From Duganella sp. BuS-21 (GTDB lineage Bacteria > Pseudomonadota > Gammaproteobacteria > Burkholderiales > Burkholderiaceae_D): a DNA stretch of 64,000 nucleotides. The translations under genes and the position numbers were made by a program. The notes beneath the pieces were generated by a model. The model saw nothing but the letters and a program-made list of their open reading frames with translations. It had not been told where the DNA came from and searched no databases. The DNA is taken from contig CP097466.1 of the NCBI GenBank assembly GCA_041874725.1, forward strand, positions 6,138,001-6,202,000, read 5' to 3'. Shown here piece after piece: positions 1-64,000 of this stretch; the stretch's first letter is position 1; every line of letters begins with the position of its first letter.

Positions 1-228
1 CTGGCCCGCAGCGGCCGCCTGGTCTCGAAGGAACAACTGGTCGACCACCTGTGCGAATGGGGCGAGGAAGTCAGCAACAACGCCATCGAAGTCTATGTGC
101 ACCGCCTGCGCAAGAAGATCGAAGTGGGCGGCGTGCGCATCGTCACCGTGCGCGGGCTCGGCTACTGCCTGGAGAAATTCAACGAAGCGGCGCGCGCCAG
201 CACCGAGGCCGGGGATGCCAGCAAGTGA
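1..228 (+). CDS. OmpR-family response regulator, C-terminal DNA-binding part (5' truncated by window edge)
   Basis: Only the last 75 codons are present; the receiver domain lies left of the window. The visible part is the second half of an OmpR/PhoB winged helix: a V-S-K-E-Q-L-V-D-H-L helix, then the recognition helix region S-N-N-A-I-E-V-Y-V-H-R-L-R-K-K-I and the wing R-G-L-G-Y. This order is diagnostic of OmpR-type transcription factors. The stop codon overlaps the GTG start of the following kinase (GTGA), so the two are translationally coupled and form a two-component pair, similar to TctD/TctE or QseB/QseC. Its targets cannot be read from the sequence, but the symporter genes immediately downstream are the obvious candidates. 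Confidence 0.93.
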   Translation: MARSGRLVSKEQLVDHLCEWGEEVSNNAIEVYVHRLRKKIEVGGVRIVTVRGLGYCLEKFNEAARASTEAGDASK

Positions 229-1739
229 CGCCACCGGACGCCACCGAACTCGAATATCAACCGCCGCCGCCCGAGGCCGACGAGGATATCCAGCACTCGC
301 TGTTCGGTGAAATCCTCGACTGGATGCTGGCCCCGCTGCTGCTGCTGTGGCCGATGAGCATCGCCATCACCTACCTGGTCGCCAAGTCGATCGCCAACCA
401 GCCCTTCGACCACGCGCTGGAGGACAGCGTCACCGTGCTGGCCCAGCAGGTGCGCGCGGTCGACGGCAAGATCATCAAGAGCCTGTCCGGCTCGGCGCGC
501 GACATCCTGCGCGCCGACGATATCGACAACGTCTACTTCCAGATCCAGGGCCCGCGCGGCGAGCACATCGACGGCGACCGCGACATGCCGCAGCCCATCC
601 TCGACGACGAAGACAAGACCAGCTCCGGCGGCGTGCGCTTCCGCAACGACAGCATGCACGGCACCTCGGTGCGCATCGCCTTCGCCTACGTGCAGCTGGA
701 ACGCAGCGACGGCAGCACGCCGCAACTGGCGCTGGTGCAGGTGGCGGAAACGCTGGAAAAGCGCGCCCAGCTGGCCAACGCCATCATCAAGGGCGTGATC
801 CTGCCGCAGTTCATCGTGCTGCCGATCGTGCTTGCTTTAGTTTGGTTTGCCCTGGCGCGCGGACTGTCGCCGCTGGCGCAGCTGCAAGAACGCATCCGCG
901 CACGCAGCTCGGAAGACCTGAGCCCGATCGCCTCCAACCAGGTGCCGGAGGAAATCTCGCCGCTGGTGCGTTCGCTCAACGAAATGCTGTCGCGCCTGTC
1001 GCTGACCATCGACATGCAAAAGCGCTTCATCGCCGACGCCGCGCACCAGATGCGCACGCCGCTGGCCGGCATGCGCATGCAGTCCGAGCTGGCGCTGCGC
1101 CAGACCGACCGCGGCGAAATCCACCGCTCGCTGGAACAGCTGGCCAAGAGTTCGGAAGCGGCGACGCGCCTGGTCAACCAATTGCTGGCCCTGGCGCGCG
1201 CCGAGAACCAGCCGCAGACCGGCAGCGCCATGCAGCCGCTCGACCTGGCCGAGCTGGCCCGCACCGTGGTGCAGGACTGGGTGCAGGCCTCGTTCGCCCA
1301 CCGCATCGACCTCGGTTTCGAAGCCCCGCAGGAATCGCTGCGGATCACCGGCAACCCGACCATGCTGCGCGAATTGCTGTCCAACCTGATCGACAACGCG
1401 CTGCGCTACACGCCAACCGGCGGCAGCGTCACCGTGCGCGTGCGCCAGGAACCCGAGTACGTTTGCCTGGAAGTCGAGGATACCGGCCCCGGCATCGCCC
1501 CGGCCGAGCGCGAGCGCGTGTTCGAGCGCTTCTACCGCATCCTCGGCAACAGCGCCGAGGGCAGCGGCCTGGGGCTGGCCATTGTGCGCGAGATCGCCCA
1601 ACAGCACGGCGCCGTGGTCGACCTCTTCAACAATCCGCGCGCGGCCCCGCCCAAGCAACCGGGCGCGCTGTTCCGCCTCAGCTTCCCGCTGCCGGCGACG
1701 GCGGCGGAACCAGACCTGGAGCCGCCGCACTATGGATAA
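225..1739 (+). CDS. TctE/QseC-like sensor histidine kinase
   Basis: This is a 504-residue membrane sensor kinase. The GTG at 225 is chosen because it overlaps the regulator's stop and puts a short proline-rich cytosolic leader before the first membrane helix (about residues 33-53). A periplasmic domain of about 135 residues of the 2CSK_N/TctE type follows, then a second helix (about 190-212), a HAMP-like linker and the HisKA box A-H-Q-M-R-T-P with phospho-acceptor His274. The ATPase domain shows N-L-I-D-N-A-L-R-Y (N box), D-T-G-P-G-I (G1) and G-S-G-L-G-L-A (G2). All catalytic boxes look intact. TctE-type kinases often sense carboxylates, and the symporter genes downstream fit a transport-control role. 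The ligand is unknown. Confidence 0.93.
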   Translation: MTPPDATELEYQPPPPEADEDIQHSLFGEILDWMLAPLLLLWPMSIAITYLVAKSIANQPFDHALEDSVTVLAQQVRAVDGKIIKSLSGSARDILRADDIDNVYFQIQGPRGEHIDGDRDMPQPILDDEDKTSSGGVRFRNDSMHGTSVRIAFAYVQLERSDGSTPQLALVQVAETLEKRAQLANAIIKGVILPQFIVLPIVLALVWFALARGLSPLAQLQERIRARSSEDLSPIASNQVPEEISPLVRSLNEMLSRLSLTIDMQKRFIADAAHQMRTPLAGMRMQSELALRQTDRGEIHRSLEQLAKSSEAATRLVNQLLALARAENQPQTGSAMQPLDLAELARTVVQDWVQASFAHRIDLGFEAPQESLRITGNPTMLRELLSNLIDNALRYTPTGGSVTVRVRQEPEYVCLEVEDTGPGIAPAERERVFERFYRILGNSAEGSGLGLAIVREIAQQHGAVVDLFNNPRAAPPKQPGALFRLSFPLPATAAEPDLEPPHYG

Positions 1740-1974
1740 ATCCGCGCGCATGCGACACTGGCGCCGGACGCGCCGCCTGAGCGCCCTGCTCCTGCTGCTG
1801 TGGCTGCTCACCACCTTTTGCGCCGCTTTCTTTGCGCGCGAGCTGGCCGGCCTCAGCGTGTTCGGCTGGCCGCTGTCGTTCTACCTGGCGGCGCAGGGCG
1901 CTTCGCTGGTCTACCTGGCCATCCTCGCCTTCTACGCCTGGCGCATGCGCAAGCTCGACAAGGACGCCGCGTGA
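1732..1974 (+). CDS. DUF4212-type small subunit of a sodium:solute symporter
   Basis: An 80-residue membrane protein with two predicted helices (starting L-S-A-L-L-L-L-L-W-L-L and L-S-F-Y-L-A-A-Q-G-A-S-L), separated by F-F-A-R-E-L-A-G-L and ending in a basic tail (R-M-R-K-L-D-K). This is the pattern of the small DUF4212 subunit that accompanies VC_2705-type sodium:solute symporters. The ATG at 1732 overlaps the kinase stop by 8 bases, and its own stop overlaps the symporter start, so it is coupled on both sides. It probably assembles with the large subunit in the inner membrane; the solute is not known. Confidence 0.9.
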   Translation: MDKSARMRHWRRTRRLSALLLLLWLLTTFCAAFFARELAGLSVFGWPLSFYLAAQGASLVYLAILAFYAWRMRKLDKDAA

Positions 1975-4034
1975 AACCCGCCCGCACCTTCTTCCAGCGC
2001 CTGCGCTATTACTACAGCCTGTTCACCATCGGCTTTGCCGGCTTCCTGATCTCGCTGGCCGTGCTGGAGCAGGAAGGCATGCCGCGCGTCTGGATCGGCT
2101 ACCTGTTCATGCTGGCCACCATCGTGCTGTACGCACTGATCGGCGTCATCAGCCGCACCTCCAACGTGCTCGAATACTATGTGGCCGGGCGGCGCGTGCC
2201 GGCCATGTTCAACGGCATGGCCACCGCCGCCGACTGGATCTCGGCCGCCAGTTTCATCAGCCTGGCGGGCGGGCTTTACCTGCACGGCTTCGACGGCCTG
2301 GCCTACATCATGGGCTGGACCGGCGGCTACTGCCTGGTGGCGCTGCTGATCGCGCCCTACCTGCGCAAGTTCGCCCAGTACACCATCCCCGACTTCCTGG
2401 CCGAACGCTACGGCGGCGCCGACCAGACCGGCCAGGCCGGCCAGGGCGCCCGCACCGTGCGCATCCTGGCCGTGGTCGCCACCATCTCGGTCTCCTTCAC
2501 CTACGTGGTGGCGCAGATCTACGCGGTCGGTCTGATCGCCTCGCGCTTCACCGGCGTCGATTTCTCGGTCGGCATCTTCCTCGGCCTGGCCAGCATTCTG
2601 GTGTGCTCCTTCCTGGGCGGCATGCGCGCCATCACCTGGACCCAGGTGGCGCAATACATCATCATCCTGGTGGCCTTCCTGATCCCGGCCATGTGGCTGT
2701 CGGCCAAGCACAGCGGCAACCCGATCCCGCAGGTGGCCTACGGCAAGCTGCTGCCGCAGCTGAGCGCGCGCGAGCACGTGTTGCAGGAAGATCCCAAGGA
2801 AGCCGAAGTGCGCGCCATCTTCCGCCAGCGCGCCGCCAATGACGCAGCGCGCCTGAAGACCCTGCCCGCATCCTGGGAAGCCGGCCGCATCGACCTGCAG
2901 CGCAAGCTCGACAGCGTAAAGGCGCGCAACGCCTCGCTGCTGGAAATCCGCAGCGCCGAACGCGAGCTGGTGGCCTATCCGAAAAATGCCGACGAGGCCG
3001 AGCGCCTGTGGCGCGAGGCGCGCGAGCAGAACCTGCAGCGCGCCGAGCCGATCACGCCGCACGCCACGCCCTACCCGGGCGATCCGGCCACCTCCGACAT
3101 CAAGCGCAACAACTTCCTGGCGCTGGTGTTCTGCCTGATGCTGGGCACGGCCGCGTTGCCGCACATCCTGATGCGTTCCTACACCACGCCGTCGGTGCAC
3201 GATACCCGCGTCTCGGTGCTGTGGACGCTGTTCTTCATCCTGCTGATCTACCTGACCATTCCGGCGCTGGCGGTGCTGGTCAAGTACGACATCTACAACT
3301 CGCTGGTCGGCATCGACTACGCGCATTTGCCCAACTGGGTTTCGTACTGGGCCAACATCGACAAGCTCAATCCGTTGTTCAGCATCAGCGACATCAACCG
3401 CGACGGCGTGGTGCAACTGGCCGAGATCGCCATCGACGCCGACGTGCTGGTGCTGGCCACGCCGGAAATCGCCGGCCTGCCCTATGTGATCTCCGGCCTG
3501 GTGGCGGCCGGCGGCCTGGCCGCCGCGTTGTCGACCGCCGACGGCCTGCTGCTGGCGATCTCCAACGCGCTGTCGCACGACGTCTACTACAAGCTGGTCG
3601 ACCGCGGCGCCTCGACCCAAAAGCGCGTCACCATCTCCAAGCTGCTATTGCTGGCGGTGGCCTTCATCGCCGCCTACGCCGCCTCGACCAAGCCGGGCGA
3701 CATCCTGTCGCTGGTGGGCGCGGCCTTTTCGCTGGCCGGCTCGACCTTGTTCCCGGCGCTGGTGCTGGGCGTGTTCTGGAAGCGCGCCAACCACCAGGGC
3801 GCCATCGCCGGCATGACGGTCGGCTTCCTGGTTTGCATCTACTACATGCTGCACACCAACCCGGTACTGGGCGGCAGCGCCGACCACCAATGGTTCCACA
3901 TCGCGCCGATCTCGGCCGGCATCTTCGGCGTGCCGGCCGGCCTGCTGACCATCATCGCGGTCAGCCTGATGACGCGCGCGCCGGGGCCGCAGACGGCGGC
4001 GCTGGTAGACTACATCCGCGCACCAGAACAATAA
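1971..4034 (+). CDS. Sodium:solute symporter large subunit (VC_2705/ActP-like) with an EF-hand-like loop
   Basis: A 687-residue inner-membrane transporter of the SSS family. The GTG at 1971 overlaps the DUF4212 stop (GTGA). Typical SSS segments include S-N-V-L-E-Y-Y-V-A-G-R-R-V-P and G-M-A-T-A-A-D-W-I-S-A-A-S-F-I. A long charged insert of about 125 residues (about 247-375) with coiled-coil character splits the membrane helices. Residues 474-485 (bases 3390-3425) form a perfect 12-residue EF-hand loop (D-I-N-R-D-G-V-V-Q-L-A-E). The protein is larger than ActP-type carriers (about 550 residues), mostly because of these two regions. Acetate or another small carboxylate is the likely solute by family analogy only. 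The upstream kinase/regulator pair probably controls it. Confidence 0.92.
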   Translation: MKPARTFFQRLRYYYSLFTIGFAGFLISLAVLEQEGMPRVWIGYLFMLATIVLYALIGVISRTSNVLEYYVAGRRVPAMFNGMATAADWISAASFISLAGGLYLHGFDGLAYIMGWTGGYCLVALLIAPYLRKFAQYTIPDFLAERYGGADQTGQAGQGARTVRILAVVATISVSFTYVVAQIYAVGLIASRFTGVDFSVGIFLGLASILVCSFLGGMRAITWTQVAQYIIILVAFLIPAMWLSAKHSGNPIPQVAYGKLLPQLSAREHVLQEDPKEAEVRAIFRQRAANDAARLKTLPASWEAGRIDLQRKLDSVKARNASLLEIRSAERELVAYPKNADEAERLWREAREQNLQRAEPITPHATPYPGDPATSDIKRNNFLALVFCLMLGTAALPHILMRSYTTPSVHDTRVSVLWTLFFILLIYLTIPALAVLVKYDIYNSLVGIDYAHLPNWVSYWANIDKLNPLFSISDINRDGVVQLAEIAIDADVLVLATPEIAGLPYVISGLVAAGGLAAALSTADGLLLAISNALSHDVYYKLVDRGASTQKRVTISKLLLLAVAFIAAYAASTKPGDILSLVGAAFSLAGSTLFPALVLGVFWKRANHQGAIAGMTVGFLVCIYYMLHTNPVLGGSADHQWFHIAPISAGIFGVPAGLLTIIAVSLMTRAPGPQTAALVDYIRAPEQ

Positions 4035-4061
4035 CAATCAACCCGGGGGAAATATACCAAT

Positions 4062-6050
4062 ATGCGTTTTCCAGCTTTCTTGCTGTTCGCCGCCTTGCTG
4101 CATTTGCCGCAGGCCGCGTCGGCCGCCGACGCCGCGCGCCCGGCGATTGCCGACTTTTTTGAAAATCCGGAATTCAACGGCGCCAAACTGTCGCCCAGCG
4201 GCGACTACCTGGCCGTGCGCGTCGGCGCCAAAGGCCAGCGCGACCGCCTGGCCGTGCTCACCCTGAGCGACCAGTCGGCGAAAATCGTGGGCAGCTTCCG
4301 CGATGCCGACGTCAGCTACTTCGAATGGGTCAACGACCAGCGCCTCGCCTTCACCACCACCGACAGCACTCTGGCTCAGGGCAACCAGCGCTTCGGGGCC
4401 GGCATCTTTGCGGTCGACCGCGACGGCGGCCGCGTCACCATGCTGGCCAGCCGCACGCCGGGGCTGGCCGTGTACCGTGGCCAGCCGCTCCTGCCGTCGA
4501 ATACGGTCCTGCTGGGGCAGCCCACCGCGCAGGACAGCGACAATGTGTTTGTCACACGTCCTATCTTCGACCACCGGCGCGCCTTCGACCACATGGAGCT
4601 CGGCCTGCTGAACACCGTCACCGGCCAATACGCCATCGTCGGCCATCCGCCCGCCGTGCGTAAATGGCTGCTCGATGAAAAGGGCATGCCGCGTGTCGCC
4701 ACCACCATCGCCGGCGACGTGCGCACCGTGCTGTATCAGGCGCCCGGCAGCAAGACCTGGCAGGCGCTCTCGCAATTCAACAACACGACCGGCAAGGGCA
4801 GCAATACCTTCTTGCCGCTGGCCTTCGGCCCGGATGGAACGCTGTATGCAAGCGCCAATGCCGGCCGCGACACCTCGGCCGTGTACAGCGTCGACCGCGC
4901 CACCGGCAAGCTGTCCGACCAAGCGGTAGTGCAGTTGCAGGGCTATGACTTTTCCGGCGAACTCATCATGGGCAAAGGCAAGCTGCTCGGCGTCCGCCAC
5001 TGGAGCGAATCGCGCGACACCGTCTGGTTCGACCAGGACATGCAAGCCTTGCAGGCCCAGCTCGACCAGATGCTGCCACGGACCATCAATCTGATCACCT
5101 TGCCCGCCAACCGCGACTCGGCGTGGGTGCTGGTGGAAGCGTATTCCGACCTGCTGCCGCTGCGCACCATCCTCTACCACCGCATCACCAAGCAGCTGAC
5201 CACCATCGGCACCAGCCATCCGAAGATCAAGCAGTCGCAGATGGCGCATAAGAAAATGGTGCGCTACACGGCACGCGACGGCCTGGAGATCCCGGCCTGG
5301 CTGACCGTGCCGCAAGGCGCGGGCAAGAACCTGCCGCTGGTGGTGCTGGTACATGGCGGTCCCTACTTGCGCGGTGGCGACTGGAGCTGGGACGCCGAAT
5401 CGCAGTTCCTGGCCTCACGCGGCTACGCCGTGCTGCAACCCGAATTCCGCGGCAGCACCGGCTTCGGCCTGCGGCATTTCAACGCCGGCATCAAGCAATG
5501 GGGCTTGAAGATGCAGGACGATATCGCCGACGGCGCGCGCTGGGCGGTTGCGCAAGGCTATGCCGATTCCAAGCGCATCTGCATCGCCGGCGCCAGCTAT
5601 GGCGGCTACGCCACGCTGATGGGGCTGATCAAGGATCCCGAGCTGTACAAGTGCGGGGTCGACTGGATGGGCATGACCGACATCAACCTGATGTACTCCC
5701 CCGGCTGGTTCACCGTCACGGACACCAGCGAGGAAAGCAGGCAGTACAACATGCCGGTGATGATCGGCGACCCGGAAAAAGATGCGGAGCAGCTGAAAGC
5801 CACCTCGCCGCTGGAGCACGCGGCACGTCTCAAACAGCCGCTGCTGATGGCCTATGGTGGCGAAGACAAGCGCGTGCCGCTCAAGCATGGCAGCAAATTT
5901 TACAGCGCGGTCAAGGAGACCAACCCCAACGTCGAGTGGGTCGAATACGAAGACGAGGGTCACGGCTGGAGCCTGCCGAAAAACCGCATCGACTTCTGGC
6001 AGCGGGTGGAGCAATTCCTCGACAAGCAGATCGGTCAACCGACACAATAA
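4062..6050 (+). CDS. Secreted S9-family peptidase, paralogue 1 of 4
   Basis: A 662-residue prolyl-oligopeptidase-family serine hydrolase (dipeptidyl/acylaminoacyl-peptidase type). A signal peptide of about 21 residues ends in A-S-A-A and is followed by the A-D-F-F-E-N-P-E-F motif shared by all four paralogues. Residues up to about 390 form the beta-propeller-like region; the C-terminal alpha/beta-hydrolase domain has H-G-G-P (oxyanion region), nucleophile Ser512 in G-A-S-Y-G-G, Asp602 in Y-G-G-E-D-K-R-V-P and His634 in E-G-H-G-W. The triad is complete. It probably cleaves oligopeptides in the periplasm. It starts 27 bases after the symporter, with a purine-rich GGGGGAAA stretch ahead of the ATG, and is followed by three close relatives. 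Confidence 0.93.
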   Translation: MRFPAFLLFAALLHLPQAASAADAARPAIADFFENPEFNGAKLSPSGDYLAVRVGAKGQRDRLAVLTLSDQSAKIVGSFRDADVSYFEWVNDQRLAFTTTDSTLAQGNQRFGAGIFAVDRDGGRVTMLASRTPGLAVYRGQPLLPSNTVLLGQPTAQDSDNVFVTRPIFDHRRAFDHMELGLLNTVTGQYAIVGHPPAVRKWLLDEKGMPRVATTIAGDVRTVLYQAPGSKTWQALSQFNNTTGKGSNTFLPLAFGPDGTLYASANAGRDTSAVYSVDRATGKLSDQAVVQLQGYDFSGELIMGKGKLLGVRHWSESRDTVWFDQDMQALQAQLDQMLPRTINLITLPANRDSAWVLVEAYSDLLPLRTILYHRITKQLTTIGTSHPKIKQSQMAHKKMVRYTARDGLEIPAWLTVPQGAGKNLPLVVLVHGGPYLRGGDWSWDAESQFLASRGYAVLQPEFRGSTGFGLRHFNAGIKQWGLKMQDDIADGARWAVAQGYADSKRICIAGASYGGYATLMGLIKDPELYKCGVDWMGMTDINLMYSPGWFTVTDTSEESRQYNMPVMIGDPEKDAEQLKATSPLEHAARLKQPLLMAYGGEDKRVPLKHGSKFYSAVKETNPNVEWVEYEDEGHGWSLPKNRIDFWQRVEQFLDKQIGQPTQ

Positions 6051-6134
6051 AATACATAGAAATACATATGCCATGTGGCGGATTTGATAACTTGGTGCTA
6101 TTGTGCCCAGGTTACCAATTTCACAATTAGACTT

Positions 6135-8147
6135 ATGCGCCTCCATCACTTCCTGCGTGCCGTCGCCTGGGCCGGCGCCCTGCTGTGCAGCTCCGCCATG
6201 GCGGCCGCAGCCGGCAAGCCGCCGCCGCCCATCGCCGACTTCTTCAACAACCCGGAATTCAGCGAGGCCGTGCTCTCGCCGAGCGGCAAATACCTGGCGG
6301 TGCGCCTCGGCAGCAAGACCAAGCGCGACATGCTGGGCGTGGTGGAACTGGCGACCAACGCGGTCAAGGTGGTGGGCAATTTCAGCGACGCCGACATCGG
6401 CCGCTACGCCTGGGTCAACGACCAGCGCCTGGTGTTCACCGCCACCGACAAGGACCTGGCGCAGGGCGACATCCGCTACGCGCCCGGCCTGTACGCCATC
6501 AACCGCGACGGCAGCGGCTTCCGCCAGCTGGCCATGCGCAACGGCAAAGCCTTCATCACCACCAGCAGCGCGCTCGGCACCCGCGACCTGCTGCCTTGGC
6601 ACACCTATCTGCTCAACGATGAAGGCGCCCAGGACTCCGACTACATCTACGTGCAGGACCGCAACCTCAGCGGACCGGGCCAGCTCAACCACGTCAACCT
6701 GGTGCGGCTGAACACGGTCACCGGCCGCGTCGCCTCGGTGGTGGACCGTCCGGGCGACAGCCACAGCTGGCTGCTCGACTACCAGGGCGAGCCGCGTTTG
6801 ACCATCACCGCCGACAAGGGCACCAGCAGCATCTACTACCGCGAGCCGGCCACCAAGGCCTGGCGCAAGCTGGGCGACTTTGACAGCTACACCGGCAAGG
6901 GCGCGCGCTTCCGCCCGCTGGCCTTCGGTCCGGACGGCACGCTGTACGTCACCTCCACCTACCAGGGCGACGTCACCGCCGTCTACACCTACGACCTGGC
7001 GGCCGGCAAGCTGTCGGACCAGCCGCTGGTCAAGCTCGCCGGCTACGACTTCCACGGCCAGCTCATCATGCGCAACAACAAGTTGGTCGGCGTCCACCAC
7101 CTGACCGACGCCATGGGCACCACCTGGCTCGATCCGGCCATGCAGGCCATGCAGGAAAAAGTCGACGCCATGCTGCCCAACACCATCAACCTGCTGACTC
7201 TGCCGAAGCGGCCGGAATCGCCGTGGGTGGTGGTGACCGCCTACGCCGACATCTGGCCCAAACGCACCATGCTGTACAACAGCGAAACGCAAAAACTGAC
7301 CCTGGTGGGCGCAACCTACCCGGCCATCAAGCCCAACGAGATGGCGCGCGAACAACTGGTGCACTACAAAGCGCGCGACGGCCTGACCATCCCGGCCTGG
7401 CTGACGCTGCCGCAAGGCGACGGCAAGAACCTGCCGATGGTGGTGCTGGTGCACGGCGGCCCGTATGTGCGCGGCGACAGCTGGGGCTGGAGTCCGGACG
7501 CGCAGTTCCTGGCTTCGCGCGGCTACGCCGTGCTGCAGCCCGAGTTTCGCGGCAGCACCGGCTTCGGCGTCAAGCACTTCGTCGCCGGCTGGAAGCAATG
7601 GGGCCTGAAGATGCAGGACGACATCGCCGACGGCACGCGCTGGGCCATTGCGCAAGGTTATGCCGACGCCAAGCGCATCTGCATCGCCGGCGCCAGCTAC
7701 GGCGGCTACGCCACCCTGATGGGCCTGATCAACGATCCAGACTTGTACCAATGCGGCGTCAACTGGGTCGGTGTCACCGACATCAACCTGCTGTACGACG
7801 GCAGCTGGAACTTCAGCTCCGACATGCCGGAGAACTACAAGCAGTACGGCATGCCGCAGCTGATCGGCGACCAGGTCAAGGACGCCGATCAATTCAAGGC
7901 CACCTCGCCGCTGGTGCAGGCGGCCCGCGTCACGCAACCGCTGCTGCTGGCCTACGGCGGCGCCGACCTGCGCGTGCCGCTGCCGCACGGCACCAAGTTC
8001 TACAAGGCCGTCAAGCAAACCAATCCGAACGTCGAATGGATCGAGTACGAAGACGAAGGCCACGGCTGGCGGCTGCCGCAGAACCGCATCGACTTCTGGG
8101 GCCGCGTCGAAAAATTCCTCAATAAAAACATCGGCGCCGCGCAGTAA
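6135..8147 (+). CDS. Secreted S9-family peptidase, paralogue 2 of 4
   Basis: A 670-residue homologue of the preceding gene with the same plan. The ATG at 6135 is preferred over in-frame upstream codons because it opens directly into a signal peptide (R-L-H-H-F-L-R-A-V-A-W-A-G-A-L-L) ending near A-M-A-A. The propeller part is followed by the hydrolase domain: Ser521 in G-A-S-Y-G-G, Asp611 in G-G-A-D-L-R-V-P and His643 in E-G-H-G-W. The 84-base gap upstream is relatively AT-rich and could hold a promoter, but no convincing boxes were found. Substrate range is unknown; the family usually takes short peptides, often with N-terminal specificity. Confidence 0.93.
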   Translation: MRLHHFLRAVAWAGALLCSSAMAAAAGKPPPPIADFFNNPEFSEAVLSPSGKYLAVRLGSKTKRDMLGVVELATNAVKVVGNFSDADIGRYAWVNDQRLVFTATDKDLAQGDIRYAPGLYAINRDGSGFRQLAMRNGKAFITTSSALGTRDLLPWHTYLLNDEGAQDSDYIYVQDRNLSGPGQLNHVNLVRLNTVTGRVASVVDRPGDSHSWLLDYQGEPRLTITADKGTSSIYYREPATKAWRKLGDFDSYTGKGARFRPLAFGPDGTLYVTSTYQGDVTAVYTYDLAAGKLSDQPLVKLAGYDFHGQLIMRNNKLVGVHHLTDAMGTTWLDPAMQAMQEKVDAMLPNTINLLTLPKRPESPWVVVTAYADIWPKRTMLYNSETQKLTLVGATYPAIKPNEMAREQLVHYKARDGLTIPAWLTLPQGDGKNLPMVVLVHGGPYVRGDSWGWSPDAQFLASRGYAVLQPEFRGSTGFGVKHFVAGWKQWGLKMQDDIADGTRWAIAQGYADAKRICIAGASYGGYATLMGLINDPDLYQCGVNWVGVTDINLLYDGSWNFSSDMPENYKQYGMPQLIGDQVKDADQFKATSPLVQAARVTQPLLLAYGGADLRVPLPHGTKFYKAVKQTNPNVEWIEYEDEGHGWRLPQNRIDFWGRVEKFLNKNIGAAQ

Positions 8148-8225
8148 TGCCATGAGGAAAAGCAATACTGGCGCGAAAGGGACATTTTATGCTGGCCACT
8201 TCGACCACCACAGCGGAGCGTCGCG

Positions 8226-10250
8226 ATGAATACCTCTTCCTGGTTCAAGGCGGCCCTGCTGCTGGCGGCCTGCAGCTGGCCGCTGGCGCAGTCGCAGGCG
8301 GCCGACCCACCACCGGCGAGCGCCTTCTTTGAGAACAGCCGCTTCGCCGTGCCGCAGCTCTCCCCAAGCGGCCGCTACCTGGCCGCGCGGGTCTCGCGGC
8401 CGGGCGAACGCGACCGCCTGTCGGTGCTCAACCTGGACGACATGAGCGTCAAGGTGGTGGCCATGTTCGCCGATGCCGACGTCGCCTTTTTCGAATGGGT
8501 CAACGACAACCGCCTGGTGTTCAACGGCTTCGACCGCCGCCTCACCTACAGTGACGACCGCCACGCGCCCGGGCTGTTCGCCGTCAACCGCGACGGCAGC
8601 GGCTACAAGCAGCTGAGCAAGACCGACTACCGCCAGGGCGACAGCGCGGAAATCGGCAGCGTCATCAAGGACCGCCTGCTGGACTGGAACCACTTCCTGC
8701 TGGGCCAGCCCGGCAAGCAGGATAGCGACGAGGTCTACGTGACCCGGCCGCAATTCAATCCGGTCTACACCGAGGTCACCAACCATGCGCTGCTGCGGCT
8801 GAACACGGTCACCGGCCGCACCAGCGCCGTCGCCGGCCCCGGCCAGGCCAGCGAATGGCTGCTTGACCAGCAGGGCGAACCGCGCCTGGCCATCAACGAC
8901 ATCGGCAAGCAGCACGTGGTCTACCTGCGCGAGGGCGAGGGCTGGAACAAGCTGCTGGAAACCGAGGCCTATGGCACCAACACCTTCAGCCCGGTCGGCT
9001 TCGGCCCGGACGGCGCGCTGTACGTCTCGGCCCGCCGCGACAGCGACAAGAACGCCCTGTACCGCTACGACACGGCCAAGCGGCACACCGCCGCCGACGC
9101 GCTGGTGGAGATGGCCGACTACGATTTCCAGCCCGACTTCTCGCCCTCCGGCGACGATACCCTGATCGTGCGCGACAACAAGCTGGTCGGTGTGCGCTAC
9201 AGCGCCGACGTCGAAGGCGTGGCCTGGCTGGACGCCAAAGGCAAGGCCCTGCAAGAAAAAATCGACCAGCTACTGCCCGGCCTGGTGAACGTGATCAGCC
9301 TGCCGCGCCGCCCGCAGGCGCCGTGGGTGCTGGTGGCCAGCTACTCGGACGTGCAGCCGCTGGTGTACGTGGTGTACAACACCGAGAGCGGCAAGTTGAT
9401 CAAGGTCGGCGCCAGCCACGACGCCATCCGTCCCGAGCAGATGGGCCGCCAGGAGCTGGTGCGCTATGCAGCGCGCGACGGCCTGAGCATCCCGGCGCTG
9501 ATCACCTGGCCGCGCGGCGCGGTGAAGAAAAACCTGCCGCTGGTAGTGCTGGTGCACGGCGGCCCGTATGTGCACGGCAGCGACTGGGGCTGGAATGCGG
9601 ACGCCCAGTTCCTCGCCTCGCGCGGCTACATGGTGCTGGAGCCGGCCTATCGCGGCAGCACCGGCTACGGCTGGCAGCACTTCCACGCCGGCTGGAAGCA
9701 GTGGGGCCTGAAGATGCAGGATGACATCGCCGACGGCACGCGCTGGGCCATCGCCCAGGGCCATGCCGACGGCAAACGGGTCTGCATCGCCGGCGCCAGC
9801 TATGGCGGCTACGCCACCCTGATGGGACTGGTGAACGATCCCGCCTTGTACCAGTGCGGCGTCAACTGGGCCGGCGTCACCGACATCAAGCTGCTCTACA
9901 ACGGCGCCTGGAGCGCGGTGTCGGACATGAGCGAGCGCTGGCTGACCTACGGTGCACCGCTGCTGGTGGGCGACCCGCAACGCGACGCTGCGCAACTGAG
10001 CGCCACCTCGCCGCTGACGCAGGCGGCCCGCATCAAGCAGCCGCTGCTGCTGGCCTACGGCGGCGACGACCGCCGCGTGCCGCTCTACCACGGCGAAAAA
10101 TTCCTGGCCGCCGTCAAGGCGGGCAACCCGAACGTCGAGTGGATCATGTACGAAAAAGAAGGACACGGCTGGCGCCTGCCGCAGAATCGCATCGATTTCT
10201 GGAACCGCGTCGAAAAATTCCTGGACCAGCACATTGGAGCAGCACCTTGA
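8226..10250 (+). CDS. Secreted S9-family peptidase, paralogue 3 of 4
   Basis: A 674-residue paralogue with signal peptide (hydrophobic core A-A-L-L-L-A-A-C-S-W-P-L-A, cut near S-Q-A-A) and an F-F-E-N-S-R-F motif in place of F-F-E-N-P-E-F. Catalytic residues are Ser525 (G-A-S-Y-G-G), Asp615 (G-G-D-D-R-R-V-P) and His647 (E-G-H-G-W). A GGAG ribosome-binding site stands 7 bases before the ATG at 8226. Its last bases overlap the TTG start of the fourth paralogue, so the two must be co-transcribed. It is one of the more divergent members in the N-terminal propeller region, which is consistent with different peptide selection, though this is inference. Confidence 0.93.
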   Translation: MNTSSWFKAALLLAACSWPLAQSQAADPPPASAFFENSRFAVPQLSPSGRYLAARVSRPGERDRLSVLNLDDMSVKVVAMFADADVAFFEWVNDNRLVFNGFDRRLTYSDDRHAPGLFAVNRDGSGYKQLSKTDYRQGDSAEIGSVIKDRLLDWNHFLLGQPGKQDSDEVYVTRPQFNPVYTEVTNHALLRLNTVTGRTSAVAGPGQASEWLLDQQGEPRLAINDIGKQHVVYLREGEGWNKLLETEAYGTNTFSPVGFGPDGALYVSARRDSDKNALYRYDTAKRHTAADALVEMADYDFQPDFSPSGDDTLIVRDNKLVGVRYSADVEGVAWLDAKGKALQEKIDQLLPGLVNVISLPRRPQAPWVLVASYSDVQPLVYVVYNTESGKLIKVGASHDAIRPEQMGRQELVRYAARDGLSIPALITWPRGAVKKNLPLVVLVHGGPYVHGSDWGWNADAQFLASRGYMVLEPAYRGSTGYGWQHFHAGWKQWGLKMQDDIADGTRWAIAQGHADGKRVCIAGASYGGYATLMGLVNDPALYQCGVNWAGVTDIKLLYNGAWSAVSDMSERWLTYGAPLLVGDPQRDAAQLSATSPLTQAARIKQPLLLAYGGDDRRVPLYHGEKFLAAVKAGNPNVEWIMYEKEGHGWRLPQNRIDFWNRVEKFLDQHIGAAP

Positions 10251-12220
10251 AGTTTTCCCGTCAAGTACTGGCGGCGCTGTTGCTGGCGGCCGCGCAAGCG
10301 CACGCCGCAACACCGCCGCCCATCGCCGCCTTCTTCGACAACTCCGCCTTCAACGGCGCCATGCTCTCGCCCGACGGCCGTTACCTGGCCGCCTTCATCG
10401 GCGCCAACGAGCAGCGCGACGGCCTGGCCGTGGTCGAACTCGACACCCTGAAAGCCACCATGGTGGCGCAGTTCACCGACACCGACATCGGCAAGGCGCA
10501 ATGGGTCAACAATGAGCGCCTGATGTTCAGCACCGCCGACAAGGCGCGCGGCCAGCGCGACCTGCGCTACGCCCCCGGCCTGTACGTGGTGAACCGCGAC
10601 GGCAAGCAATACCGCCAGTTGGCGCTGCGCCGCAACGAGTTCCTGCGCAGCAGCGACGACCAGCGCGACCTGCTGCCGTGGCACACCTTCATGCTGGACG
10701 AGGTGGGCGCGCAGAACAGCGACTTCGTCTACGTCATCGACGCCGGCTTCAGCAAAGACTGGGGCACCACGGAAGACCTGCTGCGCCTGAACACGCGCAA
10801 CGGCAAGGCCGATCCGGTCGATCACCCCGGCCGCGCGCGCAGCTGGCTGCTGGACCAGGACGGCGAACCGCGCCTGGTGCGCACGCTGGACAAGGATATC
10901 GCCAGCCTGTACTACCGCGAACCGGCGAGCGGCCAGTGGCGCACGCTGGACACCTTCAACGCCTACACCGGCAAAGGCGGCTTTGCGCCGCTGGCCTTCG
11001 GCCCGGACGGCGCGCTGTACGTGGTCAGCAACGCCGGCCGCGATACCAGCGCGCTGTACCGCTACGACCTGAAAAACAACAAGCTGCCGGCGCAGCATCT
11101 GATCGAGCTGGACGGCTTCGATTTCAAGGGTGAGCTAATCTTCAGCAAGCAGCGCCTGCTTGGCGTGCGCATCCATGCCGATGCGGACGGCACCGTCTGG
11201 TTCGACCCGGCCATGCAAGCGTTGCAGACGCAAATCGACCAGCGCCTGCCGGGCAACGTCAACCTGATCACGCCGCCCACCCGGCCGGAAACCGCGTGGG
11301 TGCTGGTGCAGTCGCACTCCGACAAGCAGCCGCAGCGCACCTTGGTGTACAACACCGAGAGCCAACGCCTGAGCGAAGTGGGCCGCACCGCGCCGCAGAT
11401 CAAGACCAGCGACATGGGCCCGCGCGAGCTGGTCTACTACAAGGCGCGCGACGGCATGCAGATCCCCGCGTGGCTGACCCTGCCGCCCGGCGCACCGCAA
11501 AAGAACCGCCCGATGGTGGTGCTGGTACACGGCGGCCCGTGGGTACGCGGCGGCAGTTGGCGTTGGAATGCCGAGGCGGAGTTCCTGGCGTCACGCGGCT
11601 ACGTGGTGCTGGAACCGGAATTCCGTGGCAGCACCGGCTACGGCTGGCGGCATTTCCAGGCCGGCTGGAAGCAATGGGGCCTGAAGATGCAGGACGATAT
11701 CGCCGACGGCGCCCGCTGGGCCATCGCCGAAGGCCATGCCGACAACCAGCGCGTCTGCATCGCCGGCGCCAGCTACGGCGGCTACGCAACACTGATGGGG
11801 CTGATCAAGGATGCGGACCTGTACAAATGCGGCATCAACTGGGTCGGCGTCAGCGACATCAACCTGATGTACGACGGCGGCTGGTTCTACACCTCCGACC
11901 TCAGCAGCGATTGGAAGCAGTACGGCATGCCGCTGCTGATCGGCGACCCGGTCCAGGATGCCGATCAGCTGAAAGCCACCTCGCCGCTGCTGCAGGCGGC
12001 CCGCATCAAGCAGCCGCTGCTGTTGGCCTACGGCGGCGCCGACCAGCGCGTGCCGCTCAACCACGGCCTCAAGCTGCGCGACGCGGTCAAGCCCGGCAAC
12101 CCGAACGTCGAGTGGATCGAGTACAGCGAAGAAGGTCACGGCTGGACACTGCCGAAGAACCGCATCGACTTCTGGGGCCGGGTCGAGCGTTTCCTCGACA
12201 AGAATATCGGCAAGCCCTGA
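10247..12220 (+). CDS. Secreted S9-family peptidase, paralogue 4 of 4 (TTG start)
   Basis: A 657-residue paralogue. No ATG lies in a sensible place; the TTG at 10247 overlaps the preceding stop (TTGA), has GGAG 7 bases upstream and opens into a typical signal peptide (K-F-S-R-Q-V-L-A-A-L-L-L-A-A-A, cut near A-H-A-A). The A-A-F-F-D-N-S-A-F motif corresponds to that of the other paralogues. The triad is Ser509 (G-A-S-Y-G-G), Asp599 (G-G-A-D-Q-R-V-P) and His631 (E-G-H-G-W). The overlap with gene 3 implies reinitiation-based coupling. It ends the array; the next gene, 59 bases on, has unrelated function and its own strong ribosome-binding site. Confidence 0.92.
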   Translation: MKFSRQVLAALLLAAAQAHAATPPPIAAFFDNSAFNGAMLSPDGRYLAAFIGANEQRDGLAVVELDTLKATMVAQFTDTDIGKAQWVNNERLMFSTADKARGQRDLRYAPGLYVVNRDGKQYRQLALRRNEFLRSSDDQRDLLPWHTFMLDEVGAQNSDFVYVIDAGFSKDWGTTEDLLRLNTRNGKADPVDHPGRARSWLLDQDGEPRLVRTLDKDIASLYYREPASGQWRTLDTFNAYTGKGGFAPLAFGPDGALYVVSNAGRDTSALYRYDLKNNKLPAQHLIELDGFDFKGELIFSKQRLLGVRIHADADGTVWFDPAMQALQTQIDQRLPGNVNLITPPTRPETAWVLVQSHSDKQPQRTLVYNTESQRLSEVGRTAPQIKTSDMGPRELVYYKARDGMQIPAWLTLPPGAPQKNRPMVVLVHGGPWVRGGSWRWNAEAEFLASRGYVVLEPEFRGSTGYGWRHFQAGWKQWGLKMQDDIADGARWAIAEGHADNQRVCIAGASYGGYATLMGLIKDADLYKCGINWVGVSDINLMYDGGWFYTSDLSSDWKQYGMPLLIGDPVQDADQLKATSPLLQAARIKQPLLLAYGGADQRVPLNHGLKLRDAVKPGNPNVEWIEYSEEGHGWTLPKNRIDFWGRVERFLDKNIGKP

Positions 12221-12279
12221 AGATCGCGCTATAGTCTCGGTGCAGCAGCAAGCCTTTCAACCACCACGGAGGAGCGAGC

Positions 12280-13494
12280 ATGTCGTCGGGAAAAATTCTG
12301 GTCGCACAGGGAGGCGGGCCCACCGCCGTCATCAACCAGTCGCTGGCGGGCGTGGTGCTGGAAGCGCGCCGCTTCCGCGAGGTCACCCGGGTCTACGGCG
12401 CCATGCACGGTGTGCGCGGCATCGTCAATGAAGACCTGGTCGACCTCACGCGCGAAACCAGCCACAACCTGGAACTGGTGGCGGCCACGCCCTCGTCCGC
12501 ACTCGGCTCCACCCGCGACAAGCCGGACGAAGCTTACTGCAAGGAGATCTTCAAGGTGCTGCAGGCGCATCAGATCGAGCAGTTCTACTACATCGGCGGC
12601 AACGACTCGTCCGACACGGTGCGCATCGTCAGCGAGCAGGCGCAGGCCGCCCACTACGCGCTGCGCTGCCTGCACATCCCCAAAACCATCGACAATGATT
12701 TGGTCGGCAACGACCACACGCCGGGCTTCCCCTCGGCCGCGCGCTTCGTGGCCCAGGCCTTCGCCGGCGCCAACCTCGACAACGCGGCGCTGCCGGGCGT
12801 GTACGTGGGCGTGGTGATGGGCCGGCACGCCGGCTTCCTCACCGCCGCCGCGGCCTTGGGCAAGAAGTTCCAGGACGACGGCCCGCACCTGATCTACCTG
12901 CCCGAGCGCGTGTTCTCGCTGGAGCGCTTCCTGGCCGATGTGAAGGCCACCTATGAACGCTACGGCCGCTGCGTGATCGCGGTGTCCGAAGGCATCCACG
13001 ACGCCTCGGGCGAGGCCATCGCCGCCCTGCTGGCCAAGGAAGTCGAGCGCGACGCGCACGGCAATGTGCAACTGTCCGGCACCGGCGCCCTGGCCGATTT
13101 GCTGTGCGACGAAATCAAGGCCAAGCTCGGCATCAAGCGCGTGCGCGGCGACACCTTCGGCTATCTGCAGCGCTCCTTCATCGGCTGCGTCTCGGACGTC
13201 GACCAGCGCGAGGCGCGCGAAGTCGGCGAAAAGGCGGTGCAGTTCGCCATGTGGGGCGGGCGCGACGGCTCGGTGGCGATCAAGCGCACCGGCTTCTACT
13301 CGGTCGACTACGAACTGATGGCCCTGAGCGACGTGGCCGGCAAGACGCGCGTGATGGAGGACGAGTTCATCAGCGCCAGCGGCACCGACGTCACCGACGC
13401 CTTCCGCATGTACCTGCGTCCCCTGCTCGGCTCCGGCATGCCCGACGCCTTCCGCCTGCGTCCGGCGCCGGTGGAAAAAATCCTCAAGCGCTGA
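12280..13494 (+). CDS. Pyrophosphate-type 6-phosphofructokinase
   Basis: A 404-residue cytosolic phosphofructokinase that phosphorylates fructose 6-phosphate. Family motifs are G-G-G-P-T at 11-15, G-G-N-D-S at 106-110, P-K-T-I-D-N-D at 134-140 and M-G-R-H-A-G-F. The Asp after G-G-N and the Lys in P-K-T-I-D-N-D are the residues that mark pyrophosphate as donor; ATP enzymes have Gly at both places (G-G-D-G-S, P-G-T-I-D-N-D). The gene has a strong GGAGGAG ribosome-binding site and a plausible TATAGT -10 box near 12230. Donor choice is inferred from these two positions and was not measured. Confidence 0.9.
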   Translation: MSSGKILVAQGGGPTAVINQSLAGVVLEARRFREVTRVYGAMHGVRGIVNEDLVDLTRETSHNLELVAATPSSALGSTRDKPDEAYCKEIFKVLQAHQIEQFYYIGGNDSSDTVRIVSEQAQAAHYALRCLHIPKTIDNDLVGNDHTPGFPSAARFVAQAFAGANLDNAALPGVYVGVVMGRHAGFLTAAAALGKKFQDDGPHLIYLPERVFSLERFLADVKATYERYGRCVIAVSEGIHDASGEAIAALLAKEVERDAHGNVQLSGTGALADLLCDEIKAKLGIKRVRGDTFGYLQRSFIGCVSDVDQREAREVGEKAVQFAMWGGRDGSVAIKRTGFYSVDYELMALSDVAGKTRVMEDEFISASGTDVTDAFRMYLRPLLGSGMPDAFRLRPAPVEKILKR

Positions 13495-13578
13495 ACCTTT
13501 ACCGGGCTTTACAGCGTCTTGATTGCAGCTAACGCCGCGCCGCCGGACAATGATGGTTCATTGTGATCAGGAGTTTTC

Positions 13579-13845
13579 ATGAAAGTTATCAAGCACTGGA
13601 TGGTATGCGCGGCGCTGGCCGGCGGCATGCTGAGCGCGTCGGCACAGAACAGTCCACCACCAGACGGGCGACCGCCCGGTCCACCGCCGGAAGCCGTCGC
13701 CGCCTGCAAAGGCAAGGCAGAAGGCGCCAAGGTCGAGTTCAAGGGCCGCAATAACGAAACCGTCAAAGCCACCTGCAAGAAAATGGGCGACGCCCTGGCC
13801 GCCTGGCCTGAAGGCGGCCGACCTCCGCCGCCGCCACGCAACTAA
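13579..13845 (+). CDS. Small secreted proline-rich protein of unknown function
   Basis: An 88-residue protein not assigned to a named family. It has an N-terminal signal peptide (M-K-V-I-K-H-W-M-V-C-A-A-L-A-G-G-M, cut near S-A-Q), a proline-rich linker (P-P-P-D-G-R-P-P-G-P-P-P), a compact basic core with two cysteines 27 residues apart (A-A-C-K-G-K and A-T-C-K-K-M) that could form a disulphide, and a proline-rich C-terminus. An AGGAG site sits ahead of the ATG. The coding pattern is good and the size is complete. Its end overlaps the convergent hepT stop by 4 bases. It is probably periplasmic; no function is suggested. Confidence 0.75.
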   Translation: MKVIKHWMVCAALAGGMLSASAQNSPPPDGRPPGPPPEAVAACKGKAEGAKVEFKGRNNETVKATCKKMGDALAAWPEGGRPPPPPRN

Positions 13846-14255
13846 ACATCGTGCTGGATGATTTTCTGGCAGTAGCTCAGGAAGTCATCCAGGTGTTTTT
13901 CAATGATGGCGATGGTAATCGGCAGTTGCAATGCCTGATAGTTGTGCACCGCGACGTTGCGAAAGCCTACCATGCGTTTGAGCGAGTCCGCCAACGCTGC
14001 GTCTATCCAGGAGGTCTGGGCCAGCAGGTCAAATACGTCGCGTGCGCTCTGCGGCAAGCCGGGGCGCTCCCGGCGAATCAAATAATGACCGATATCCAGT
14101 GCCGCCTCGCATGCCCGCTGGATATTCAGAATCGCAGCATCCTGGCGGGTCAGGTCGTCGCCAAAGGTTGCGGGATCCTTGAAGTATTCCTCGCGGGCGC
14201 GCATCACGCAGCGCTCGATGGATGCGGCTTTGTTAATGATGACATCATCTGCCAT
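13842..14255 (-). CDS. hepT: HepT-like HEPN-domain toxin (DUF86)
   Basis: A 137-residue HEPN protein of the HepT type, predicted to be an RNase toxin. The diagnostic R-x4-H-x-Y motif is present as R-N-V-A-V-H-N-Y in the C-terminal half, preceded by a helical region typical of the fold. The ATG at 14255 is chosen; it overlaps the end of the antitoxin gene by 11 bases. In characterised systems the partner nucleotidyltransferase adds AMP to the motif Tyr and silences the toxin. It lies between a metabolic gene and purM on the opposite strand to the former, as expected for a small mobile defence or stabilisation module. Confidence 0.9.
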   Translation of the reverse strand: MADDVIINKAASIERCVMRAREEYFKDPATFGDDLTRQDAAILNIQRACEAALDIGHYLIRRERPGLPQSARDVFDLLAQTSWIDAALADSLKRMVGFRNVAVHNYQALQLPITIAIIEKHLDDFLSYCQKIIQHDV

Positions 14256-14640
14256 ATATCCGCCCTTCGCGCTCGATGTCTTCCAGCAGGCCGGCGCGTG
14301 CATAGTCCAGGTCCATTTTCTCGCGCAGGATCAGGCATTCGTAGAGCTGCGCCTGTGCATCTTTATGCCACAGGCGCGTGCCAGTGGTGATGACCTGGTG
14401 CTGCATCACGGTCGATGCCGCACGCAGGTCGAGCAGATCCACATCGCATCCGGTCAGCGCCGCCAGCGATTGCGCCAGATCCCAGGTGGCCAGCGGCGCC
14501 AGCTTCACGTCTACCAGCACGGCCAGATCAAGATCGCTCTCCGCGCGCGCAGCCTCACCTGCGCGGCTGCCGAACACATACACCGCCAGCAAACCCGGCA
14601 AGCGCTGCCTCAGCGTTGCAACCAACTCTTGCCTGTCCAT
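14245..14640 (-). CDS. mntA: MntA-like minimal nucleotidyltransferase antitoxin
   Basis: A 131-residue nucleotidyltransferase. The active-site signature is intact: G-S-R-A-G followed by S-D-L-D-L (the two metal-binding Asp residues), with a third acidic residue likely in C-D-V-D-L-L-D. The ATG at 14640 has a perfect GGAGG ribosome-binding site directly upstream; an in-frame TTG four codons earlier falls on that site and is unlikely. MntA proteins AMPylate HepT and act as antitoxin. The gene is transcribed first and overlaps hepT, which would ensure antitoxin is made ahead of toxin. A purM terminator separates it from the upstream gene. Confidence 0.9.
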   Translation of the reverse strand: MDRQELVATLRQRLPGLLAVYVFGSRAGEAARAESDLDLAVLVDVKLAPLATWDLAQSLAALTGCDVDLLDLRAASTVMQHQVITTGTRLWHKDAQAQLYECLILREKMDLDYARAGLLEDIEREGRIYGR

Positions 14641-14653
14641 GGCCTCCTCCAAT

Positions 14654-14693
14654 AAAAAAAGCGGACGACGCCGGTGGCGTGGTCCGCTTTTTT
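14654..14693 (-). terminator. Intrinsic terminator after purM
   Basis: The inverted repeat GCGGAC/GTCCGC is flanked by A7 on one side and T6 on the other, so the hairpin ends in a U run when read leftward from purM. The A and T tracts also pair, so the structure could work in both directions. It sits 17 bases beyond the purM stop and isolates the hepT/mntA pair. Confidence 0.9.
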
Positions 14694-14710
14694 CGGCGTG
14701 AAGCTACAGC

Positions 14711-15754
14711 TTACACGACGAGGGTCTGGTGCTCGTCACCCACGCGGGCGCGGATCTTGCCGATGGTGTAGACGGTTTCGCCGGCCGCTTCCAGCTGGGC
14801 CTTGGCCGCTGCGGCGTTGTCGGCCGACACGATCACGGTCATGCCGATGCCGCAGTTGAATACGCGGTGCATTTCCGCATCGGCCACGCCACCGTGCTGT
14901 TGCAGCCACTGGAACAGCGGCGGCATGGTCCAGGATGCCGCGTCCAGCTCGGCCACCAGGCCGGGCTGCAGCACGCGTGGGATGTTTTCCACCAGACCGC
15001 CGCCGGTGATGTGCACCATGCCTTTGACTTCCATCGATGCCATCAGCGCCAGCAGCGGCTTGACGTAGATGCGGGTCGGCTGCATCAGCACGTCGGCCAG
15101 CTTGCGGCCGTGGAAGTCGCCTTCCAGGTCCGGCTTCGAGACTTCAATGATCTTGCGCACCAGCGAGTAACCGTTCGAGTGCACGCCCGACGAGGCCAGG
15201 CCCAGCACCACGTCGCCCGCAGCGATCTTGGTGCCGTCGATGATCTTCGATTTTTCCACCGCGCCCACCGCGAAACCGGCCAGGTCGTACTCGCCGTCCG
15301 GATACATCGATGGCATTTCAGCGGTTTCGCCGCCGATCAGTGCGCAACCGGCCTGTTCGCAACCCTGGGCGATGCCCTTGATGACGTCGGTCGCGGTCGC
15401 CACGTTCAGCTTGCCGCAGGCGAAGTAGTCGAGGAAGAACAGCGGCTCGGCGCCCTGCACCAGGATGTCGTTGACGCTCATCGCCACCAGGTCGATGCCG
15501 ACCGTGTCGTGACGGTTCAGCTCAAACGCCAGCTTCAGCTTGGTGCCCACGCCGTCGGTACCCGACACCAGCACCGGCTCCTGGTACTTTTTGCTGATCT
15601 CGAACATGGCGCCGAAACCGCCCAAGCCGCCCAGCACGCCTTCGCGCAGGGTGCGCTTGGCGTAAGGCTTGATCGCTTCGACTAAGGCGTCACCGGCGTC
15701 GATATCGACGCCGGCGTCACGGTAGGACAGGGAAACATTAGAAGTTTGGCTCAT
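14711..15754 (-). CDS. purM: Phosphoribosylformylglycinamidine cyclo-ligase (AIR synthetase)
   Basis: A 347-residue cytosolic enzyme that closes the imidazole ring in purine synthesis (FGAM + ATP to AIR). It begins [13 protein letters not shown] as PurM proteins do and has the conserved [17 protein letters not shown] and [10 protein letters not shown] motifs of the PurM/AIRS fold. Length matches the family. It is divergent from the AI-2E permease gene, with 171 bases between them, and is closed by a strong terminator. Confidence 0.97.
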
Positions 15755-15925
15755 GGTGTATTTGGCAGCGGAGGCGGTAAAATAGAAGGCGGAGACCTAT
15801 TTCGTGCAGTTTAGTCAACTAAATGGCACAAAAAGCGCAGAAACCAGCGCAACAACCCGGTCAATCCGCTATTTTATCAAAGTTGCCCCGTCCAACCGCC
15901 TTTTTAACCATCGAATTCATCCTCC
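15755..15925. promoter_or_regulatory. Divergent intergenic region purM / AI-2E permease with a small palindrome
   Basis: 171 bases separate the two start codons and must hold both promoters. A 14-base inverted repeat (TTTAGT-CA-ACTAAA) at 15810-15823 contains TTGACT on the minus strand, a possible -35 for purM, but no good -10 at the right spacing was found. The meaning of the palindrome is uncertain; PurR-type regulation cannot be claimed from it. Confidence 0.35.
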
Positions 15926-17011
15926 ATGCCATTTCCCCTCACGGTAGAGCAAAAGCAAACGGCATTCTGGTTGGCGGTATGGGCGGCATTTATCTTCCTG
16001 CTGATTACGCTCGGGCCTATCCTGACGCCCTTCCTGGCGGCGGCAATCTTCGCTTATGCGCTCAATCCCGGCGTCGACCGGCTCGACCGCATCCGCTTCG
16101 GCCGCCGTTTCGGCATGCCGCGCGCGGCCTCGGTCGCCCTGGTGGTCACGCTGTTCTTCGCCGCCCTGATCGCCATGGTGCTGATCGTGGTGCCGGTGCT
16201 GCAAAAGGAAATCCCGCTGCTGCAGGCGCAGATCCCGGCCTTCCTGGCCAAGGCCAACGACATGCTGGCGCCCAAGCTGCAGGAGATGGGCGTCAAGGTG
16301 CGGCTCGACAGCGCCGGCATCAAGCAACTGGCCTCCGAACAACTGGCCGCCAGCGGCGACGCCATCTGGAGCGCCGTGATCAACTCGGTGCGCGTCGGCG
16401 GCACCGCCGTGCTGGGCTGGCTGGCCACCCTGACCCTGGTGCCGGTGGTGCTGTTCTACCTGCTGCTGGACTGGCCGGCGATGCTGGGCCGCGTGGCCGG
16501 CTGCGTGCCGCGCCGCTACATCGGCCCGACCATGGCCATGGCGCGCGAAGTCGATGTGCTGCTGGCGCAATACCTGCGCGGCCAGCTGCTGGTGATGGTG
16601 GTGCTGGCCGTGTACTACTCGGTGGCGCTGGCCATCGCCGGCTTCGACGTCGCCCTGCCGGTCGGCATCCTCACCGGCCTGCTGGTGTTCATCCCCTACC
16701 TCGGCTTCGGCCTGGGCCTGATCCTGGCGCTGATCTCGGCCGTGCTGCAGTTTGCCGACTGGAGCGGCGTGATCGCGGTGGCCGTGATCTACGGCGTCGG
16801 CCAGGTGCTGGAAGGCTTTTTCCTGACGCCGCGCCTGGTGGGCGAGCGCATCGGCCTGCATCCGCTGGCCGTCATCTTCGCGCTGCTGGCCTTTGGCCAG
16901 CTGTTCGGCTTCGTCGGCGTGCTGCTGGCCTTGCCCGCTTCGGCGGTGCTGATGGTGGCCTTTAATCACTTGCGTCGCCACTATCTGCGCAGCAGCTTTT
17001 ATAATGCATGA
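15926..17011 (+). CDS. AI-2E family (PerM/YdiK-type) membrane transporter
   Basis: A 361-residue inner-membrane protein with about eight predicted helices, beginning with a double hydrophobic segment (W-L-A-V-W-A-A-F-I-F-L-L-I-T-L-G-P-I-L-T-P-F). The long soluble region about residues 75-150 and the motifs P-Y-L-G-F-G-L-G-L and L-T-P-R-L-V-G-E-R-I-G-L-H-P are typical of the AI-2E transporter superfamily. The function of most members is not settled (quorum-signal export, sodium/proton antiport or permease for other solutes). Its place between purM and hda is conserved in Burkholderiales, so it is not informative about substrate. Confidence 0.9.
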   Translation: MPFPLTVEQKQTAFWLAVWAAFIFLLITLGPILTPFLAAAIFAYALNPGVDRLDRIRFGRRFGMPRAASVALVVTLFFAALIAMVLIVVPVLQKEIPLLQAQIPAFLAKANDMLAPKLQEMGVKVRLDSAGIKQLASEQLAASGDAIWSAVINSVRVGGTAVLGWLATLTLVPVVLFYLLLDWPAMLGRVAGCVPRRYIGPTMAMAREVDVLLAQYLRGQLLVMVVLAVYYSVALAIAGFDVALPVGILTGLLVFIPYLGFGLGLILALISAVLQFADWSGVIAVAVIYGVGQVLEGFFLTPRLVGERIGLHPLAVIFALLAFGQLFGFVGVLLALPASAVLMVAFNHLRRHYLRSSFYNA

Positions 17012-17056
17012 TGTGAATCACGAAAACGTTATGCAAAAGACCACAAGGCGAACGCC

Positions 17057-17743
17057 ATGAAACAACTGGTGCTCGATTTAGGGGCCGAACCCACGCACAG
17101 CCTCGCCTCCTTCGAGGTAGGACAGAATGCCGAAGCGGCAGCGCTGATGAAGCAATTCGCCAGCCGCACGTCGCGCGAGCATTTCGCCTACCTGTGGGGC
17201 GCCGTCGGCGTCGGCAAATCGCACCTGCTCAAGGCCCTGGCCAGCAGCGGCTCCGAGGCCGAGCAGGCGCGCGCCCGCTATATTTCGCCGTTTTCCATCG
17301 AATCGGAGTTCGTGTATTCGCCGGAGGTGGACCTGTACCTGCTGGACGACTGTGAAAAACTGTCGCCGCTGGCGCAGATCGACGCCTTCGCCCTGTTCAA
17401 CGAAATCCGCGCCAACAAGGCCTGGATGGTCTGCAGCGGCAACGTCGCGCCGGCCGTGTTGCCGGTGCGCGAGGACCTGCGCACACGCATGGGCTGGGGT
17501 CTGATCTACCGTATCCACGGCCTGACCGACGAGGAAAAGAGCGCGGCCCTGGCCGCCGCCGCCGCCGCGCGCGGCTTGACGCTGTCGGCCGGCGTGATAC
17601 CCTACCTGCTGTCCCACTTCCAGCGCGACATGCGGTCGCTGTCGACCATACTCGATTCGCTGGACCGGTATTCCCTTGAAACCCAACGCCCCATCACTCT
17701 GCCGCTGCTGCGCGAGTGGCTGCAGGCGGAAGCGAAAGAATGA
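17057..17743 (+). CDS. hda: DnaA regulatory inactivator Hda
   Basis: A 228-residue AAA+ protein that, with the DNA-loaded sliding clamp, stimulates ATP hydrolysis by DnaA and so limits initiation of replication. The N-terminus carries the clamp-binding motif Q-L-V-L-D-L (residues 3-8). A degenerate P-loop G-A-V-G-V-G-K-S-H, a Walker B-like Y-L-L-D-D-C-E and an arginine-rich sensor region follow. It lacks DnaA's DNA-binding domain, which fits Hda. Its end overlaps the next gene's start (ATGA). Confidence 0.94.
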   Translation: MKQLVLDLGAEPTHSLASFEVGQNAEAAALMKQFASRTSREHFAYLWGAVGVGKSHLLKALASSGSEAEQARARYISPFSIESEFVYSPEVDLYLLDDCEKLSPLAQIDAFALFNEIRANKAWMVCSGNVAPAVLPVREDLRTRMGWGLIYRIHGLTDEEKSAALAAAAAARGLTLSAGVIPYLLSHFQRDMRSLSTILDSLDRYSLETQRPITLPLLREWLQAEAKE

Positions 17744-18423
17744 TGAATCGAATGAACCTGGCACTGTTTGACCTGGACCACACCCTGCTGCCGATCGACT
17801 CCGACTTCGAATGGGGCCAGTTTCTGGTGCGTACCGGCGCCGTCGACGCCGTCGAATACGACCGCCGCAACCGCGCCTTCTTCGCCCAATACCAGGCCGG
17901 CACGCTCGATCCGGTAGAATACCTGGAGTTCACGCTGGGCACCCTGGCCGCCTTCCCGCGCGCCAAACTGGACGCAATGCACGCGCAGTACATGGCCGAA
18001 GTGGTCACGCCGGCGCTGCATCCGGCGGCGCGCGCGCTGCTGAAGAAGCATCTCGACGCCGGCGACCTGGTGGCCATCGTCACCGCCACCAACCACTTCG
18101 TCACCGCGCCGATCGCCAGGGCGCTGGGCGTGGAGCACCTGATCGCGGCCATGCCGGAAACGGACGCCGAGGGCAACCTGACCGGCAAGCTGCTTGGCAC
18201 GCCGACGCAGGGCGCGGGCAAGATCGTGCACACCAAGGCCTGGCTGGAAAAAATGGGCAAGACGCTGGAAGACTTTGACACCGTCCACTTCTACAGCGAT
18301 TCGCACAACGACCTGCCGCTGATGTCCATCGTCAGCCATCCGGTGGCGACCAACCCCAACGAAAAACTGAAAACGCACGCCGCCGCGAATGGCTGGCCAT
18401 TAATTGACCTATTCAATGATTAA
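17740..18423 (+). CDS. HAD-IB family phosphatase (SerB-like)
   Basis: A 227-residue HAD-superfamily hydrolase. Motif I is F-D-L-D-H-T-L-L-P (nucleophile and acid Asp), motif II falls around I-V-T-A-T-N, a conserved Lys is in V-H-T-K-A-W and motif III is Y-S-D-S-H-N-D-L-P-L. These match subfamily IB phosphatases related to phosphoserine phosphatase. The ATG at 17740 overlaps the hda stop; two further ATGs (17743, 17752) are possible. The substrate is not determined. It is coupled to hda and pcnB in a conserved cluster. Confidence 0.88.
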   Translation: MMNRMNLALFDLDHTLLPIDSDFEWGQFLVRTGAVDAVEYDRRNRAFFAQYQAGTLDPVEYLEFTLGTLAAFPRAKLDAMHAQYMAEVVTPALHPAARALLKKHLDAGDLVAIVTATNHFVTAPIARALGVEHLIAAMPETDAEGNLTGKLLGTPTQGAGKIVHTKAWLEKMGKTLEDFDTVHFYSDSHNDLPLMSIVSHPVATNPNEKLKTHAAANGWPLIDLFND

Positions 18424-19867
18424 GAAACTGATCCGCAAAATCCTCGGCACCAAGAGTAAAGCGGCACGCGACACCAACACGCCCATGGTGCTGGGGTCCG
18501 AAGCCCACGGCATCGATCCGCACCTGTTGTCGAACAACGCCGTGCGCGTCACCAGCGCGCTGCAGGAAGCCGGCTTCGAAGCCTTCGTCGTCGGCGGCGC
18601 CGTGCGCGACCTGCTGCTGGGTGTGAAGCCGAAAGACTTCGACATCGCCACCAACGCCACGCCGGAGCAGGTCAAGCGCCTGTTCCGCCGCGCCTTCATC
18701 ATCGGCAAGCGCTTCCAGATCGTGCACGTGATGTTCGGCCAGGACCTGCTGGAGGTGACCACCTTCCGCGGCACCACGCTGGCCAGCGCGCCGAAGGATG
18801 AACACGGCCGCGTTTTGCGCGACAACACCTTCGGCTCGCAGGCGGAAGACGCGGAACGCCGCGACTTCACCATCAACGCCATGTACTACAACCCGGCCAC
18901 CCAGCAGGTGCTGGACTACCACGGCGGCATCGAAGACATCCGCGCCAAGACCTTGCGCATCATCGGCGTGCCGGAAGAGCGCTACCGCGAAGACCCGGTG
19001 CGCATGCTGCGCGTGGTGCGCTTCGCCGCCAAGCTGAAATTCTCGATCGAGCCGCACACCGGCGCGCCGATCAAGGTCATGGCGCCGTTGATCAACAACG
19101 TACCGGCAGCGCGCGTGTTCGATGAAATGCTCAAGCTGCTGATGAGCGGCCACGCGCTGGCCTGCCTGCAGCAACTGCGCAAGGAAGGCCTGCATCACGG
19201 CCTGCTGCCGCTGCTGGACGTGGTGCTGGAACAGCCGATGGGCTTCAAGTTCGTGACGCTGGCGCTGGAATCGACCGACAGCCGCATCCACGCCGGCAAG
19301 ACCGTCTCGCCGGGCTTCCTGTTTGCCTCGCTGCTGTGGCATCAGGTGCTGGAGAAGTGGGAAGCCTACCGCGCGGCGGGCGAGCAGACCATACCAGCGC
19401 TGCACCTGGCGGCCGACGACGTGCTCGATTCGCAGACCGAGAAGCTGGCCTTGCAGCGCAAGATCGGTTCCGACATGCGCGACATCTGGGCCATGCAGCC
19501 GCGCTTCGAGCGCCGCACCGGCAAGTCGCCGCACAAGCTGCTGGAACACCAGCGCTTCCGCGCCGGCTACGACTTCCTGCTGCTGCGCTGCGCCTCGGGC
19601 GAGATCGACGCCGAAATCGGCGAATGGTGGACCGCCTTCTACGAAAGCGACGAAGGCTCGCGTGAAGACCTGATCGTCACCGCCAACCAGCCAGCTGGCC
19701 GCAGCGGTGATGCCGGTGGTGCCGGTGGTGCTGGCGGCGCTGGCGGCGCAAAACGCAAACGCGGCCCGCGTCGCGGCGGCCGTAGCCGCAGCGGCCGTGG
19801 CGAAGGCGCCGACGGCGGCGGCGAAGGCGGCGGCCAAGAAGGCGGCGGCCGCAGTGGCGGCGACTAA
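18416..19867 (+). CDS. pcnB: Poly(A) polymerase I
   Basis: A 483-residue enzyme that adds 3' poly(A) tails to RNA and promotes decay. The nucleotidyltransferase core is clear: G-G-A-V-R-D-L-L-L-G, then K-D-F-D-I-A-T (catalytic Asp pair), R-D-F-T-I-N-A-M-Y-Y and R-Y-R-E-D-P-V-R-M-L-R. The ATG at 18416 overlaps the HAD gene stop. The last 57 residues or so form a Gly/Arg/Lys-rich tail with runs of G-G-A-G and R-G-G-R (bases 19692-19864), longer and more repetitive than in E. coli but comparable to the basic tails of many betaproteobacterial PcnB proteins. The tail probably aids RNA binding. Confidence 0.95.
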   Translation: MIKKLIRKILGTKSKAARDTNTPMVLGSEAHGIDPHLLSNNAVRVTSALQEAGFEAFVVGGAVRDLLLGVKPKDFDIATNATPEQVKRLFRRAFIIGKRFQIVHVMFGQDLLEVTTFRGTTLASAPKDEHGRVLRDNTFGSQAEDAERRDFTINAMYYNPATQQVLDYHGGIEDIRAKTLRIIGVPEERYREDPVRMLRVVRFAAKLKFSIEPHTGAPIKVMAPLINNVPAARVFDEMLKLLMSGHALACLQQLRKEGLHHGLLPLLDVVLEQPMGFKFVTLALESTDSRIHAGKTVSPGFLFASLLWHQVLEKWEAYRAAGEQTIPALHLAADDVLDSQTEKLALQRKIGSDMRDIWAMQPRFERRTGKSPHKLLEHQRFRAGYDFLLLRCASGEIDAEIGEWWTAFYESDEGSREDLIVTANQPAGRSGDAGGAGGAGGAGGAKRKRGPRRGGRSRSGRGEGADGGGEGGGQEGGGRSGGD

Positions 19868-19884
19868 GCTGCCGTCACCGCATC

Positions 19885-20424
19885 ATGCATACCGTCACCA
19901 CCGCAGGCCTCGGGCCTGCAAGCCTCAAGGATGAGCAGGCGCCGTTTGGCTTCACCATCGCCTACATCGGCATCGGCGCCAACCTGGGCGACGCCCGCGC
20001 CAACGTGCTGGACGCGCTCGACCGGCTGCAGCGCCAGCCCGGCTGCACGCTGATGGCGGCATCGGGCCTGTACCGCACCGCGCCGATCGACTCCAGCGGC
20101 GACGACTACATCAACGCCGTGGCGCGCATCGCCACCACGCTGGGCGCGGAAACGCTGCTGCAGGCGCTGCAAGCCATCGAGCAGGCACACGGCCGCGAAC
20201 GGCCCTACCGCAACGCCCCGCGCACGCTGGATCTCGACCTGCTGCTGTACGGCGACGCGGTGATCGACAGCGCCACGCTGACCGTGCCGCATCCGCGCAT
20301 GACTGAACGCGCCTTCGTGCTGGTGCCGCTGTTGGAACTGGCGCCGGCCATCCATATTCCAGGTCACGGCGCGGCGGCGCATTATGCCGCCGGCGTGGCC
20401 GACCAGGGCGTCAGCCCTCTCTAA
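19885..20424 (+). CDS. folK: 2-amino-4-hydroxy-6-hydroxymethyldihydropteridine diphosphokinase
   Basis: A 179-residue cytosolic HPPK of folate synthesis, transferring pyrophosphate from ATP to hydroxymethyldihydropterin. The N-terminal G-I-G-A-N-L-G-D and the signature R-P-Y-R-N-A-P-R-T-L-D-L-D-L-L (metal-binding Asp pair) plus P-H-P-R-M are present. A leader of about 25 residues precedes the usual start of the fold, so an internal start is possible, but no better ATG is visible. It lies 17 bases after pcnB and 15 before panB. Confidence 0.95.
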   Translation: MHTVTTAGLGPASLKDEQAPFGFTIAYIGIGANLGDARANVLDALDRLQRQPGCTLMAASGLYRTAPIDSSGDDYINAVARIATTLGAETLLQALQAIEQAHGRERPYRNAPRTLDLDLLLYGDAVIDSATLTVPHPRMTERAFVLVPLLELAPAIHIPGHGAAAHYAAGVADQGVSPL

Positions 20425-20439
20425 ACCAAAGGATTTATC

Positions 20440-21318
20440 ATGTCTGGATACCTGCAAGGAACCGAACTGGCAGCGAGCCAAAAGCCCGCCGGCGCCAACG
20501 CACCTGCAGCGGCCAAAGCGGCCGTCACCAAAGCAGTCACCGTCAACACGCTGGCGACGCTGCGCGCGGCCGGCGAAAAGATCACCATGCTGACCTGCTA
20601 CGACGCCAGCTTCGCCTCGCTGATGGACCGCTGCGGCGTAGAGATCCTGCTGATCGGTGATTCGCTGGGCATGGTCTGCGCCGGCCACCAATCGACGCTG
20701 CCGGTCACCGTCGCCGACATCGTCTACCACACCGCCTCCGTGGCGCGTGGCGCCAAGTCCGCGATGATCGTGGCAGACCTGCCGTTCGGCGCCTACGGCA
20801 CGCCGGAAACCGCCTACGCCAACGCTGTGCAGGCGATGCAGGCCGGTGCGCACATGATCAAGATCGAAGGCGGCGCATGGCTGGCCGACACCGTGCGCTT
20901 CCTGACCGACCGCGCGATTCCCGTCTGCGCGCACCTGGGCCTGACGCCGCAATCGGTGCACCAGCTGGGCGGCTACAAGGTGCAAGGCAAAACCACCGAA
21001 AGCGCCGACCTGCTGAAGTCCGACGCGCTGAAGATGCAAGCGGCCGGCGCCGCCATGGTGCTGCTGGAAGCCATCCCTGCGCAGTTGGGCAAGGAAGTGA
21101 CCGAACTGCTGTCGGTGCCGACCATCGGCATCGGCGCCGGTCCGGACTGCTCGGGCCAGGTGCTGGTGATGCACGACCTGCTGGGCGTCTTCCCGGGCCG
21201 CAAAGCGCGCTTCGTGAAAAACTTCATGGAAGGCCAGACCAGCATCGACGCCGCCATCACCGCCTACGTCACCGCCGTCAAAGACGGCAGCTTCCCGGCA
21301 CTGGAGCACTGCTTCTAA
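20440..21318 (+). CDS. panB: 3-methyl-2-oxobutanoate hydroxymethyltransferase
   Basis: A 292-residue enzyme of pantothenate synthesis, making ketopantoate from alpha-ketoisovalerate and methylene-tetrahydrofolate. Motifs are T-C-Y-D-A-S-F-A, the metal-binding G-D-S-L-G-M and the K-I-E-G-G region. The first 30 residues or so are alanine-rich and not conserved in the family. An AAAGGA ribosome-binding site precedes the ATG at 20440. Its stop overlaps the stop of the convergent aminotransferase by 4 bases. No panC follows. Confidence 0.96.
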
Positions 21319-22673
21319 ATCATCTGCGCAACGCAGCTCTCGAACGCGGCTAGCATATGCTGCACATCTTCCACTTTGGTCGCCGGGCAGACCAGCAGCA
21401 TGTTGTGGAAGGGTGTGATCAGCAGGCCGCGATTGAGGAGGTAGAGGTGGATGGCTCGTTCCAGTTCGCAGTCCATTGCTGCCTGGGCCTCGGTACCGTT
21501 GCGCGGGGCGCTTGCGGCGAACTGGAATTCGGTGCGGGCGCCGATTTGGGTGACGCACCATGGCAGCTCGTGACGCGCGATGATGTCGCGCAGCCCCTCC
21601 GCCAATTGGGCCGCCAGCGTGAACATATGCTGGTAGGCTGATTCGGTCATCACTTCTTCAAGGTTGGCGCGCATGGCGGCCATGGCGAACATGTTGGCGC
21701 TCAAGGTGGTGCCAACGCCGGAGTGGCCTGCCGGTGCGCTGCGCTTGGCGTGTTCTACGCGGCGCGCCAGTTCTTCGGTAAATCCATACACTGCGCACGG
21801 GATGCCGCCGCCGATTGGTTTGCCGACCACCAGCGCATCCGGCTGCATGGCGTGGGCGCGGGCGTAGCCGCCGACGCCGCTGCTGATGGTGTGCGTTTCG
21901 TCGATCACCAGCAGCGTGCCGTACTGCCTGATCAGCTGCTGCGCGGCCTCCCAATAGCCCAGTTGCGGCAACACCATGCCGACATTGGTCATCACTGGTT
22001 CGGCAAGCACGCAGGCGATGTCGCCTTGCCGTAATGCCGCTTCCAATGCAGGCAAATCGTTGAACTCCACTACTGCCGTATGATCCGTTAGCTTGTGCAC
22101 CTGGCCTAGCAGGCTGTCGCGCTGCATTGGCATGCCGCCAATCAAATCGACGAATACGTCATCCACCGTGCCGTGATAGCAGCCATTAAAGACCAGCACC
22201 TTGCTGCGTCCTGTAGCAGCGCGCAGCCAACGCAATACGAATCGATTGGCGTCGGAAGCGGATAGTGCGAACTGCCAGTAGGGCAGGCCGAAACGGCGCG
22301 CCAGCTCTGCGGCGACCGGGCCGGCGTCTTCCGATGGCAGCATGGACGTGTAGCCGCGCGCGGACTGGCGGGCGATGGCTTGCGCAACCGGCTGCGGTGC
22401 ATGACCGAACATGGCGCCGGTGTCGCCGAGGCAGAAGTCCACGTACGCATTACCGTCCGCATCGCGGAAGCGCGCGCCGGATGCTTCGCGCACCGTCAGC
22501 GGGAATGGCGTCGACCAGTCGTTCATCCAATGCATCGGCACGCCGAACAGCAGGTGCTGTGCGGCCTGCTCCGCCAACCTTGCAGATTGCGGGTTGCGCA
22601 CGATGTAGCTGGCGCGTTCGGCAGCAACCAGCGCTTGCACGCGCTGCCAATTCAGACCAGTGCGCGTGTTCAT
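21315..22673 (-). CDS. Class III aminotransferase of the polyamine block
   Basis: A 452-residue PLP-dependent enzyme of the class III (omega-aminotransferase) fold. Recognisable parts are the G-C-Y-H-G-T cofactor-binding turn, the D-E-T-H acid region and the PLP lysine in V-V-G-K-P-I-G-G-G. The wording of several motifs resembles glutamate-1-semialdehyde aminomutase-like transaminases, not SpuC or GabT. The ATG at 22673 overlaps the preceding ligase gene by 4 bases (ATGA). It is the last gene of the 16-kb minus-strand block; its amino donor and acceptor are unknown, though an amine-derived aldehyde is likely from context. Confidence 0.82.
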
Positions 22674-24007
22674 ACCAGCAGCATCAGATGCTCGCGTTCC
22701 CACGAGCTGATAACGCGGCTGTAGGTGGCGAACTCTAATTCCTTCACCTCGCAGAACGCCTGTACGAATAATTCACCGAGTATCTCGCTCAAGGGCTTGC
22801 ACTCGCGCAGGCGCTGGATCGCGTCTTCCAAATTGCGCGGCAATTGGTCGTGTACATGCTCCGCGCCACCCGGCGTCGGCGCCGACGGCTTCAGGCCTTG
22901 CGTCATGCCGAGATAACCGCAGGCCAGCGTGGCCGCCATGGCCAGGTAGGGATTAACGTCCACACCGGGCACGCGGTTTTCCACGCGGCGATTGGCCGGC
23001 GCGGAATTGGGAATGCGAATGCCGCAGGTGCGGTTGTCATAGCCCCAGTGCACATTGGTTGGCGCCGACATAAAGCGCGACAGGCGGCGATAGGAATTCA
23101 CATGCGGCGCAAACAGCAGCGTGGCCGGTGCGATGTACTGTTCCAGTCCGGCGATATAGCTGAAGAATAGATCGCTGGCATCACCCTCCGCGCGCGAGAA
23201 GATATTTTTGCCGCTGCTGGTATCAAGCACACTTTGGTGGATATGCATTGCGCTACCTGGCTCGGTCTCCATAGGCTTGGCCATGAAGGTGGCGAAGATG
23301 CCGTGCCGTAGCGCCGTCTCGCGCACCGCGCGCTTGAACAGGAATACGCGGTCGGCCAGCTCCAATGCCTCGCCGTGCGCGAAATTGATTTCCATTTGCC
23401 CGGCACCGGCTTCGTGGATCAGCGTCTCGACGCCAAGGTCGTGCTGCTTACAGAAAGCCGATAGCTCAAGGAAGAAGGGATCGAAGTCGTTCACCGCGTC
23501 GATGGAATAGGACTGCCGGCCCGACTCCGGCTTGCCGCTGCGGCCCAGCGGCGGCGTCAGCGGCTGGTGCGGATCGCTGCTGCGGGCCACCAGATAGAAC
23601 TCCATCTCCGGCGCCACCACCGGCTGCCAGCCGCGATCCTCATACAGCCGCAGCACCTTGCGCAGCACGGCGCGCGGCGACAGGCCCACCGGCGTGCCGT
23701 CAAAGTTCTGGCAGTCGTGGATGACCAGTGCCACGTTCTCGGCGGCCCACGGCACTTGCCGCAGCGTGGCAAGGTCCGGTACGCAGATCATGTCGGGATC
23801 CGTCGCGCCGACGTAAGGCAAGTTGTTGGGCTGCTCGCCGTTGACGGTATTAAGCAAGACGCTCTTGGGCAGACGCATTTCGCCCTCGTTCAAGAATAAG
23901 TCTTTGGGCAGAATTTTGCCGCGCGCGATGCCGGTCATATCGGCGATGACGCATTCCACTTCGTGTATATTCCGTTCGCGCAGAAAGTCTTTCATGACTT
24001 GGCTCAT
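22670..24007 (-). CDS. puuA: Glutamine-synthetase-like gamma-glutamylputrescine synthetase (PuuA type), copy 1
   Basis: A 445-residue ligase of the GS superfamily expected to join glutamate to putrescine with ATP. It starts at an ATG (24007) with GGGG upstream. The metal-site motifs P-E-M-E-F-Y-L, I-H-E-A-G-A-G-Q-M-E-I-N and H-I-H-Q-S are all intact, as is the N-R-R-V-E-N-R segment. It lacks the adenylylation Tyr region of housekeeping GS. It is followed directly by an aminotransferase and preceded by a PuuB-like oxidase, the classical next step. The symbol is by analogy; an amine other than putrescine is possible. Confidence 0.85.
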   Translation of the reverse strand: MSQVMKDFLRERNIHEVECVIADMTGIARGKILPKDLFLNEGEMRLPKSVLLNTVNGEQPNNLPYVGATDPDMICVPDLATLRQVPWAAENVALVIHDCQNFDGTPVGLSPRAVLRKVLRLYEDRGWQPVVAPEMEFYLVARSSDPHQPLTPPLGRSGKPESGRQSYSIDAVNDFDPFFLELSAFCKQHDLGVETLIHEAGAGQMEINFAHGEALELADRVFLFKRAVRETALRHGIFATFMAKPMETEPGSAMHIHQSVLDTSSGKNIFSRAEGDASDLFFSYIAGLEQYIAPATLLFAPHVNSYRRLSRFMSAPTNVHWGYDNRTCGIRIPNSAPANRRVENRVPGVDVNPYLAMAATLACGYLGMTQGLKPSAPTPGGAEHVHDQLPRNLEDAIQRLRECKPLSEILGELFVQAFCEVKELEFATYSRVISSWEREHLMLLV

Positions 24008-24023
24008 GGTCGTTCCCCTGTCG

Positions 24024-25319
24024 TTACAACAAATCTCTGAGACGGTGATACAGCATGCCCAGTACCAGCGCCGGCGTACGCATCGCCGAACCACCGGGAA
24101 AAGCACGGTGCCGCAAGCGTGCCAAAAGATCGAAGCGCCCAGCCTGACCGGCGATGGCCTGCGCCGCCAGTTGCCCCGCCATGCCGGTCAGCGCCAGACC
24201 GTGCCCCGAGAATCCCTGCAGGTAGTATATATTTTTGTCGACCCGGCCAAAATCCGGTGCGCGGTTCATCGTAATATCCACAAAACCACCCCACGCATGC
24301 GGCACGGCGAGGTCGGCCAGTTGGGGAAATACCTTCAGCATGCGCTGGCGCATGCTCGCCGCAAGATTCATCGGCGTGGCACCGCTATAACTCACACGGC
24401 CGCCGAACAGCATGCGGTGATCGGCCGTCGGCCGGAAGTAATCGAGCGCAAAGTTGGTGTCGCAGACTGCGGCCCGGTGGCGTATCAGCGCCGCAGCGCG
24501 CGCTTCCGCCATCGGCTCGGTGGCAATGATGTACGTCCCCACCGGCATAATTCGGGGGCCAATCTCGGGTGCTATCCTGGCGTACTCGTTGAGGTACACA
24601 TTACCTGCCATGACCACGAAGTCGCACGTCACGCTGCCTTGGGCACTTCCGACGCGCGGTTTAACGCCGCGCGCGACCCCGACCACCGGCGTGTTCTCAT
24701 ACATCTGCACGCCGGCAGCGCGTGCGGCGGCGGCAAGACCGAGACAATACTTCAAGGGGTGCAGGTGACCGGACTGCGGGTCGTAGACGCCGGAATGAAA
24801 ACGTTCGCTGCCGATCCAGTCGCGCACATGCGCCGGTGCGATGGTCTGCATGCGATAGCCGTAGCGGCGCTCCAGCTCCGCAGTCGACTGCAGCAGCGCG
24901 CGCGCCTTGCGCGCATTCACGGCAAGGCTGATATAGCCAGGGACGAAATCGCAGTCGATCCGGTATTGCGCGATGCGCTGACGCAGCAGATCCAGCGCGT
25001 CCACCGTGACCTGCCATGCCGCGCGAGCATCGGCTGCATCGAGTTGCTGCTCAATTGCCTGGTCGCTGGCATAGCCGACGATGGCCTGGCCACCGTTGCG
25101 GCCCGATGCGCCCCACCCCACGGTTTTGGCTTCCAGCAGCGCGACCGACAAGCCGCGCGCGCGCAGCTCCAACGCCGCCGATAATCCGGCCAGGCCGCCG
25201 CCGATCACACAGACGTCGGCACTGATACCTTGCGCCAGTGGTGCACTGGCCTCAGGACGGATAACGCTGGCTTCGTAATAGGAATTCTGCGTCAGCAAGG
25301 TTTCGCGTTTGAGCAGCAT
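24024..25319 (-). CDS. puuB: FAD-dependent gamma-glutamylputrescine oxidase (PuuB type)
   Basis: A 431-residue D-amino-acid-oxidase-fold flavoprotein. The N-terminal dinucleotide-binding motif is V-C-V-I-G-G-G-L-A-G-L-S-A-A, followed by W-G-A-S-G-R-N-G-G-Q typical of PuuB/GlpD-like oxidases; the C-terminal Q-G-F-S-G-H-G closes the FAD site. It would oxidise the free amino group of gamma-glutamylputrescine to an aldehyde with release of ammonia and peroxide. It sits between two GS-like ligase genes with a 1-base spacer upstream and 16 bases downstream, so it is clearly in the operon. Confidence 0.88.
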   Translation of the reverse strand: MLLKRETLLTQNSYYEASVIRPEASAPLAQGISADVCVIGGGLAGLSAALELRARGLSVALLEAKTVGWGASGRNGGQAIVGYASDQAIEQQLDAADARAAWQVTVDALDLLRQRIAQYRIDCDFVPGYISLAVNARKARALLQSTAELERRYGYRMQTIAPAHVRDWIGSERFHSGVYDPQSGHLHPLKYCLGLAAAARAAGVQMYENTPVVGVARGVKPRVGSAQGSVTCDFVVMAGNVYLNEYARIAPEIGPRIMPVGTYIIATEPMAEARAAALIRHRAAVCDTNFALDYFRPTADHRMLFGGRVSYSGATPMNLAASMRQRMLKVFPQLADLAVPHAWGGFVDITMNRAPDFGRVDKNIYYLQGFSGHGLALTGMAGQLAAQAIAGQAGRFDLLARLRHRAFPGGSAMRTPALVLGMLYHRLRDLL

Positions 25320-25320
25320 G

Positions 25321-26706
25321 TCAGAACCGGTCCAGATATTGCGCCGTTTCCCAGGCGCTCACATGCTGGCTGTATTCGTTCCACTCGGCGCGTTTCAGGG
25401 CGACGAATTCACTGACGAAAGCCTGCCCCAGCGCGGCACCCAGTTGGCTATCGTCCTCCAACGCGGCAACGGCTTGGCCTAGATTCTGCGGCAGCAGCTT
25501 TAGCCCCAGCTCCGCGCGCTGCAGGTCCGTCATGGCGTAGACGTCTAGATTGACCGGCGCCGGCGCCGTCAGCTGATTGTCGATGCCATCCAGTCCGGCG
25601 GCAATCACGCCAGCCAGCGCCAGGTAGGGATTGGCCGAACTATCGGGAACCCGCCACTCAATCCGCTGATACACCACGCGCGCCGCCAGCGTGCGGTTAT
25701 TGTCGCCATAGCCGATGAAGGCCGGGGCCCAGCTGGTGCCAGACAGGGATGTAGCACACATCAAGCGCTTATAAGAATTCACCGTCGGCGCGCACAAGGC
25801 GGTCAAGGCTGGCGCATGGCGCAGCAGGCCGGCCATAAACTGCAAGGCGAGCGGCGACAGGCCCAACGCATCGTCAGGCGCCCCGGCATCCGCATTCTGG
25901 TCCTGCGCGAATAGCGGCTTGCCCTCGGCATCGGCCAGCGACAAATGGAAATGCAAGCCGCTGCCGGGACGGTCGGCAAACGGCTTGGGCATCATCGAGA
26001 ACAGCATGCCATGCTCTTCCGCGATGTGATGGGCAGCCATCTTGAACAGCATGAAATTGTCGGCCGCCTTGAGTGCGTCCGCATACTTGTAGTTGACCTC
26101 GAACTGGCCGCTCGCATCTTCATGGTCGATCTGAAATACCCCCAGTCCGCACTGGTCCAGCGACAGCGTCAATTGCTCAAGAAAAGCCCGTTGGCGCAGC
26201 AGGCTTTTGCTGTCGTAGGATGGCTTTTCCAAACGGTCGCCGGCTTCTGCCTCATAGCCGGCGGCGGTCTTCTGCAGCAGGAAGAATTCCGGCTCCAGTC
26301 CGGCGTTCAGGGTCCAGCCATGCGCCGCCAGCCGCGCCACCTGCTTGCGCAGCAGCTGGCGCGGACATGCCTGGAACGGCTGCCCTGCCACATGGCCGTC
26401 CAACACCACCCGCGCGTAGCCGGGCAGCCAAGGCATGGTCTGCAGGGTCGAGAGATCGGCGCGGCCATAGTACTCGGAGCGCGCGCCGTGGCGCGGCAAG
26501 CCGGTACCCCAGATCGACGGCCCGGAAAATCCCGCGCCCGGGGCCACGATATCGCTCAGGTGGGCCAACGGTATCAACTTGCCTTTGGCCACGCCGTGGA
26601 TGTCGGTGAACTGGGCAAACACGTAGCGCACGCCCTGCGCCGCCAAGCCATGCTGGTATTCGGCGACCGCGCGCGGCGCCGTGGCGCTTAGCCGATGTGT
26701 ATCCAT
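25321..26706 (-). CDS. Type III glutamine-synthetase-like ligase (GlnT / gamma-glutamylmethylamide synthetase-like)
   Basis: A 461-residue GS-superfamily protein that differs from the other three in the window: it begins with an F-A-Q-F-T-D-I-H-G-V-A-K-G-K segment and has G-L-E-P-E-F-F-L-L, D-H-E-D-A-S-G-Q-F-E-V-N and H-F-H-L-S motifs typical of the GlnT/type III group, which includes gamma-glutamylmethylamide synthetases. The metal ligands are present. The ATG at 26706 lies inside the end of the aldehyde dehydrogenase gene (19-base overlap), indicating coupling. It probably glutamylates a second amine; whether methylamine, ethanolamine or another cannot be decided here. Confidence 0.83.
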   Translation of the reverse strand: MDTHRLSATAPRAVAEYQHGLAAQGVRYVFAQFTDIHGVAKGKLIPLAHLSDIVAPGAGFSGPSIWGTGLPRHGARSEYYGRADLSTLQTMPWLPGYARVVLDGHVAGQPFQACPRQLLRKQVARLAAHGWTLNAGLEPEFFLLQKTAAGYEAEAGDRLEKPSYDSKSLLRQRAFLEQLTLSLDQCGLGVFQIDHEDASGQFEVNYKYADALKAADNFMLFKMAAHHIAEEHGMLFSMMPKPFADRPGSGLHFHLSLADAEGKPLFAQDQNADAGAPDDALGLSPLALQFMAGLLRHAPALTALCAPTVNSYKRLMCATSLSGTSWAPAFIGYGDNNRTLAARVVYQRIEWRVPDSSANPYLALAGVIAAGLDGIDNQLTAPAPVNLDVYAMTDLQRAELGLKLLPQNLGQAVAALEDDSQLGAALGQAFVSEFVALKRAEWNEYSQHVSAWETAQYLDRF

Positions 26707-28175
26707 GTGGTTTTCAGTTCGGTATATTTATCGAAAGCGTGCAGCGACTTGTCGCGGCCATTGCCGGATTGCTTGTAGCCGCCGAACGGCACGGTGATGT
26801 CGTCGCCGTCGTACTGGTTGACGTGGACGGTGCCGGCGCGCAGCGCCCGCGCACTCTGGATTGCCTTGCTGAGATCTGCGGTCCAGACGGCGGCCTGCAA
26901 GCCATACGGGGAGGCGTTGGCCTGCGCGATGGCCTGCTTCACATCGGTAAAGCTGAACACCGACAACACCGGCCCGAAAATCTCTTCGCGGGCAATGGTC
27001 ATGCTGCTGTCGACCTGATCGAACAAGGTCGGCTCGACATAGTAGCCGCCGCTGTCACCGCGCACCTGGCGTCCACCGGACAGCAAACGGGCGCCGCCCG
27101 ACTGGCCGGCGGCGATGTAACCCATCACGGTGCTGAGCTGGGTGGCATCGACGATGGCTCCCATCACGGTATGCTCGTCGAGTGGATCGCCGGGCTGGAA
27201 GGCCGGCATCATCGCCAGCGCCTTCTCGATGAAGCGCTCCTTGATGGAGGCCTCGACAAACAAGCGCGAGGGCGCATTGCAACTCTCGCCCTGATTGAAA
27301 TAGATCGAGCCGATGGCGGCTGCCACCGCCGCATCCAGGTCAGGGCAATCGGCGCACACGATGTTGGCCGACTTGCCGCCCAATTCAGTCCACGCCCGCT
27401 TCAGGTTCGACTGGCCGGCCATCTGCAGGATCTGCTTGCCGACCCGGGTCGAGCCGGTAAAACCGATGCAATCGATATCCATGTGCAGCGCCAGCGCCAC
27501 GCCGGCTTCGTGACCAAAACCGGGCAGCACATTGAACACGCCGGGCGGCAGGCCGGCCTCCAGCGCGATATCGGCCAGCCGCAGCGCCGTCAGCGGCGAT
27601 TTTTCGGACGGTTTGAGCAGCACGCTGTTGCCGGCCGCCAGCGCCGGCGCGATCTTCCACGCCGCCATGATCATCGGATAGTTCCACGGCACGATGGCCG
27701 CCACCACGCCGACCGGCTCGCGCGTGATCAATGCCAGACTGTGCTCGGCGGTGGGCGCAATTTCGTCGTAAATCTTGTCGATCGCCTCGCCGTACCAGCG
27801 CAGGCAGTTGGCGGTGGCGCTGACGTCCACGCTCTGGCTGTATTTGATCGGTTTGCCCATGTCCAGCGTTTCCAGCAGGGCCAGTTCGGCGCCGTGCTGC
27901 TGTACCAGGTCGGCAAACTTGATCAGCACGCGCTTGCGCTGGGCCGGCGACTGGCCGGCCCAGCGGCGGTCCTCAAACGCTGCACGCGCGCAGGCCACCG
28001 CCGCGTCGACATCAGCGTCGTTGCAGCGCGCCACCATGCCCAGCTTGCGGCCATCGACCGGCGACAGCTTCTCAAACTGCTGTCCCGATTGCGCCCATAC
28101 GCGCTGGCCGCCGATCACGGCGCGGCCATCGATCTGCAAGGCCGCAGCCCGCTCATGCCACGATGTTGTTGTCAT
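26688..28175 (-). CDS. puuC: Aldehyde dehydrogenase, PuuC type
   Basis: A 495-residue NAD(P)-dependent aldehyde dehydrogenase. Landmarks are P-W-N-Y-P (cofactor/active site), G-S-T-R-V-G (Rossmann turn), E-L-G-G-K (catalytic Glu) and G-E-S-C-N-A-P (catalytic Cys). The ATG at 28175 has GGAG about 7 bases upstream; a GTG seven codons earlier is less likely. In the Puu route it oxidises gamma-glutamyl-gamma-aminobutyraldehyde to the acid that PuuD hydrolyses. The neighbouring PuuB-type oxidase supports this assignment over other ALDH roles. Confidence 0.87.
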   Translation of the reverse strand: MTTTSWHERAAALQIDGRAVIGGQRVWAQSGQQFEKLSPVDGRKLGMVARCNDADVDAAVACARAAFEDRRWAGQSPAQRKRVLIKFADLVQQHGAELALLETLDMGKPIKYSQSVDVSATANCLRWYGEAIDKIYDEIAPTAEHSLALITREPVGVVAAIVPWNYPMIMAAWKIAPALAAGNSVLLKPSEKSPLTALRLADIALEAGLPPGVFNVLPGFGHEAGVALALHMDIDCIGFTGSTRVGKQILQMAGQSNLKRAWTELGGKSANIVCADCPDLDAAVAAAIGSIYFNQGESCNAPSRLFVEASIKERFIEKALAMMPAFQPGDPLDEHTVMGAIVDATQLSTVMGYIAAGQSGGARLLSGGRQVRGDSGGYYVEPTLFDQVDSSMTIAREEIFGPVLSVFSFTDVKQAIAQANASPYGLQAAVWTADLSKAIQSARALRAGTVHVNQYDGDDITVPFGGYKQSGNGRDKSLHAFDKYTELKTTWIHIG

Positions 28176-28198
28176 TCTCGACTCCACTTCTATCACAT

Positions 28199-29608
28199 TT
28201 AGAAACTAACCACGGTCGACACGCCCAGCACGTGATTGTCGCGGCGGTACTGCTCGTCTGCGGTCTTGAACACCTTGCCGCTCGAGCGATCATAGCGGTA
28301 TTCGCCCTTCAGGTTCACACCCGGCATCAGCGCATAATTCAGGCCCAAGGACAGCGCGTAGCGATTGCTGCCCTGGCTCGGATCGGCCACCACCCAGTTG
28401 CTGCCGTCATAGATCATGCCGGAGCCAAAGCCGTTGCGGCCATCCGGGCAATTGGCATCGGCGCCGGTGGTATCCAGGCAGGTGCCGCCAAAGGTTGAGC
28501 CGAACACGCCGCCGCCATTGCTCTTGTTGTTAATGTAATCGAAACGGGCGATGCTTTCCAGCCGCGGGGTGATCTTGTATGAGCCCAGCGTCGACAGGCC
28601 CCACCAGTGCGAGCGCTCGCCGCTATAGCCGTTGAACGGCGTGGCCTTTTGACGACCATAGGACAGCTGGCCCTGCAGATTCCAATCGCCGCGCGTAAAG
28701 TAGCCATCGACTTCGACCAGATCGGTGCGACCGAATTCGGCATGATCGCCGAAGCCGGCGTGGATGCCGGAGAAGCCGAAGCCATTGAACTCGCCCTTGG
28801 CGTAATCGACCCGATAGAACAGACCCGGCGTGCGCTGGCGCGCCGTGTCCACCCGCGCGCGGTTCAGGTTACCCAGCAATACTTTGACATCCCATTTGCC
28901 GTCGATGAATTCCATGCCGGCGCCGGTGTAGAAGTTGGCGGCCGAGAAGTCGAACAACAGGTTGTGGGTAATCAGCTTATTCTGCGTGGACGGGATCATT
29001 TCATAGCCGGTCCAGTCGGCCCACTGGCCGGCGATCAGGCGCGTGTTGAGGTCACCGAGCGGCACCACCACCGTGGCTTCATGCACCAGATTGCCGAAGT
29101 TATAGCCGGCGCCGGCGCTCTTGCTCGGCATCAGGCTGAGTTTGAGCTTGGTGCCGCCTTCGAGTTCTTTTTCGACATTCAGCATGGCGCTGCCGAAGAA
29201 GGTATTGTCATAGCCAAACGTCTCGGGCGAGCCGCTGACCGCACTGTTATTGTTCAGGAAGACCACGCTGGACGTCTTGGCGTTGCGGTTGGCGATATAG
29301 GTCGGATCGACGTAGCCGGAAATCTTCAGGCCTTTGAAGCCGCTCGCTTCCTGGCTATCTTCCATGGCCTCGGTCTTGATGCGGATCCGGTTGAATTCGG
29401 CCGGATCGACCGCATTCTCGCTGGCCTGCGCCACCTTGGTGCTGGCCTCCTGCGCTTGCACGCTGGCCTTCTCGATCAACGCTTCGAGCCGCTTGACCTG
29501 GCTTTTCAAGGCATCCAGTTCGGATTTCAACTCTTGATTGGTTTGCGCGCCGGCGAATGCCGGATACGCGATGGCGATGGCCAGAACCACTTTTTTCAGC
29601 ACCTGCAT
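28199..29608 (-). CDS. DUF3138-type outer-membrane porin
   Basis: A 469-residue outer-membrane protein: signal peptide ending A-F-A-G-A-Q, a coiled-coil segment of about 35 residues (L-K-S-E-L-D-A-L-K-S-Q-V-K-R-L-E) and then a long beta-rich region with alternating aromatic residues, ending in Phe as outer-membrane barrels do. The domain plan matches DUF3138 putative porins of betaproteobacteria. It lies between the PuuC-type gene (23 bases) and the PotI-type permease (27 bases), all on one strand, so it is probably the outer-membrane entry for the amine taken up by PotFGHI. Two cysteines near the C-terminus (C-L-D-T-T and N-C-P-D) may form a disulphide. Confidence 0.82.
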   Translation of the reverse strand: MQVLKKVVLAIAIAYPAFAGAQTNQELKSELDALKSQVKRLEALIEKASVQAQEASTKVAQASENAVDPAEFNRIRIKTEAMEDSQEASGFKGLKISGYVDPTYIANRNAKTSSVVFLNNNSAVSGSPETFGYDNTFFGSAMLNVEKELEGGTKLKLSLMPSKSAGAGYNFGNLVHEATVVVPLGDLNTRLIAGQWADWTGYEMIPSTQNKLITHNLLFDFSAANFYTGAGMEFIDGKWDVKVLLGNLNRARVDTARQRTPGLFYRVDYAKGEFNGFGFSGIHAGFGDHAEFGRTDLVEVDGYFTRGDWNLQGQLSYGRQKATPFNGYSGERSHWWGLSTLGSYKITPRLESIARFDYINNKSNGGGVFGSTFGGTCLDTTGADANCPDGRNGFGSGMIYDGSNWVVADPSQGSNRYALSLGLNYALMPGVNLKGEYRYDRSSGKVFKTADEQYRRDNHVLGVSTVVSF

Positions 29609-29635
29609 GTCAACTCCTTATGATTGTTGTAGGCC

Positions 29636-30487
29636 TTACTCGGTATCTGCCTTGAAGGCAGCGGAAATCTGCTTCTGGCGCAGCCGCTCGGCGCGCGCCA
29701 TATACAAGCTGGAGGTAATCACGCCGATCGACACCACCAGGATCGTCAGCGCAGCGACCGCATTCACGCGCGGATCGAGTCCCAGCCGGGCGCGCGAGAA
29801 GATCACGATCGGCATGGTCGATGAGCCGGGGCCGGACAGAAAGGCCGACAGCACCACGTCGTCGAGCGACAGCGTGAAGGTCAGCAGCCAGGCCGAACCC
29901 AGCGCCTGCGTGATATTCGGCAGCGTCACCAGGAAGAACACCTGGTGCGGCTTGCAGCCCAGATCCATGGCCGCCTCCTCCAGCGACTTGCTCATCTCTT
30001 GCAGGCGTGACTGCACCACCACCGCCGCATACGCCATGCCCAGCAAAGTGTGGCCGAGCCAGATGGTCAGCATGCCGCGCTCGGGAAAACCGAACACCTT
30101 CTGCACCGAGACCAGCATCAGCAGCAGCGACAGGCCGATAATCACTTCCGGCATCACCAGCGGCGCGCTGACCATGCCGGAAAACAGCGTGCGGCCGGCA
30201 AAGCGCTGGTAGCGGTTCAGCACAAAAGCGGCAAAAGTCCCCAGCACCACCGAGGCGCAGGCGGTCATCACCGCGATGCGCAGCGACAGCCCAAGGCCGC
30301 TAATGATCTCGCTGTCGTTCATCAGGGCGGCGTACCACTGGGTGGTAAAGCCGCTCCACACCATGTCCTGGCGCGAACTGTTAAACGAAAACACCACCAG
30401 CACAATGATCGGCAGGTAGAGAAACAGGTAACCCATCGACAGCCAGCCGCGCCCAAACCAGCGCTGCACAAGATTCATCGGTTTCAT
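29636..30487 (-). CDS. potI: Putrescine ABC transporter permease, PotI type (set 1)
   Basis: A 283-residue inner-membrane permease with about six helices. The cytoplasmic EAA loop is clear: L-E-E-A-A-M-D-L-G-C-K. The sequence runs F-N-S-S-R-Q-D-M-V-W-S-G-F early and L-S-L-D-D-V-V-L-S-A-F-L-S-G-P-G in the second half, both characteristic of PotI/PotC. Its start overlaps the potH stop by 4 bases. It pairs with the next gene to form the PotHI channel. A highly similar paralogue is found at 44173-45009. Confidence 0.92.
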   Translation of the reverse strand: MKPMNLVQRWFGRGWLSMGYLFLYLPIIVLVVFSFNSSRQDMVWSGFTTQWYAALMNDSEIISGLGLSLRIAVMTACASVVLGTFAAFVLNRYQRFAGRTLFSGMVSAPLVMPEVIIGLSLLLMLVSVQKVFGFPERGMLTIWLGHTLLGMAYAAVVVQSRLQEMSKSLEEAAMDLGCKPHQVFFLVTLPNITQALGSAWLLTFTLSLDDVVLSAFLSGPGSSTMPIVIFSRARLGLDPRVNAVAALTILVVSIGVITSSLYMARAERLRQKQISAAFKADTE

Positions 30488-31395
30488 AGGCGGCTCCCTT
30501 GTTCGGCCTTGTATTTGTTAAAGATCGCCATCGGCACCAGAATCAGCAAGATCACCACCACCGTCACCGAGGAGGCCATCGGCCAGTCGTTATTGGTGAA
30601 GAATTCGTCCCACAACACATGACCGATCATCAGCGTTTCCGGACCGCCCAGCAGTTCCGGGATCACGTATTCGCCCACCGCCGGAATGAACACCAGCATG
30701 GCGCCGGCGATAATCCCCGACTTCGACAAGGGCACCGTAATGCGCCAGAAGGTCTGCAGCGGGGTGGCGCCGAGGTCGGCCGCCGCTTCCAGGAAGCGCA
30801 CGTCCATCTTTACCAGGTTGGCGTACAGCGGCAAAATCATGAACGGCAGATAGGCGTAGACCATGCCGATCATCAGCGAGAACTGCGTGTTCATCATGTG
30901 CAGCGGGGTCTCGATCAGGCCCAGCGTCAGCAGCGCATGGTTCAAAATGCCGTTGTTGGCCAAGATGCCCTTCCACGCGTAGATGCGCAGCAGGAAGGAA
31001 GTCCAGAACGGCAGCATCACCATCATCATCAACATCGGCCGCAGCGCCGGCCGCGAACGTGCCATGAAATAGGCGAACGGGTAGCCGACGATGAGGCAAA
31101 GCAGCGTGGTGATGGCGGCAAACTTGATCGAACTCAGATAGGTCAGCACATACAGGTCATCCTGGGCGATGAACAGGTAGTTGGAGATTTTCACCTTCAA
31201 GGTGATCACGCCATCGGCCATGGTCATCAGCGTGCCGAAGGGATTGCCGCCATCCGATTCGGTAAAGCTGATGCGCATCACAATCAGGAACGGCACCAGA
31301 AAAGCGAAGGTCAGCCAGGCGAAAGGCAGGCCGATCACCAGCCGGCGTCCGGTCAGCCAGCGCAGGCTGAGAAAGTGCATGAGGGATCGCTTCAT
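30484..31395 (-). CDS. potH: Putrescine ABC transporter permease, PotH type (set 1)
   Basis: A 303-residue inner-membrane permease. The ATG at 31395 is selected because it begins the family-like leader before the first helix (L-P-F-A-W-L-T-F-A-F-L-V-P-F) and lies 8 bases after the ATPase stop. The EAA motif reads L-E-A-A-A-D-L-G-A, and P-E-L-L-G-G-P-E-T-L-M-I-G is typical of PotH/PotB. It works with PotI as the transmembrane channel of a polyamine importer. Confidence 0.92.
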   Translation of the reverse strand: MKRSLMHFLSLRWLTGRRLVIGLPFAWLTFAFLVPFLIVMRISFTESDGGNPFGTLMTMADGVITLKVKISNYLFIAQDDLYVLTYLSSIKFAAITTLLCLIVGYPFAYFMARSRPALRPMLMMMVMLPFWTSFLLRIYAWKGILANNGILNHALLTLGLIETPLHMMNTQFSLMIGMVYAYLPFMILPLYANLVKMDVRFLEAAADLGATPLQTFWRITVPLSKSGIIAGAMLVFIPAVGEYVIPELLGGPETLMIGHVLWDEFFTNNDWPMASSVTVVVILLILVPMAIFNKYKAEQGSRL

Positions 31396-31403
31396 GGCCG
31401 CCC

Positions 31404-32552
31404 TCAGTTGGTCAGAACCACGATGTCGGCGCCGTCCCACCAGGCATGCACGCGCTGGTCGCGGGCCAGACTGATGCCTTCGCGGCGGGCCGCGTTGGTG
31501 CGCGATACGCGCAACTCCATGCCGCTGTCGAGCCGCACGTGGTAGCGCGTTTCGTTGCCGAAGTAAGCCACCGCCGTAATCACGCCGGCGGCCTGGTTAT
31601 AGCCCTGCTCTGCCGCGCTGGCGCGCTGCGTTGCATCGGGCGCTTCCAGCTGGATGCAGATTTTTTCCGGCCGCACCGCCACCGAGACCGCCATCCCCAT
31701 GGTGCCGGTGATGCCGTGGCTGACGTAATGCCGGCCCTCCGGTGTATCGATGACCACATGATCCGGCTCGTCCACCACCACCCGGCCCTTGAACAGGTTG
31801 ACGCTGCCGATAAAGTCGGCCACGAAGCGGCAGTTCGGTGTCTCGTAGATGTCGCCGGGGGCGCCGACTTGCAGGATGCGGCCCTCGCTCATCACGGCGA
31901 TGCGGGTCGCCATGCTCATCGCCTCATCCTGGTCGTGGGTCACCATCACGCACGTGACGCCGACTTCCTCGATGATGGCGGTCAGCTCCATCTGCGTGCG
32001 CTCGCGTAGCTTCTTGTCCAGCGCACCGAGCGGCTCGTCGAGCAGCAGCAACTGCGGGCGCTTGGCCAAGCTGCGCGCCAGCGCCACGCGCTGCTGCTGG
32101 CCGCCGGACAGCTGGTGCGGCTTGCGCTTGCCGTAAGCCTCCAACTGCACCAGCGACAGCATCTGCGCAACGCGCACCGCCACTTCGTCGGCCGGCAAGC
32201 CGTCCCGGCGCAGGCCGAACGCAATGTTGTCCCACACCGACAGGTGCGGGAACAGCGCATACGATTGGAACATCATATTGATCGGCCGCTGATAGGGCGG
32301 CACGTTGACGATGTCGGCGCCGGCCAGGGTAATGCTGCCTGCGGTTGGCGTCTCGAAACCGGCCAGCATGCGCAGCAGGGTCGACTTGCCACAGCCCGAA
32401 CTGCCCAGCAGCGCAAAGATCTCGCCCTTGTTGATGCCGACCGAGATATCGTTGACGGCGCGGACGCCGTCAAACGACTTGACCAGGTTACGGATTTGCA
32501 GAAACGGCTGGCCGGTGTCGCCGGCAGGCGTGGCGTGAGAGGCATTATTCAT
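31404..32552 (-). CDS. potG: Polyamine ABC transporter ATP-binding protein, PotG type (set 1)
   Basis: A 382-residue ABC ATPase. Walker A is G-S-S-G-C-G-K-S-T, the signature L-S-G-G-Q-Q-Q-R-V, Walker B L-L-L-L-D-E-P-L and the H-loop V-T-H-D-Q-D-E-A. A C-terminal TOBE-type domain of about 120 residues follows, as in PotA/PotG importers. It is separated from potF by 77 bases that hold a hairpin, and from potH by 8. Drives uptake of putrescine with PotFHI. Confidence 0.94.
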   Translation of the reverse strand: MNNASHATPAGDTGQPFLQIRNLVKSFDGVRAVNDISVGINKGEIFALLGSSGCGKSTLLRMLAGFETPTAGSITLAGADIVNVPPYQRPINMMFQSYALFPHLSVWDNIAFGLRRDGLPADEVAVRVAQMLSLVQLEAYGKRKPHQLSGGQQQRVALARSLAKRPQLLLLDEPLGALDKKLRERTQMELTAIIEEVGVTCVMVTHDQDEAMSMATRIAVMSEGRILQVGAPGDIYETPNCRFVADFIGSVNLFKGRVVVDEPDHVVIDTPEGRHYVSHGITGTMGMAVSVAVRPEKICIQLEAPDATQRASAAEQGYNQAAGVITAVAYFGNETRYHVRLDSGMELRVSRTNAARREGISLARDQRVHAWWDGADIVVLTN

Positions 32553-32596
32553 GGCGAATCAGTCAAAATGAAAATCAAACGGACATGCGGCGGCCA

Positions 32597-32615
32597 CACC
32601 CGGCACTGCCGGGTG
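32597..32615 (-). other. Intercistronic hairpin between potF and potG
   Basis: A perfect 8-base inverted repeat (CACCCGGC / GCCGGGTG) with a 3-base loop lies between the potF stop and the potG start. No U run follows, so it is unlikely to terminate transcription. It more probably protects the 3' end of the potF message, a usual way to keep the binding protein in excess over the ATPase and permeases. Confidence 0.6.
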
Positions 32616-32629
32616 CGTAAATCAAGGAC

Positions 32630-33769
32630 TTACAGGCCGGTTTTGAACTTGGTGTAGACGCGGGTCATGACGCGGCGCGTATCGGAGCTGTAGGGCTCAG
32701 GTACGGTCATGCGCTTCTTGTCTTCGTCGCTGAGGTAGATGGTCTTGTTCTCTGCCAGCTCTTTCTTGACCAGCTTGAGCGCGGCGGCGTTCGGATTGGC
32801 GTAGAACACCTTGTTGGTCAGGCCGGCATGCACCTCGGGACGCATGATGTAGTTGATCCACAGGTGCGCATTGTTCGGATGCGGCGCATCGGTCGGAATT
32901 GCCATGGTATCGAACAGCAGTGTGGCGCTGGTCTTGGGCACCAGCGCGACGATGTTGTTGCCGTTCTTGGCGTCGATGGCGCGCTGGCGCGCGATGTTGA
33001 TGTCGCCCGACCAGCCGAGCGACAAGCACAGCGAGCCATTCGCCAGATCGTTGATGTAGCCGGAGGAAGAGAACAAGGTCACGTAAGGGCGGATCGATTG
33101 CAGCAGGCGGCCGGCATCCTGGTAGTCCGATGCGTTCTTGGAGAATCCAGGTTTGTTGATGTACTGTAGCGCCGGCGGCAAAATTTCCGATGGCGAATCG
33201 AGCACCGACACCCCGCAGGACTTCAGCTTGGAGACATACTTCGGATCGAAGAACAGATCCCAGGCGTTATCGGGCATCGGCATCGCCCCCAACGCAGCCT
33301 TGACCTTCTCGACATTGATGCCCAAGGTGGTATAGCCCCACAACCACGTCACCAGATGCTTGTTGCCCGGATCGAGCCGCGCTATCAAGGCTTGCAGCTG
33401 CGGATCCATATTGGCCAGGTTGGGTAGCTTGCTCTTGTCCAGTTCGCGCAGCAAGCCGCCATCGATTTGCAAACGCGCCCAGTTGGAAGAAGGTACGACG
33501 ATGTCGTAGCCAGTCTTGCCGGCGGCCAGTTTGGCATGCAGTACTTCGTTGCTGTCGAACAGATCGTAGCGAACTTTGATGCCCGTCTCTTTTTCGAAGT
33601 TCTTGATGGTGTCCTCGGCGATGTAGTCCGACCAGTTGTAGATGTTGAGGACTTTTTCTTCTTGCTGCGCCGAGGCAGGAAGCGCAGCTGCTACGGTAAG
33701 GGCTACTGCTGACGCCAGCGCGGCCAGGCTGCGCTGCATTCGGTGATTCAAAACTGGATTCGGTAGCAT
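32630..33769 (-). CDS. potF: Periplasmic putrescine-binding protein, PotF type
   Basis: A 379-residue secreted solute-binding protein. The signal peptide has a longer n-region, a hydrophobic core (A-A-L-A-S-A-V-A-L-T-V-A-A-A) and a cut near A-S-A-Q. The mature start K-V-L-N-I-Y-N-W-S-D-Y-I and G-I-K-V-R-Y-D-L-F-D-S-N-E are PotF/PotD hallmarks; the W-S-D motif and later aromatic and acidic residues contact putrescine in known structures. The ATG at 33769 has a GAGGAAA site; an inner ATG at 33739 has none. It is the only PotF-like gene in the window, although there are two PotGHI sets. Confidence 0.93.
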   Translation of the reverse strand: MLPNPVLNHRMQRSLAALASAVALTVAAALPASAQQEEKVLNIYNWSDYIAEDTIKNFEKETGIKVRYDLFDSNEVLHAKLAAGKTGYDIVVPSSNWARLQIDGGLLRELDKSKLPNLANMDPQLQALIARLDPGNKHLVTWLWGYTTLGINVEKVKAALGAMPMPDNAWDLFFDPKYVSKLKSCGVSVLDSPSEILPPALQYINKPGFSKNASDYQDAGRLLQSIRPYVTLFSSSGYINDLANGSLCLSLGWSGDINIARQRAIDAKNGNNIVALVPKTSATLLFDTMAIPTDAPHPNNAHLWINYIMRPEVHAGLTNKVFYANPNAAALKLVKKELAENKTIYLSDEDKKRMTVPEPYSSDTRRVMTRVYTKFKTGL

Positions 33770-33850
33770 TATTATTTTCCTCTTTCAGGCCATTGAGAAT
33801 GTGTGCAGAAAAACGTCTTACAAAACTTCTAGCTCAACCTTCAGCAAAAT

Positions 33851-35302
33851 TCATACCCAGCCGCGCTGCTGCAGATCGGCGTAAGTCAGATCCAGGCAAT
33901 GGCGTATCAACGCCACCATTTCATCGACCTGCGCCACCGTCATCACCAGCGGCGGCGCGATAATCATGCGGTCCCCCACCGCGCGCATGATCATGCCGTT
34001 GTTGAACATATAGCCACGGCACACCATGCCGACTGCCAGGCTGTCGTCGAACGCCACGTTATCGTGCACGGTTGCACCCTTGCTGCGCACCAGATTGAGG
34101 CCTGCGACAAAGCCGCAGCTATCCGCATAACCGACCAGAGGATGATCGGCCAATTCGGCAAAGCGCCTTTTCAGATAAGGCCCGGTTTCATTTGCTACGC
34201 GCTCGACCAGCTTTTCTTCTTCGAGGATGCGGATGTTTTCCAGCGCTGCGGCGCAGGCCACCGGATGCCCCGAATAGGTAAAGCCGTGATTGAACTCGCC
34301 GCCCTGTTCAATCAGCACCTTGGCGACCCGGTCGCCTACCAGCACGCCGCCCAGCGGCACATAGCCGGAGGTCACGCCCTTGGCAAAAGTGATGAGGTCA
34401 GGCTTGATGCCGAACAGCTCAGACGCAAACCATTTTCCCAGCCGCCCAAAGCCGCAGATGACTTCGTCGGCAATCAGCAAGATGCCGTACTTGTCGCAGA
34501 TGCGCTGGATCTCCGGCCAGTAGGTCGCCGGTGGAATGATCACGCCGCCCGCGCCTTGCACTGGTTCGCCGATAAATGCGGCGACCTTATCGGCGCCGAC
34601 TTCAAGGATTTTTTTCTCCAGCCACGATGCCGCTTCGATGCCGAATTCATCCTCGCTCATGCCGCGTCCCGCTTCCAGATAATTCGGCTGGCCGATATGC
34701 ACCACACCCGGAATCGGCAAACCGCCCTGCGCGTGCATACCGTCCATCCCGCCCAGCGAGGCGCCCGCCACGGTGCTGCCATGATAGGCGTTATGGCGGC
34801 TGATGATGGTATGGCGCTCCTTGTAACCGAGTACGTCCCAATAGCGGCGCACCATACGCAGATTGGTGTCGTTGCCTTCCGAGCCGGAACCGGTGAAGTA
34901 CACATGGTTGAACTGCGGCGGCGAGATCTGCGCCAGCTTGGTCGCCAACTGCACTGCCGGCAGGTTGGTGGTATTGAAGAAGCTGTTATAAAAAGGCAGC
35001 GTCTCCATCTGCCGGTACACCGCCTCCGAAATCGAGGTGCGGCCGTAGCCGACGTTGACGCACCACAGGCCGGACATGCCGTCCAATATTTTCTTGCCTT
35101 GCGAATCCCACAGATAGATGCCGTCGCCGCGCACCATCACGCGCGCGCCCTTCTCGCCGAGCGCCTTGTGGTCGGTGAAGGGATGCATGTAGTGGGCCGT
35201 ATCGAGCGCCTGAATCGCGGCGGTATCGTAGAGTTGCGCCGGTGCCGCGCGGCTGACCGACGCGACTAATGCGGCGCTGGGCGCCAGGGTGTGGTTAGAC
35301 AT
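33851..35302 (-). CDS. spuC: Putrescine:pyruvate-type aminotransferase (SpuC-like)
   Basis: A 483-residue class III aminotransferase. It has the W-C-V-N-V-G-Y-G segment, G-S-G-S-E-G-N-D-T-N, Y-H-G-S-T cofactor turn, A-D-E-V-I-C-G-F-G-R and the PLP lysine in T-F-A-K-G-V-T-S-G-Y-V-P. These are the features of SpuC and other pyruvate-dependent omega-transaminases of polyamine routes. It would turn putrescine into 4-aminobutyraldehyde with alanine as product, an alternative to the gamma-glutamyl route encoded around it. It lies between potF and a GS-like ligase on the same strand. Confidence 0.88.
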   Translation of the reverse strand: MSNHTLAPSAALVASVSRAAPAQLYDTAAIQALDTAHYMHPFTDHKALGEKGARVMVRGDGIYLWDSQGKKILDGMSGLWCVNVGYGRTSISEAVYRQMETLPFYNSFFNTTNLPAVQLATKLAQISPPQFNHVYFTGSGSEGNDTNLRMVRRYWDVLGYKERHTIISRHNAYHGSTVAGASLGGMDGMHAQGGLPIPGVVHIGQPNYLEAGRGMSEDEFGIEAASWLEKKILEVGADKVAAFIGEPVQGAGGVIIPPATYWPEIQRICDKYGILLIADEVICGFGRLGKWFASELFGIKPDLITFAKGVTSGYVPLGGVLVGDRVAKVLIEQGGEFNHGFTYSGHPVACAAALENIRILEEEKLVERVANETGPYLKRRFAELADHPLVGYADSCGFVAGLNLVRSKGATVHDNVAFDDSLAVGMVCRGYMFNNGMIMRAVGDRMIIAPPLVMTVAQVDEMVALIRHCLDLTYADLQQRGWV

Positions 35303-35332
35303 GATGCTTCCTTGCTCGAAAAGAGTAAAAGA

Positions 35333-36703
35333 TCAGACGTGCAGCAGCAGGTGCTCGCGCTCCCACGGACTAATCACGGTCATGAATTCCTGGTGCTCCA
35401 GATCCTTGATGGCGGAGTACACATCGATGAAGCGATCACCCAGCACGGCGCGCAGCTTGTCCTCGCCGCGCAGCAGCTGCAGCGCCTCGGGCAAGCCCTG
35501 CGGCAGTTCAACCTGCATGTCGTAGGCGCTATCGACCGTCATCGGGGTCGGCTCCTGCTGCTCAGTCATGCCGAGATAGCCGCAGGCCAGCGTCACCGCC
35601 AGCGCAAGATAAGGATTGGCATCGGCGCCGATGATGCGGTTTTCCACGCGGCGGTCGTTGACGCCCGATTCCGGCACGCGGAAGCCAACGGTGCGGTTGT
35701 CCATGCCCCACTGGATGTTGATCGGCGCGGCGGTATGACGGACCAGGCGGCGATACGAGTTGACGTATGGCGCGACGATCGCCATGGCCGACGGCATGTA
35801 GCGTTGCAAGCCGCCGATGTAGTGCTTGAATAGCGGCGAAGCCGAACCGTCTGCGGCGCTGAAAATATTCTGGCCGGTCTTGATGTCCACCACACTCTGG
35901 TGCACATGCATCGCCGAACCCGGCTCGCCCGCCATCGGCTTGGCCATGAAGGTGGCGTACATATCATGCTTGAGCGCCGCCTCGCGCAGGGTGCGCTTGA
36001 AGAAGAACACCTTGTCGGCCAGACCCAGCGGGTCGCCATGCAGGAAGTTGATCTCCATCTGACCGGCGCCGATTTCGTGGATCAGCGTATCGACGTCGAG
36101 ATTCATTAAATCGCAGTAGTCGTAGATGTCCTCGAACAGCGGGTCGAATTCATTGACCGCATCGATGCTGTAGACCTGGCGGCTGGTTTCAGCACGGCCG
36201 CTGCGGCCCACTGGTGGCTTCAGCGGCAAGTCGGGGTCGACGTTTTTCGCCGTCAGATAGAACTCAAGTTCCGGCGCCACCACTGGCTTCCAGCCCTTGT
36301 CGGCATACAGCTTGAGGACGCGGCGCAGCACTGAACGCGGCGCAAAATCCACCAGCCGTCCATCGGCAAAATAACAGTCGTGAATCACCTGCGCGGTCGG
36401 GTCGGAAGCCCAAGGCACCATGGTAATGGTGGTGGGGTCGGCCTTCAGCACCATATCGCGGTCGGTGCTGGAGATGGCGCGGTCATAGCCGGCGTCCTCG
36501 GTCGGGTAGTTGCCGGTTACCGTCATGCCCAGCACCGCTTCGGGGATGCGCATGCCGCGCTCCTGCGTGAATTTTCCGCGCGGGAGGATTTTTCCGCGCG
36601 CTACGCCGGTCAGATCGGGCACCAGACATTCGATCTCGGTGACGTGCTTCTCGTTCAGCCACAGGTCCATGTCGGTGTAAGTAAAGTTTTCGCGAATTGC
36701 CAT
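35333..36703 (-). CDS. Gamma-glutamylpolyamine synthetase (GS-like, SpuI/PuuA type), copy 3
   Basis: A 456-residue GS-superfamily ligase. The ATG at 36703 is chosen from the close match of the start (M-A-I-R-E-N-F) to its paralogue at 47106-48476; upstream codons give unlikely sequence. Metal-site motifs P-E-L-E-F-Y-L, I-H-E-I-G-A-G-Q-M-E-I-N and H-V-H-Q-S are complete, in contrast to the paralogue. It probably glutamylates putrescine or a longer polyamine. The PuuD-like hydrolase is 17 bases upstream, and SpuC follows. Confidence 0.88.
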   Translation of the reverse strand: MAIRENFTYTDMDLWLNEKHVTEIECLVPDLTGVARGKILPRGKFTQERGMRIPEAVLGMTVTGNYPTEDAGYDRAISSTDRDMVLKADPTTITMVPWASDPTAQVIHDCYFADGRLVDFAPRSVLRRVLKLYADKGWKPVVAPELEFYLTAKNVDPDLPLKPPVGRSGRAETSRQVYSIDAVNEFDPLFEDIYDYCDLMNLDVDTLIHEIGAGQMEINFLHGDPLGLADKVFFFKRTLREAALKHDMYATFMAKPMAGEPGSAMHVHQSVVDIKTGQNIFSAADGSASPLFKHYIGGLQRYMPSAMAIVAPYVNSYRRLVRHTAAPINIQWGMDNRTVGFRVPESGVNDRRVENRIIGADANPYLALAVTLACGYLGMTEQQEPTPMTVDSAYDMQVELPQGLPEALQLLRGEDKLRAVLGDRFIDVYSAIKDLEHQEFMTVISPWEREHLLLHV

Positions 36704-36720
36704 GAGATGCTCTCGTTGTT

Positions 36721-37485
36721 TTATCGGTGGTGGTGATAGGTGTTGCAGGCCTCGCCAAAGGCCGCGAATATTTTCATGGAGTCCGGATTGTCTTGCAACT
36801 TCCACTCCGGATGCCACTGCACGGCAAGCGTAAATCCGGCGGCGGCGTCGACGCGATAGGCTTCTACCAGGCCGTCGTCGGCGCGCGCTTCTACCGCGAG
36901 TCCCGGTGCCAGGCGATTGATGCCCTGCCCATGCAGCGAATTCACCATGATCTCGGCGGCGCCGCCGAGGATGTGGGTCAGGCGCCCCCCGGGATCCAGC
37001 AGCACGCGGTGGGCGACGGCGTATTGCTGGTCCAGCGTTTGTTCTTTGCGCTCGCGATGGTCGGCCATGCCGTCGAGCGCATGCACCGCCTGATGCAGCG
37101 TCCCCCCCAGCGCGACGTTCACTTCCTGAAAGCCGCGGCAGATCGCCAGCAAAGGCAGGCCGCGCTCCAGCGCAGCGCGTATCAACGGCAGCGTGGTGGC
37201 GTCACGCGCAGCATCCTGCGGCAGCGACGTATCAAGCACGTCTTCGCCATACAGGCCGGCGTGCACATTGGAGGGAGAGCCGGTCAGCATCACACCATCT
37301 GCCAGCGCCAGCAACGCGGCGAAATCGGTGGCCGCGCCGAGCGCCGGCACAATCAAGGGTGTGCAGTGGGCGCCGTCGGCGACGGCGGCCACATATTTCA
37401 TTTGCGCCGTGTGATACGGGTGGGCGCCGATCTGGTTGATACAAGCGGGAACCAGAACGATTGGATTACGTTTTTTAGTTTTCAT
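36721..37485 (-). CDS. puuD: Gamma-glutamyl-gamma-aminobutyrate hydrolase (PuuD/SpuA type)
   Basis: A 254-residue class I glutamine-amidotransferase-like hydrolase. The catalytic Cys116 is in L-A-I-C-R-G-F-Q-E, and His225 with Glu227 are in Q-W-H-P-E-W, completing the triad. The N-terminal V-L-V-P-A-C-I and L-T-G-S-P-S-N-V-H are typical of PuuD. It releases GABA and glutamate from gamma-glutamyl-GABA. It is the first gene of the minus-strand block and lies back to back with the MocR-type regulator, so its promoter is in the 200-base gap between them. Confidence 0.92.
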   Translation of the reverse strand: MKTKKRNPIVLVPACINQIGAHPYHTAQMKYVAAVADGAHCTPLIVPALGAATDFAALLALADGVMLTGSPSNVHAGLYGEDVLDTSLPQDAARDATTLPLIRAALERGLPLLAICRGFQEVNVALGGTLHQAVHALDGMADHRERKEQTLDQQYAVAHRVLLDPGGRLTHILGGAAEIMVNSLHGQGINRLAPGLAVEARADDGLVEAYRVDAAAGFTLAVQWHPEWKLQDNPDSMKIFAAFGEACNTYHHHR

Positions 37486-37685
37486 AACGTTTATTTGGCA
37501 CCACTCTGTGACGGTTGCATGACACCAGCGCCCGCCCGGCGCAGCAGGCTCGCCAGAAGCCAGCGATACTGCAGCAAATTCTCGGCATGGGCACCGGGGT
37601 AAGCATGAATTTCAATCAATCATATGCGCAATTTGGTATCATTGTCAGCTCCACTTATTGAAGTTTGATAGAACCACTTACATCT
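37486..37685. promoter_or_regulatory. Divergent control region puuD block / MocR-type regulator
   Basis: 200 bases lie between the two start codons, with an AT-rich part near 37600-37685 next to the regulator gene and another at 37470-37500 next to puuD. They should contain the promoter for the 16-kb polyamine block and that of the regulator. One ATACCA hexamer (minus strand, 37634-37639), the unit recognised by GabR-type MocR proteins, is present but not repeated. No confident -35/-10 pair or operator could be assigned. Confidence 0.45.
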
Positions 37686-39206
37686 ATGTCGCCGATTTCC
37701 GACCTTTTGGCTCACGCACTGGCGCAGCCCGACTTCCATCCGCGCCTGCCGCAACAGCGCCGCCTGTACGAGGCCGCCAAAGAAGCGATCTACCAGCAGC
37801 TGCTCGGCGCGGGCAGCAAACTGCCGTCCAGCCGTGATCTGGCGCGGGATCTGGGGATAGCCCGCAACACCGTCATTGCGGCGTTCGAGCAGCTGGCGGC
37901 GGAAGGTTATGTCACCAGCACGCTGGGCAGCGGCACGTTCGTCGCCGACCTGCAGGCCCACAGCGCCAGTATGCGCGGTGTTGGTTCGGCGCCACACAAC
38001 GCCAGGCCGACGCCACGCAACGCCGTCCCGGCGCAGCCCACCGCACCGTTGTCGCGTCGCGGTCAGGAGCTGACAGCCTTTGCCGCCGGCCCGCGCTACG
38101 AGATCCAGCCTTTCGCGCCGGGCGATGCGGACTTTTCGTCATTTCCCTTCAAGCTGTGGCAGCGGCTACAAAACCGCGTCTGGCGCGAAGCCCGCGCCGA
38201 CCTGCTGGACTACGGCCAGTCCGGCGGCTATCTGCCGCTGCGTCAGGCCATCACCGAATACCTGCGCATCTCGCGCTCGGTCAAGGTGCAAGTGGAACAG
38301 GTGATGATCACCAGCGGCACCCAGCAGTCGCTCGACTTGTGCGCCCAGTTGCTGGCCGACGTAGGCGACACGGCCTGGGTCGAAGATCCCTGCTACTGGG
38401 GCGCGCGCCGCGTATTTCAGGCCCGGGAACTGAAGCTGCATCCGATTACCGTCGATAGCGACGGCATGGCGCTGGAGGAGGCCGATCTGGCCACCACGCC
38501 GCGCCTGATCTACGTCACCCCATCGCATCAGTATCCCACCGGCGCGGTCATGAGCCTGGCGCGGCGCCGCGAATTGCTCGATGTCGCCGTGCGCAAGGGG
38601 GCCTGGATCATGGAGGATGATTACGATAGCGAATTCCGCTACACCGGCCGGCCGCTGGCAGCGCTGCAGGGCTTGGACCACGACGACCGCGTGCTCTACA
38701 TGGGCACCTTCTCGAAGGTGCTCTACCCCGGCATCAAGATCGGATATCTGGTAGTGCCGCCGGCGCTGATCGATGGCTTTAAAAGCGCCCTGTACGACTT
38801 GCAGCGCCCCGGCCAGTTGATGGTGCAGGCGGCGCTGGCGGACTTCATCGCGCTCGGTCATTTCACCACCCACATCCGCAAGATACGCCAAACCTACGGC
38901 GCCCGCCGCGAACTGCTGCGCCGCACGCTGGTGCAGCAATTGGGCCCGCAGCTGAACCAGACCGTGACCATCTCCAGCGAGGAATCCGGCCTGCACCTGG
39001 TGGTGGAACTGCCCGACCGGGTGGACGACGTGGCGCTGGAAAAGCTGGCCGCCGAATCCGGCATCCAGGTCAAGGCGCTGTCGCGCTACTACCTGGCACC
39101 GCCCACCAGAAAAGGCCTGCTGGTCGGCTACGCCTACTGTACCCCCGAGAAGATCAGCTATTACGGCCGGCTGCTGGCGGCGGTGATCCAGTCGGGAGTA
39201 CGCTGA
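37686..39206 (+). CDS. MocR-type (GntR HTH + aminotransferase-like) PLP-dependent regulator
   Basis: A 506-residue transcription factor. Residues about 20-85 form a GntR winged helix (L-P-S-S-R-D-L-A-R-D-L-G-I-A-R-N-T-V and G-S-G-T-F-V-A-D). A linker of about 60 residues leads to a class I aminotransferase-like domain with the PLP lysine in G-T-F-S-K-V-L-Y-P-G. Such proteins sense PLP adducts of amines or GABA and control nearby genes. The place between the puu/pot block and gabT-gabD makes polyamine or GABA control likely. The ATG at 37686 is preferred; a TTG seven codons upstream is possible. Its stop overlaps the MFS start by one base. Confidence 0.9.
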   Translation: MSPISDLLAHALAQPDFHPRLPQQRRLYEAAKEAIYQQLLGAGSKLPSSRDLARDLGIARNTVIAAFEQLAAEGYVTSTLGSGTFVADLQAHSASMRGVGSAPHNARPTPRNAVPAQPTAPLSRRGQELTAFAAGPRYEIQPFAPGDADFSSFPFKLWQRLQNRVWREARADLLDYGQSGGYLPLRQAITEYLRISRSVKVQVEQVMITSGTQQSLDLCAQLLADVGDTAWVEDPCYWGARRVFQARELKLHPITVDSDGMALEEADLATTPRLIYVTPSHQYPTGAVMSLARRRELLDVAVRKGAWIMEDDYDSEFRYTGRPLAALQGLDHDDRVLYMGTFSKVLYPGIKIGYLVVPPALIDGFKSALYDLQRPGQLMVQAALADFIALGHFTTHIRKIRQTYGARRELLRRTLVQQLGPQLNQTVTISSEESGLHLVVELPDRVDDVALEKLAAESGIQVKALSRYYLAPPTRKGLLVGYAYCTPEKISYYGRLLAAVIQSGVR

Positions 39207-40351
39207 TGAAAACCATGGCATGGCGCGACTTCAGCGCACTGGTGGCCAGCATCGGCGTGGTGGGACTGGGACTGGGCGCGACCATTCCGCTGACCGCGCT
39301 GACGCTGGACCGGCGCGGCATCGGCGCCGACATCATCGGCCTGATCACCGCCGCCAGCGCCTTCGGCATTCTGGCGGCGGCGCCCTTTGTATCGCGCTGG
39401 GTGGCCAGCCATGGACCGCGCGCCAGCATGGTCGCCGCCATCCTCGCCGGTGCCCTGTCGACCGCCTTGATGGAGGCCACCGACTCCCTGCTGCTATGGG
39501 GCCTGCTGCGCTTCATCTTCGGCGCCGCCATGGGCGTGCTATTCACCATCGGCGAGGCCTGGGTCAACCGGCTGGCGCCGGCCGCTGCACGCGGACGGGT
39601 GGTGGCCATGTATACCACCAGTTTCACCCTGTTCCAGCTGATCGGCCCGGCGCTGGTGGCCGCCATGGAAAGCAAAGTGGCGTGGCCGTTCGCCGCCTGC
39701 GGCGCCTTGTTCCTGTTGGCGCTACCCGGCATGGCATTGATTGCCGACAGCCGCCATGCCGACGACGACCAGCCGCACGTGGCATGGCAGCAGGTGCTGC
39801 CACGCATGCCGATGATCGTGATGGGCGCCGCTTTCTTCGCCTTGTTCGATACGCTGGCACTCAGCCTGCTGCCGGTGTACGCGCTGCGTCAGGGCATGCT
39901 GGCCGAACTGGCGCTGCTGTCGGCCAGTGTGGTGCTGATCGGCGACACCGCGCTGCAATTCGTGTTCGGCTGGCTGGCCGACCGCGTCGGACGGCGCAAG
40001 GTGCACACCGGCTGCGGCATCGCGGTCTGCCTGCTACTGCCGCTGCTGCCGTTTGCCGCCGGCATCGCATGGCTGTGGTGGACGCTGCTGCTGCTGCTGG
40101 GCGCCTGCGCCGGCGCCATCTACATGTTGTCGCTGGTGGCGTGCGGCGCGCGTTTCCAGGGCCAGTCCTTGGTCGCCGCCAGCGCCGTGGTCAACGCCAG
40201 TTGGGGTGTCGCCAGCAGCGGCGGCCCCTTGCTGGGCGGGGTGCTGATGCAAAACGTCGGCATCAATGCGCTACCGGCGGTGTTGTGGTGCGGCGCCGCC
40301 ATCTTCGTGGCAAGCGCCTGGTGGGAATATCGCCAGGGCTACGTGGGCTGA
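39206..40351 (+). CDS. MFS transporter (YcaD-like)
   Basis: A 381-residue membrane carrier with 12 predicted helices in two halves joined by a loop around residues 185-200 (D-S-R-H-A-D-D-D-Q-P-H). The MFS signature G-W-L-A-D-R-V-G-R-R-K occurs at the start of the second half. YcaD-like members include exporters of unclear substrate. The start overlaps the regulator stop (TGATG), so it is co-expressed with the MocR-type gene; an amine or GABA-related solute is plausible but unproven. Confidence 0.85.
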   Translation: MKTMAWRDFSALVASIGVVGLGLGATIPLTALTLDRRGIGADIIGLITAASAFGILAAAPFVSRWVASHGPRASMVAAILAGALSTALMEATDSLLLWGLLRFIFGAAMGVLFTIGEAWVNRLAPAAARGRVVAMYTTSFTLFQLIGPALVAAMESKVAWPFAACGALFLLALPGMALIADSRHADDDQPHVAWQQVLPRMPMIVMGAAFFALFDTLALSLLPVYALRQGMLAELALLSASVVLIGDTALQFVFGWLADRVGRRKVHTGCGIAVCLLLPLLPFAAGIAWLWWTLLLLLGACAGAIYMLSLVACGARFQGQSLVAASAVVNASWGVASSGGPLLGGVLMQNVGINALPAVLWCGAAIFVASAWWEYRQGYVG

Positions 40352-40354
40352 TTA

Positions 40355-40387
40355 GTGGTCCTATCGATATCGCAATTGTGGCCCTAT
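40355..40387 (+). promoter_or_regulatory. Direct repeat before gabT (possible MocR operator)
   Basis: Two near-identical decamers, GTGGTCCTAT at 40355-40364 and GTGGCCCTAT at 40378-40387, lie 23 bases apart start to start, about two helical turns. MocR-type regulators bind direct repeats spaced in this way. The pair is in the 126-base gap ahead of gabT and right after the MFS stop. The assignment is inference only. Confidence 0.4.
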
Positions 40388-40477
40388 TCATGGCTCCGTT
40401 CTGGCGTGTAGACTCGATCGCGCTTTATCCATAATTTGCCACTCATTTGCGATTAACTCGCCGGATCCGGACTCACC

Positions 40478-41773
40478 ATGAACAATGCAGAACTCCAACA
40501 ACGTAAAGATGCAGCCACGCCACGCGGCGTCGGCGTAATGTGCCAGTTCTACGCCGAACGCGCCCTCAACGCCGAAATTTGGGATGTCGAGGGCCGCCGC
40601 TATATCGATTTCGCGGCCGGCATCGCGGTACTCAATACCGGCCACCGTCATCCAAAAATCATGGCGGCGATCGAGCAGCAGCTGGGCAAATTTACCCACA
40701 CCTGCTATCAGGTTGTGCCGTATGCGAGTTACGTCGAACTGGCGGAGCGCATCAACGCGCTGACGCCGGGCAGCCACGCCAAGAAGACCGCCTTCTTCTC
40801 GAGCGGTGCCGAGGCAGTGGAAAACGCCATCAAGATCGCGCGCGCCGCCACCGGTCGCAGCGCGGTCATCGCTTTCGCCGGCGGCTTCCACGGCCGCACC
40901 ATGATGGGCATGGCGCTGACCGGCAAGGTGGCGCCCTACAAGATCGGCTTCGGCCCGTTCCCGGCCGAGATTTACCACGCGCCGTTCCCGCTGCCGCTGC
41001 ATGGTGTCAGCACCGAAGATGCGCTGAATGCAGTCCACACGCTATTTAAGGCCGACGTCGATCCGCAACGGGTGGCGGCCATCATCCTTGAGCCGGTGCA
41101 GGGCGAAGGCGGCTTCTATGCGGCGCCGCCGGCCTTCATGCAAGCGCTGCGCGCGCTATGCGACCAGCATGGCATCTTGCTGATCGCCGATGAAATCCAA
41201 ACCGGCTTTGCCCGCACCGGCAAGCTGTTCGCCATGCAGCACTACGACGTGGTGCCGGATCTGATGACCATCGCAAAAAGTCTGGCCGGCGGCATGCCGC
41301 TGTCCGCCGTGTGCGGCCGCGCCGAAATCATGGATGCGCCGGCGCCGGGTGGACTGGGCGGCACCTACGCCGGCAATCCGCTGGCCATCGCCGCCGCCCA
41401 CGCGGTGATCGACGTGATCGACGAGGAACAGCTGTGCCAACGTGCTACGCTGCTGGGGGACCGTCTCAAGGAGCGCGTGCATGGCCTGCGCCGCGCAGTG
41501 CCGCAAATCGCCGAAGTGCGCGGACTGGGCGCCATGGTCGCGGTGGAATTCCACCACGCCGCCAGCGGCGAGCCGGATGCGGTGTTTACCAAGCAGGTAC
41601 AAGCCGCCGCGCTGCAACAGGGCTTGCTGCTGCTGACCTGCGGCGTACACGGTAACGTCATCCGCTTCCTGTTCCCGCTGACCATCCAGGATGCGGTAAT
41701 GGACGAAGCGCTCGATATACTCGAGGCGGTATTGCGCAGCAGCGCCGCGGCTGCGGCTGCGGCTCCAGTTTAA
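40478..41773 (+). CDS. gabT: 4-aminobutyrate:2-oxoglutarate aminotransferase
   Basis: A 431-residue class III aminotransferase. It starts like GabT (R-K-D-A-A-T-P-R-G-V-G-V), shows F-F-S-S-G-A-E-A-V-E-N-A, F-H-G-R-T, E-P-V-Q-G-E-G-G-F and I-A-D-E-I-Q-T-G-F-A-R-T-G, and has the PLP lysine in T-I-A-K-S-L-A-G-G-M-P. It converts GABA to succinic semialdehyde. The next gene, 9 bases on, encodes the dehydrogenase for that product. GABA comes from the Puu or SpuC routes encoded on the other strand. Confidence 0.94.
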   Translation: MNNAELQQRKDAATPRGVGVMCQFYAERALNAEIWDVEGRRYIDFAAGIAVLNTGHRHPKIMAAIEQQLGKFTHTCYQVVPYASYVELAERINALTPGSHAKKTAFFSSGAEAVENAIKIARAATGRSAVIAFAGGFHGRTMMGMALTGKVAPYKIGFGPFPAEIYHAPFPLPLHGVSTEDALNAVHTLFKADVDPQRVAAIILEPVQGEGGFYAAPPAFMQALRALCDQHGILLIADEIQTGFARTGKLFAMQHYDVVPDLMTIAKSLAGGMPLSAVCGRAEIMDAPAPGGLGGTYAGNPLAIAAAHAVIDVIDEEQLCQRATLLGDRLKERVHGLRRAVPQIAEVRGLGAMVAVEFHHAASGEPDAVFTKQVQAAALQQGLLLLTCGVHGNVIRFLFPLTIQDAVMDEALDILEAVLRSSAAAAAAAPV

Positions 41774-41782
41774 GGAACGGCC

Positions 41783-43237
41783 ATGCTGAACTTAAAAGAT
41801 CCATCCCTGCTGCGCCAGCAGTGCTACATCAACGGCGGCTGGCACAACGCCGCCAATGGCGGCAGCATCGCCGTCACCAACCCAGCCAACGGCGCGCAGC
41901 TGGGCAGCGTACCGCGCATGGGCGCCGCCGAAACCGCGGACGCCATCGCCGCCGCCAATGCGGCCTGGCCGGCGTGGCGCAAGCGCAGCGCCAAGGAGCG
42001 CGCCGCCTTGCTGCGCAAGTGGCATAACCTGATGTTAGAGAACGCCGACGACCTGGCGCTGATCATGACGGCGGAACAAGGCAAGCCGCTGGCCGAAGCC
42101 AAAGGCGAAATCGCCTACGCCGCCTCCTTCATCGAATGGTTTGCCGAGGAGGGAAAACGTGTGGCCGGTGACACCCTGGCCTCGCCATGGCCGGATCGGC
42201 GCATCGTGGTCGTGAAAGAGCCGATCGGCGTCTGTGCCGCCATCACGCCGTGGAACTTCCCGGCGGCGATGATCACCCGCAAGGTCGGGCCGGCGCTGGC
42301 AGCTGGCTGCCCGATCGTGGTGAAGCCGGCGGAATTGACACCGCTCTCCGCGCTGGCGCTGGCGGTACTGGCTGAACGCGCCGGCATCCCGGCCGGTGTG
42401 TTCAATGTGCTGACCGGCGACGCGCGCGCCATCGGTGGCGAGATGACCGCCAACCCCACGGTACGCAAGCTGAGTTTCACCGGTTCCACGGCGGTCGGCC
42501 GCACACTGATGCAACAGTGCGCACCAACCATCAAGAAGCTGTCGCTGGAACTGGGCGGCAACGCCCCCTTCATCGTGTTCGACGACGCCGATCTGGATGC
42601 CGCGGTGGAAGGCGCCATCGCTTCCAAGTACCGCAACGCCGGCCAAACCTGCGTCTGCGCCAACCGGCTGTATGTGCAGGATGGCGTGTATGAAGCATTT
42701 GCCGCCAAACTGGTGGCGGCAGTGGCAAAGCTCAAGGTAGGCGACGGCGTTGAAGCAGGCGTCACGCAAGGCCCGCTGATCGAAGAAAAGGCCGTGCTCA
42801 AAGTGGAGCAGCATATTGCCGACGCCCTGTCCAAGGGCGGCCGCCTGCTGGCGGGCGGCCAGCGCCACGCGCTCGGTCACGGCTTTTTCCAGCCCACCGT
42901 CATCGCCGACGTCAGCGCCGACATGCTGGTCGCCAGCGAAGAAACCTTTGGTCCATTGGCGCCGCTGTTCCGCTTCCATAGCGACGAGGAAGTGCTGGCG
43001 CTGGCCAATGACACCGAGTTTGGACTGGCCGCCTACTTTTACTCGCGCGACATAGGCCGTATCTGGCGCGTGGCGGAAGGACTGGAGAGCGGCATGGTGG
43101 GCGTTAATACCGGCTTGATTTCCAACGAGATTGCGCCGTTCGGCGGGGTCAAGCAGTCGGGCCTCGGACGCGAGGGATCAAGCTACGGCATCGACGACTA
43201 TCTGGTCATCAAATACATCTGCATGGGAGGTGTTTAA
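41783..43237 (+). CDS. gabD: Succinate-semialdehyde dehydrogenase (NAD(P)+)
   Basis: A 484-residue aldehyde dehydrogenase of the GabD group. Landmarks are T-P-W-N-F-P-A-A-M, F-T-G-S-T-A-V-G-R, catalytic Glu in L-E-L-G-G-N-A-P and catalytic Cys in N-A-G-Q-T-C-V-C-A-N-R. The double-Cys C-V-C seen here is common in GabD and may give redox control. An AAGGAAC site precedes the ATG. It feeds succinate into the TCA cycle after gabT. Confidence 0.94.
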   Translation: MLNLKDPSLLRQQCYINGGWHNAANGGSIAVTNPANGAQLGSVPRMGAAETADAIAAANAAWPAWRKRSAKERAALLRKWHNLMLENADDLALIMTAEQGKPLAEAKGEIAYAASFIEWFAEEGKRVAGDTLASPWPDRRIVVVKEPIGVCAAITPWNFPAAMITRKVGPALAAGCPIVVKPAELTPLSALALAVLAERAGIPAGVFNVLTGDARAIGGEMTANPTVRKLSFTGSTAVGRTLMQQCAPTIKKLSLELGGNAPFIVFDDADLDAAVEGAIASKYRNAGQTCVCANRLYVQDGVYEAFAAKLVAAVAKLKVGDGVEAGVTQGPLIEEKAVLKVEQHIADALSKGGRLLAGGQRHALGHGFFQPTVIADVSADMLVASEETFGPLAPLFRFHSDEEVLALANDTEFGLAAYFYSRDIGRIWRVAEGLESGMVGVNTGLISNEIAPFGGVKQSGLGREGSSYGIDDYLVIKYICMGGV

Positions 43238-43239
43238 GC

Positions 43240-44172
43240 ATGGCGCATCACGAATTCGCCTTCCGCTCCAGCGGCACTTATCTCAACCTCGAACGCGGCG
43301 AACGCGATACTCCGTATTGCATCGCCGGGCTAGCGTTTGATGGCGCGGTCAGCAATCGCCCCGGCGCGCGCCTCGGGCCGCAGGCGATTCGCCTCGCTTC
43401 GCAGATGCTGTGCGACGCCATTCACCCGCACTTCGACACCTCGCCGCTATCGCAATTATCCGACTGCGGCGACCTGCTGCTGCCCAATACCGGCATCGAA
43501 GCGATGCGCGAGGCACTGATGCCGCAAGCCGTCGCGCTACTGCGTCAATACCACATGGTGTGGCTGGGCGGCGACCATTCCGTGACGCTACCGCTGCTGC
43601 GCGCACTAAATCAAGTTCACGGCGGCCCAGTCGCCATGCTGCACTTCGACGCCCACTGCGATACCTGGACCAATCACTTCGGCGAACCATCAGGCCACGG
43701 CACTTGGGTGTACGAGGCGATGGAAGAAGGCTTATTGATACCGCAGGCATCGGTTCAGATGGGCATACGGTCATCCGGCGAGCGCGCAGCACGCGAGTAC
43801 GTCAACACGGTCGGCGGCCGCGTCTTCACCGCGCGCGAACTGCGCGGCCTGGAAAGTCCACAGCAGTTAGCCGGAGTACTCAAAGAAATCCGCGAGCGCA
43901 TGGCGGCAGCAGGTAATCCGCCCGTGTACCTGACGCTCGATATCGACTGCCTGGATCCGGCTTTTGCACCGGGTACCGGCACTCCTGAACCGGGTGGCAT
44001 GACCTCGGCACAGGTGCTGTCTATCATCGAAGAACTGGCCGATCTCAATTGGTGCGGGATGGATTGCGTGGAAGTGGCGCCGCCTTATGATCATGCGGAG
44101 CTCACTTCCAACGCAGCGTCCACGTTTGTGTGGACTTACTTGTGCGGCCAAGTGGCCAAAAACTCGCGTTAA
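43240..44172 (+). CDS. Ureohydrolase: agmatinase or guanidinobutyrase
   Basis: A 310-residue arginase-superfamily enzyme. The binuclear Mn site is intact: G-G-D-H-S, F-D-A-H-C-D and D-I-D-C-L-D-P. The sequence P-G-T-G-T-P-E-P-G-G is typical. By sequence it could be an agmatinase (agmatine to putrescine + urea), but it is the third gene of a gabT-gabD operon (2 bases after gabD), which fits guanidinobutyrase (4-guanidinobutyrate to GABA + urea) equally well. An agmatinase would supply the Puu/Spu routes; a guanidinobutyrase would supply GabT. It abuts the convergent potI copy without a gap. Confidence 0.87.
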   Translation: MAHHEFAFRSSGTYLNLERGERDTPYCIAGLAFDGAVSNRPGARLGPQAIRLASQMLCDAIHPHFDTSPLSQLSDCGDLLLPNTGIEAMREALMPQAVALLRQYHMVWLGGDHSVTLPLLRALNQVHGGPVAMLHFDAHCDTWTNHFGEPSGHGTWVYEAMEEGLLIPQASVQMGIRSSGERAAREYVNTVGGRVFTARELRGLESPQQLAGVLKEIRERMAAAGNPPVYLTLDIDCLDPAFAPGTGTPEPGGMTSAQVLSIIEELADLNWCGMDCVEVAPPYDHAELTSNAASTFVWTYLCGQVAKNSR

Positions 44173-45009
44173 TCAGCCCTTGGCGGCGGCAGCGAGCTGC
44201 TTGGAACGCAGCCGCTCGACGCGGGCGATATACAGGCTTGATGCGATGACGCCGATCGACACCACCAAGATGGTCAGCGCCGCTACCGCATTCACGCGTG
44301 GATCGAGACCCAGCCGTGCACGCGAGAAGATCACGATCGGCATGGTCGATGAGCCGGGGCCGGACAGGAAGGCCGACAGCACCACGTCATCCAGCGACAG
44401 CGTGAACGTCAGCAGCCACGCGGACCCCAGGGCCTGCTTGATGTTCGGCAGCGTCACGAGGAAAAACACCTGGAACGGGCGGCAGCCCAAATCCATCGCT
44501 GCTTCTTCCAGCGATTTATTCATCTCCTGCAACCGCGATTGCACCACCACCGTCGCATAGGCCATGCCCAGCAGGGTGTGGCCTAGCCAGATGGTGACCA
44601 GACCGCGCTCCGGGAAACCGAACATCTTTTGCACCGACACCAGCATCAGCAGCAGCGACAAACCGATAATCACCTCCGGCATCACCAGCGGAGCGCTGAC
44701 CATGCCGGTGAACAGCGTGCGGCCGGTGAAGCGCTGATAGCGATCCAGCACAAACGCGGCAAACGTCCCGAGCACCACCGAACCGCAAGCCGTCAACAGC
44801 GCTATGCGCAGCGACAGACCGAAGCCGCTGAGGATCTCCTGGTCGTTCAGCAGCGCTGCATACCATTGCAGCGAGAAGCCGCTCCATACCATGTCCTGGC
44901 GCGAGCTGTTAAACGAGAACACCACCAACACCACAATCGGGATGTAGAGGAATAGGTAACCGAGCGACAGCCAGCCACGCCCGAACCAACGATGCAGGAA
45001 CCGGGTCAT
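44173..45009 (-). CDS. Polyamine ABC permease, PotI type (set 2)
   Basis: A 278-residue permease strongly similar to the PotI of set 1 (29636-30487), with long identical stretches such as L-S-L-D-D-V-V-L-S-A-F-L-S-G-P-G and an EAA loop L-E-E-A-A-M-D-L-G-C-R. Differences are concentrated at both ends. It starts on an ATG that overlaps the PotH stop by 4 bases. It is clearly a paralogue from an intragenomic duplication and probably imports putrescine or a related polyamine. Confidence 0.92.
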   Translation of the reverse strand: MTRFLHRWFGRGWLSLGYLFLYIPIVVLVVFSFNSSRQDMVWSGFSLQWYAALLNDQEILSGFGLSLRIALLTACGSVVLGTFAAFVLDRYQRFTGRTLFTGMVSAPLVMPEVIIGLSLLLMLVSVQKMFGFPERGLVTIWLGHTLLGMAYATVVVQSRLQEMNKSLEEAAMDLGCRPFQVFFLVTLPNIKQALGSAWLLTFTLSLDDVVLSAFLSGPGSSTMPIVIFSRARLGLDPRVNAVAALTILVVSIGVIASSLYIARVERLRSKQLAAAAKG

Positions 45010-45911
45010 TTGCGGGCCTCCTGTTCCGCCTGATATTTATTGAAGATCGCCATCGGCACAAGAATCAGCAAGATCACCACCACCGTCACCGAAGACGCCA
45101 GCGGCCAATCGTTATTGGTAAAGAATTCGTCCCACAACTGGCGGCCGATCATCAGCGTTTCCGGGCCGCCCAGCAGTTCTGGAATCACGTACTCGCCCAC
45201 CGCCGGAATAAACACCAGCATGGTGCCGGCGATGATGCCCGACTTCGACAGCGGCACGGTGATGCGCCAGAAGGTCTGCCACGGCGTCGCGCCCAAGTCG
45301 GCGGCCGCCTCGATGAAGCGCACATCCATCTTCACCAGATTGGCATACAGCGGCAAAATCATGAACGGCAGGTAGGCATACACCATGCCGATGATCAACG
45401 AGAACTGCGTGTTCATCAAATGCAGCGGCTCGGAGATCACGCCGAGATTGAGCAGGAAGCTATTCAGGATGCCGTTGTTGGCAAGGATGCCCTTCCACGC
45501 GTAGATACGCAACAGGAAGGAGGTCCAGAACGGCATCATCACCAGCATCAGCAGCACCGGACGCATGGCCGGCTTGGCGCGCGCCATGAAGTAGGCAAAC
45601 GGGTAGCCGATGGTCAGGCACAGGGCCGCCGTAATCGCGGCGAACTTGATCGAGTTCAGATAGGTGATCGCATACAGCTCGTCCTGCGCGATGAACAGGT
45701 AATTAGCAAATTTTATTTTCAGCGTGAGTATGCCATCGGCTACCGTCAGCAGCGTGCCGAACGGACCGCCGTCGCCGGAGTCCAGGTCGGCAAAACTGAT
45801 GCGCAGCACGATCAGGAATGGGATCAGGAAAGCAAAGGTCAGCCACAGGAACGGCACGGCGATCACCGCGTTGCGTCCCGGTTGCTTGAACAGGTTCTTG
45901 AGGAAGTTCAT
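45006..45911 (-). CDS. Polyamine ABC permease, PotH type (set 2)
   Basis: A 301-residue membrane permease paralogous to 30484-31395. The EAA motif reads I-E-A-A-A-D-L-G-A and the P-E-L-L-G-G-P-E-T-L-M-I-G segment is the same. The N-terminal 18 residues differ from set 1. It pairs with the PotI-like protein encoded next. No binding protein is encoded in this set, so it may share PotF of set 1 or use one encoded elsewhere. Confidence 0.92.
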   Translation of the reverse strand: MNFLKNLFKQPGRNAVIAVPFLWLTFAFLIPFLIVLRISFADLDSGDGGPFGTLLTVADGILTLKIKFANYLFIAQDELYAITYLNSIKFAAITAALCLTIGYPFAYFMARAKPAMRPVLLMLVMMPFWTSFLLRIYAWKGILANNGILNSFLLNLGVISEPLHLMNTQFSLIIGMVYAYLPFMILPLYANLVKMDVRFIEAAADLGATPWQTFWRITVPLSKSGIIAGTMLVFIPAVGEYVIPELLGGPETLMIGRQLWDEFFTNNDWPLASSVTVVVILLILVPMAIFNKYQAEQEARK

Positions 45912-45923
45912 ACTGGTCCTGCC

Positions 45924-47051
45924 TTAGCGGGTCAGCACGACGACGTCGGCGCCGTCCCACCATGCAAACACGCGCTGCTCGCGCTTGAGCGCCGATTCAT
46001 CGTGACGGGCCACATTGGTGCGCGAGACTTTCAGCACCATGCCGCTATCGAGCGTGACATGGTAGCTGGTCTCATTGCCGAAGTAGGAGATGCCGGTGAT
46101 GGTACCCTGCACACAGTTGTAGCCATGCTCCTCGGCCTTGGCGCGCTGCTCCTGCGTCGGCGCTTCCGCTTGCACCGCGATCTTCTCCGGACGCACCGCT
46201 ACGGAAACCGACATGCCCATGGTGCCGGTAATGCCGTGGGTGACGTAATGCTTGCCCTGCGGCGTATCGATGATGACGTGGTCCGGCTCATCCACTTCGA
46301 CACTGCCGTTGAACAGATTAACGCTACCGATAAAATCGGCCACGAAGCGGCAGTTCGGAGTCTCGTAAATTTCGGCCGGGGCGCCCACTTGCAGAATGCG
46401 GCCCGCGCTCATCACTGCGATGCGGGTCGCCATGCTCATGGCTTCATCTTGATCGTGGGTGACCATCACGCAGGTCACGCCTACTTCTTCGATGATGCTG
46501 ACCAGTTCCATTTGCGTGCGCTCGCGCAGCTTCTTATCCAGTGCGCCGAGCGGCTCATCCAGCAGCAGCAACTGCGGACGCTTGGCCAACGAACGCGCCA
46601 ACGCCACGCGCTGCTGCTGGCCGCCGGACAGCTGGTGCGGCTTGCGTTTGGCGTACTCGGTCAACTGCACCAGCGACAGCATTTTCTCCACGCGCGCGGC
46701 GATGTCGCCTTTCGGCAGGCCGTCGCGGCGCAGGCCAAAAGCGATATTGTCCCATACCGACAGGTGTGGGAACAAGGCGTACGACTGGAACATCATGTTG
46801 ATGGGACGCTGGTACGGCGGCACGTTGACGATGTCTTGCCCGGCCAGCGTGATGCTGCCGGAGGTTGGCGTTTCAAAGCCAGCCAGCATGCGCAACAGGG
46901 TCGACTTGCCGCAGCCCGAGCTACCCAGCAGTGCAAAGATTTCGCCCTTGTTGATCGCCACCGATACGTCATTGACGGCGCGGACGCCGTCGAATTCCTT
47001 AACAAGGTTCTTAATCAGGAGGAAAGGTTCAGCAGCGCGCTCTATGCTCAT
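45924..47051 (-). CDS. Polyamine ABC ATP-binding protein, PotG type (set 2)
   Basis: A 375-residue ABC ATPase paralogous to 31404-32552: Walker A G-S-S-G-C-G-K-S-T, signature L-S-G-G-Q-Q-Q-R-V, Walker B L-L-L-L-D-E-P-L and the TOBE-type C-terminal domain. It follows the GS-like gene after 54 bases and precedes the permease by 12. All catalytic motifs are intact, so the set is probably functional. Confidence 0.93.
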   Translation of the reverse strand: MSIERAAEPFLLIKNLVKEFDGVRAVNDVSVAINKGEIFALLGSSGCGKSTLLRMLAGFETPTSGSITLAGQDIVNVPPYQRPINMMFQSYALFPHLSVWDNIAFGLRRDGLPKGDIAARVEKMLSLVQLTEYAKRKPHQLSGGQQQRVALARSLAKRPQLLLLDEPLGALDKKLRERTQMELVSIIEEVGVTCVMVTHDQDEAMSMATRIAVMSAGRILQVGAPAEIYETPNCRFVADFIGSVNLFNGSVEVDEPDHVIIDTPQGKHYVTHGITGTMGMSVSVAVRPEKIAVQAEAPTQEQRAKAEEHGYNCVQGTITGISYFGNETSYHVTLDSGMVLKVSRTNVARHDESALKREQRVFAWWDGADVVVLTR

Positions 47052-47105
47052 GTTATTAGAAAGGTAAAAAGATATTGGCCGAACCCGTGATTATAAAGGC
47101 AGCGC

Positions 47106-48476
47106 TCACACATGCAGCAATAAGTGTTCACGCTCCCACGGGCTAATGACCGTCATGAACTCCTGATGCTCCAATTCCTTGATGGCGGTGTAGACGTCGA
47201 TGAAGCGTTCTCCCAACACTTCGCGCAGCCTGTCCTCCTGCCGCAACATGGTCAGCGCCTGCGGTAGTCCTTGCGGCAGCTCGTAGCCATGGCCGTAGGC
47301 GCTGCCGGTGTACATCGCCGTCGGCTCCAATTGATCGATCAGGCCAAGGTAGCCGCACGCCAGCGTCACGGCCATCGCCAGATACGGATTGGCGTCCGCG
47401 CCGATGATGCGATTCTCGACGCGGCGCTGCTCCACGCCGGAAATCGGAATGCGGAAGCCCACCGTGCGGTTGTCCATGGCCCACTGGATGTTGATCGGCG
47501 CGGCCGTATGGCGCACGATGCGGCGGTAGGAATTCACATATGGCGCCAGGATGGCCATCGCCGCCGGCGTGTAGCGCTGCAGACCGCCGATGTAGTGGCG
47601 GAAGTGCGGCGACGGCGAGCCATCGGGCGAATTAAAGATGTTACGGCCGCTGGCGCTATCGCTTACGCTCTGGTGCACATGCATGGCCGATCCGGGTTCG
47701 CCCGCCATCGGCTTGGCCATGAAGGTGGCGTACATATTGTGCTTGAGCGCCGCTTCGCGCAGTGTGCGCTTGAAATAGAACACATTGTCGGCCAGCGCCA
47801 TCGCATCGCCATGCTGGAAATTCAGACCCATTTGGCCTGCGCCGGTTTCGTGGATCAGCGTGTCGACGTCGAGCTTCATCAGCGCGCAGTAGTCGTAGAT
47901 GTCCTCGAACAGCGGATCGAATTCATTGACGGCATCGATGCTGTAGACCTGCCGCGTGGTTTCGGACCGACCGCTGCGGCCCACCGGCGCCTTCAACGGC
48001 AGGTCGGGATCGATGTTTTTTTCGGTGAGATAGAACTCCAGTTCCGGGCCAACCACCGGCGTCCAACCGCGATCCGCATACAGTTTGAGCACGCGACGCA
48101 GCACGGAGCGCGGCGCGAAGTCGACCAGCGTGCCGTCGGCGAAATAGCAATCGTGAATCACCTGCGCGGTCGGGTCGATGGCCCACGGCACGGCGGTGAT
48201 GCTGCCGGGGTCCGCGCGCAGGATCATGTCGCGGTCGGTGTTGGAGATGGCGCGGTCGTAGGCCGTGTCCTCGATCGGGTAGTTGCCGGTGACGGTCATG
48301 CCCAGCACCGCTTCCGGGATGCGCATGCCGCGCTCCTGCGTGAATTTGGCGCGCGGCAGTATCTTCCCGCGCGCCACGCCCGTCAGGTCGGGCACCAGGC
48401 ATTCGATTTCAGTGACTCGGTTTTCGTTGAGCCACTGATCCATATCAGCATCGGAGAAATTTTCACGGATAGACAT
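47106..48476 (-). CDS. GS-like gamma-glutamylpolyamine synthetase, copy 4, with a missing metal ligand
   Basis: A 456-residue protein aligned end to end with copy 3 (35333-36703). P-E-L-E-F-Y-L, H-V-H-Q-S and R-R-V-E-N-R are intact. However, the conserved metal-site segment reads I-H-E-T-G-A-G-Q-M-G-L-N: residue 217 is Gly (codon at 47826-47828) where all other GS-like proteins here and classical GS have Glu (E220 of the Salmonella enzyme, an n1-site ligand). This may lower or alter activity, or mark a regulatory pseudoenzyme. The reading frame is otherwise undamaged. It leads the second PotGHI set, and its promoter must be in the 55 bases after... the nasA stop on the same strand lies upstream of it only by readthrough from nasA; the 55-base gap is the only non-coding space. 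Confidence 0.86.
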   Translation of the reverse strand: MSIRENFSDADMDQWLNENRVTEIECLVPDLTGVARGKILPRAKFTQERGMRIPEAVLGMTVTGNYPIEDTAYDRAISNTDRDMILRADPGSITAVPWAIDPTAQVIHDCYFADGTLVDFAPRSVLRRVLKLYADRGWTPVVGPELEFYLTEKNIDPDLPLKAPVGRSGRSETTRQVYSIDAVNEFDPLFEDIYDYCALMKLDVDTLIHETGAGQMGLNFQHGDAMALADNVFYFKRTLREAALKHNMYATFMAKPMAGEPGSAMHVHQSVSDSASGRNIFNSPDGSPSPHFRHYIGGLQRYTPAAMAILAPYVNSYRRIVRHTAAPINIQWAMDNRTVGFRIPISGVEQRRVENRIIGADANPYLAMAVTLACGYLGLIDQLEPTAMYTGSAYGHGYELPQGLPQALTMLRQEDRLREVLGERFIDVYTAIKELEHQEFMTVISPWEREHLLLHV

Positions 48477-48531
48477 GTGTGCGCTCTAGGTTGCGTTCGA
48501 CAAGCCTAGCTTACCATAAGCACAACCTTGC

Positions 48532-51258
48532 TTACTGCGCTTCGGCTGCCTCCACGCGCGTTTGTACCAGTATCTTCTTGATCTCCGGGACGCAGGAGCC
48601 GCAATTGCCGCCGGCTTTCAGGCAGGCCGTCACTTCCGGCACCGTCTTCAGATCCTTCTCGATGATGGCATTGCAGATGGTGTTGCGGCCGACGCCGAAG
48701 CAGGAGCACACGGTAGGGCCGGTGTCGGCGCCCTTCTCCACCGGCATGCCGACCAGCAGGCCGACGCGATCGATCTCGCTCAATTGCTCCTTGGCGAACA
48801 GGCTGGCCAGCCACGCGCGCGACGGCATGTCCTGGCGCGGCGAGACGAAGATGCACTGGTCGATGCGGTCGTTCACCACGTGTACCGCGCGATACACGCC
48901 GGCGGTGCGGTCCTCGTATTCGAGCCAGTCGGCATCCAGATCCTGCACACCCAACAGCTCACGCGCCCATTCGGCATGGCTCTTGATGGTGTTGCGGCCG
49001 GCCAGTTCGTAGCGCGCGAATTCGCGGCCCTGGATGCGGGTCCAGTGGGCCACGCTCTCCAGCGCCACTTCGGCGCGGCTCAGGATGAAGCCATGCCAGT
49101 TGACGCGGAACTGCTCCACCCGCACCGGCGTATGCTTGAACTCAGGCTCGCCGGACACCGGATCGACCACCGGATTAACCACCGCGCCCACCCGCGCGTC
49201 GGATGCGGTCTGGCCGTTCCAGTGAATCGGAATGAAAATGGCGCCGCGCGGAATGCCGCCGCCGTGCTGCACGCGCGCCACCATCGCGCCCCATGCGGAG
49301 CTAACGCGTGCCAGCTCGCCTTCACGCACGCCGCTCAGCAACGCATCCTGTGGATGCATGTCGACGAACGATTCGGCGATGTGGTCGGCCAGCGTGGCGG
49401 ACTTGCCGGTGCGCGTCATGGTATGCCACTGGTCGCGCACACGGCCGGTGTTGAGCGACAGCGGATAGTCTTCGCTGACGGCGTGCATCGGCGCACGCGG
49501 CGCGGTGGCGATGAAGCGCGCCTTGCCATCCGCATGCGCGTAGACGTTGTCTTTGAAGAGACGCGCCTCCACCTGCAGCTCGCCGGAAGCGGTGCGGCGC
49601 ACCGGCCACTGGATCGGTTCCAGGTCATCGTACTCGCGCTGGTTCAAGCCGCCCAGGCCGGACATATCGAAAGCACGCGGCACGTCGCCCACGGCGTTGC
49701 GGAAGCCGCTCAGGCGCGCGTGCTCATCGAACACGCCGTGCGGGCCGCAGAAATCGAAACCGCTGTAGCCCATGCGCTGCGCGAACAGCGACAGGATCTT
49801 CCAGTCCGGCAGGGCTTCGCCCGGCGCCGCCAGGAAGGCGCGCTGGCGCGAGATGCGGCGCTCGGAGTTGGTGACCGTGCCATCCTTCTCACCCCAGCCC
49901 AGCGCCGGCAGCAGCACATCGGCATAGGCGGTGGTATCGGTGTTCTGCATGATATCGGAGGAGATCACCAGCTCGCACTTTTCCAGCGCGCGACGCGCCT
50001 GGTCGGCGTCCGGCAGGCTGACCACCGGATTGGTGGCGATCACCCATACCGACTTGACCTTGCCGTCTTCGATCGCTTTGAACAGGTCCACCGCTTTCAG
50101 GCCGCCCTTGTCGGCCATGGCCGGCGACTCCCAGAATGTCCGCGCCACTTCGCGGTGCTCGGCGCGTTCCAGGTCCATGTGCGCGGCCAGCATGTTGGCC
50201 AGGCCGCCCACTTCGCGCCCGCCCATGGCATTCGGCTGGCCGGTGATGGAGAACGGCCCCATGCCCGGCTTGCCGATGCGGCCGCCGATCAGGTGGCAGT
50301 TGATGATGGCATTGGCCTTGTCGGTGCCGGCCGACGATTGGTTCACGCCCATCGAGTAGGCCGTGATGGTCTTGCGGGTGGCGGCGAACAGTTCGTAGAA
50401 CTCCAGCAGCACCGGCAGCTCGATGCGGCAGATCTTGGCCACCACGGCAGGGTCGCTGCAATCGACGTTGGCCACTTGCAGCGCGGCGTCGAAGCCGTTG
50501 GTGTGCTGGGCGATGAAGCGCGGATCGACCGCGCCGATGCGCGACAGATAGCTCAGCAGACCGTTGAACAGCCAGACGTCGGTGCCGGCCTTGACCGGCA
50601 GGTGCAGGTCGGCCAGCTCGCAGGTGGCGGTGCGGCGCGGATCGATGACCACCAGCTTCATCTCCGGCCGCGCTTCCTTGGCCTTGAGGATGCGCTGGAA
50701 CAGAATCGGATGGCACCACGCGGTGTTGGAGCCAACCAGCACCACCATGTCGGCCAGTTCCAGGTCGTCGTAGCAGACCGGCACCAGGTCCTCGCCGAAG
50801 GCACGCTTGTAGCCAGCCACGGCGGACGACATGCACAGGCGCGAGTTGGTGTCGATGTTGGCGCTGCCGATGTAGCCCTTCATCAGCTTGTTGGCGACGT
50901 AGTAGTCTTCGGTCAGCAGCTGGCCGGAGACGTACAGCGCCACCGCATCCGGACCGTGTTCGGCGATGATGGTCTTCCAGGCGCCGGCCACTTTGTCCAG
51001 CGCTTCGTCCCACGATGCGCGGCGCAGGCCAAGGCCGTCTTCCTCGCGGATTTGCGGATACAGCAGGCGACCTTCCAGCCCTACCGTTTCGCCCAGCGCG
51101 GAACCCTTGACGCACAGGCGTCCCTTGTTCGCCGGGTGCTGCTTGTCGCCGGCGATGGCGATCGTGCCGTCGGCCAGCGGCGTGGCCTGCACGCCGCAGC
51201 CTACGCCGCAGTATGCACAAGTGGTACGGACAGCCAGATGGTCGGTGGACAGGTTCAA
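48532..51258 (-). CDS. nasA: Assimilatory nitrate reductase catalytic subunit (NasA type)
   Basis: A 908-residue cytosolic molybdopterin enzyme reducing nitrate to nitrite. Cys14, Cys17, Cys21 and Cys49 form the N-terminal [4Fe-4S] site (C-A-Y-C-G-V-G-C and R-L-C-V-K-G). The molybdopterin domain (T-N-S-R-L-C-M-S-S, M-G-V-N-Q-S) and dinucleotide-binding domain follow. The last 60 residues are a BFD-like [2Fe-2S] domain (C-S-C-F-G-V-G and C-G-S-C-V-P), as in Klebsiella NasA. No ATG fits; TTG at 51258 (20 bases after the preceding stop, with GAGAAG ahead) is the best start. It is the last gene of the narK-nirBD operon. Confidence 0.92.
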   Translation of the reverse strand: MNLSTDHLAVRTTCAYCGVGCGVQATPLADGTIAIAGDKQHPANKGRLCVKGSALGETVGLEGRLLYPQIREEDGLGLRRASWDEALDKVAGAWKTIIAEHGPDAVALYVSGQLLTEDYYVANKLMKGYIGSANIDTNSRLCMSSAVAGYKRAFGEDLVPVCYDDLELADMVVLVGSNTAWCHPILFQRILKAKEARPEMKLVVIDPRRTATCELADLHLPVKAGTDVWLFNGLLSYLSRIGAVDPRFIAQHTNGFDAALQVANVDCSDPAVVAKICRIELPVLLEFYELFAATRKTITAYSMGVNQSSAGTDKANAIINCHLIGGRIGKPGMGPFSITGQPNAMGGREVGGLANMLAAHMDLERAEHREVARTFWESPAMADKGGLKAVDLFKAIEDGKVKSVWVIATNPVVSLPDADQARRALEKCELVISSDIMQNTDTTAYADVLLPALGWGEKDGTVTNSERRISRQRAFLAAPGEALPDWKILSLFAQRMGYSGFDFCGPHGVFDEHARLSGFRNAVGDVPRAFDMSGLGGLNQREYDDLEPIQWPVRRTASGELQVEARLFKDNVYAHADGKARFIATAPRAPMHAVSEDYPLSLNTGRVRDQWHTMTRTGKSATLADHIAESFVDMHPQDALLSGVREGELARVSSAWGAMVARVQHGGGIPRGAIFIPIHWNGQTASDARVGAVVNPVVDPVSGEPEFKHTPVRVEQFRVNWHGFILSRAEVALESVAHWTRIQGREFARYELAGRNTIKSHAEWARELLGVQDLDADWLEYEDRTAGVYRAVHVVNDRIDQCIFVSPRQDMPSRAWLASLFAKEQLSEIDRVGLLVGMPVEKGADTGPTVCSCFGVGRNTICNAIIEKDLKTVPEVTACLKAGGNCGSCVPEIKKILVQTRVEAAEAQ

Positions 51259-51277
51259 GATGCTTCTCGCTTTAAAA

Positions 51278-52495
51278 TCACGCGGCCCGGTTGGACAGGG
51301 CCTCGCCAAATAACAGGGTTTGCCGGATCGGCGTAATATCGGCGCGGTTCTGGATCAAACCGAAATACCACGGGCCGTCTTTCACATCACCATACAGCAC
51401 AGCGCCGGTGACGCGGCCGTCCTTGATCACCAGGCGCTTATAGACGCCCCGGCGCGCATCGCGCAACACCAGGTCTTCACTGCCTTCGCCGCCGACGAAA
51501 TCGCCCACCGAATACAGATCGACGCCGGTGACTTTCAGGCGGGTGGGCGAGGTTTGCTGGACGTAGCGGCGCACGCCGGCGCCGGCCAGGTGGGCGCCGC
51601 ACACGCGCGCCTGGTCCCAGATCGGCGCCACCAGGCCGAAAGTGGCGCTGCGGTGCTGCACGCATTCGCCGACGGCGTAGACGCGCGGATCGTAGGTTTG
51701 CAGCGTATCGTCCACCACGATGGCGCGCTCGCAATGCAGGCCGGCCGATTTGGCCAGCTCGATGTTGGGTCGCACGCCGGCGGTCATCACCACCAGGTCG
51801 GCCGGAATCACGGTGCCGTCCTTGAAGCGCACGCCGGTCACGCGGTCCGGGCCGAGAATTTCCTCGGTCTGCGCGCACATCATGAACTTCAGGCCTTTCG
51901 CTTCCAGCGCTTTTTGCAGCAGCAGTGCGGCCGGCTTGTCGAGCTGCTGGTTCATCAGCGCGTCGGTCACGTGCACCACGGTCACGCTCATGCCCTGGCG
52001 TTGCAGGCCATTGGCGGCCTCCAGGCCAAGCAGGCCGCCGCCGATCACGACTGCGTTGCGGTGATTGCGCGCCATCGCCAGCATGGTTTCCACGTCCTGA
52101 ATATCGCGGAAGGCCAGCACGCCTTTCAGCTGATGGCCCGGCACGGGAATGATGAAAGGCTTGGAGCCGGTGGCGATCAGCAAGCGGTCGTAGCGTACTT
52201 CCAGCCCGGACTGCGCACGCACGATGCGGTTGCGGCGGTCGATGTGCACCACCGGGTCGCCCGCGTGCAGCGTGATGTTGTGCTGGACGTACCATTCGCG
52301 CGTGTTGAGCATGATGTCGTCGATGCTCTTCTCGCCGGCCAGCACCGGCGACAGCAGGATGCGGTTGTAGTTACCGTGCGGCTCGGCGCCGAACACGGTG
52401 ATGTCGTACATGTCCGGCGCCAGCTTGTACAGTTCTTCAACTGTACGCATGCCGGCCATGCCGTTGCCAATGACTACCAGAGATGGTTTCATCAT
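51278..52495 (-). CDS. NAD(P)/FAD-dependent reductase, probable electron donor to nitrate reductase
   Basis: A 405-residue pyridine nucleotide-disulphide-type flavoprotein similar to the N-terminal half of NirB. It has an FAD site (V-V-I-G-N-G-M-A-G), an ATG motif (L-L-I-A-T-G-S-K-P), an NAD site (V-V-I-G-G-G-L-L-G-L-E-A-A) and a final FAD contact (Y-A-V-G-E-C). It lacks the Cys pairs of NirB. Located between nirD and nasA, it most likely carries electrons from NADH to NasA, the role of NasB/NasC-type reductases. Two adjacent ATGs (52495, 52492) can serve as start. Confidence 0.87.
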   Translation of the reverse strand: MMKPSLVVIGNGMAGMRTVEELYKLAPDMYDITVFGAEPHGNYNRILLSPVLAGEKSIDDIMLNTREWYVQHNITLHAGDPVVHIDRRNRIVRAQSGLEVRYDRLLIATGSKPFIIPVPGHQLKGVLAFRDIQDVETMLAMARNHRNAVVIGGGLLGLEAANGLQRQGMSVTVVHVTDALMNQQLDKPAALLLQKALEAKGLKFMMCAQTEEILGPDRVTGVRFKDGTVIPADLVVMTAGVRPNIELAKSAGLHCERAIVVDDTLQTYDPRVYAVGECVQHRSATFGLVAPIWDQARVCGAHLAGAGVRRYVQQTSPTRLKVTGVDLYSVGDFVGGEGSEDLVLRDARRGVYKRLVIKDGRVTGAVLYGDVKDGPWYFGLIQNRADITPIRQTLLFGEALSNRAA

Positions 52496-52512
52496 ATCGT
52501 CACCTTATGCTC

Positions 52513-52584
52513 CGTCATTCCCGAGAACGCGGGAATCCATGCTGAGCATGCGTTCTATGGATTCCCGCCTTCGCGGGAATGACG
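52513..52584. repeat. 72-base palindromic REP-like repeat between nirD and the reductase gene
   Basis: Outer arms CGTCATTCCCG (52513-52523) and CGGGAATGACG (52574-52584) and inner arms GCGGGAATCCAT (52529-52540) and ATGGATTCCCGC (52557-52568) are perfect inverted repeats around a 16-base centre. The CGTCATTCCCG...CGGGAATCCA form is a widespread dispersed palindrome in proteobacteria. Within the nitrate operon transcript it would fold into a long hairpin just after nirD and could reduce downstream expression. A degenerate copy lies at 63505-63584. Confidence 0.88.
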
Positions 52585-52593
52585 GGGTGGAAT

Positions 52594-52941
52594 TCACAGG
52601 CCTACCCAGACTTTGCCGTCGGCCACGCGTGCCGGATAGGTGCCGACCGAATGCTCCGGCGCTTCCAGGCATTCGCCGGTCTGCAGGTCGAAGTGCTGCT
52701 TGTAGATCGGCGAGGCCACCACGATGCGCTCGCCCAGCGAACCGACCAGGCCGCGCGACAGCACCGAGGCTTCCGAATTCGGATCATAGTTATCGATGGC
52801 GAACACGCGCGCTTCGCCGTCGTCGACGTGGAACACGGCCACCTGCGCGTCGTTCAGCAGAGCGCACACGCCTGTGTTGGGCACGATGTCGTCCAGGTTG
52901 CAGACGGCGATCCAGTTATCTGTTTGAATATCACGGTGCAT
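52594..52941 (-). CDS. nirD: Nitrite reductase (NADH) small subunit
   Basis: A 115-residue Rieske-fold protein. The usual Cys-His/Cys-His cluster ligands are absent, which is normal for NirD. Recognisable segments are N-W-I-A-V-C-N-L-D-D-I, P-N-T-G-V-C-A and S-P-I-Y-K-Q-H-F-D-L-Q-T-G-E-C-L. It assists the NirB subunit in the six-electron reduction of nitrite to ammonium. It follows nirB by 10 bases and is followed by a palindromic repeat. Confidence 0.94.
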   Translation of the reverse strand: MHRDIQTDNWIAVCNLDDIVPNTGVCALLNDAQVAVFHVDDGEARVFAIDNYDPNSEASVLSRGLVGSLGERIVVASPIYKQHFDLQTGECLEAPEHSVGTYPARVADGKVWVGL

Positions 52942-52951
52942 ATAATTCTCC

Positions 52952-55495
52952 TCAAGCTGCCTTGACTGCGATAGGGATAACGCGCTTGCGTTCTTCGATG
53001 GTGGCCGGGCGGATCTGGCCGCGCTCCTCCAGGAACAGCACGTTCTGGTCGCCCTTGTCGCTGTTGACGAAGTGGCGGAAACGCTTGCGGGTCTCTGGAT
53101 TCTCGACCGCTTCCTTCCACTCGCAAGCGTAGGTGTTGACCACGTGCTGCATGTCGGCTTCCAACTCGGCGGCGATGCCCAGCTTGTCCTTGACGACGAC
53201 GTCCTTCAGGTAATCCAGGCCGCCTTCCAGGTTCTCGCGCCAGGTGCTGGTGCGCTGCAGGCGGTCGCCGGTGCGGCTGTAGAACATCAGGAAGCGGTCG
53301 ATGTATTTGATCAGCGTTTCCTTGTCGAGTTCCGTCGCCAGCAGTTCGGCGTGGCGCGGCTTCATGCCGCCGTTGCCGGACACGTACAGGTTCCAGCCTT
53401 TTTCGGTGGCGATCACGCCGACGTCCTTGCCCTGCGCTTCGGCGCACTCGCGAGTGCAGCCGGATACGCCGAACTTGATCTTGTGCGGCGTGCGCAAGCC
53501 TTTGTAGCGGTTCTCCAGTTCGACCGCCAGGCCGATGGAGTCATCGACGCCGTAACGGCACCAGGTCGAGCCGACGCAGGACTTCACGGTGCGCAGCGAC
53601 TTGCCGTAGGCATGGCCGGATTCGAAGCCGGCGGCGATCAGTTCTTCCCAGATCAGCGGCAGCTGCTCGACGCGGGCGCCGAACATGTCGACGCGGGCGC
53701 CGCCGGTGATCTTGGTGTACAGGCCGTACTTCTTGGCGACCATGCCCACCGCGATCAAGCCGTCCGGCGTGACTTCACCGGCCGGCATGCGTGGCACCAC
53801 CGAGTAGGTGCCGTCCTTCTGGATATTGCCAAGGAAGTAGTCGTTGGTGTCCTGCAGGCTGGCGTGTTCCTTCTTCAGCACGAAGTCGTTGTAGACGGTG
53901 GCCAGAATGCTGGCGGCCAGCGGTTTGCAGACGTCGCAACCGAGGCCTTTGCCGTGCTTGTGCAGCAGCTCCGGGAAGGTCTTGACCTGGCCGACTTTGA
54001 TCAGATGGAACAGCTCCTGGCGCGCGTAGGCGAAGTGTTCGCAGACATGGTTGTTCACCTCCATGCCCTGCTTCTTCATCTCGGCCTTCATCACCTGCGT
54101 CACCAGCGGCACGCAGCCGCCGCAAGCGGTGCCGGCACCGGTGCAGCTTTTCAGTTCACCGATGGTGCACGCGCCGTTGGTCACAGCCGCGCACAACGTG
54201 CCTTTCGATACGTCGTTGCAGGAGCAGATCTGCGCACTGTCCGGCAGCGCATCCACGCCCAGCGTCGGCTTGGCAGCGCCATCCGATTGCGGCAGGATCA
54301 GGAACTCCGGCGATTCCGGCAGCTCGATTTTGTTCAACATCATCTGCAGCAGCGTGCCATACTCGCTGGCATCGCCCACCATCACGCCGCCCAGCAGGTA
54401 CCTGCCGCAGCTGGACACCACGATCTTCTTGTAGATCTGTTTGCGCTCGTCGATGAACTGGTAGGAGTGGCTGCCCTCTTCCTTGCCGTGCGGATCGCCG
54501 ATGGACGCCACGTCCACGCCCATCAGTTTCAGCTTGGTGCTCATGTCGGCGCCGGAGAACTCGCCCGCTTCGCCCAGCATGTGCTTGACGGCGACGCGCG
54601 CCATTTCGTAGCCCGGCGCGACCAGGCCGAAGATCATGCCGCCCCACAGCGCGCATTCGCCGATCGCATACACGTCCGGGTCGGAAGTGACGCAGTTGTT
54701 ATTGATTTCGATGCCGCCGCGCGGGCCGATGGTCAGGCCGGCTTCCTTGGCCAGCATGTCGCGCGGGCGGATACCGGCCGAGAACACGATCATGTCGGCA
54801 TCCAGGTGGCCGCCGTCGGCGAACTCCATGCGGTGGGTGCCATCCACGCCGTCGACGATGGCGGTGGTGTTTTTGCCCGTGTGGACGGTGACGCCCAGCT
54901 CTTCGATTTTACGGCGCAACACGCGCCCGCCGCCATCGTCCACCTGCACCGCCATCAGGCGCGGCGAGAATTCCACCACGTGGGTTTCCAGCTTCATGTC
55001 GCGCAGGGCCTTGGCGCACTCGAGGCCCAGCAGGCCGCCGCCGATCACCACGCCGGTCTTCGAACGGTTGCCGCATTCGAGCATCGCTTCCAGGTCTTCG
55101 ATGGTGCGGTAGACGAAGCAGTCCTTGCGCTCTTTGCCCGGCAGCGGCGGCACGAAGGGGAACGAGCCGGTGGCGATCACCAGCTTGTCGTAGTCCAGCA
55201 CACTGCCGTCGGCGATGGTGACGGTCTTGCCCTTGGTGTCGATGGCGGTGGCGCGGGTGTTCAGGCGCAGCACCATGCTTATTTCCGAATCCTTGCGGTC
55301 GAAGAAACCAGGCTTCACCAGCGATAGGTCTTCAGCCTTTTTACCGGAGAAGAATTCCGACAGGTGCACGCGGTCGTAGGCCGGGCGCGGCTCTTCGCAC
55401 AGCACCGTCACCTGCAGCTTGGCGGCGCTGCTGCTGGCCAGGCTTTCCAGGAATTTGTGGCCAACCATGCCGTGGCCGATGACGATAATTTTCAT
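52952..55495 (-). CDS. nirB: Nitrite reductase (NADH) large subunit
   Basis: An 847-residue cytosolic siroheme enzyme. In order: FAD site (V-I-G-H-G-M-V-G), NAD site (V-V-I-G-G-G-L-L-G-L-E), BFD-like [2Fe-2S] domain (C-S-C-N-D-V and C-G-G-C-V-P), ferredoxin-like half domain and the siroheme/[4Fe-4S] site C-V-G-S-T-W-C with G-C-T-R-E-C-A-E. All cluster cysteines are present. It takes NADH electrons to convert nitrite to ammonium. The upstream carrier gene is 13 bases away. Siroheme supply is provided by cobA in the neighbouring operon. Confidence 0.96.
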   Translation of the reverse strand: MKIIVIGHGMVGHKFLESLASSSAAKLQVTVLCEEPRPAYDRVHLSEFFSGKKAEDLSLVKPGFFDRKDSEISMVLRLNTRATAIDTKGKTVTIADGSVLDYDKLVIATGSFPFVPPLPGKERKDCFVYRTIEDLEAMLECGNRSKTGVVIGGGLLGLECAKALRDMKLETHVVEFSPRLMAVQVDDGGGRVLRRKIEELGVTVHTGKNTTAIVDGVDGTHRMEFADGGHLDADMIVFSAGIRPRDMLAKEAGLTIGPRGGIEINNNCVTSDPDVYAIGECALWGGMIFGLVAPGYEMARVAVKHMLGEAGEFSGADMSTKLKLMGVDVASIGDPHGKEEGSHSYQFIDERKQIYKKIVVSSCGRYLLGGVMVGDASEYGTLLQMMLNKIELPESPEFLILPQSDGAAKPTLGVDALPDSAQICSCNDVSKGTLCAAVTNGACTIGELKSCTGAGTACGGCVPLVTQVMKAEMKKQGMEVNNHVCEHFAYARQELFHLIKVGQVKTFPELLHKHGKGLGCDVCKPLAASILATVYNDFVLKKEHASLQDTNDYFLGNIQKDGTYSVVPRMPAGEVTPDGLIAVGMVAKKYGLYTKITGGARVDMFGARVEQLPLIWEELIAAGFESGHAYGKSLRTVKSCVGSTWCRYGVDDSIGLAVELENRYKGLRTPHKIKFGVSGCTRECAEAQGKDVGVIATEKGWNLYVSGNGGMKPRHAELLATELDKETLIKYIDRFLMFYSRTGDRLQRTSTWRENLEGGLDYLKDVVVKDKLGIAAELEADMQHVVNTYACEWKEAVENPETRKRFRHFVNSDKGDQNVLFLEERGQIRPATIEERKRVIPIAVKAA

Positions 55496-55508
55496 GATGC
55501 GTTTCCTT

Positions 55509-56828
55509 TTAAGCTGCCAGCTTGGTGGCGATTGCGGATTCTTCTACTGCGGCGCCGCTGAAGCGCGCCGCCAGTGCGCACAGGGCGGAGATGGCGACCA
55601 GCACGCCGAGGATACTCAGCGTCTGCTGCACGTCGCCGGTGCCTTTCATCAGGAAGCCTGCCGCGACGGCGCCTACGTTGCCGCCGGCGCCGATGATGCC
55701 GGCCACGCCGCCCAGGGCGCGCTTGTCGACGAACGGCACCACGGCGTAGGTCGCGCCGCAAGCCATATGGGTGAACAGGCCGAAGAACAGCATTGCGGCG
55801 ATGGCCAGTGCGGCGCTGCCGGCATTGGCGAACATCAGCAGGCCGGCACCTTCGCCCAGCATCAGCACGAACAGCAGGACGACGCGGTTATTCAGGTTGC
55901 CGTTGACGGCCAGCTTGTCCGACACCCAGCCGCCCAGTGCGCGGGCGAACAGCGCCAGCAGGCCGAAACTGCCGGCCGCCATGCCGGCTTGGGCCAGCGT
56001 CAGCTTGAAGTGGTCGACGTAGTAGACGGCGGCGATGTTGTGGATGAAAATCTCGATGCCGAAGCAGGCGCCATAGGTGATGAACAGCAGCCATACGCGG
56101 TGGTTGGTCGCGGCCAGCTTGAACGAATCCCAGCCACCTGCTCGGGCAGTGCCCTTGCTACCGCCTTCGATCGTCATGCCGGCGGCGCGCAGTTCAGTGA
56201 AGTTCCCTTGCGGGCAATCCTGGGTAAAGCGGTAGTAGACAAAGGCCATGACGATCATCAGCACGCCCGGCACGATCAGCGCTGCGCGCCAGCCGTAGCC
56301 TTCGCCCACGCCGAGCATCACCATGGCGGCCATCAGCAGCGGCATGGCCGCCTGCGCGGCGCCGCCGCCGGCATTGCCCCAACCTGCGGCGGCCGCATTG
56401 GCGGTGCCCACCACTTTAGGGCCGAACATCACCGAGGTGTGGTACTGCGTGATGACGAAGCTGGCGCCGGCCGCGCCGATGGCCAAACGGAAGAACAGGA
56501 AGCTCTCGTAGCTCTGTGCGAAGGCCACGCCGATCACCGGAATGGAACCCAGCAGCAGCAAGCCGGTATAGGCTTTGCGCGGGCCGAAGTGGTCGCACAG
56601 CGGGCCGATAATCAGGCGCACGATGATGGTGACGGCAACCGCCGCGATGTTGATGTTGGCGATCTGCGCGACGCTCAGGCCAAACTCGCCTTTAATCACC
56701 GGCATCAGCGGCGCGCAGGCGAACCATGCGAAGAAGCAGACGAAGAACGCCATCCAGGTCAAGTGGAACGCCCGCATCTGAGGGGTTGAAATCGAAAAGA
56801 GCTTGATGCTGGTAGCTTTGCTGGCCAT
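55509..56828 (-). CDS. narK: Nitrate/nitrite MFS transporter (NarK/NasA carrier type)
   Basis: A 439-residue carrier with 12 predicted helices. Both nitrate signatures of the NNP family are present: A-A-A-A-G-W-G-N-A-G-G-G in the first half and G-I-I-G-A-G-G-N-V-G-A in the second, with conserved Arg residues in helices 2 and 8. The ATG at 56828 starts just after the attenuator leader. It is the first gene of the nirBD-nasA operon and controlled by a sigma-54 promoter plus a terminator-containing leader. It probably imports nitrate for assimilation; nitrite transport is also possible. Confidence 0.93.
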   Translation of the reverse strand: MASKATSIKLFSISTPQMRAFHLTWMAFFVCFFAWFACAPLMPVIKGEFGLSVAQIANINIAAVAVTIIVRLIIGPLCDHFGPRKAYTGLLLLGSIPVIGVAFAQSYESFLFFRLAIGAAGASFVITQYHTSVMFGPKVVGTANAAAAGWGNAGGGAAQAAMPLLMAAMVMLGVGEGYGWRAALIVPGVLMIVMAFVYYRFTQDCPQGNFTELRAAGMTIEGGSKGTARAGGWDSFKLAATNHRVWLLFITYGACFGIEIFIHNIAAVYYVDHFKLTLAQAGMAAGSFGLLALFARALGGWVSDKLAVNGNLNNRVVLLFVLMLGEGAGLLMFANAGSAALAIAAMLFFGLFTHMACGATYAVVPFVDKRALGGVAGIIGAGGNVGAVAAGFLMKGTGDVQQTLSILGVLVAISALCALAARFSGAAVEESAIATKLAA

Positions 56829-56850
56829 TTTTTTATCCCGTTCAGAAAAC

Positions 56851-56900
56851 AAAAAGGCGTCCGCGCAACCAGGCCTCAAAGACTGGGTTGGGCGGACGCC
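56851..56900 (-). terminator. Intrinsic terminator in the narK leader (attenuator)
   Basis: GGCGTCCGC at 56892-56900 pairs perfectly with GCGGACGCC at 56856-56864, extended inside by a second helix (CAACC..AG with CTGGTTG) and followed by five Ts in the minus-strand direction. It stands 22 bases before the narK ATG and after the promoter, so transcription must pass it to express the operon. It is a leader attenuator and not the end of cobA alone. Confidence 0.9.
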
Positions 56901-56969
56901 GTTGTCCTGCCAGTCCGTCTTTGGACCAGCTATGAATTCGTGTACTTCGGGGAGATCGCCGTTGATCCC
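56894..56969 (-). promoter_or_regulatory. Three-hexaloop ANTAR (NasT) antitermination leader of the narK-nirBD-nasA operon
   Basis: On the minus strand three small hairpins follow each other. H1: stem GATC/GATC (extended by two pairs), loop AACGGC, 56952-56969. H2: stem CTGGTCC/GGACTGG, loop AAAGAC, 56910-56929. H3: stem GGAC/GTCC, loop AACGGC, 56894-56907. All three loops are six bases with A at position 1 and G at position 4, the ANTAR recognition pattern. H3 shares bases with the 5' arm of the terminator, so both cannot form at once. NasT binding to H2 and H3 would therefore free the operon. H1 starts at about +4 from the predicted start site. Confidence 0.85.
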
Positions 56970-56981
56970 TTAGCCTCTGTA

Positions 56982-56998
56982 TTGCAAGAGCCGTGCCA
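56982..56998 (-). promoter_or_regulatory. Sigma-54 promoter of the narK-nirBD-nasA operon
   Basis: The minus strand reads TGGCACGGCTCTTGCAA, an exact match to the consensus TGGCACG-N4-TTGCA with GG at -24 and GC at -12. The predicted start is about 56972. It requires RpoN and an enhancer-binding protein, most likely NtrC. It is 54 bases downstream of the cobA stop. Confidence 0.9.
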
Positions 56999-57046
56999 CC
57001 CGCTGAAAACGGCTTGTGCAGGGGGAAGCGCGGTTTTGCGGCTGTT

Positions 57047-57098
57047 GCACGCTATGGTGCGGTGCGATATCGCGGTGCATAATGCACGCTATGGGTGC
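57047..57098 (-). promoter_or_regulatory. Putative NtrC enhancer sites over the 3' end of cobA
   Basis: Two nearly identical units occur: GCAC-N7-GTGC at 57084-57098 and GCAC-N6-GTGC at 57047-57060, about 37 bases apart and both containing CATAGC on the minus strand. The first fits the NtrC half-site spacing exactly. They lie about 80-125 bases upstream of the predicted start, the normal place for NtrC enhancers, and overlap the last codons of cobA. Confidence 0.5.
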
Positions 57099-57897
57099 GC
57101 CAGGCCGGTGCATTTATTGCAAGCGATGGAGGCGCAGTGGGCACTTCGCTGGCAAGCATGGGCGCCGCCAGTTCCTGCCAGGCGTCGGCGCAGCGGACCA
57201 CGTCGCCAACGATGATGATGCTGGGGCTACCCAGGCCGCTATCGCGCAGGGCTTGCGGCAGCTGACCCAAGGTGGTGATCAGTTGCTGCTGGTCGGCGCG
57301 AGTGGCCGACTGCACCACTGCCACCGGCGTGTCGGCCGGGGCGCCGCCGGACAGCAGGCCGCTCTGGATGCTGTCCACACGGGCCACACCCATATAGATC
57401 ACCAATGTCAGCTTGCTCTGCGCGAGGGCCGCCCAATTCGGCTCCGACGCTTCGTCCTTGCCATGGCCGGTGACGAAGGTGGCGCCCTGGCTCCATGCGC
57501 GGTGCGTGACCGGGATGCCGATGCTGGTGGGCGCCGCGAGGCCGCTGCTGATGCCCGGCACCACCTCGACTTCGATGCCTTGCGCGCGCAGGGAGGCGCG
57601 CTCCTCGCCGCCACGGCCGAACATATAGGGATCGCCGCCCTTCAGCCGCACCACGCGGTTGCCGGCGCGCGCTTCGGCGATCATCAGCCGTTCGATGAAT
57701 TCCTGCGGCGTGGAAGCACAGCCGCCACGCTTGCCAACCTGAATCACGCGTGCGCTAGCTGGCGCGAAGGCCAATACTTCAGGATTGACCAGATCATCGA
57801 TCAGCACCACGTCCGCGCGTTCGATGGCCCGCACGGCCTTCAAGGTCAACAATTCCGGGTCGCCGGGACCGGCGCCCACCAAGGTTACGCTAGCCAT
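57052..57897 (-). CDS. cobA: Uroporphyrinogen-III C-methyltransferase (SUMT)
   Basis: A 281-residue SAM-dependent methylase that makes precorrin-2, the precursor of siroheme for NirB. Motifs V-G-A-G-P-G-D-P-E-L-L-T-L-K-A, V-R-L-K-G-G-D-P-Y-M-F-G-R-G-G-E-E and V-I-Y-M-G-V-A are intact. The last 35 residues or so beyond the methylase fold (rich in Ala, Pro, Tyr, Arg) are unusual and coincide with putative enhancer sites for the next operon. Its start overlaps the preceding gene by 13 bases. It lacks the CysG dehydrogenase/ferrochelatase part, so siroheme completion must be encoded elsewhere. Confidence 0.94.
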   Translation of the reverse strand: MASVTLVGAGPGDPELLTLKAVRAIERADVVLIDDLVNPEVLAFAPASARVIQVGKRGGCASTPQEFIERLMIAEARAGNRVVRLKGGDPYMFGRGGEERASLRAQGIEVEVVPGISSGLAAPTSIGIPVTHRAWSQGATFVTGHGKDEASEPNWAALAQSKLTLVIYMGVARVDSIQSGLLSGGAPADTPVAVVQSATRADQQQLITTLGQLPQALRDSGLGSPSIIIVGDVVRCADAWQELAAPMLASEVPTAPPSLAINAPAWRTHSVHYAPRYRTAP

Positions 57898-58574
57898 ATT
57901 TCCCCCGCCGCGGCCAGTGCGGCCGCCACCATTTCGTCAATCTCGCCGCTGATGGAAGACAAAACGCCCGCCACCACCGAGAACTCTTTGCCGGCCTGCC
58001 CGGCCCGCGCCGCCACGATGCGCGCGTTGAACGCCACCATGCGCGCCTGGCGGTTGATGGTTTCGATATCCGTAATCACGCCGCGCAGCTGCTTCTTCAT
58101 CAGGCGCGCGTGCGACTTGGACTGCTCTTCGTAGATGCCGGTGATCTGGTTCAGGATCGCCAGCGTCGGCGTGGTGATGCGCACCAGCTCCGCCAGCAGC
58201 TCGCCGCTGTCGCGGGCATTCTGCGCGATGGCCCTCAGGGTGCGCTCGGCCAGGTCGGCGAAGGCGGTGATCTCGCGGTCGCCCTGCAGCTTGCCGAAGT
58301 AGGCCTGCTCCAGCTCCGGGCAGAACACGCCCGGCAGGCCGTCGCCGTCGGTCAGCAGCGACTTGTGCGCGCCGCGGAACAGCGTCAGCGTCTCCTGCGC
58401 AACCGCCGCCGCGCCTTCCTGCTGCTGCGATGCCAGCACGGCGTACAGCACCAGCCGCTGCGAGGTGAAGCGGCGACGCCCGGACAAGTTGATCAGGGCG
58501 CCGAAGACTTCTCCCGGCAATGGTTTGCCGGCATGGGAGCCGGCGGCTGGTGGCATGGGCGCGTGCATGTGCAT
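57885..58574 (-). CDS. Soluble PilJ/NarX-type sensor domain fused to a chemoreceptor-tip-like segment
   Basis: A 229-residue protein without signal peptide or membrane segment. Residues about 25-75 resemble the PilJ/NarX N-terminal domain; residues 32-41 (G-R-R-R-F-T-S-Q-R-L) fit the NarX P-box pattern G-x-x-R-x-x-S-x-R-L that contacts nitrate. A helical stretch (about 100-170) leads to residues 172-210 (I-N-R-Q-A-R-M-V-A-F-N-A-R-I-V-A-A-R-A-G), which match the hairpin tip of methyl-accepting proteins. A good AAAGGAGA site precedes the ATG at 58574. It lies between nrtC and cobA in the nitrate operon. A cytosolic nitrate-sensing role is inferred; no published function is known to me. Confidence 0.75.
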   Translation of the reverse strand: MHMHAPMPPAAGSHAGKPLPGEVFGALINLSGRRRFTSQRLVLYAVLASQQQEGAAAVAQETLTLFRGAHKSLLTDGDGLPGVFCPELEQAYFGKLQGDREITAFADLAERTLRAIAQNARDSGELLAELVRITTPTLAILNQITGIYEEQSKSHARLMKKQLRGVITDIETINRQARMVAFNARIVAARAGQAGKEFSVVAGVLSSISGEIDEMVAAALAAAGEIWLA

Positions 58575-58591
58575 CGTGGTTTCTCCTTTAT

Positions 58592-59395
58592 TTAAGCGGC
58601 CTTCGCGGGATGCGCCTGTTTCCGGTACAGGAACTCCAGCACCGCCGTGCGGTATTCCATGTACTTCGCATCCGACGCCAGCGCCACGCGGTCGCGCGGT
58701 CGCTCCAGCTGCACATCGACGATTTCGCCGATGGTGGCGGCCGGGCCGTTGGTCATCATGACGATGCGGTCCGACAGCAGCACTGCTTCGTCGACATCGT
58801 GCGTCACCATCACCACGGTGGATTTGGTGGCGGCGACGATCTTCAGCAGTTCATCCTGCAAGTGGGCGCGGGTCAGCGCGTCCAGTGCGCCGAAGGGTTC
58901 ATCCATCAGCAGCACTTTCGGCTCCATCGCCAATGCGCGGGCGATGCCGACGCGCTGTTTCATGCCGCCGGAAATTTCATGCGGACGCTTGGCTTCGGCG
59001 GCCGTCAGGCCCACCAGCGCCAGCGCCGCCATGGTGCGCTCCTTCAGCTGCGCCTTCGATTCAAGCTTGCCGAATACGCGTTCCACGCCGAGATACACGT
59101 TCTCGTAGCAAGTCAGCCATGGCAGCAGTGAATGGTTCTGGAACACCACCGAACGCTCCGGCGACGGCCCGGCGATCTCGCGGTTGGCGCACAACAGCAC
59201 GCCGTCGCTAGGCTTCAGCAGGCCGGCGATCAGGTTGAGCAGGGTCGATTTGCCGCAGCCCGAGTGGCCGATCAGCGTGATGAATTCGCCCTTGCGCACG
59301 GTCAGATCGATTTCACGCAGCGCGTGGAAGATGCCCTTCTTGGTATGGAACACCATCTCCACGCCTTCGATATCGATGAATTTGGATTCGTCCAT
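58592..59395 (-). CDS. nrtC: Nitrate ABC transporter ATP-binding protein (NrtC/NasD type)
   Basis: A 267-residue ABC ATPase. Walker A G-H-S-G-C-G-K-S-T, signature I-S-G-G-M-K-Q-R-V, Walker B V-L-L-M-D-E-P-F and V-T-H-D-V-D-E-A are all present. It belongs to the NrtD/SsuB/TauB class and lacks the extra NrtA-like regulatory domain of cyanobacterial NrtC, so naming follows common use. The ATG at 59395 has GGAG 8 bases ahead. It energises import by NrtA and NrtB. Confidence 0.93.
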   Translation of the reverse strand: MDESKFIDIEGVEMVFHTKKGIFHALREIDLTVRKGEFITLIGHSGCGKSTLLNLIAGLLKPSDGVLLCANREIAGPSPERSVVFQNHSLLPWLTCYENVYLGVERVFGKLESKAQLKERTMAALALVGLTAAEAKRPHEISGGMKQRVGIARALAMEPKVLLMDEPFGALDALTRAHLQDELLKIVAATKSTVVMVTHDVDEAVLLSDRIVMMTNGPAATIGEIVDVQLERPRDRVALASDAKYMEYRTAVLEFLYRKQAHPAKAA

Positions 59396-59406
59396 GATCG
59401 CGCTCC

Positions 59407-60330
59407 TTAGTTCGACACTTGTTCGTAGGTGAATGCACGGGCCAGCGCCATCAGCGCCTGCTCCAGCAGCAAGCCAACCAGGCCGATGGCCACGATGGCG
59501 ATGATGATGTGCGGTACATTCAGGTTGTTCCACTCGTCCCATACCCAGAAGCCGATGCCCACGCCGCCGGTCAGCATTTCCGCCGCGACGATCACCAGCC
59601 ACGCGGTGCCGATCGACAGGCGCACGCCGGTCAGGATGTACGGCAGGGCCGATGGCAGCAGGATCTTGGTCAGCACCTTCCACTCCGACAGGTTGAGCAC
59701 ACGCGCCACGTTCATATAATCCTGCGGCACGCGCTGCACGCCAACGGCGGTGTTGATGATCATCGGCCAGATGGAGCAGATGAAGATCGACCAGATGGCG
59801 GCCGGGTTGGCCGACTTGAACACCAGCAGGCCGATCGGCAGCCAGGCCAATGGCGACACCGGTTTCAGCAAACTGATGATCGGGCCGAACATGGCGCCGA
59901 CGAACTGCACGCGGCCGATCAGGAAGCCCAGCGGAATGCCCACCAGCGCGGCCAGACCGAAGCCCACGCCGACGCGCTGCAAGGACGCCAGCAAATTCCA
60001 GCCGATGCCCTGGTCGTTCGGGCTGTTGCGGTAGAACGGATCGGCAAACAGCTTGGCCGCTTCCTGCAGCGTGACCAGCGGCGTCGGGAAGGAGCTGTTG
60101 TTCACCGTGATCAGCTGCCACACCAGCACCAGCAAGGCGGCACCCACCAGCGGCGCGACGATTTTCATGGCGGTGGCGGAGACTTGCTGGCGCACGCGCG
60201 CCGTGCCGTTGGAGGCAAGGGGGCGGCGCGGACGGCGCGTCGATGCAGCCGGCGCTGCGGAGGCTTCGGCTGCGGCGGCGACAGCAACCGTCACCGGTTC
60301 TGCACTATCAGGTTTAAGCATGGCGTTCAT
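59407..60330 (-). CDS. nrtB: Nitrate ABC transporter permease (NrtB type)
   Basis: A 307-residue inner-membrane permease. The first 50 residues are an Ala/Pro/Arg-rich cytosolic tail; about six helices follow. The characteristic P-V-S-P-L-A-W-L-P-I-G-L and the EAA-like region (V-P-Q-D-Y-M-N-V-A-R-V-L) match NrtB. An AGGAGG site precedes the ATG. It lies 15 bases after nrtA and 11 before nrtC. Confidence 0.93.
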   Translation of the reverse strand: MNAMLKPDSAEPVTVAVAAAAEASAAPAASTRRPRRPLASNGTARVRQQVSATAMKIVAPLVGAALLVLVWQLITVNNSSFPTPLVTLQEAAKLFADPFYRNSPNDQGIGWNLLASLQRVGVGFGLAALVGIPLGFLIGRVQFVGAMFGPIISLLKPVSPLAWLPIGLLVFKSANPAAIWSIFICSIWPMIINTAVGVQRVPQDYMNVARVLNLSEWKVLTKILLPSALPYILTGVRLSIGTAWLVIVAAEMLTGGVGIGFWVWDEWNNLNVPHIIIAIVAIGLVGLLLEQALMALARAFTYEQVSN

Positions 60331-60345
60331 GGCATCCTCCTGTCA

Positions 60346-61629
60346 TCAGGCTTTGATCTTGAACGAGGCGGCGAACGCTTTCGGGTTCTTGCCGTCCCAA
60401 ACGGAACCATCCATCAGTTTCGACGTGCGCAGAGGGCTCTTCGGCACCGGCGTCTTGGTCATGGTGGCCGCATCCTTGTACAAATCGATCTGGTTGACCG
60501 AGGTCGCCACGGCCAGATAGTCTGGATCTTCCTTCAGCAAGCCCCAGCGGCGGTGCTGGGTCATGAACCACATGCCGTCCGACAGGTAAGGGAAGTTGAC
60601 CGCGCCATCGTTGTAGAACTTCATGTGGTTTGGATCGTCCCAGGTCTTGCCCAGGCCATTCTGGTAGCGGCCCATGATGCGCTGGTCGATCACGTCCTTG
60701 CTGGTGTTGACGTAGGACTTGTCGGCGATGGTTTCGGCCATCTTGTTCTTGTTGGCCAGCGAGGAGTCGATCCATTTGCCGGCATCGAGGATGGCGGCCA
60801 TCATGGCGCGGCAGGTGTTCGGATACTTCCTGGCGAATTCCAGCGTCGAGCCCAGCACCTTTTCCGGGTGATCCTTCCAGATGTCCTGGGTGGTGGTGGC
60901 GGTGATGCCGACGCCGTCCATGATGGCGCGGTGGCCCCACGGTTCGCCCACGCAGAAGCCGTCCATATTCCCGACCCGCATATTGGCCACCATCTGCGGC
61001 GGCGGCACCGTGATCACCTTGGCGTCCTTCATCGGGTTGATGCCGTTGGCGGCCAGCCAGTAGTACAGCCACATGGCGTGGGTGCCGGTCGGGAAGGTCT
61101 GCGCGAAGGTGTATTCGCGCTTGTCGGTGTTCATCAGCTTGGCCAGCGAGGCGCCGTCGACCGCGCCCTTGTCGGCCACTTTCTTGGACAGGGTGATCGC
61201 CTGGCCGTTGTTATTGAGGCTCATCAGCACGGCCATGTCCTTCTTCTGGCCGCCGATGCCCATCTGCACGCCGTACAGCAGGCCATACAGCACATGGGCC
61301 GCATCGAGATCGCCATTGGCCAGCTTGTCGCGCACGCCGGCCCAGGAGGCTTCCTTGCTCAGCACGAACTTGACGCCGTACTTCTTGTCGAAGCCCAGTA
61401 CCGAGGCCATGACCACGGAAGCGCAGTCGGTCAGCGGGATGAAGCCGATCTTGATTTCTTCCTTCTCCGGCTTATCCGAACCCGCTGCCCATACGCCACC
61501 CGTCGACAAACCCAACATGCTTCCTCCCGCTACAAGACCTGCACCATGAATCAATTTTCTACGCGTGGCATTCACCTCTTCCGTCTTCGGTGGCAGCGCG
61601 CTCTTCGTATCAAGCTTCTTGTAATTCAT
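60346..61629 (-). CDS. nrtA: Periplasmic nitrate-binding protein (NrtA type, Tat-like signal)
   Basis: A 427-residue solute-binding protein of the NrtA/CmpA family. The N-terminus carries T-R-R-K-L-I-H-G-A-G-L-V-A-G, a twin-arginine-type export signal, and the mature part begins near K-I-G-F-I-P-L-T-D-C-A. H-A-M-W-L-Y-Y-W-L-A-A-N-G and V-G-E-P-W-G are typical of nitrate or bicarbonate binding. It is exported, so it is not the cytosolic NasS co-regulator, although that protein is of the same fold. The start lies downstream of a sigma-54 promoter and an antitermination leader. Confidence 0.92.
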   Translation of the reverse strand: MNYKKLDTKSALPPKTEEVNATRRKLIHGAGLVAGGSMLGLSTGGVWAAGSDKPEKEEIKIGFIPLTDCASVVMASVLGFDKKYGVKFVLSKEASWAGVRDKLANGDLDAAHVLYGLLYGVQMGIGGQKKDMAVLMSLNNNGQAITLSKKVADKGAVDGASLAKLMNTDKREYTFAQTFPTGTHAMWLYYWLAANGINPMKDAKVITVPPPQMVANMRVGNMDGFCVGEPWGHRAIMDGVGITATTTQDIWKDHPEKVLGSTLEFARKYPNTCRAMMAAILDAGKWIDSSLANKNKMAETIADKSYVNTSKDVIDQRIMGRYQNGLGKTWDDPNHMKFYNDGAVNFPYLSDGMWFMTQHRRWGLLKEDPDYLAVATSVNQIDLYKDAATMTKTPVPKSPLRTSKLMDGSVWDGKNPKAFAASFKIKA

Positions 61630-61666
61630 GGCTATCCCTTCTTGTAGTCGTCAATAACTATCGGCC

Positions 61667-61713
61667 AAAAAAAACGCCTACCCTCACGAAAGCATTCATG
61701 ATTGGGTAGACGT
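61667..61713 (-). terminator. Intrinsic terminator in the nrtA leader (attenuator)
   Basis: On the minus strand ACGTCTACCC pairs with GGGTAGGCGT (ten pairs with one G-U) around a 20-base loop and is followed by eight Ts. It is 37 bases before the nrtA ATG and downstream of the promoter. Its 5' arm overlaps the third hexaloop hairpin. Confidence 0.9.
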
Positions 61714-61768
61714 CGTTGTCTGGTGAGCCCTACCGCCGTTGGCAGGGCACAGCCGCGCATCTTTGCGC
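61708..61768 (-). promoter_or_regulatory. Three-hexaloop ANTAR (NasT) antitermination leader of the nrt operon
   Basis: Three hairpins with AxxGxx six-base loops occur on the minus strand. H1: GCGC/GCGC, loop AAAGAT, 61755-61768. H2: GCCCTGCC/GGTAGGGC, loop AACGGC, 61727-61748. H3: AGAC/GTCT, loop AACGAC, 61708-61721. H3 overlaps the 5' arm of the terminator (61704-61713), making the two mutually exclusive. H1 starts at about +4. The design is the same as in the narK leader, and nasT is encoded directly upstream. Confidence 0.85.
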
Positions 61769-61780
61769 TTGACTACAGCT

Positions 61781-61797
61781 ATGCAATGTCCGTGCCA
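61781..61797 (-). promoter_or_regulatory. Sigma-54 promoter of the nrtABC operon
   Basis: The minus strand reads TGGCACGGACATTGCAT, again an exact TGGCACG-N4-TTGCA match with GG/GC at -24/-12. The predicted start is about 61771, so the leader begins 3 bases before H1. It lies between the nasT terminator and the leader. Confidence 0.9.
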
Positions 61798-61842
61798 GCG
61801 GCTTTACAGAGGGAAAGGGTGGTGGCGGGATGGGATTTGCCC

Positions 61843-61872
61843 AAAAAAAATGCACCGCAATTGCGCGGTGCA
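61843..61872 (-). terminator. Intrinsic terminator after nasT
   Basis: TGCACCGC (61865-61872 read on the minus strand) pairs with GCGGTGCA (61851-61858) around a six-base loop and is followed by eight Ts. It begins 20 bases after the nasT stop and separates nasT from the nrt promoter. Confidence 0.9.
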
Positions 61873-61891
61873 TCATTTTGGGTGGGCGTTT

Positions 61892-62524
61892 TCAGCCCAG
61901 CAGGTCTTCCACGTCCAGAATGCGCTGCGCCACTTCGGACAGCTTGAGGTTCTTGCTCATGGCCATGGAGCGCAGCTTCTGGTAGGCCTGTTCCTCAGTG
62001 AAGCGCTGGCGCTCCATCAGCAGGCCCTTGGCGCGTTCGATGACCTTGCGCTCGGCCAGTTTGCTCTTGGTGTCGCTCAACTCCTCCAGCAGCTTCTGCT
62101 CGCGCTTGAACTGCGCCAACGCCACCTGCAGCACCGGCTTGATGCGCTCGCCCTGCAGGCCGGCCACGATGTAGGCCGACACGCCCGCCTCCACCGCCGC
62201 TTCCATGCTTTCCGGGTCCTGGTCCTCGGTGAACATGACGATGGGGCGGCGTTCATCGCGGGTGGCGATGACGATGTGCTCCAACACGTCGCGCGCGTCG
62301 GACTCGGCATCGACGATGATCATGTCCGGCTGCAGCTGGCCGATGCGCTCGGGCAGATACATATCGGGCGGCAGCGAGGCGACGATGTCGTAACCGGCTT
62401 CCAGTAGGCCGATACGCAATACCCGCGCACGCTCGGCCTGGGCATGCAGCGCTTCGTCATCCTCGTCATGGATGACGGTGTTGACAACGACGATACGCAG
62501 ATTGGGCATGGCCGGCTTACGCAT
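61892..62524 (-). CDS. nasT: ANTAR-domain antiterminator NasT
   Basis: A 210-residue RNA-binding response-regulator-like protein. The receiver part keeps the acceptor-site Asp72 (I-I-V-D-A-E-S-D) but has Asn-Thr in place of the N-terminal acidic pair (V-V-V-N-T-V), and contains an acidic insertion (H-D-E-D-D-E-A-L-H). A coiled coil (about 125-150) leads to the C-terminal ANTAR domain (V-I-E-R-A-K-G-L-L-M and A-Y-Q-K-L-R-S-M-A-M). NasT proteins bind hexaloop RNA and prevent termination in nitrate leaders; two matching leaders lie at 56894 and 61708. The start may be 62524 or 62509. No nasS is next to it; it is transcribed alone toward its terminator. Confidence 0.92.
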   Translation of the reverse strand: MRKPAMPNLRIVVVNTVIHDEDDEALHAQAERARVLRIGLLEAGYDIVASLPPDMYLPERIGQLQPDMIIVDAESDARDVLEHIVIATRDERRPIVMFTEDQDPESMEAAVEAGVSAYIVAGLQGERIKPVLQVALAQFKREQKLLEELSDTKSKLAERKVIERAKGLLMERQRFTEEQAYQKLRSMAMSKNLKLSEVAQRILDVEDLLG

Positions 62525-62627
62525 GGGAGTGGGTTATGACCTTGCTGCAAGCAAGAATCAAACCAGTATTTTGAATAGACATGCGCAGATTCTACGGCAC
62601 AAAGGCCCGATCCTGCCAGACATCATC

Positions 62628-63500
62628 TCAGCGTTGCATGCCCCAACGCCGCACGGTGAACGTTTCCAGTGGTCGGAATACCACGTTTTCCACCAGCAGG
62701 CCGATCAGGATGACGGCGGCCAGGCCGGCGAATACCTTGTCGGTGTAGAGCTCGTTACGGTTCTGGAAGATGTACCAGCCGAGGCCGCCCTGTCCGGCGG
62801 TGGTGCCGAACACCAGTTCGGCCGCGATCAGGGTGCGCCAGGCGAAGGCCCAGCCGATCTTCAGGCCGGACAGGATGGACGGCAGCGCGGCCGGCACCAG
62901 GATGTGCAGCACCAAGCGCAGGCCGTTCAGGCCGTAGTTGCGGCCGGCCATGCGCAAGGTCTCGGGGACCGACTGGAAGCCGGCGTAGGCGCCCAGCGCC
63001 AGCGGCCACAGCACCGCATGCACGATCACGAACAGCAGGCTGGCCTTGCCCAGGCCGAACCACAGCAGCGCCAGCGGCAGCAGGGCGATGGCTGGCAGCG
63101 GATTGAACATGGCGGTCAGGGTTTCCAGCAGGTCGCGGCCGATGCGGGTGGAGGCGGCCAGCGCGGTCAGGGCGAAGGCGGCGGCGATACCGGCCAGATA
63201 GCCTTGCAGCAGCACGCTGAGCGAGACGCCCACGCGGTCCAGCAGCTCGCCGCTGAGGATGCCTTGTGCGAAGGCTTGGGCGGTTTGCAGGAAGGTCGGC
63301 AGCAGCAGGTCGTTGTCCTGCCAACGGGCCACGGCTTGCCACAGCACGGCCAGCACGAGCAGGATGATGGTTTTGCGCAGCCAGCTTTGCTGCCATGCGC
63401 GCTGCGCCGGCGGCAGGGCCGGGTCAGCGGCGCGCAGCGTAGGCGGTGAGACGGTGTATTCGCGCTCCTGGCGAATCGGCGGATCGAGGACCAGGCTCAT
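62628..63500 (-). CDS. ABC transporter permease, nitrate/sulfonate/taurine class
   Basis: A 290-residue inner-membrane permease with a 35-residue cytosolic tail and about six helices. It belongs to the SsuC/TauC/NrtB group ([20 protein letters not shown] and the helix motif [13 protein letters not shown]). It overlaps the ATPase stop by 4 bases (ATGA). It is clearly different from NrtB of the main operon. The substrate could be nitrate, a sulfonate or a related anion; the binding protein must lie right of the window. Confidence 0.87.
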
Positions 63501-64000
63501 GGTGCGTCGTCCTCGCGCAAGCGGGGACCCATAGGACGCGTGGCCGCATGCCGGGCATGGGCTCGCGCGTGCGCGAGAGCGACGGTGATGGTGGCAGTGG
63601 CGGCGTCAGGAAACAACAAACCATGGATGCGCTGCGTGGCCGCCTGAAACTCCGCGCCGCCGGCGCTGGCCAGGTCGAACTGATGGCTATTCAACTCCGC
63701 CCTCACCTGCCCCGGATGCGGCGACAACAACAGTATTCGATTCCCCACCAGCAGCGCCTCCTCAATCGAATGCGTCACGAACAACAGCGTGAAGCGCAGC
63801 TCTTCCCACAAGCGTCCCAGCTCCTCCTGCATCTTGCGCCGCGTGAGCGCATCGAGCGCGGCAAACGGCTCGTCCATCAACAGCACCGCCGGCTGCATGG
63901 CCAGCGCGCGGGCGATCGCCACGCGCTGCTTCATGCCGCCCGACAGCGTGTGCGGATGCGCCTTCTCAAAGCCGCCCAGGCCCACCTTGGCGATCCAGTG
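63497..64000 (-). CDS. ABC transporter ATP-binding protein, C-terminal part (cut by window edge)
   Basis: The last 167 residues of an SsuB/TauB/NrtD-class ATPase; the Walker A region lies beyond the right edge. Visible are the signature L-S-G-G-M-K-Q-R-V, Walker B V-L-L-M-D-E-P-F and the H-loop V-T-H-S-I-E-E-A. The final 40 residues or so ([14 protein letters not shown] then [11 protein letters not shown]) do not look like the family and are encoded by a REP-like palindrome, indicating a repeat inserted at the 3' end that replaced or extended the natural C-terminus. It is coupled to the permease gene. Confidence 0.88.
63505..63584. repeat. Degenerate REP-like palindrome inside the ABC ATPase 3' end
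   Basis: The left arm CGTCGTCCTCGCGCAAGCGG (63505-63524) with GGACCCAT behind it and the right arm CATGGGCTCGCGCGTGCGCG (63556-63575) with AGAGCGACG behind it are related to the 52513-52584 element (CGTCATTCCCG...GGGAATCCAT and its inverse). The arms carry several substitutions but keep order and spacing. It lies in frame within the coding sequence of the ATPase. Confidence 0.7.

Follow-up and report, generated by a model that had tools for sequence, protein, structure and literature searches.

The leader in front of narK in Duganella sp. BuS-21 is most likely an antitermination leader for the ANTAR protein NasT, transcribed from an NtrC-type sigma-54 promoter and carrying an additional hexaloop at the 5′ end of its RNA that probably serves the early capture of NasT. 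We hold this reading with good confidence on the strength of the structures found in silico and their mutual exclusion, the conservation and covariation of the hairpins, and their linkage to ANTAR genes; from these we infer the binding of NasT, the response to nitrate, and the capture role of the first hairpin (H1). The window, as we use the word, is the whole stretch of DNA analysed, 64,000 nt in length.

Background

In the accessible parts of the papers cited here, the targets of ANTAR proteins are hexaloops with A at position 1 and G at position 4 (A1/G4), joined by a linker of variable length (PMC3369931), for which an actinobacterial rule gives 2 to 25 nt between the hairpins (PMC8164766). 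Where a number is given, the leaders in these papers are described with dual hexaloops or two hairpins (PMC3369931, PMC8934654, PMC3795266, PMC6759348, PMC5424462, PMC12316311, PMC8164766, PMC8131098). The dual-hexaloop leaders that are targets of EutV, NasR and AmiR share with the narK leader their A1/G4 hexaloops, a last hairpin lying over the terminator, and an ANTAR protein encoded nearby; they have two hexaloops, whereas the narK leader has three, the extra one being 5′-terminal and keeping a constant spacing from the sigma-54 promoter. The nasA leader of Paracoccus denitrificans, which is bound by NasT (PMC3795266) and whose hairpin HI is required for expression (PMC5424462), is described with two hairpins, HI and HII, where we find three, and P. 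denitrificans has a NasS-NasT pair, while a search with NrtA found no close NasS in the genome studied here.

The nearest precedents for more than two hairpins, in the portions of the sources available, are EutX/rli55, in which an extra single hexaloop stands next to the dual motif (PMC8934654), and PPE1-5′ of Mycobacterium tuberculosis, which has three predicted hairpins and binds PdtaR, with hexaloops not mentioned in the part of that source available (PMC8131098). Both are described there as regulator-titrating RNAs, whereas the last hexaloop of the narK leader overlaps the terminator of its own operon. Our search of literature listings, with subscription papers (among them an Azotobacter nasA leader study) outside its scope, returned no report of a three-hexaloop ANTAR leader or of the narK motif; a prior description is possible. 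According to the current and unsettled model, as given in the accessible text, an ANTAR dimer holds a single hexaloop at any moment and moves back and forth between the two of a pair (PMC8934654). Three-loop leaders, together with relatives from the same genus without one of the loops, make a ready-made experiment on that model, and the conservation of the third hairpin in many relatives offers a means of testing how a NasT-like protein intercepts an elongating RNA polymerase early enough.

Genomes, leaders and controls

The named set (set A) consists of 80 loci obtained by NasT alignment, the best 80 of 595 confirmed, covering 1.43 Mb on both strands in genera that include Duganella, Massilia, Herbaspirillum, Janthinobacterium, Undibacterium, Rhodoferax and Acidovorax. 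The order set (set B) holds 30 loci; the Rfam family RF03032 gave 34 matches, reduced to 30 loci and 25 leaders, some from the same genomes as set B; and the class set outside the order holds 40 loci, covering 40 of the 66 class genomes with a match (the top 39 and one lower). The family set comprises 90 leaders found with R1, a model of the narK leader with hits at E 0.01 in 110 of the 195 family genomes; these 90 are the ones examined among 119 R1 matches, the other 29 being mostly weaker or second copies. A narK-like gene was found by tblastn in all 30 of the 90 family loci that have long flanks. Both the order and the family set contain the window’s own genome (L009 and L198). R1 did not report that genome’s other leader, before nrtA, and therefore preferentially recruits three-hairpin leaders of the narK type.

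One locus (L052) was left out of the narK set, its narK match beginning at residue 220, and another (L049) fails the strict promoter pattern, so that it is absent from the count of 16 narK leaders and present in the alignment of 17. The count of hexaloops in 100 leaders (59 nrtA, 16 narK, 25 RF03032) leaves out loci without the promoter pattern in range. Chains nested within longer chains number four in set A and two in set C and leave the per-locus counts unaffected. The shuffle controls for chains cover the named and class loci, with the 30 order loci of set B left out.

The narK leader

All elements of the leader lie on the minus strand of the window:

56983..56998, minus strand: sigma-54 (−24/−12) promoter TGGCACGGCTCTTGCA, 5′ of narK
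56952..56969, minus strand: H1, hairpin at the RNA 5′ end, GGGAUC-AACGGC-GAUCUC, loop AACGGC, +4 to +21
56909..56930, minus strand: H2, GCUGGUCC-AAAGAC-GGACUGGC, loop AAAGAC, covarying 8-bp stem, +43 to +64
56894..56907, minus strand: H3, GGAC-AACGGC-GUCC, loop AACGGC, antiterminator overlapping the 5′ arm of the terminator, +66 to +79
56851..56900, minus strand: intrinsic terminator, 9-bp stem and U-run, stem-loop +73 to +117

The promoter reads TGGCACG-GCTC-TTGCA from 56998 to 56983 (general form TGGCACG-N4-TTGCA) and matches exactly TGGCAC-N5-TTGC, which we take to be the −24/−12 consensus with its spacing; the spacing that we assume from the −12 element puts the predicted +1 at about 56972. 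Letters T1 G2 G3 C4 A5 C6 and T13 G14 C15 are invariant in 17 aligned narK leaders. From the coordinates, H1 and H2 are separated by 21 nt, H2 and H3 by 1 nt, and the 8-bp stem of H2 includes G-U pairs. The arms of the terminator run from 56900 to 56892 and from 56864 to 56856, with an extra 5-bp inner stem and a U-run from 56855 to 56851, and the bases that it has in common with H3 are the last three of the H3 loop together with the H3 3′ arm. An earlier note, made from the letters of the window, had described an exact −24/−12 promoter, three A1/G4 hexaloops (AACGGC, AAAGAC, AACGGC) and a 9-bp terminator with a U run before narK, and all of these are present at the positions listed; folded alone, the terminator has −31.2 kcal/mol and a z-score of −5.9.

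That note had also called the overlap a clean on/off switch, and here the outcome is divided: H3 and the intrinsic terminator are mutually exclusive in silico, while the predicted equilibrium folding is not perfectly clean. When the whole leader is folded (z −4.1), H1, H2 and the terminator are formed and H3 is absent. When the leader ends before the 3′ arm of the terminator, the centroid consists of H1, H2 and H3, but H3 is missing from the minimum-energy structure, which has H1 and H2, and the z-score reaches no more than −1.1. In nested folding, in which the transcript is lengthened stepwise, the probability of H3 is 0.99 at length 80, 0.59-0.66 at 84-92 and 0.89-1.00 at 100-112, and it drops from 0.89 at length 112 to 0.00 from 116, where the 3′ arm of the terminator appears. 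H1 is formed already at the shortest length tried (20) and H2 by length 60, and both are compatible with the terminator; H1 dips to 0.13-0.20 at lengths 52-56 and to 0.40-0.44 at 84-92, and H2 goes down to 0.00-0.30 at 96-112. The pairing that could cause this melting of H2 is, by eye, not kept in one related leader (L043).

Genes of the cluster and the regulator

The leader stands before the first gene of the operon that it would control, and the nrtA and nasT genes lie further upstream:

55509..56828, minus strand: narK, nitrate/nitrite MFS transporter of the NarK family, the gene that opens the controlled operon
52952..55495, minus strand: nirB, nitrite reductase large subunit
52594..52941, minus strand: 115-aa ORF where nirD would be expected and of its size, a name resting on position and size only
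48532..51309, minus strand: nasA-type assimilatory nitrate reductase, best matches to molybdopterin oxidoreductase families including NasC and NasA
60346..61629, minus strand: nrtA, nitrate-type ABC binding protein with an N-terminus that is Tat-like by eye
61892..62524, minus strand: NasT-type ANTAR protein, likely the trans-acting regulator (PF03861, E 1.9e-21)

The downstream order narK-nirBD-nasA given in the earlier note is found, with nirD as the ORF named by position and size, and the regulator of NasT type that it had invoked has its counterpart in the ANTAR gene within the cluster. The narK protein scores 296.2 bits against TIGR00886, slightly below the cut-off of 311.7, and the nasA-type protein is below the cut-off for every one of the 25 families shown. 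Between the ORF of nirD size and nasA lies another NirB-like FAD/NAD(P) protein of 405 aa (51278-52495).

Among solved structures, NasT best matches 6wsh (E 8.3e-22), which is EutV (PMC8934654), followed by 1s8n, annotated as a putative antiterminator, 4akk, a nitrate regulatory protein, and 1qo0, AmiR. In the structure-match alignment, where the chain numbering is taken as two above that of the paper from the residue pattern, R142, K149, E160, Y164 and M172 of EutV correspond to R159, K166, E177, Y181 and M189 of NasT. NasT appears to retain residues that align with the G4 contacts of EutV. In place of EutV N173, R175 and R177, NasT has S190, N192 and K194; in the part of the study available, the joint change of the three EutV residues to alanine abolished binding (PMC8934654), and this difference counts against our reading. 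The second ANTAR protein of the genome with locus L197 (G000:C1:1417103-1417261) is a response-regulator ANTAR of about 210 aa.

A six-frame search of the genome with NrtA at E 1e-5, which could miss a distant NasS, found no close NasS paralogue and returned NrtA itself and a 26% identical match only; by comparison, the signal-less proteins that lie just behind nasT in relatives, and that we call NasS-like, are 54-69% identical to NrtA. NasS was also sought in the stretch upstream of the window, where the proteins found instead are a binding protein of the sulfonate type and one resembling TauD (both named by eye). In the window and in relatives L039-L118, nasT is adjoined either by NrtA, mostly with a Tat-like signal and with the leader between, or by a signal-less NasS-like protein, and each stretch examined has one of the two only. 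A tie between the third loop and the absence of NasS was considered and dropped, three loci (L048, L051 and L062) having both a NasS-like protein and three-loop narK leaders. Tat substrates fold in the cytosol, and on that account one may speculate that NrtA doubles as a nitrate sensor. Another possible sensor is a 229-aa protein at 57885-58574, also found in several relatives, in which a PilJ-type domain is accompanied by part of a methyl-accepting signalling domain.

A second leader before nrtA

The window holds a further leader of the same plan from 61797 to 61667, also on the minus strand:

61781..61797, minus strand: second sigma-54 promoter TGGCACGGACATTGCAT, 5′ of nrtA
61755..61768, minus strand: H1 of the nrtA leader, GCGC-AAAGAT-GCGC
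61727..61748, minus strand: H2 of the nrtA leader, GCCCUGCC-AACGGC-GGUAGGGC
61708..61721, minus strand: H3 of the nrtA leader, AGAC-AACGAC-GUCU, overlapping its terminator
61667..61712, minus strand: intrinsic terminator and U-run of the nrtA leader

Its loops AAAGAT, AACGGC and AACGAC are all A1/G4, its linkers, from the coordinates, are 6 nt (H1-H2) and 5 nt (H2-H3), and in nested folding its H3 falls to 0.00 from length 96.

Conservation and covariation

In the 17 aligned narK leaders, 97.0% of the pair cells of H1, H2 and H3 hold standard pairs, against 28-53% when the pairing is slid. Both sides have changed in two pairs of H1 and three of H2; the covariation score was reached in none of 500 shuffles, and the number of pairs changed on both sides in 26 of 500. 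H3 is invariant across this set, as expected of bases common to two structures, and since it never varies, it yields no evidence from covariation. The 90 family leaders, whose alignment (A6) was fitted to the model and hence leans towards it, are 92.7% paired, with 180 cells changed on both sides against 46.6 in shuffles; such changes occur in five of the six H1 pairs and seven of the eight H2 pairs, and the outermost pair of H1 is unpaired in 54 rows. A1/G4 hexaloops fill all three slots in 85 of the 90. The other five rows are three without H1 (L269, L270 and L275), L281, in which H2 is out of register, and L287, which has no H3. The earlier note had named leaders in relatives that do not conserve A1/G4 and the stems as evidence that would tell against it; the comparison was made, and A1/G4 and the stems are conserved. 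In L287, as in L052, the narK leader runs after H2 directly into what appears to be mid-narK, with H3, the terminator and the start of narK missing; both loci lie on contigs of equal length (9208), so the two may be the same place.

These alignments bear on whether H1 might be a structural hairpin that stabilises or insulates the 5′ end of the RNA, its loop unused by NasT and H2-H3 alone forming the switch. A purely structural hairpin needs no particular loop letters, and therefore it counts against this reading that A1, A2 and G4 of the H1 loop are kept in 17 of 17 narK leaders and in all 87 family rows that have H1, while the other positions of those 87 vary: position 3 is C in 42, T in 28, A in 10 and G in 7, position 5 is G in 54, A in 31 and C in 2, and position 6 is C in 66, A in 11 and T in 10. 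The nrtA leaders are less strict, and they lend this alternative some support. The H1 slot of the 59 nrtA leaders holds A1A2.G4 in 32 and A1.G4 in 8 (not all clean); 15 have another hexaloop (10) or another hairpin (5) there without A1/G4, and 4 have none. Of the ten other hexaloops, those of L086 and L118 are weak as well as shifted, and six (L075, L076, L084, L085, L087 and L109) can be folded as a 5-bp stem with a GNRA tetraloop, a loop class that Met172 of EutV is suggested, in the accessible part of that study, to exclude (PMC8934654). The H1 loops reading AGCGAT (L056, L089, L092, L093 and L097) can be read as both hexaloop and GNRA tetraloop, and H1 of the nrtA leaders appears to drift from one to the other by way of this intermediate. 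Weighing both sides, we consider a purely structural H1 quite unlikely, and H1 is probably, judging from its conserved letters and position, an early capture site for NasT.

The H3 loop starts with G in at least 8 of the 59 nrtA leaders (by eye), some of which have a good H1 and H2; these loops, GAAGGC or GACGGC (L091, L096, L098, L100, L104, L105, L107 and L116), could be closed as a longer stem.

Tests against chance

Single A1/G4 hexaloops do arise by chance, at least one being present in 59 of 300 shuffled leaders, and the third loop might be no more than such a match. The counts leave this next to no credit. The 100 leaders contain 253 A1/G4 hexaloop hairpins, the next commonest letter pair reaching 39, and 300 dinucleotide shuffles contain 67 in total; three or more occur in 53 of the 100 real leaders and in 1 of the 300 shuffled ones. 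When chains of AA.G hexaloops are required to run into a terminator, the 80 named loci have 37 with three loops, one with four and 29 with two. Shuffled copies of these loci (one each) yield a single chain of two and no chain of three, no chain is present in the shuffled class loci, and three other letter sets applied to the named loci give no chain of three and four of two. With the stems covarying besides, the three-hexaloop pattern is not a chance one, and a chance origin of the third loop is rejected, as far as sequence goes, by the shuffles, the other letter sets and the conservation of the loops in the family set.

Counted by locus, a chain of three or more is found in 31 of the 80 loci of the named set, in 13 of the 30 from the order and in 10 of the 40 from the class, a chain of two in 25, 9 and 22, and no chain in 24, 8 and 8, respectively; beyond the order, loci with two loops outnumber those with three. 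One class outgroup locus (L167) has a chain of four AA.G hexaloops at a spacing of 52-57 nt, which could be several leaders or a larger array.

Position of the hexaloops

Of the 50 three-loop leaders whose promoter was matched, 48 have an H1 that begins 31-37 nt past the first base of the −24 element, and the spacing of H2 and H3 is 18-31 in 53 of 59 three-loop leaders, while that of H1 and H2 is loose (16-64). By these constancies, H1 is fixed relative to the promoter and H2-H3 relative to the terminator. In the three narK leaders without H1, all from the window’s genus, the next hexaloop comes 39 nt after the promoter element begins, so that a hexaloop close to the 5′ end is kept even where only two are left. 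H1 or its ANTAR letters have been lost in some relatives, and the third loop is therefore not essential everywhere.

The earlier note had seen in the three loops a means of graded or cooperative control, with more than one NasT dimer held at once. The presence of three conserved sites agrees with this, and if, as the available text of the EutV study has it, a dimer engages one hexaloop at a time, several dimers per leader would be possible (PMC8934654); but the free spacing between H1 and H2 speaks against one tight complex, and three same-genus leaders have two loops only. We regard such multiple occupancy as rather unlikely. The position of H1 fits an early capture site better than graded or cooperative control.

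Possible control upstream of the promoter

A candidate NtrC-like site, GCAC-N7-GTGC, which we take to be an NtrC site from its half-site spacing, lies 100 nt upstream of the narK promoter:

57084..57098, minus strand: NtrC-like site GCAC-N7-GTGC

Across the window alone, the motif is at chance level (4 found against 4.2 expected). Of 77 leaders, 48 have an exact copy within the 180 nt that precede the promoter, and 69 have one when a single mismatch is allowed, compared with 10% of such stretches after mononucleotide shuffling. The window’s narK leader has the exact site, and its nrtA leader holds no exact copy in that range.

Proposed mechanism

Under nitrogen shortage, as the sites suggest, an NtrC-type activator and sigma-54 RNA polymerase would start transcription, and without nitrate the terminator (56900-56851) would halt most transcripts ahead of narK-nirB-nasA. 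When nitrate is present, free NasT would bind the hexaloops, and H3, once held by NasT, would withhold the bases that the terminator needs, thus letting the polymerase read through. H2 and H3 would form the classical dual hexaloop, with H1, at the extreme 5′ end of the transcript, as a further site for NasT. The footprint of RNA polymerase is about 16 nt, and with this value assumed, H1 would be exposed about 80 nt before the point of termination, compared with about 40 for H2; for that reason H1 would most likely catch NasT early and hand it over to H2 and H3 as these emerge. The leader would then act as an AND gate, sensing nitrogen shortage through NtrC and sigma-54 and nitrate through NasT. 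More tentatively, we suggest a widespread class of three-site ANTAR leaders, the Rfam narK RNA included, with capture on a promoter-proximal hexaloop once it emerges from the polymerase, a relay from H1 to H2 to H3, and read-through set by a race between capture and elongation; we find this extension possible and somewhat short of probable.

The Rfam narK RNA

The motif RF03032, which reportedly came from a 2017 survey of candidate RNAs, looks like the same kind of NasT leader, and the comparison suggests a function for it. Its consensus opens with a −24/−12 element and, like the narK leader, has a promoter-like 5′ end, an AACGGC hairpin and, at its end, CGAC-AAAGAC-GUCG, another hairpin with an A1/G4 hexaloop, which is left unmodelled in the family; it differs in modelling one hairpin and in including promoter bases. 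The consensus itself indicates that part of the model is promoter sequence rather than RNA. None of the Rfam families scanned over the window reached its cut-off, and the narK leader scores 21.8 bits against RF03032, below the gathering cut-off of 43.2. In the whole genome, the two leaders of the window rank first (27.8 bits, E 0.008, and 21.8 bits, E 0.2), the next match has 19.8 bits, and all are below the family cut-off.

At E 0.001 or better, RF03032 matches 34 of 300 order genomes, three of them over the cut-off, the window’s own genome not being among the 34. NasT, called at E 1e-25, is present in 113 of the order genomes, 30 of which have a match, against 4 of the 187 genomes that lack it (p 1.4e-10). 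In those four, proteins are encoded that combine NIT and ANTAR domains in the manner of NasR, and thus an ANTAR nitrate regulator is present in 34 of the 34 matching genomes. Of the 30 matches in genomes with NasT, 28 lie at most 6 kb from nasT, 19 of them within 500 nt, and the other two are on other contigs.
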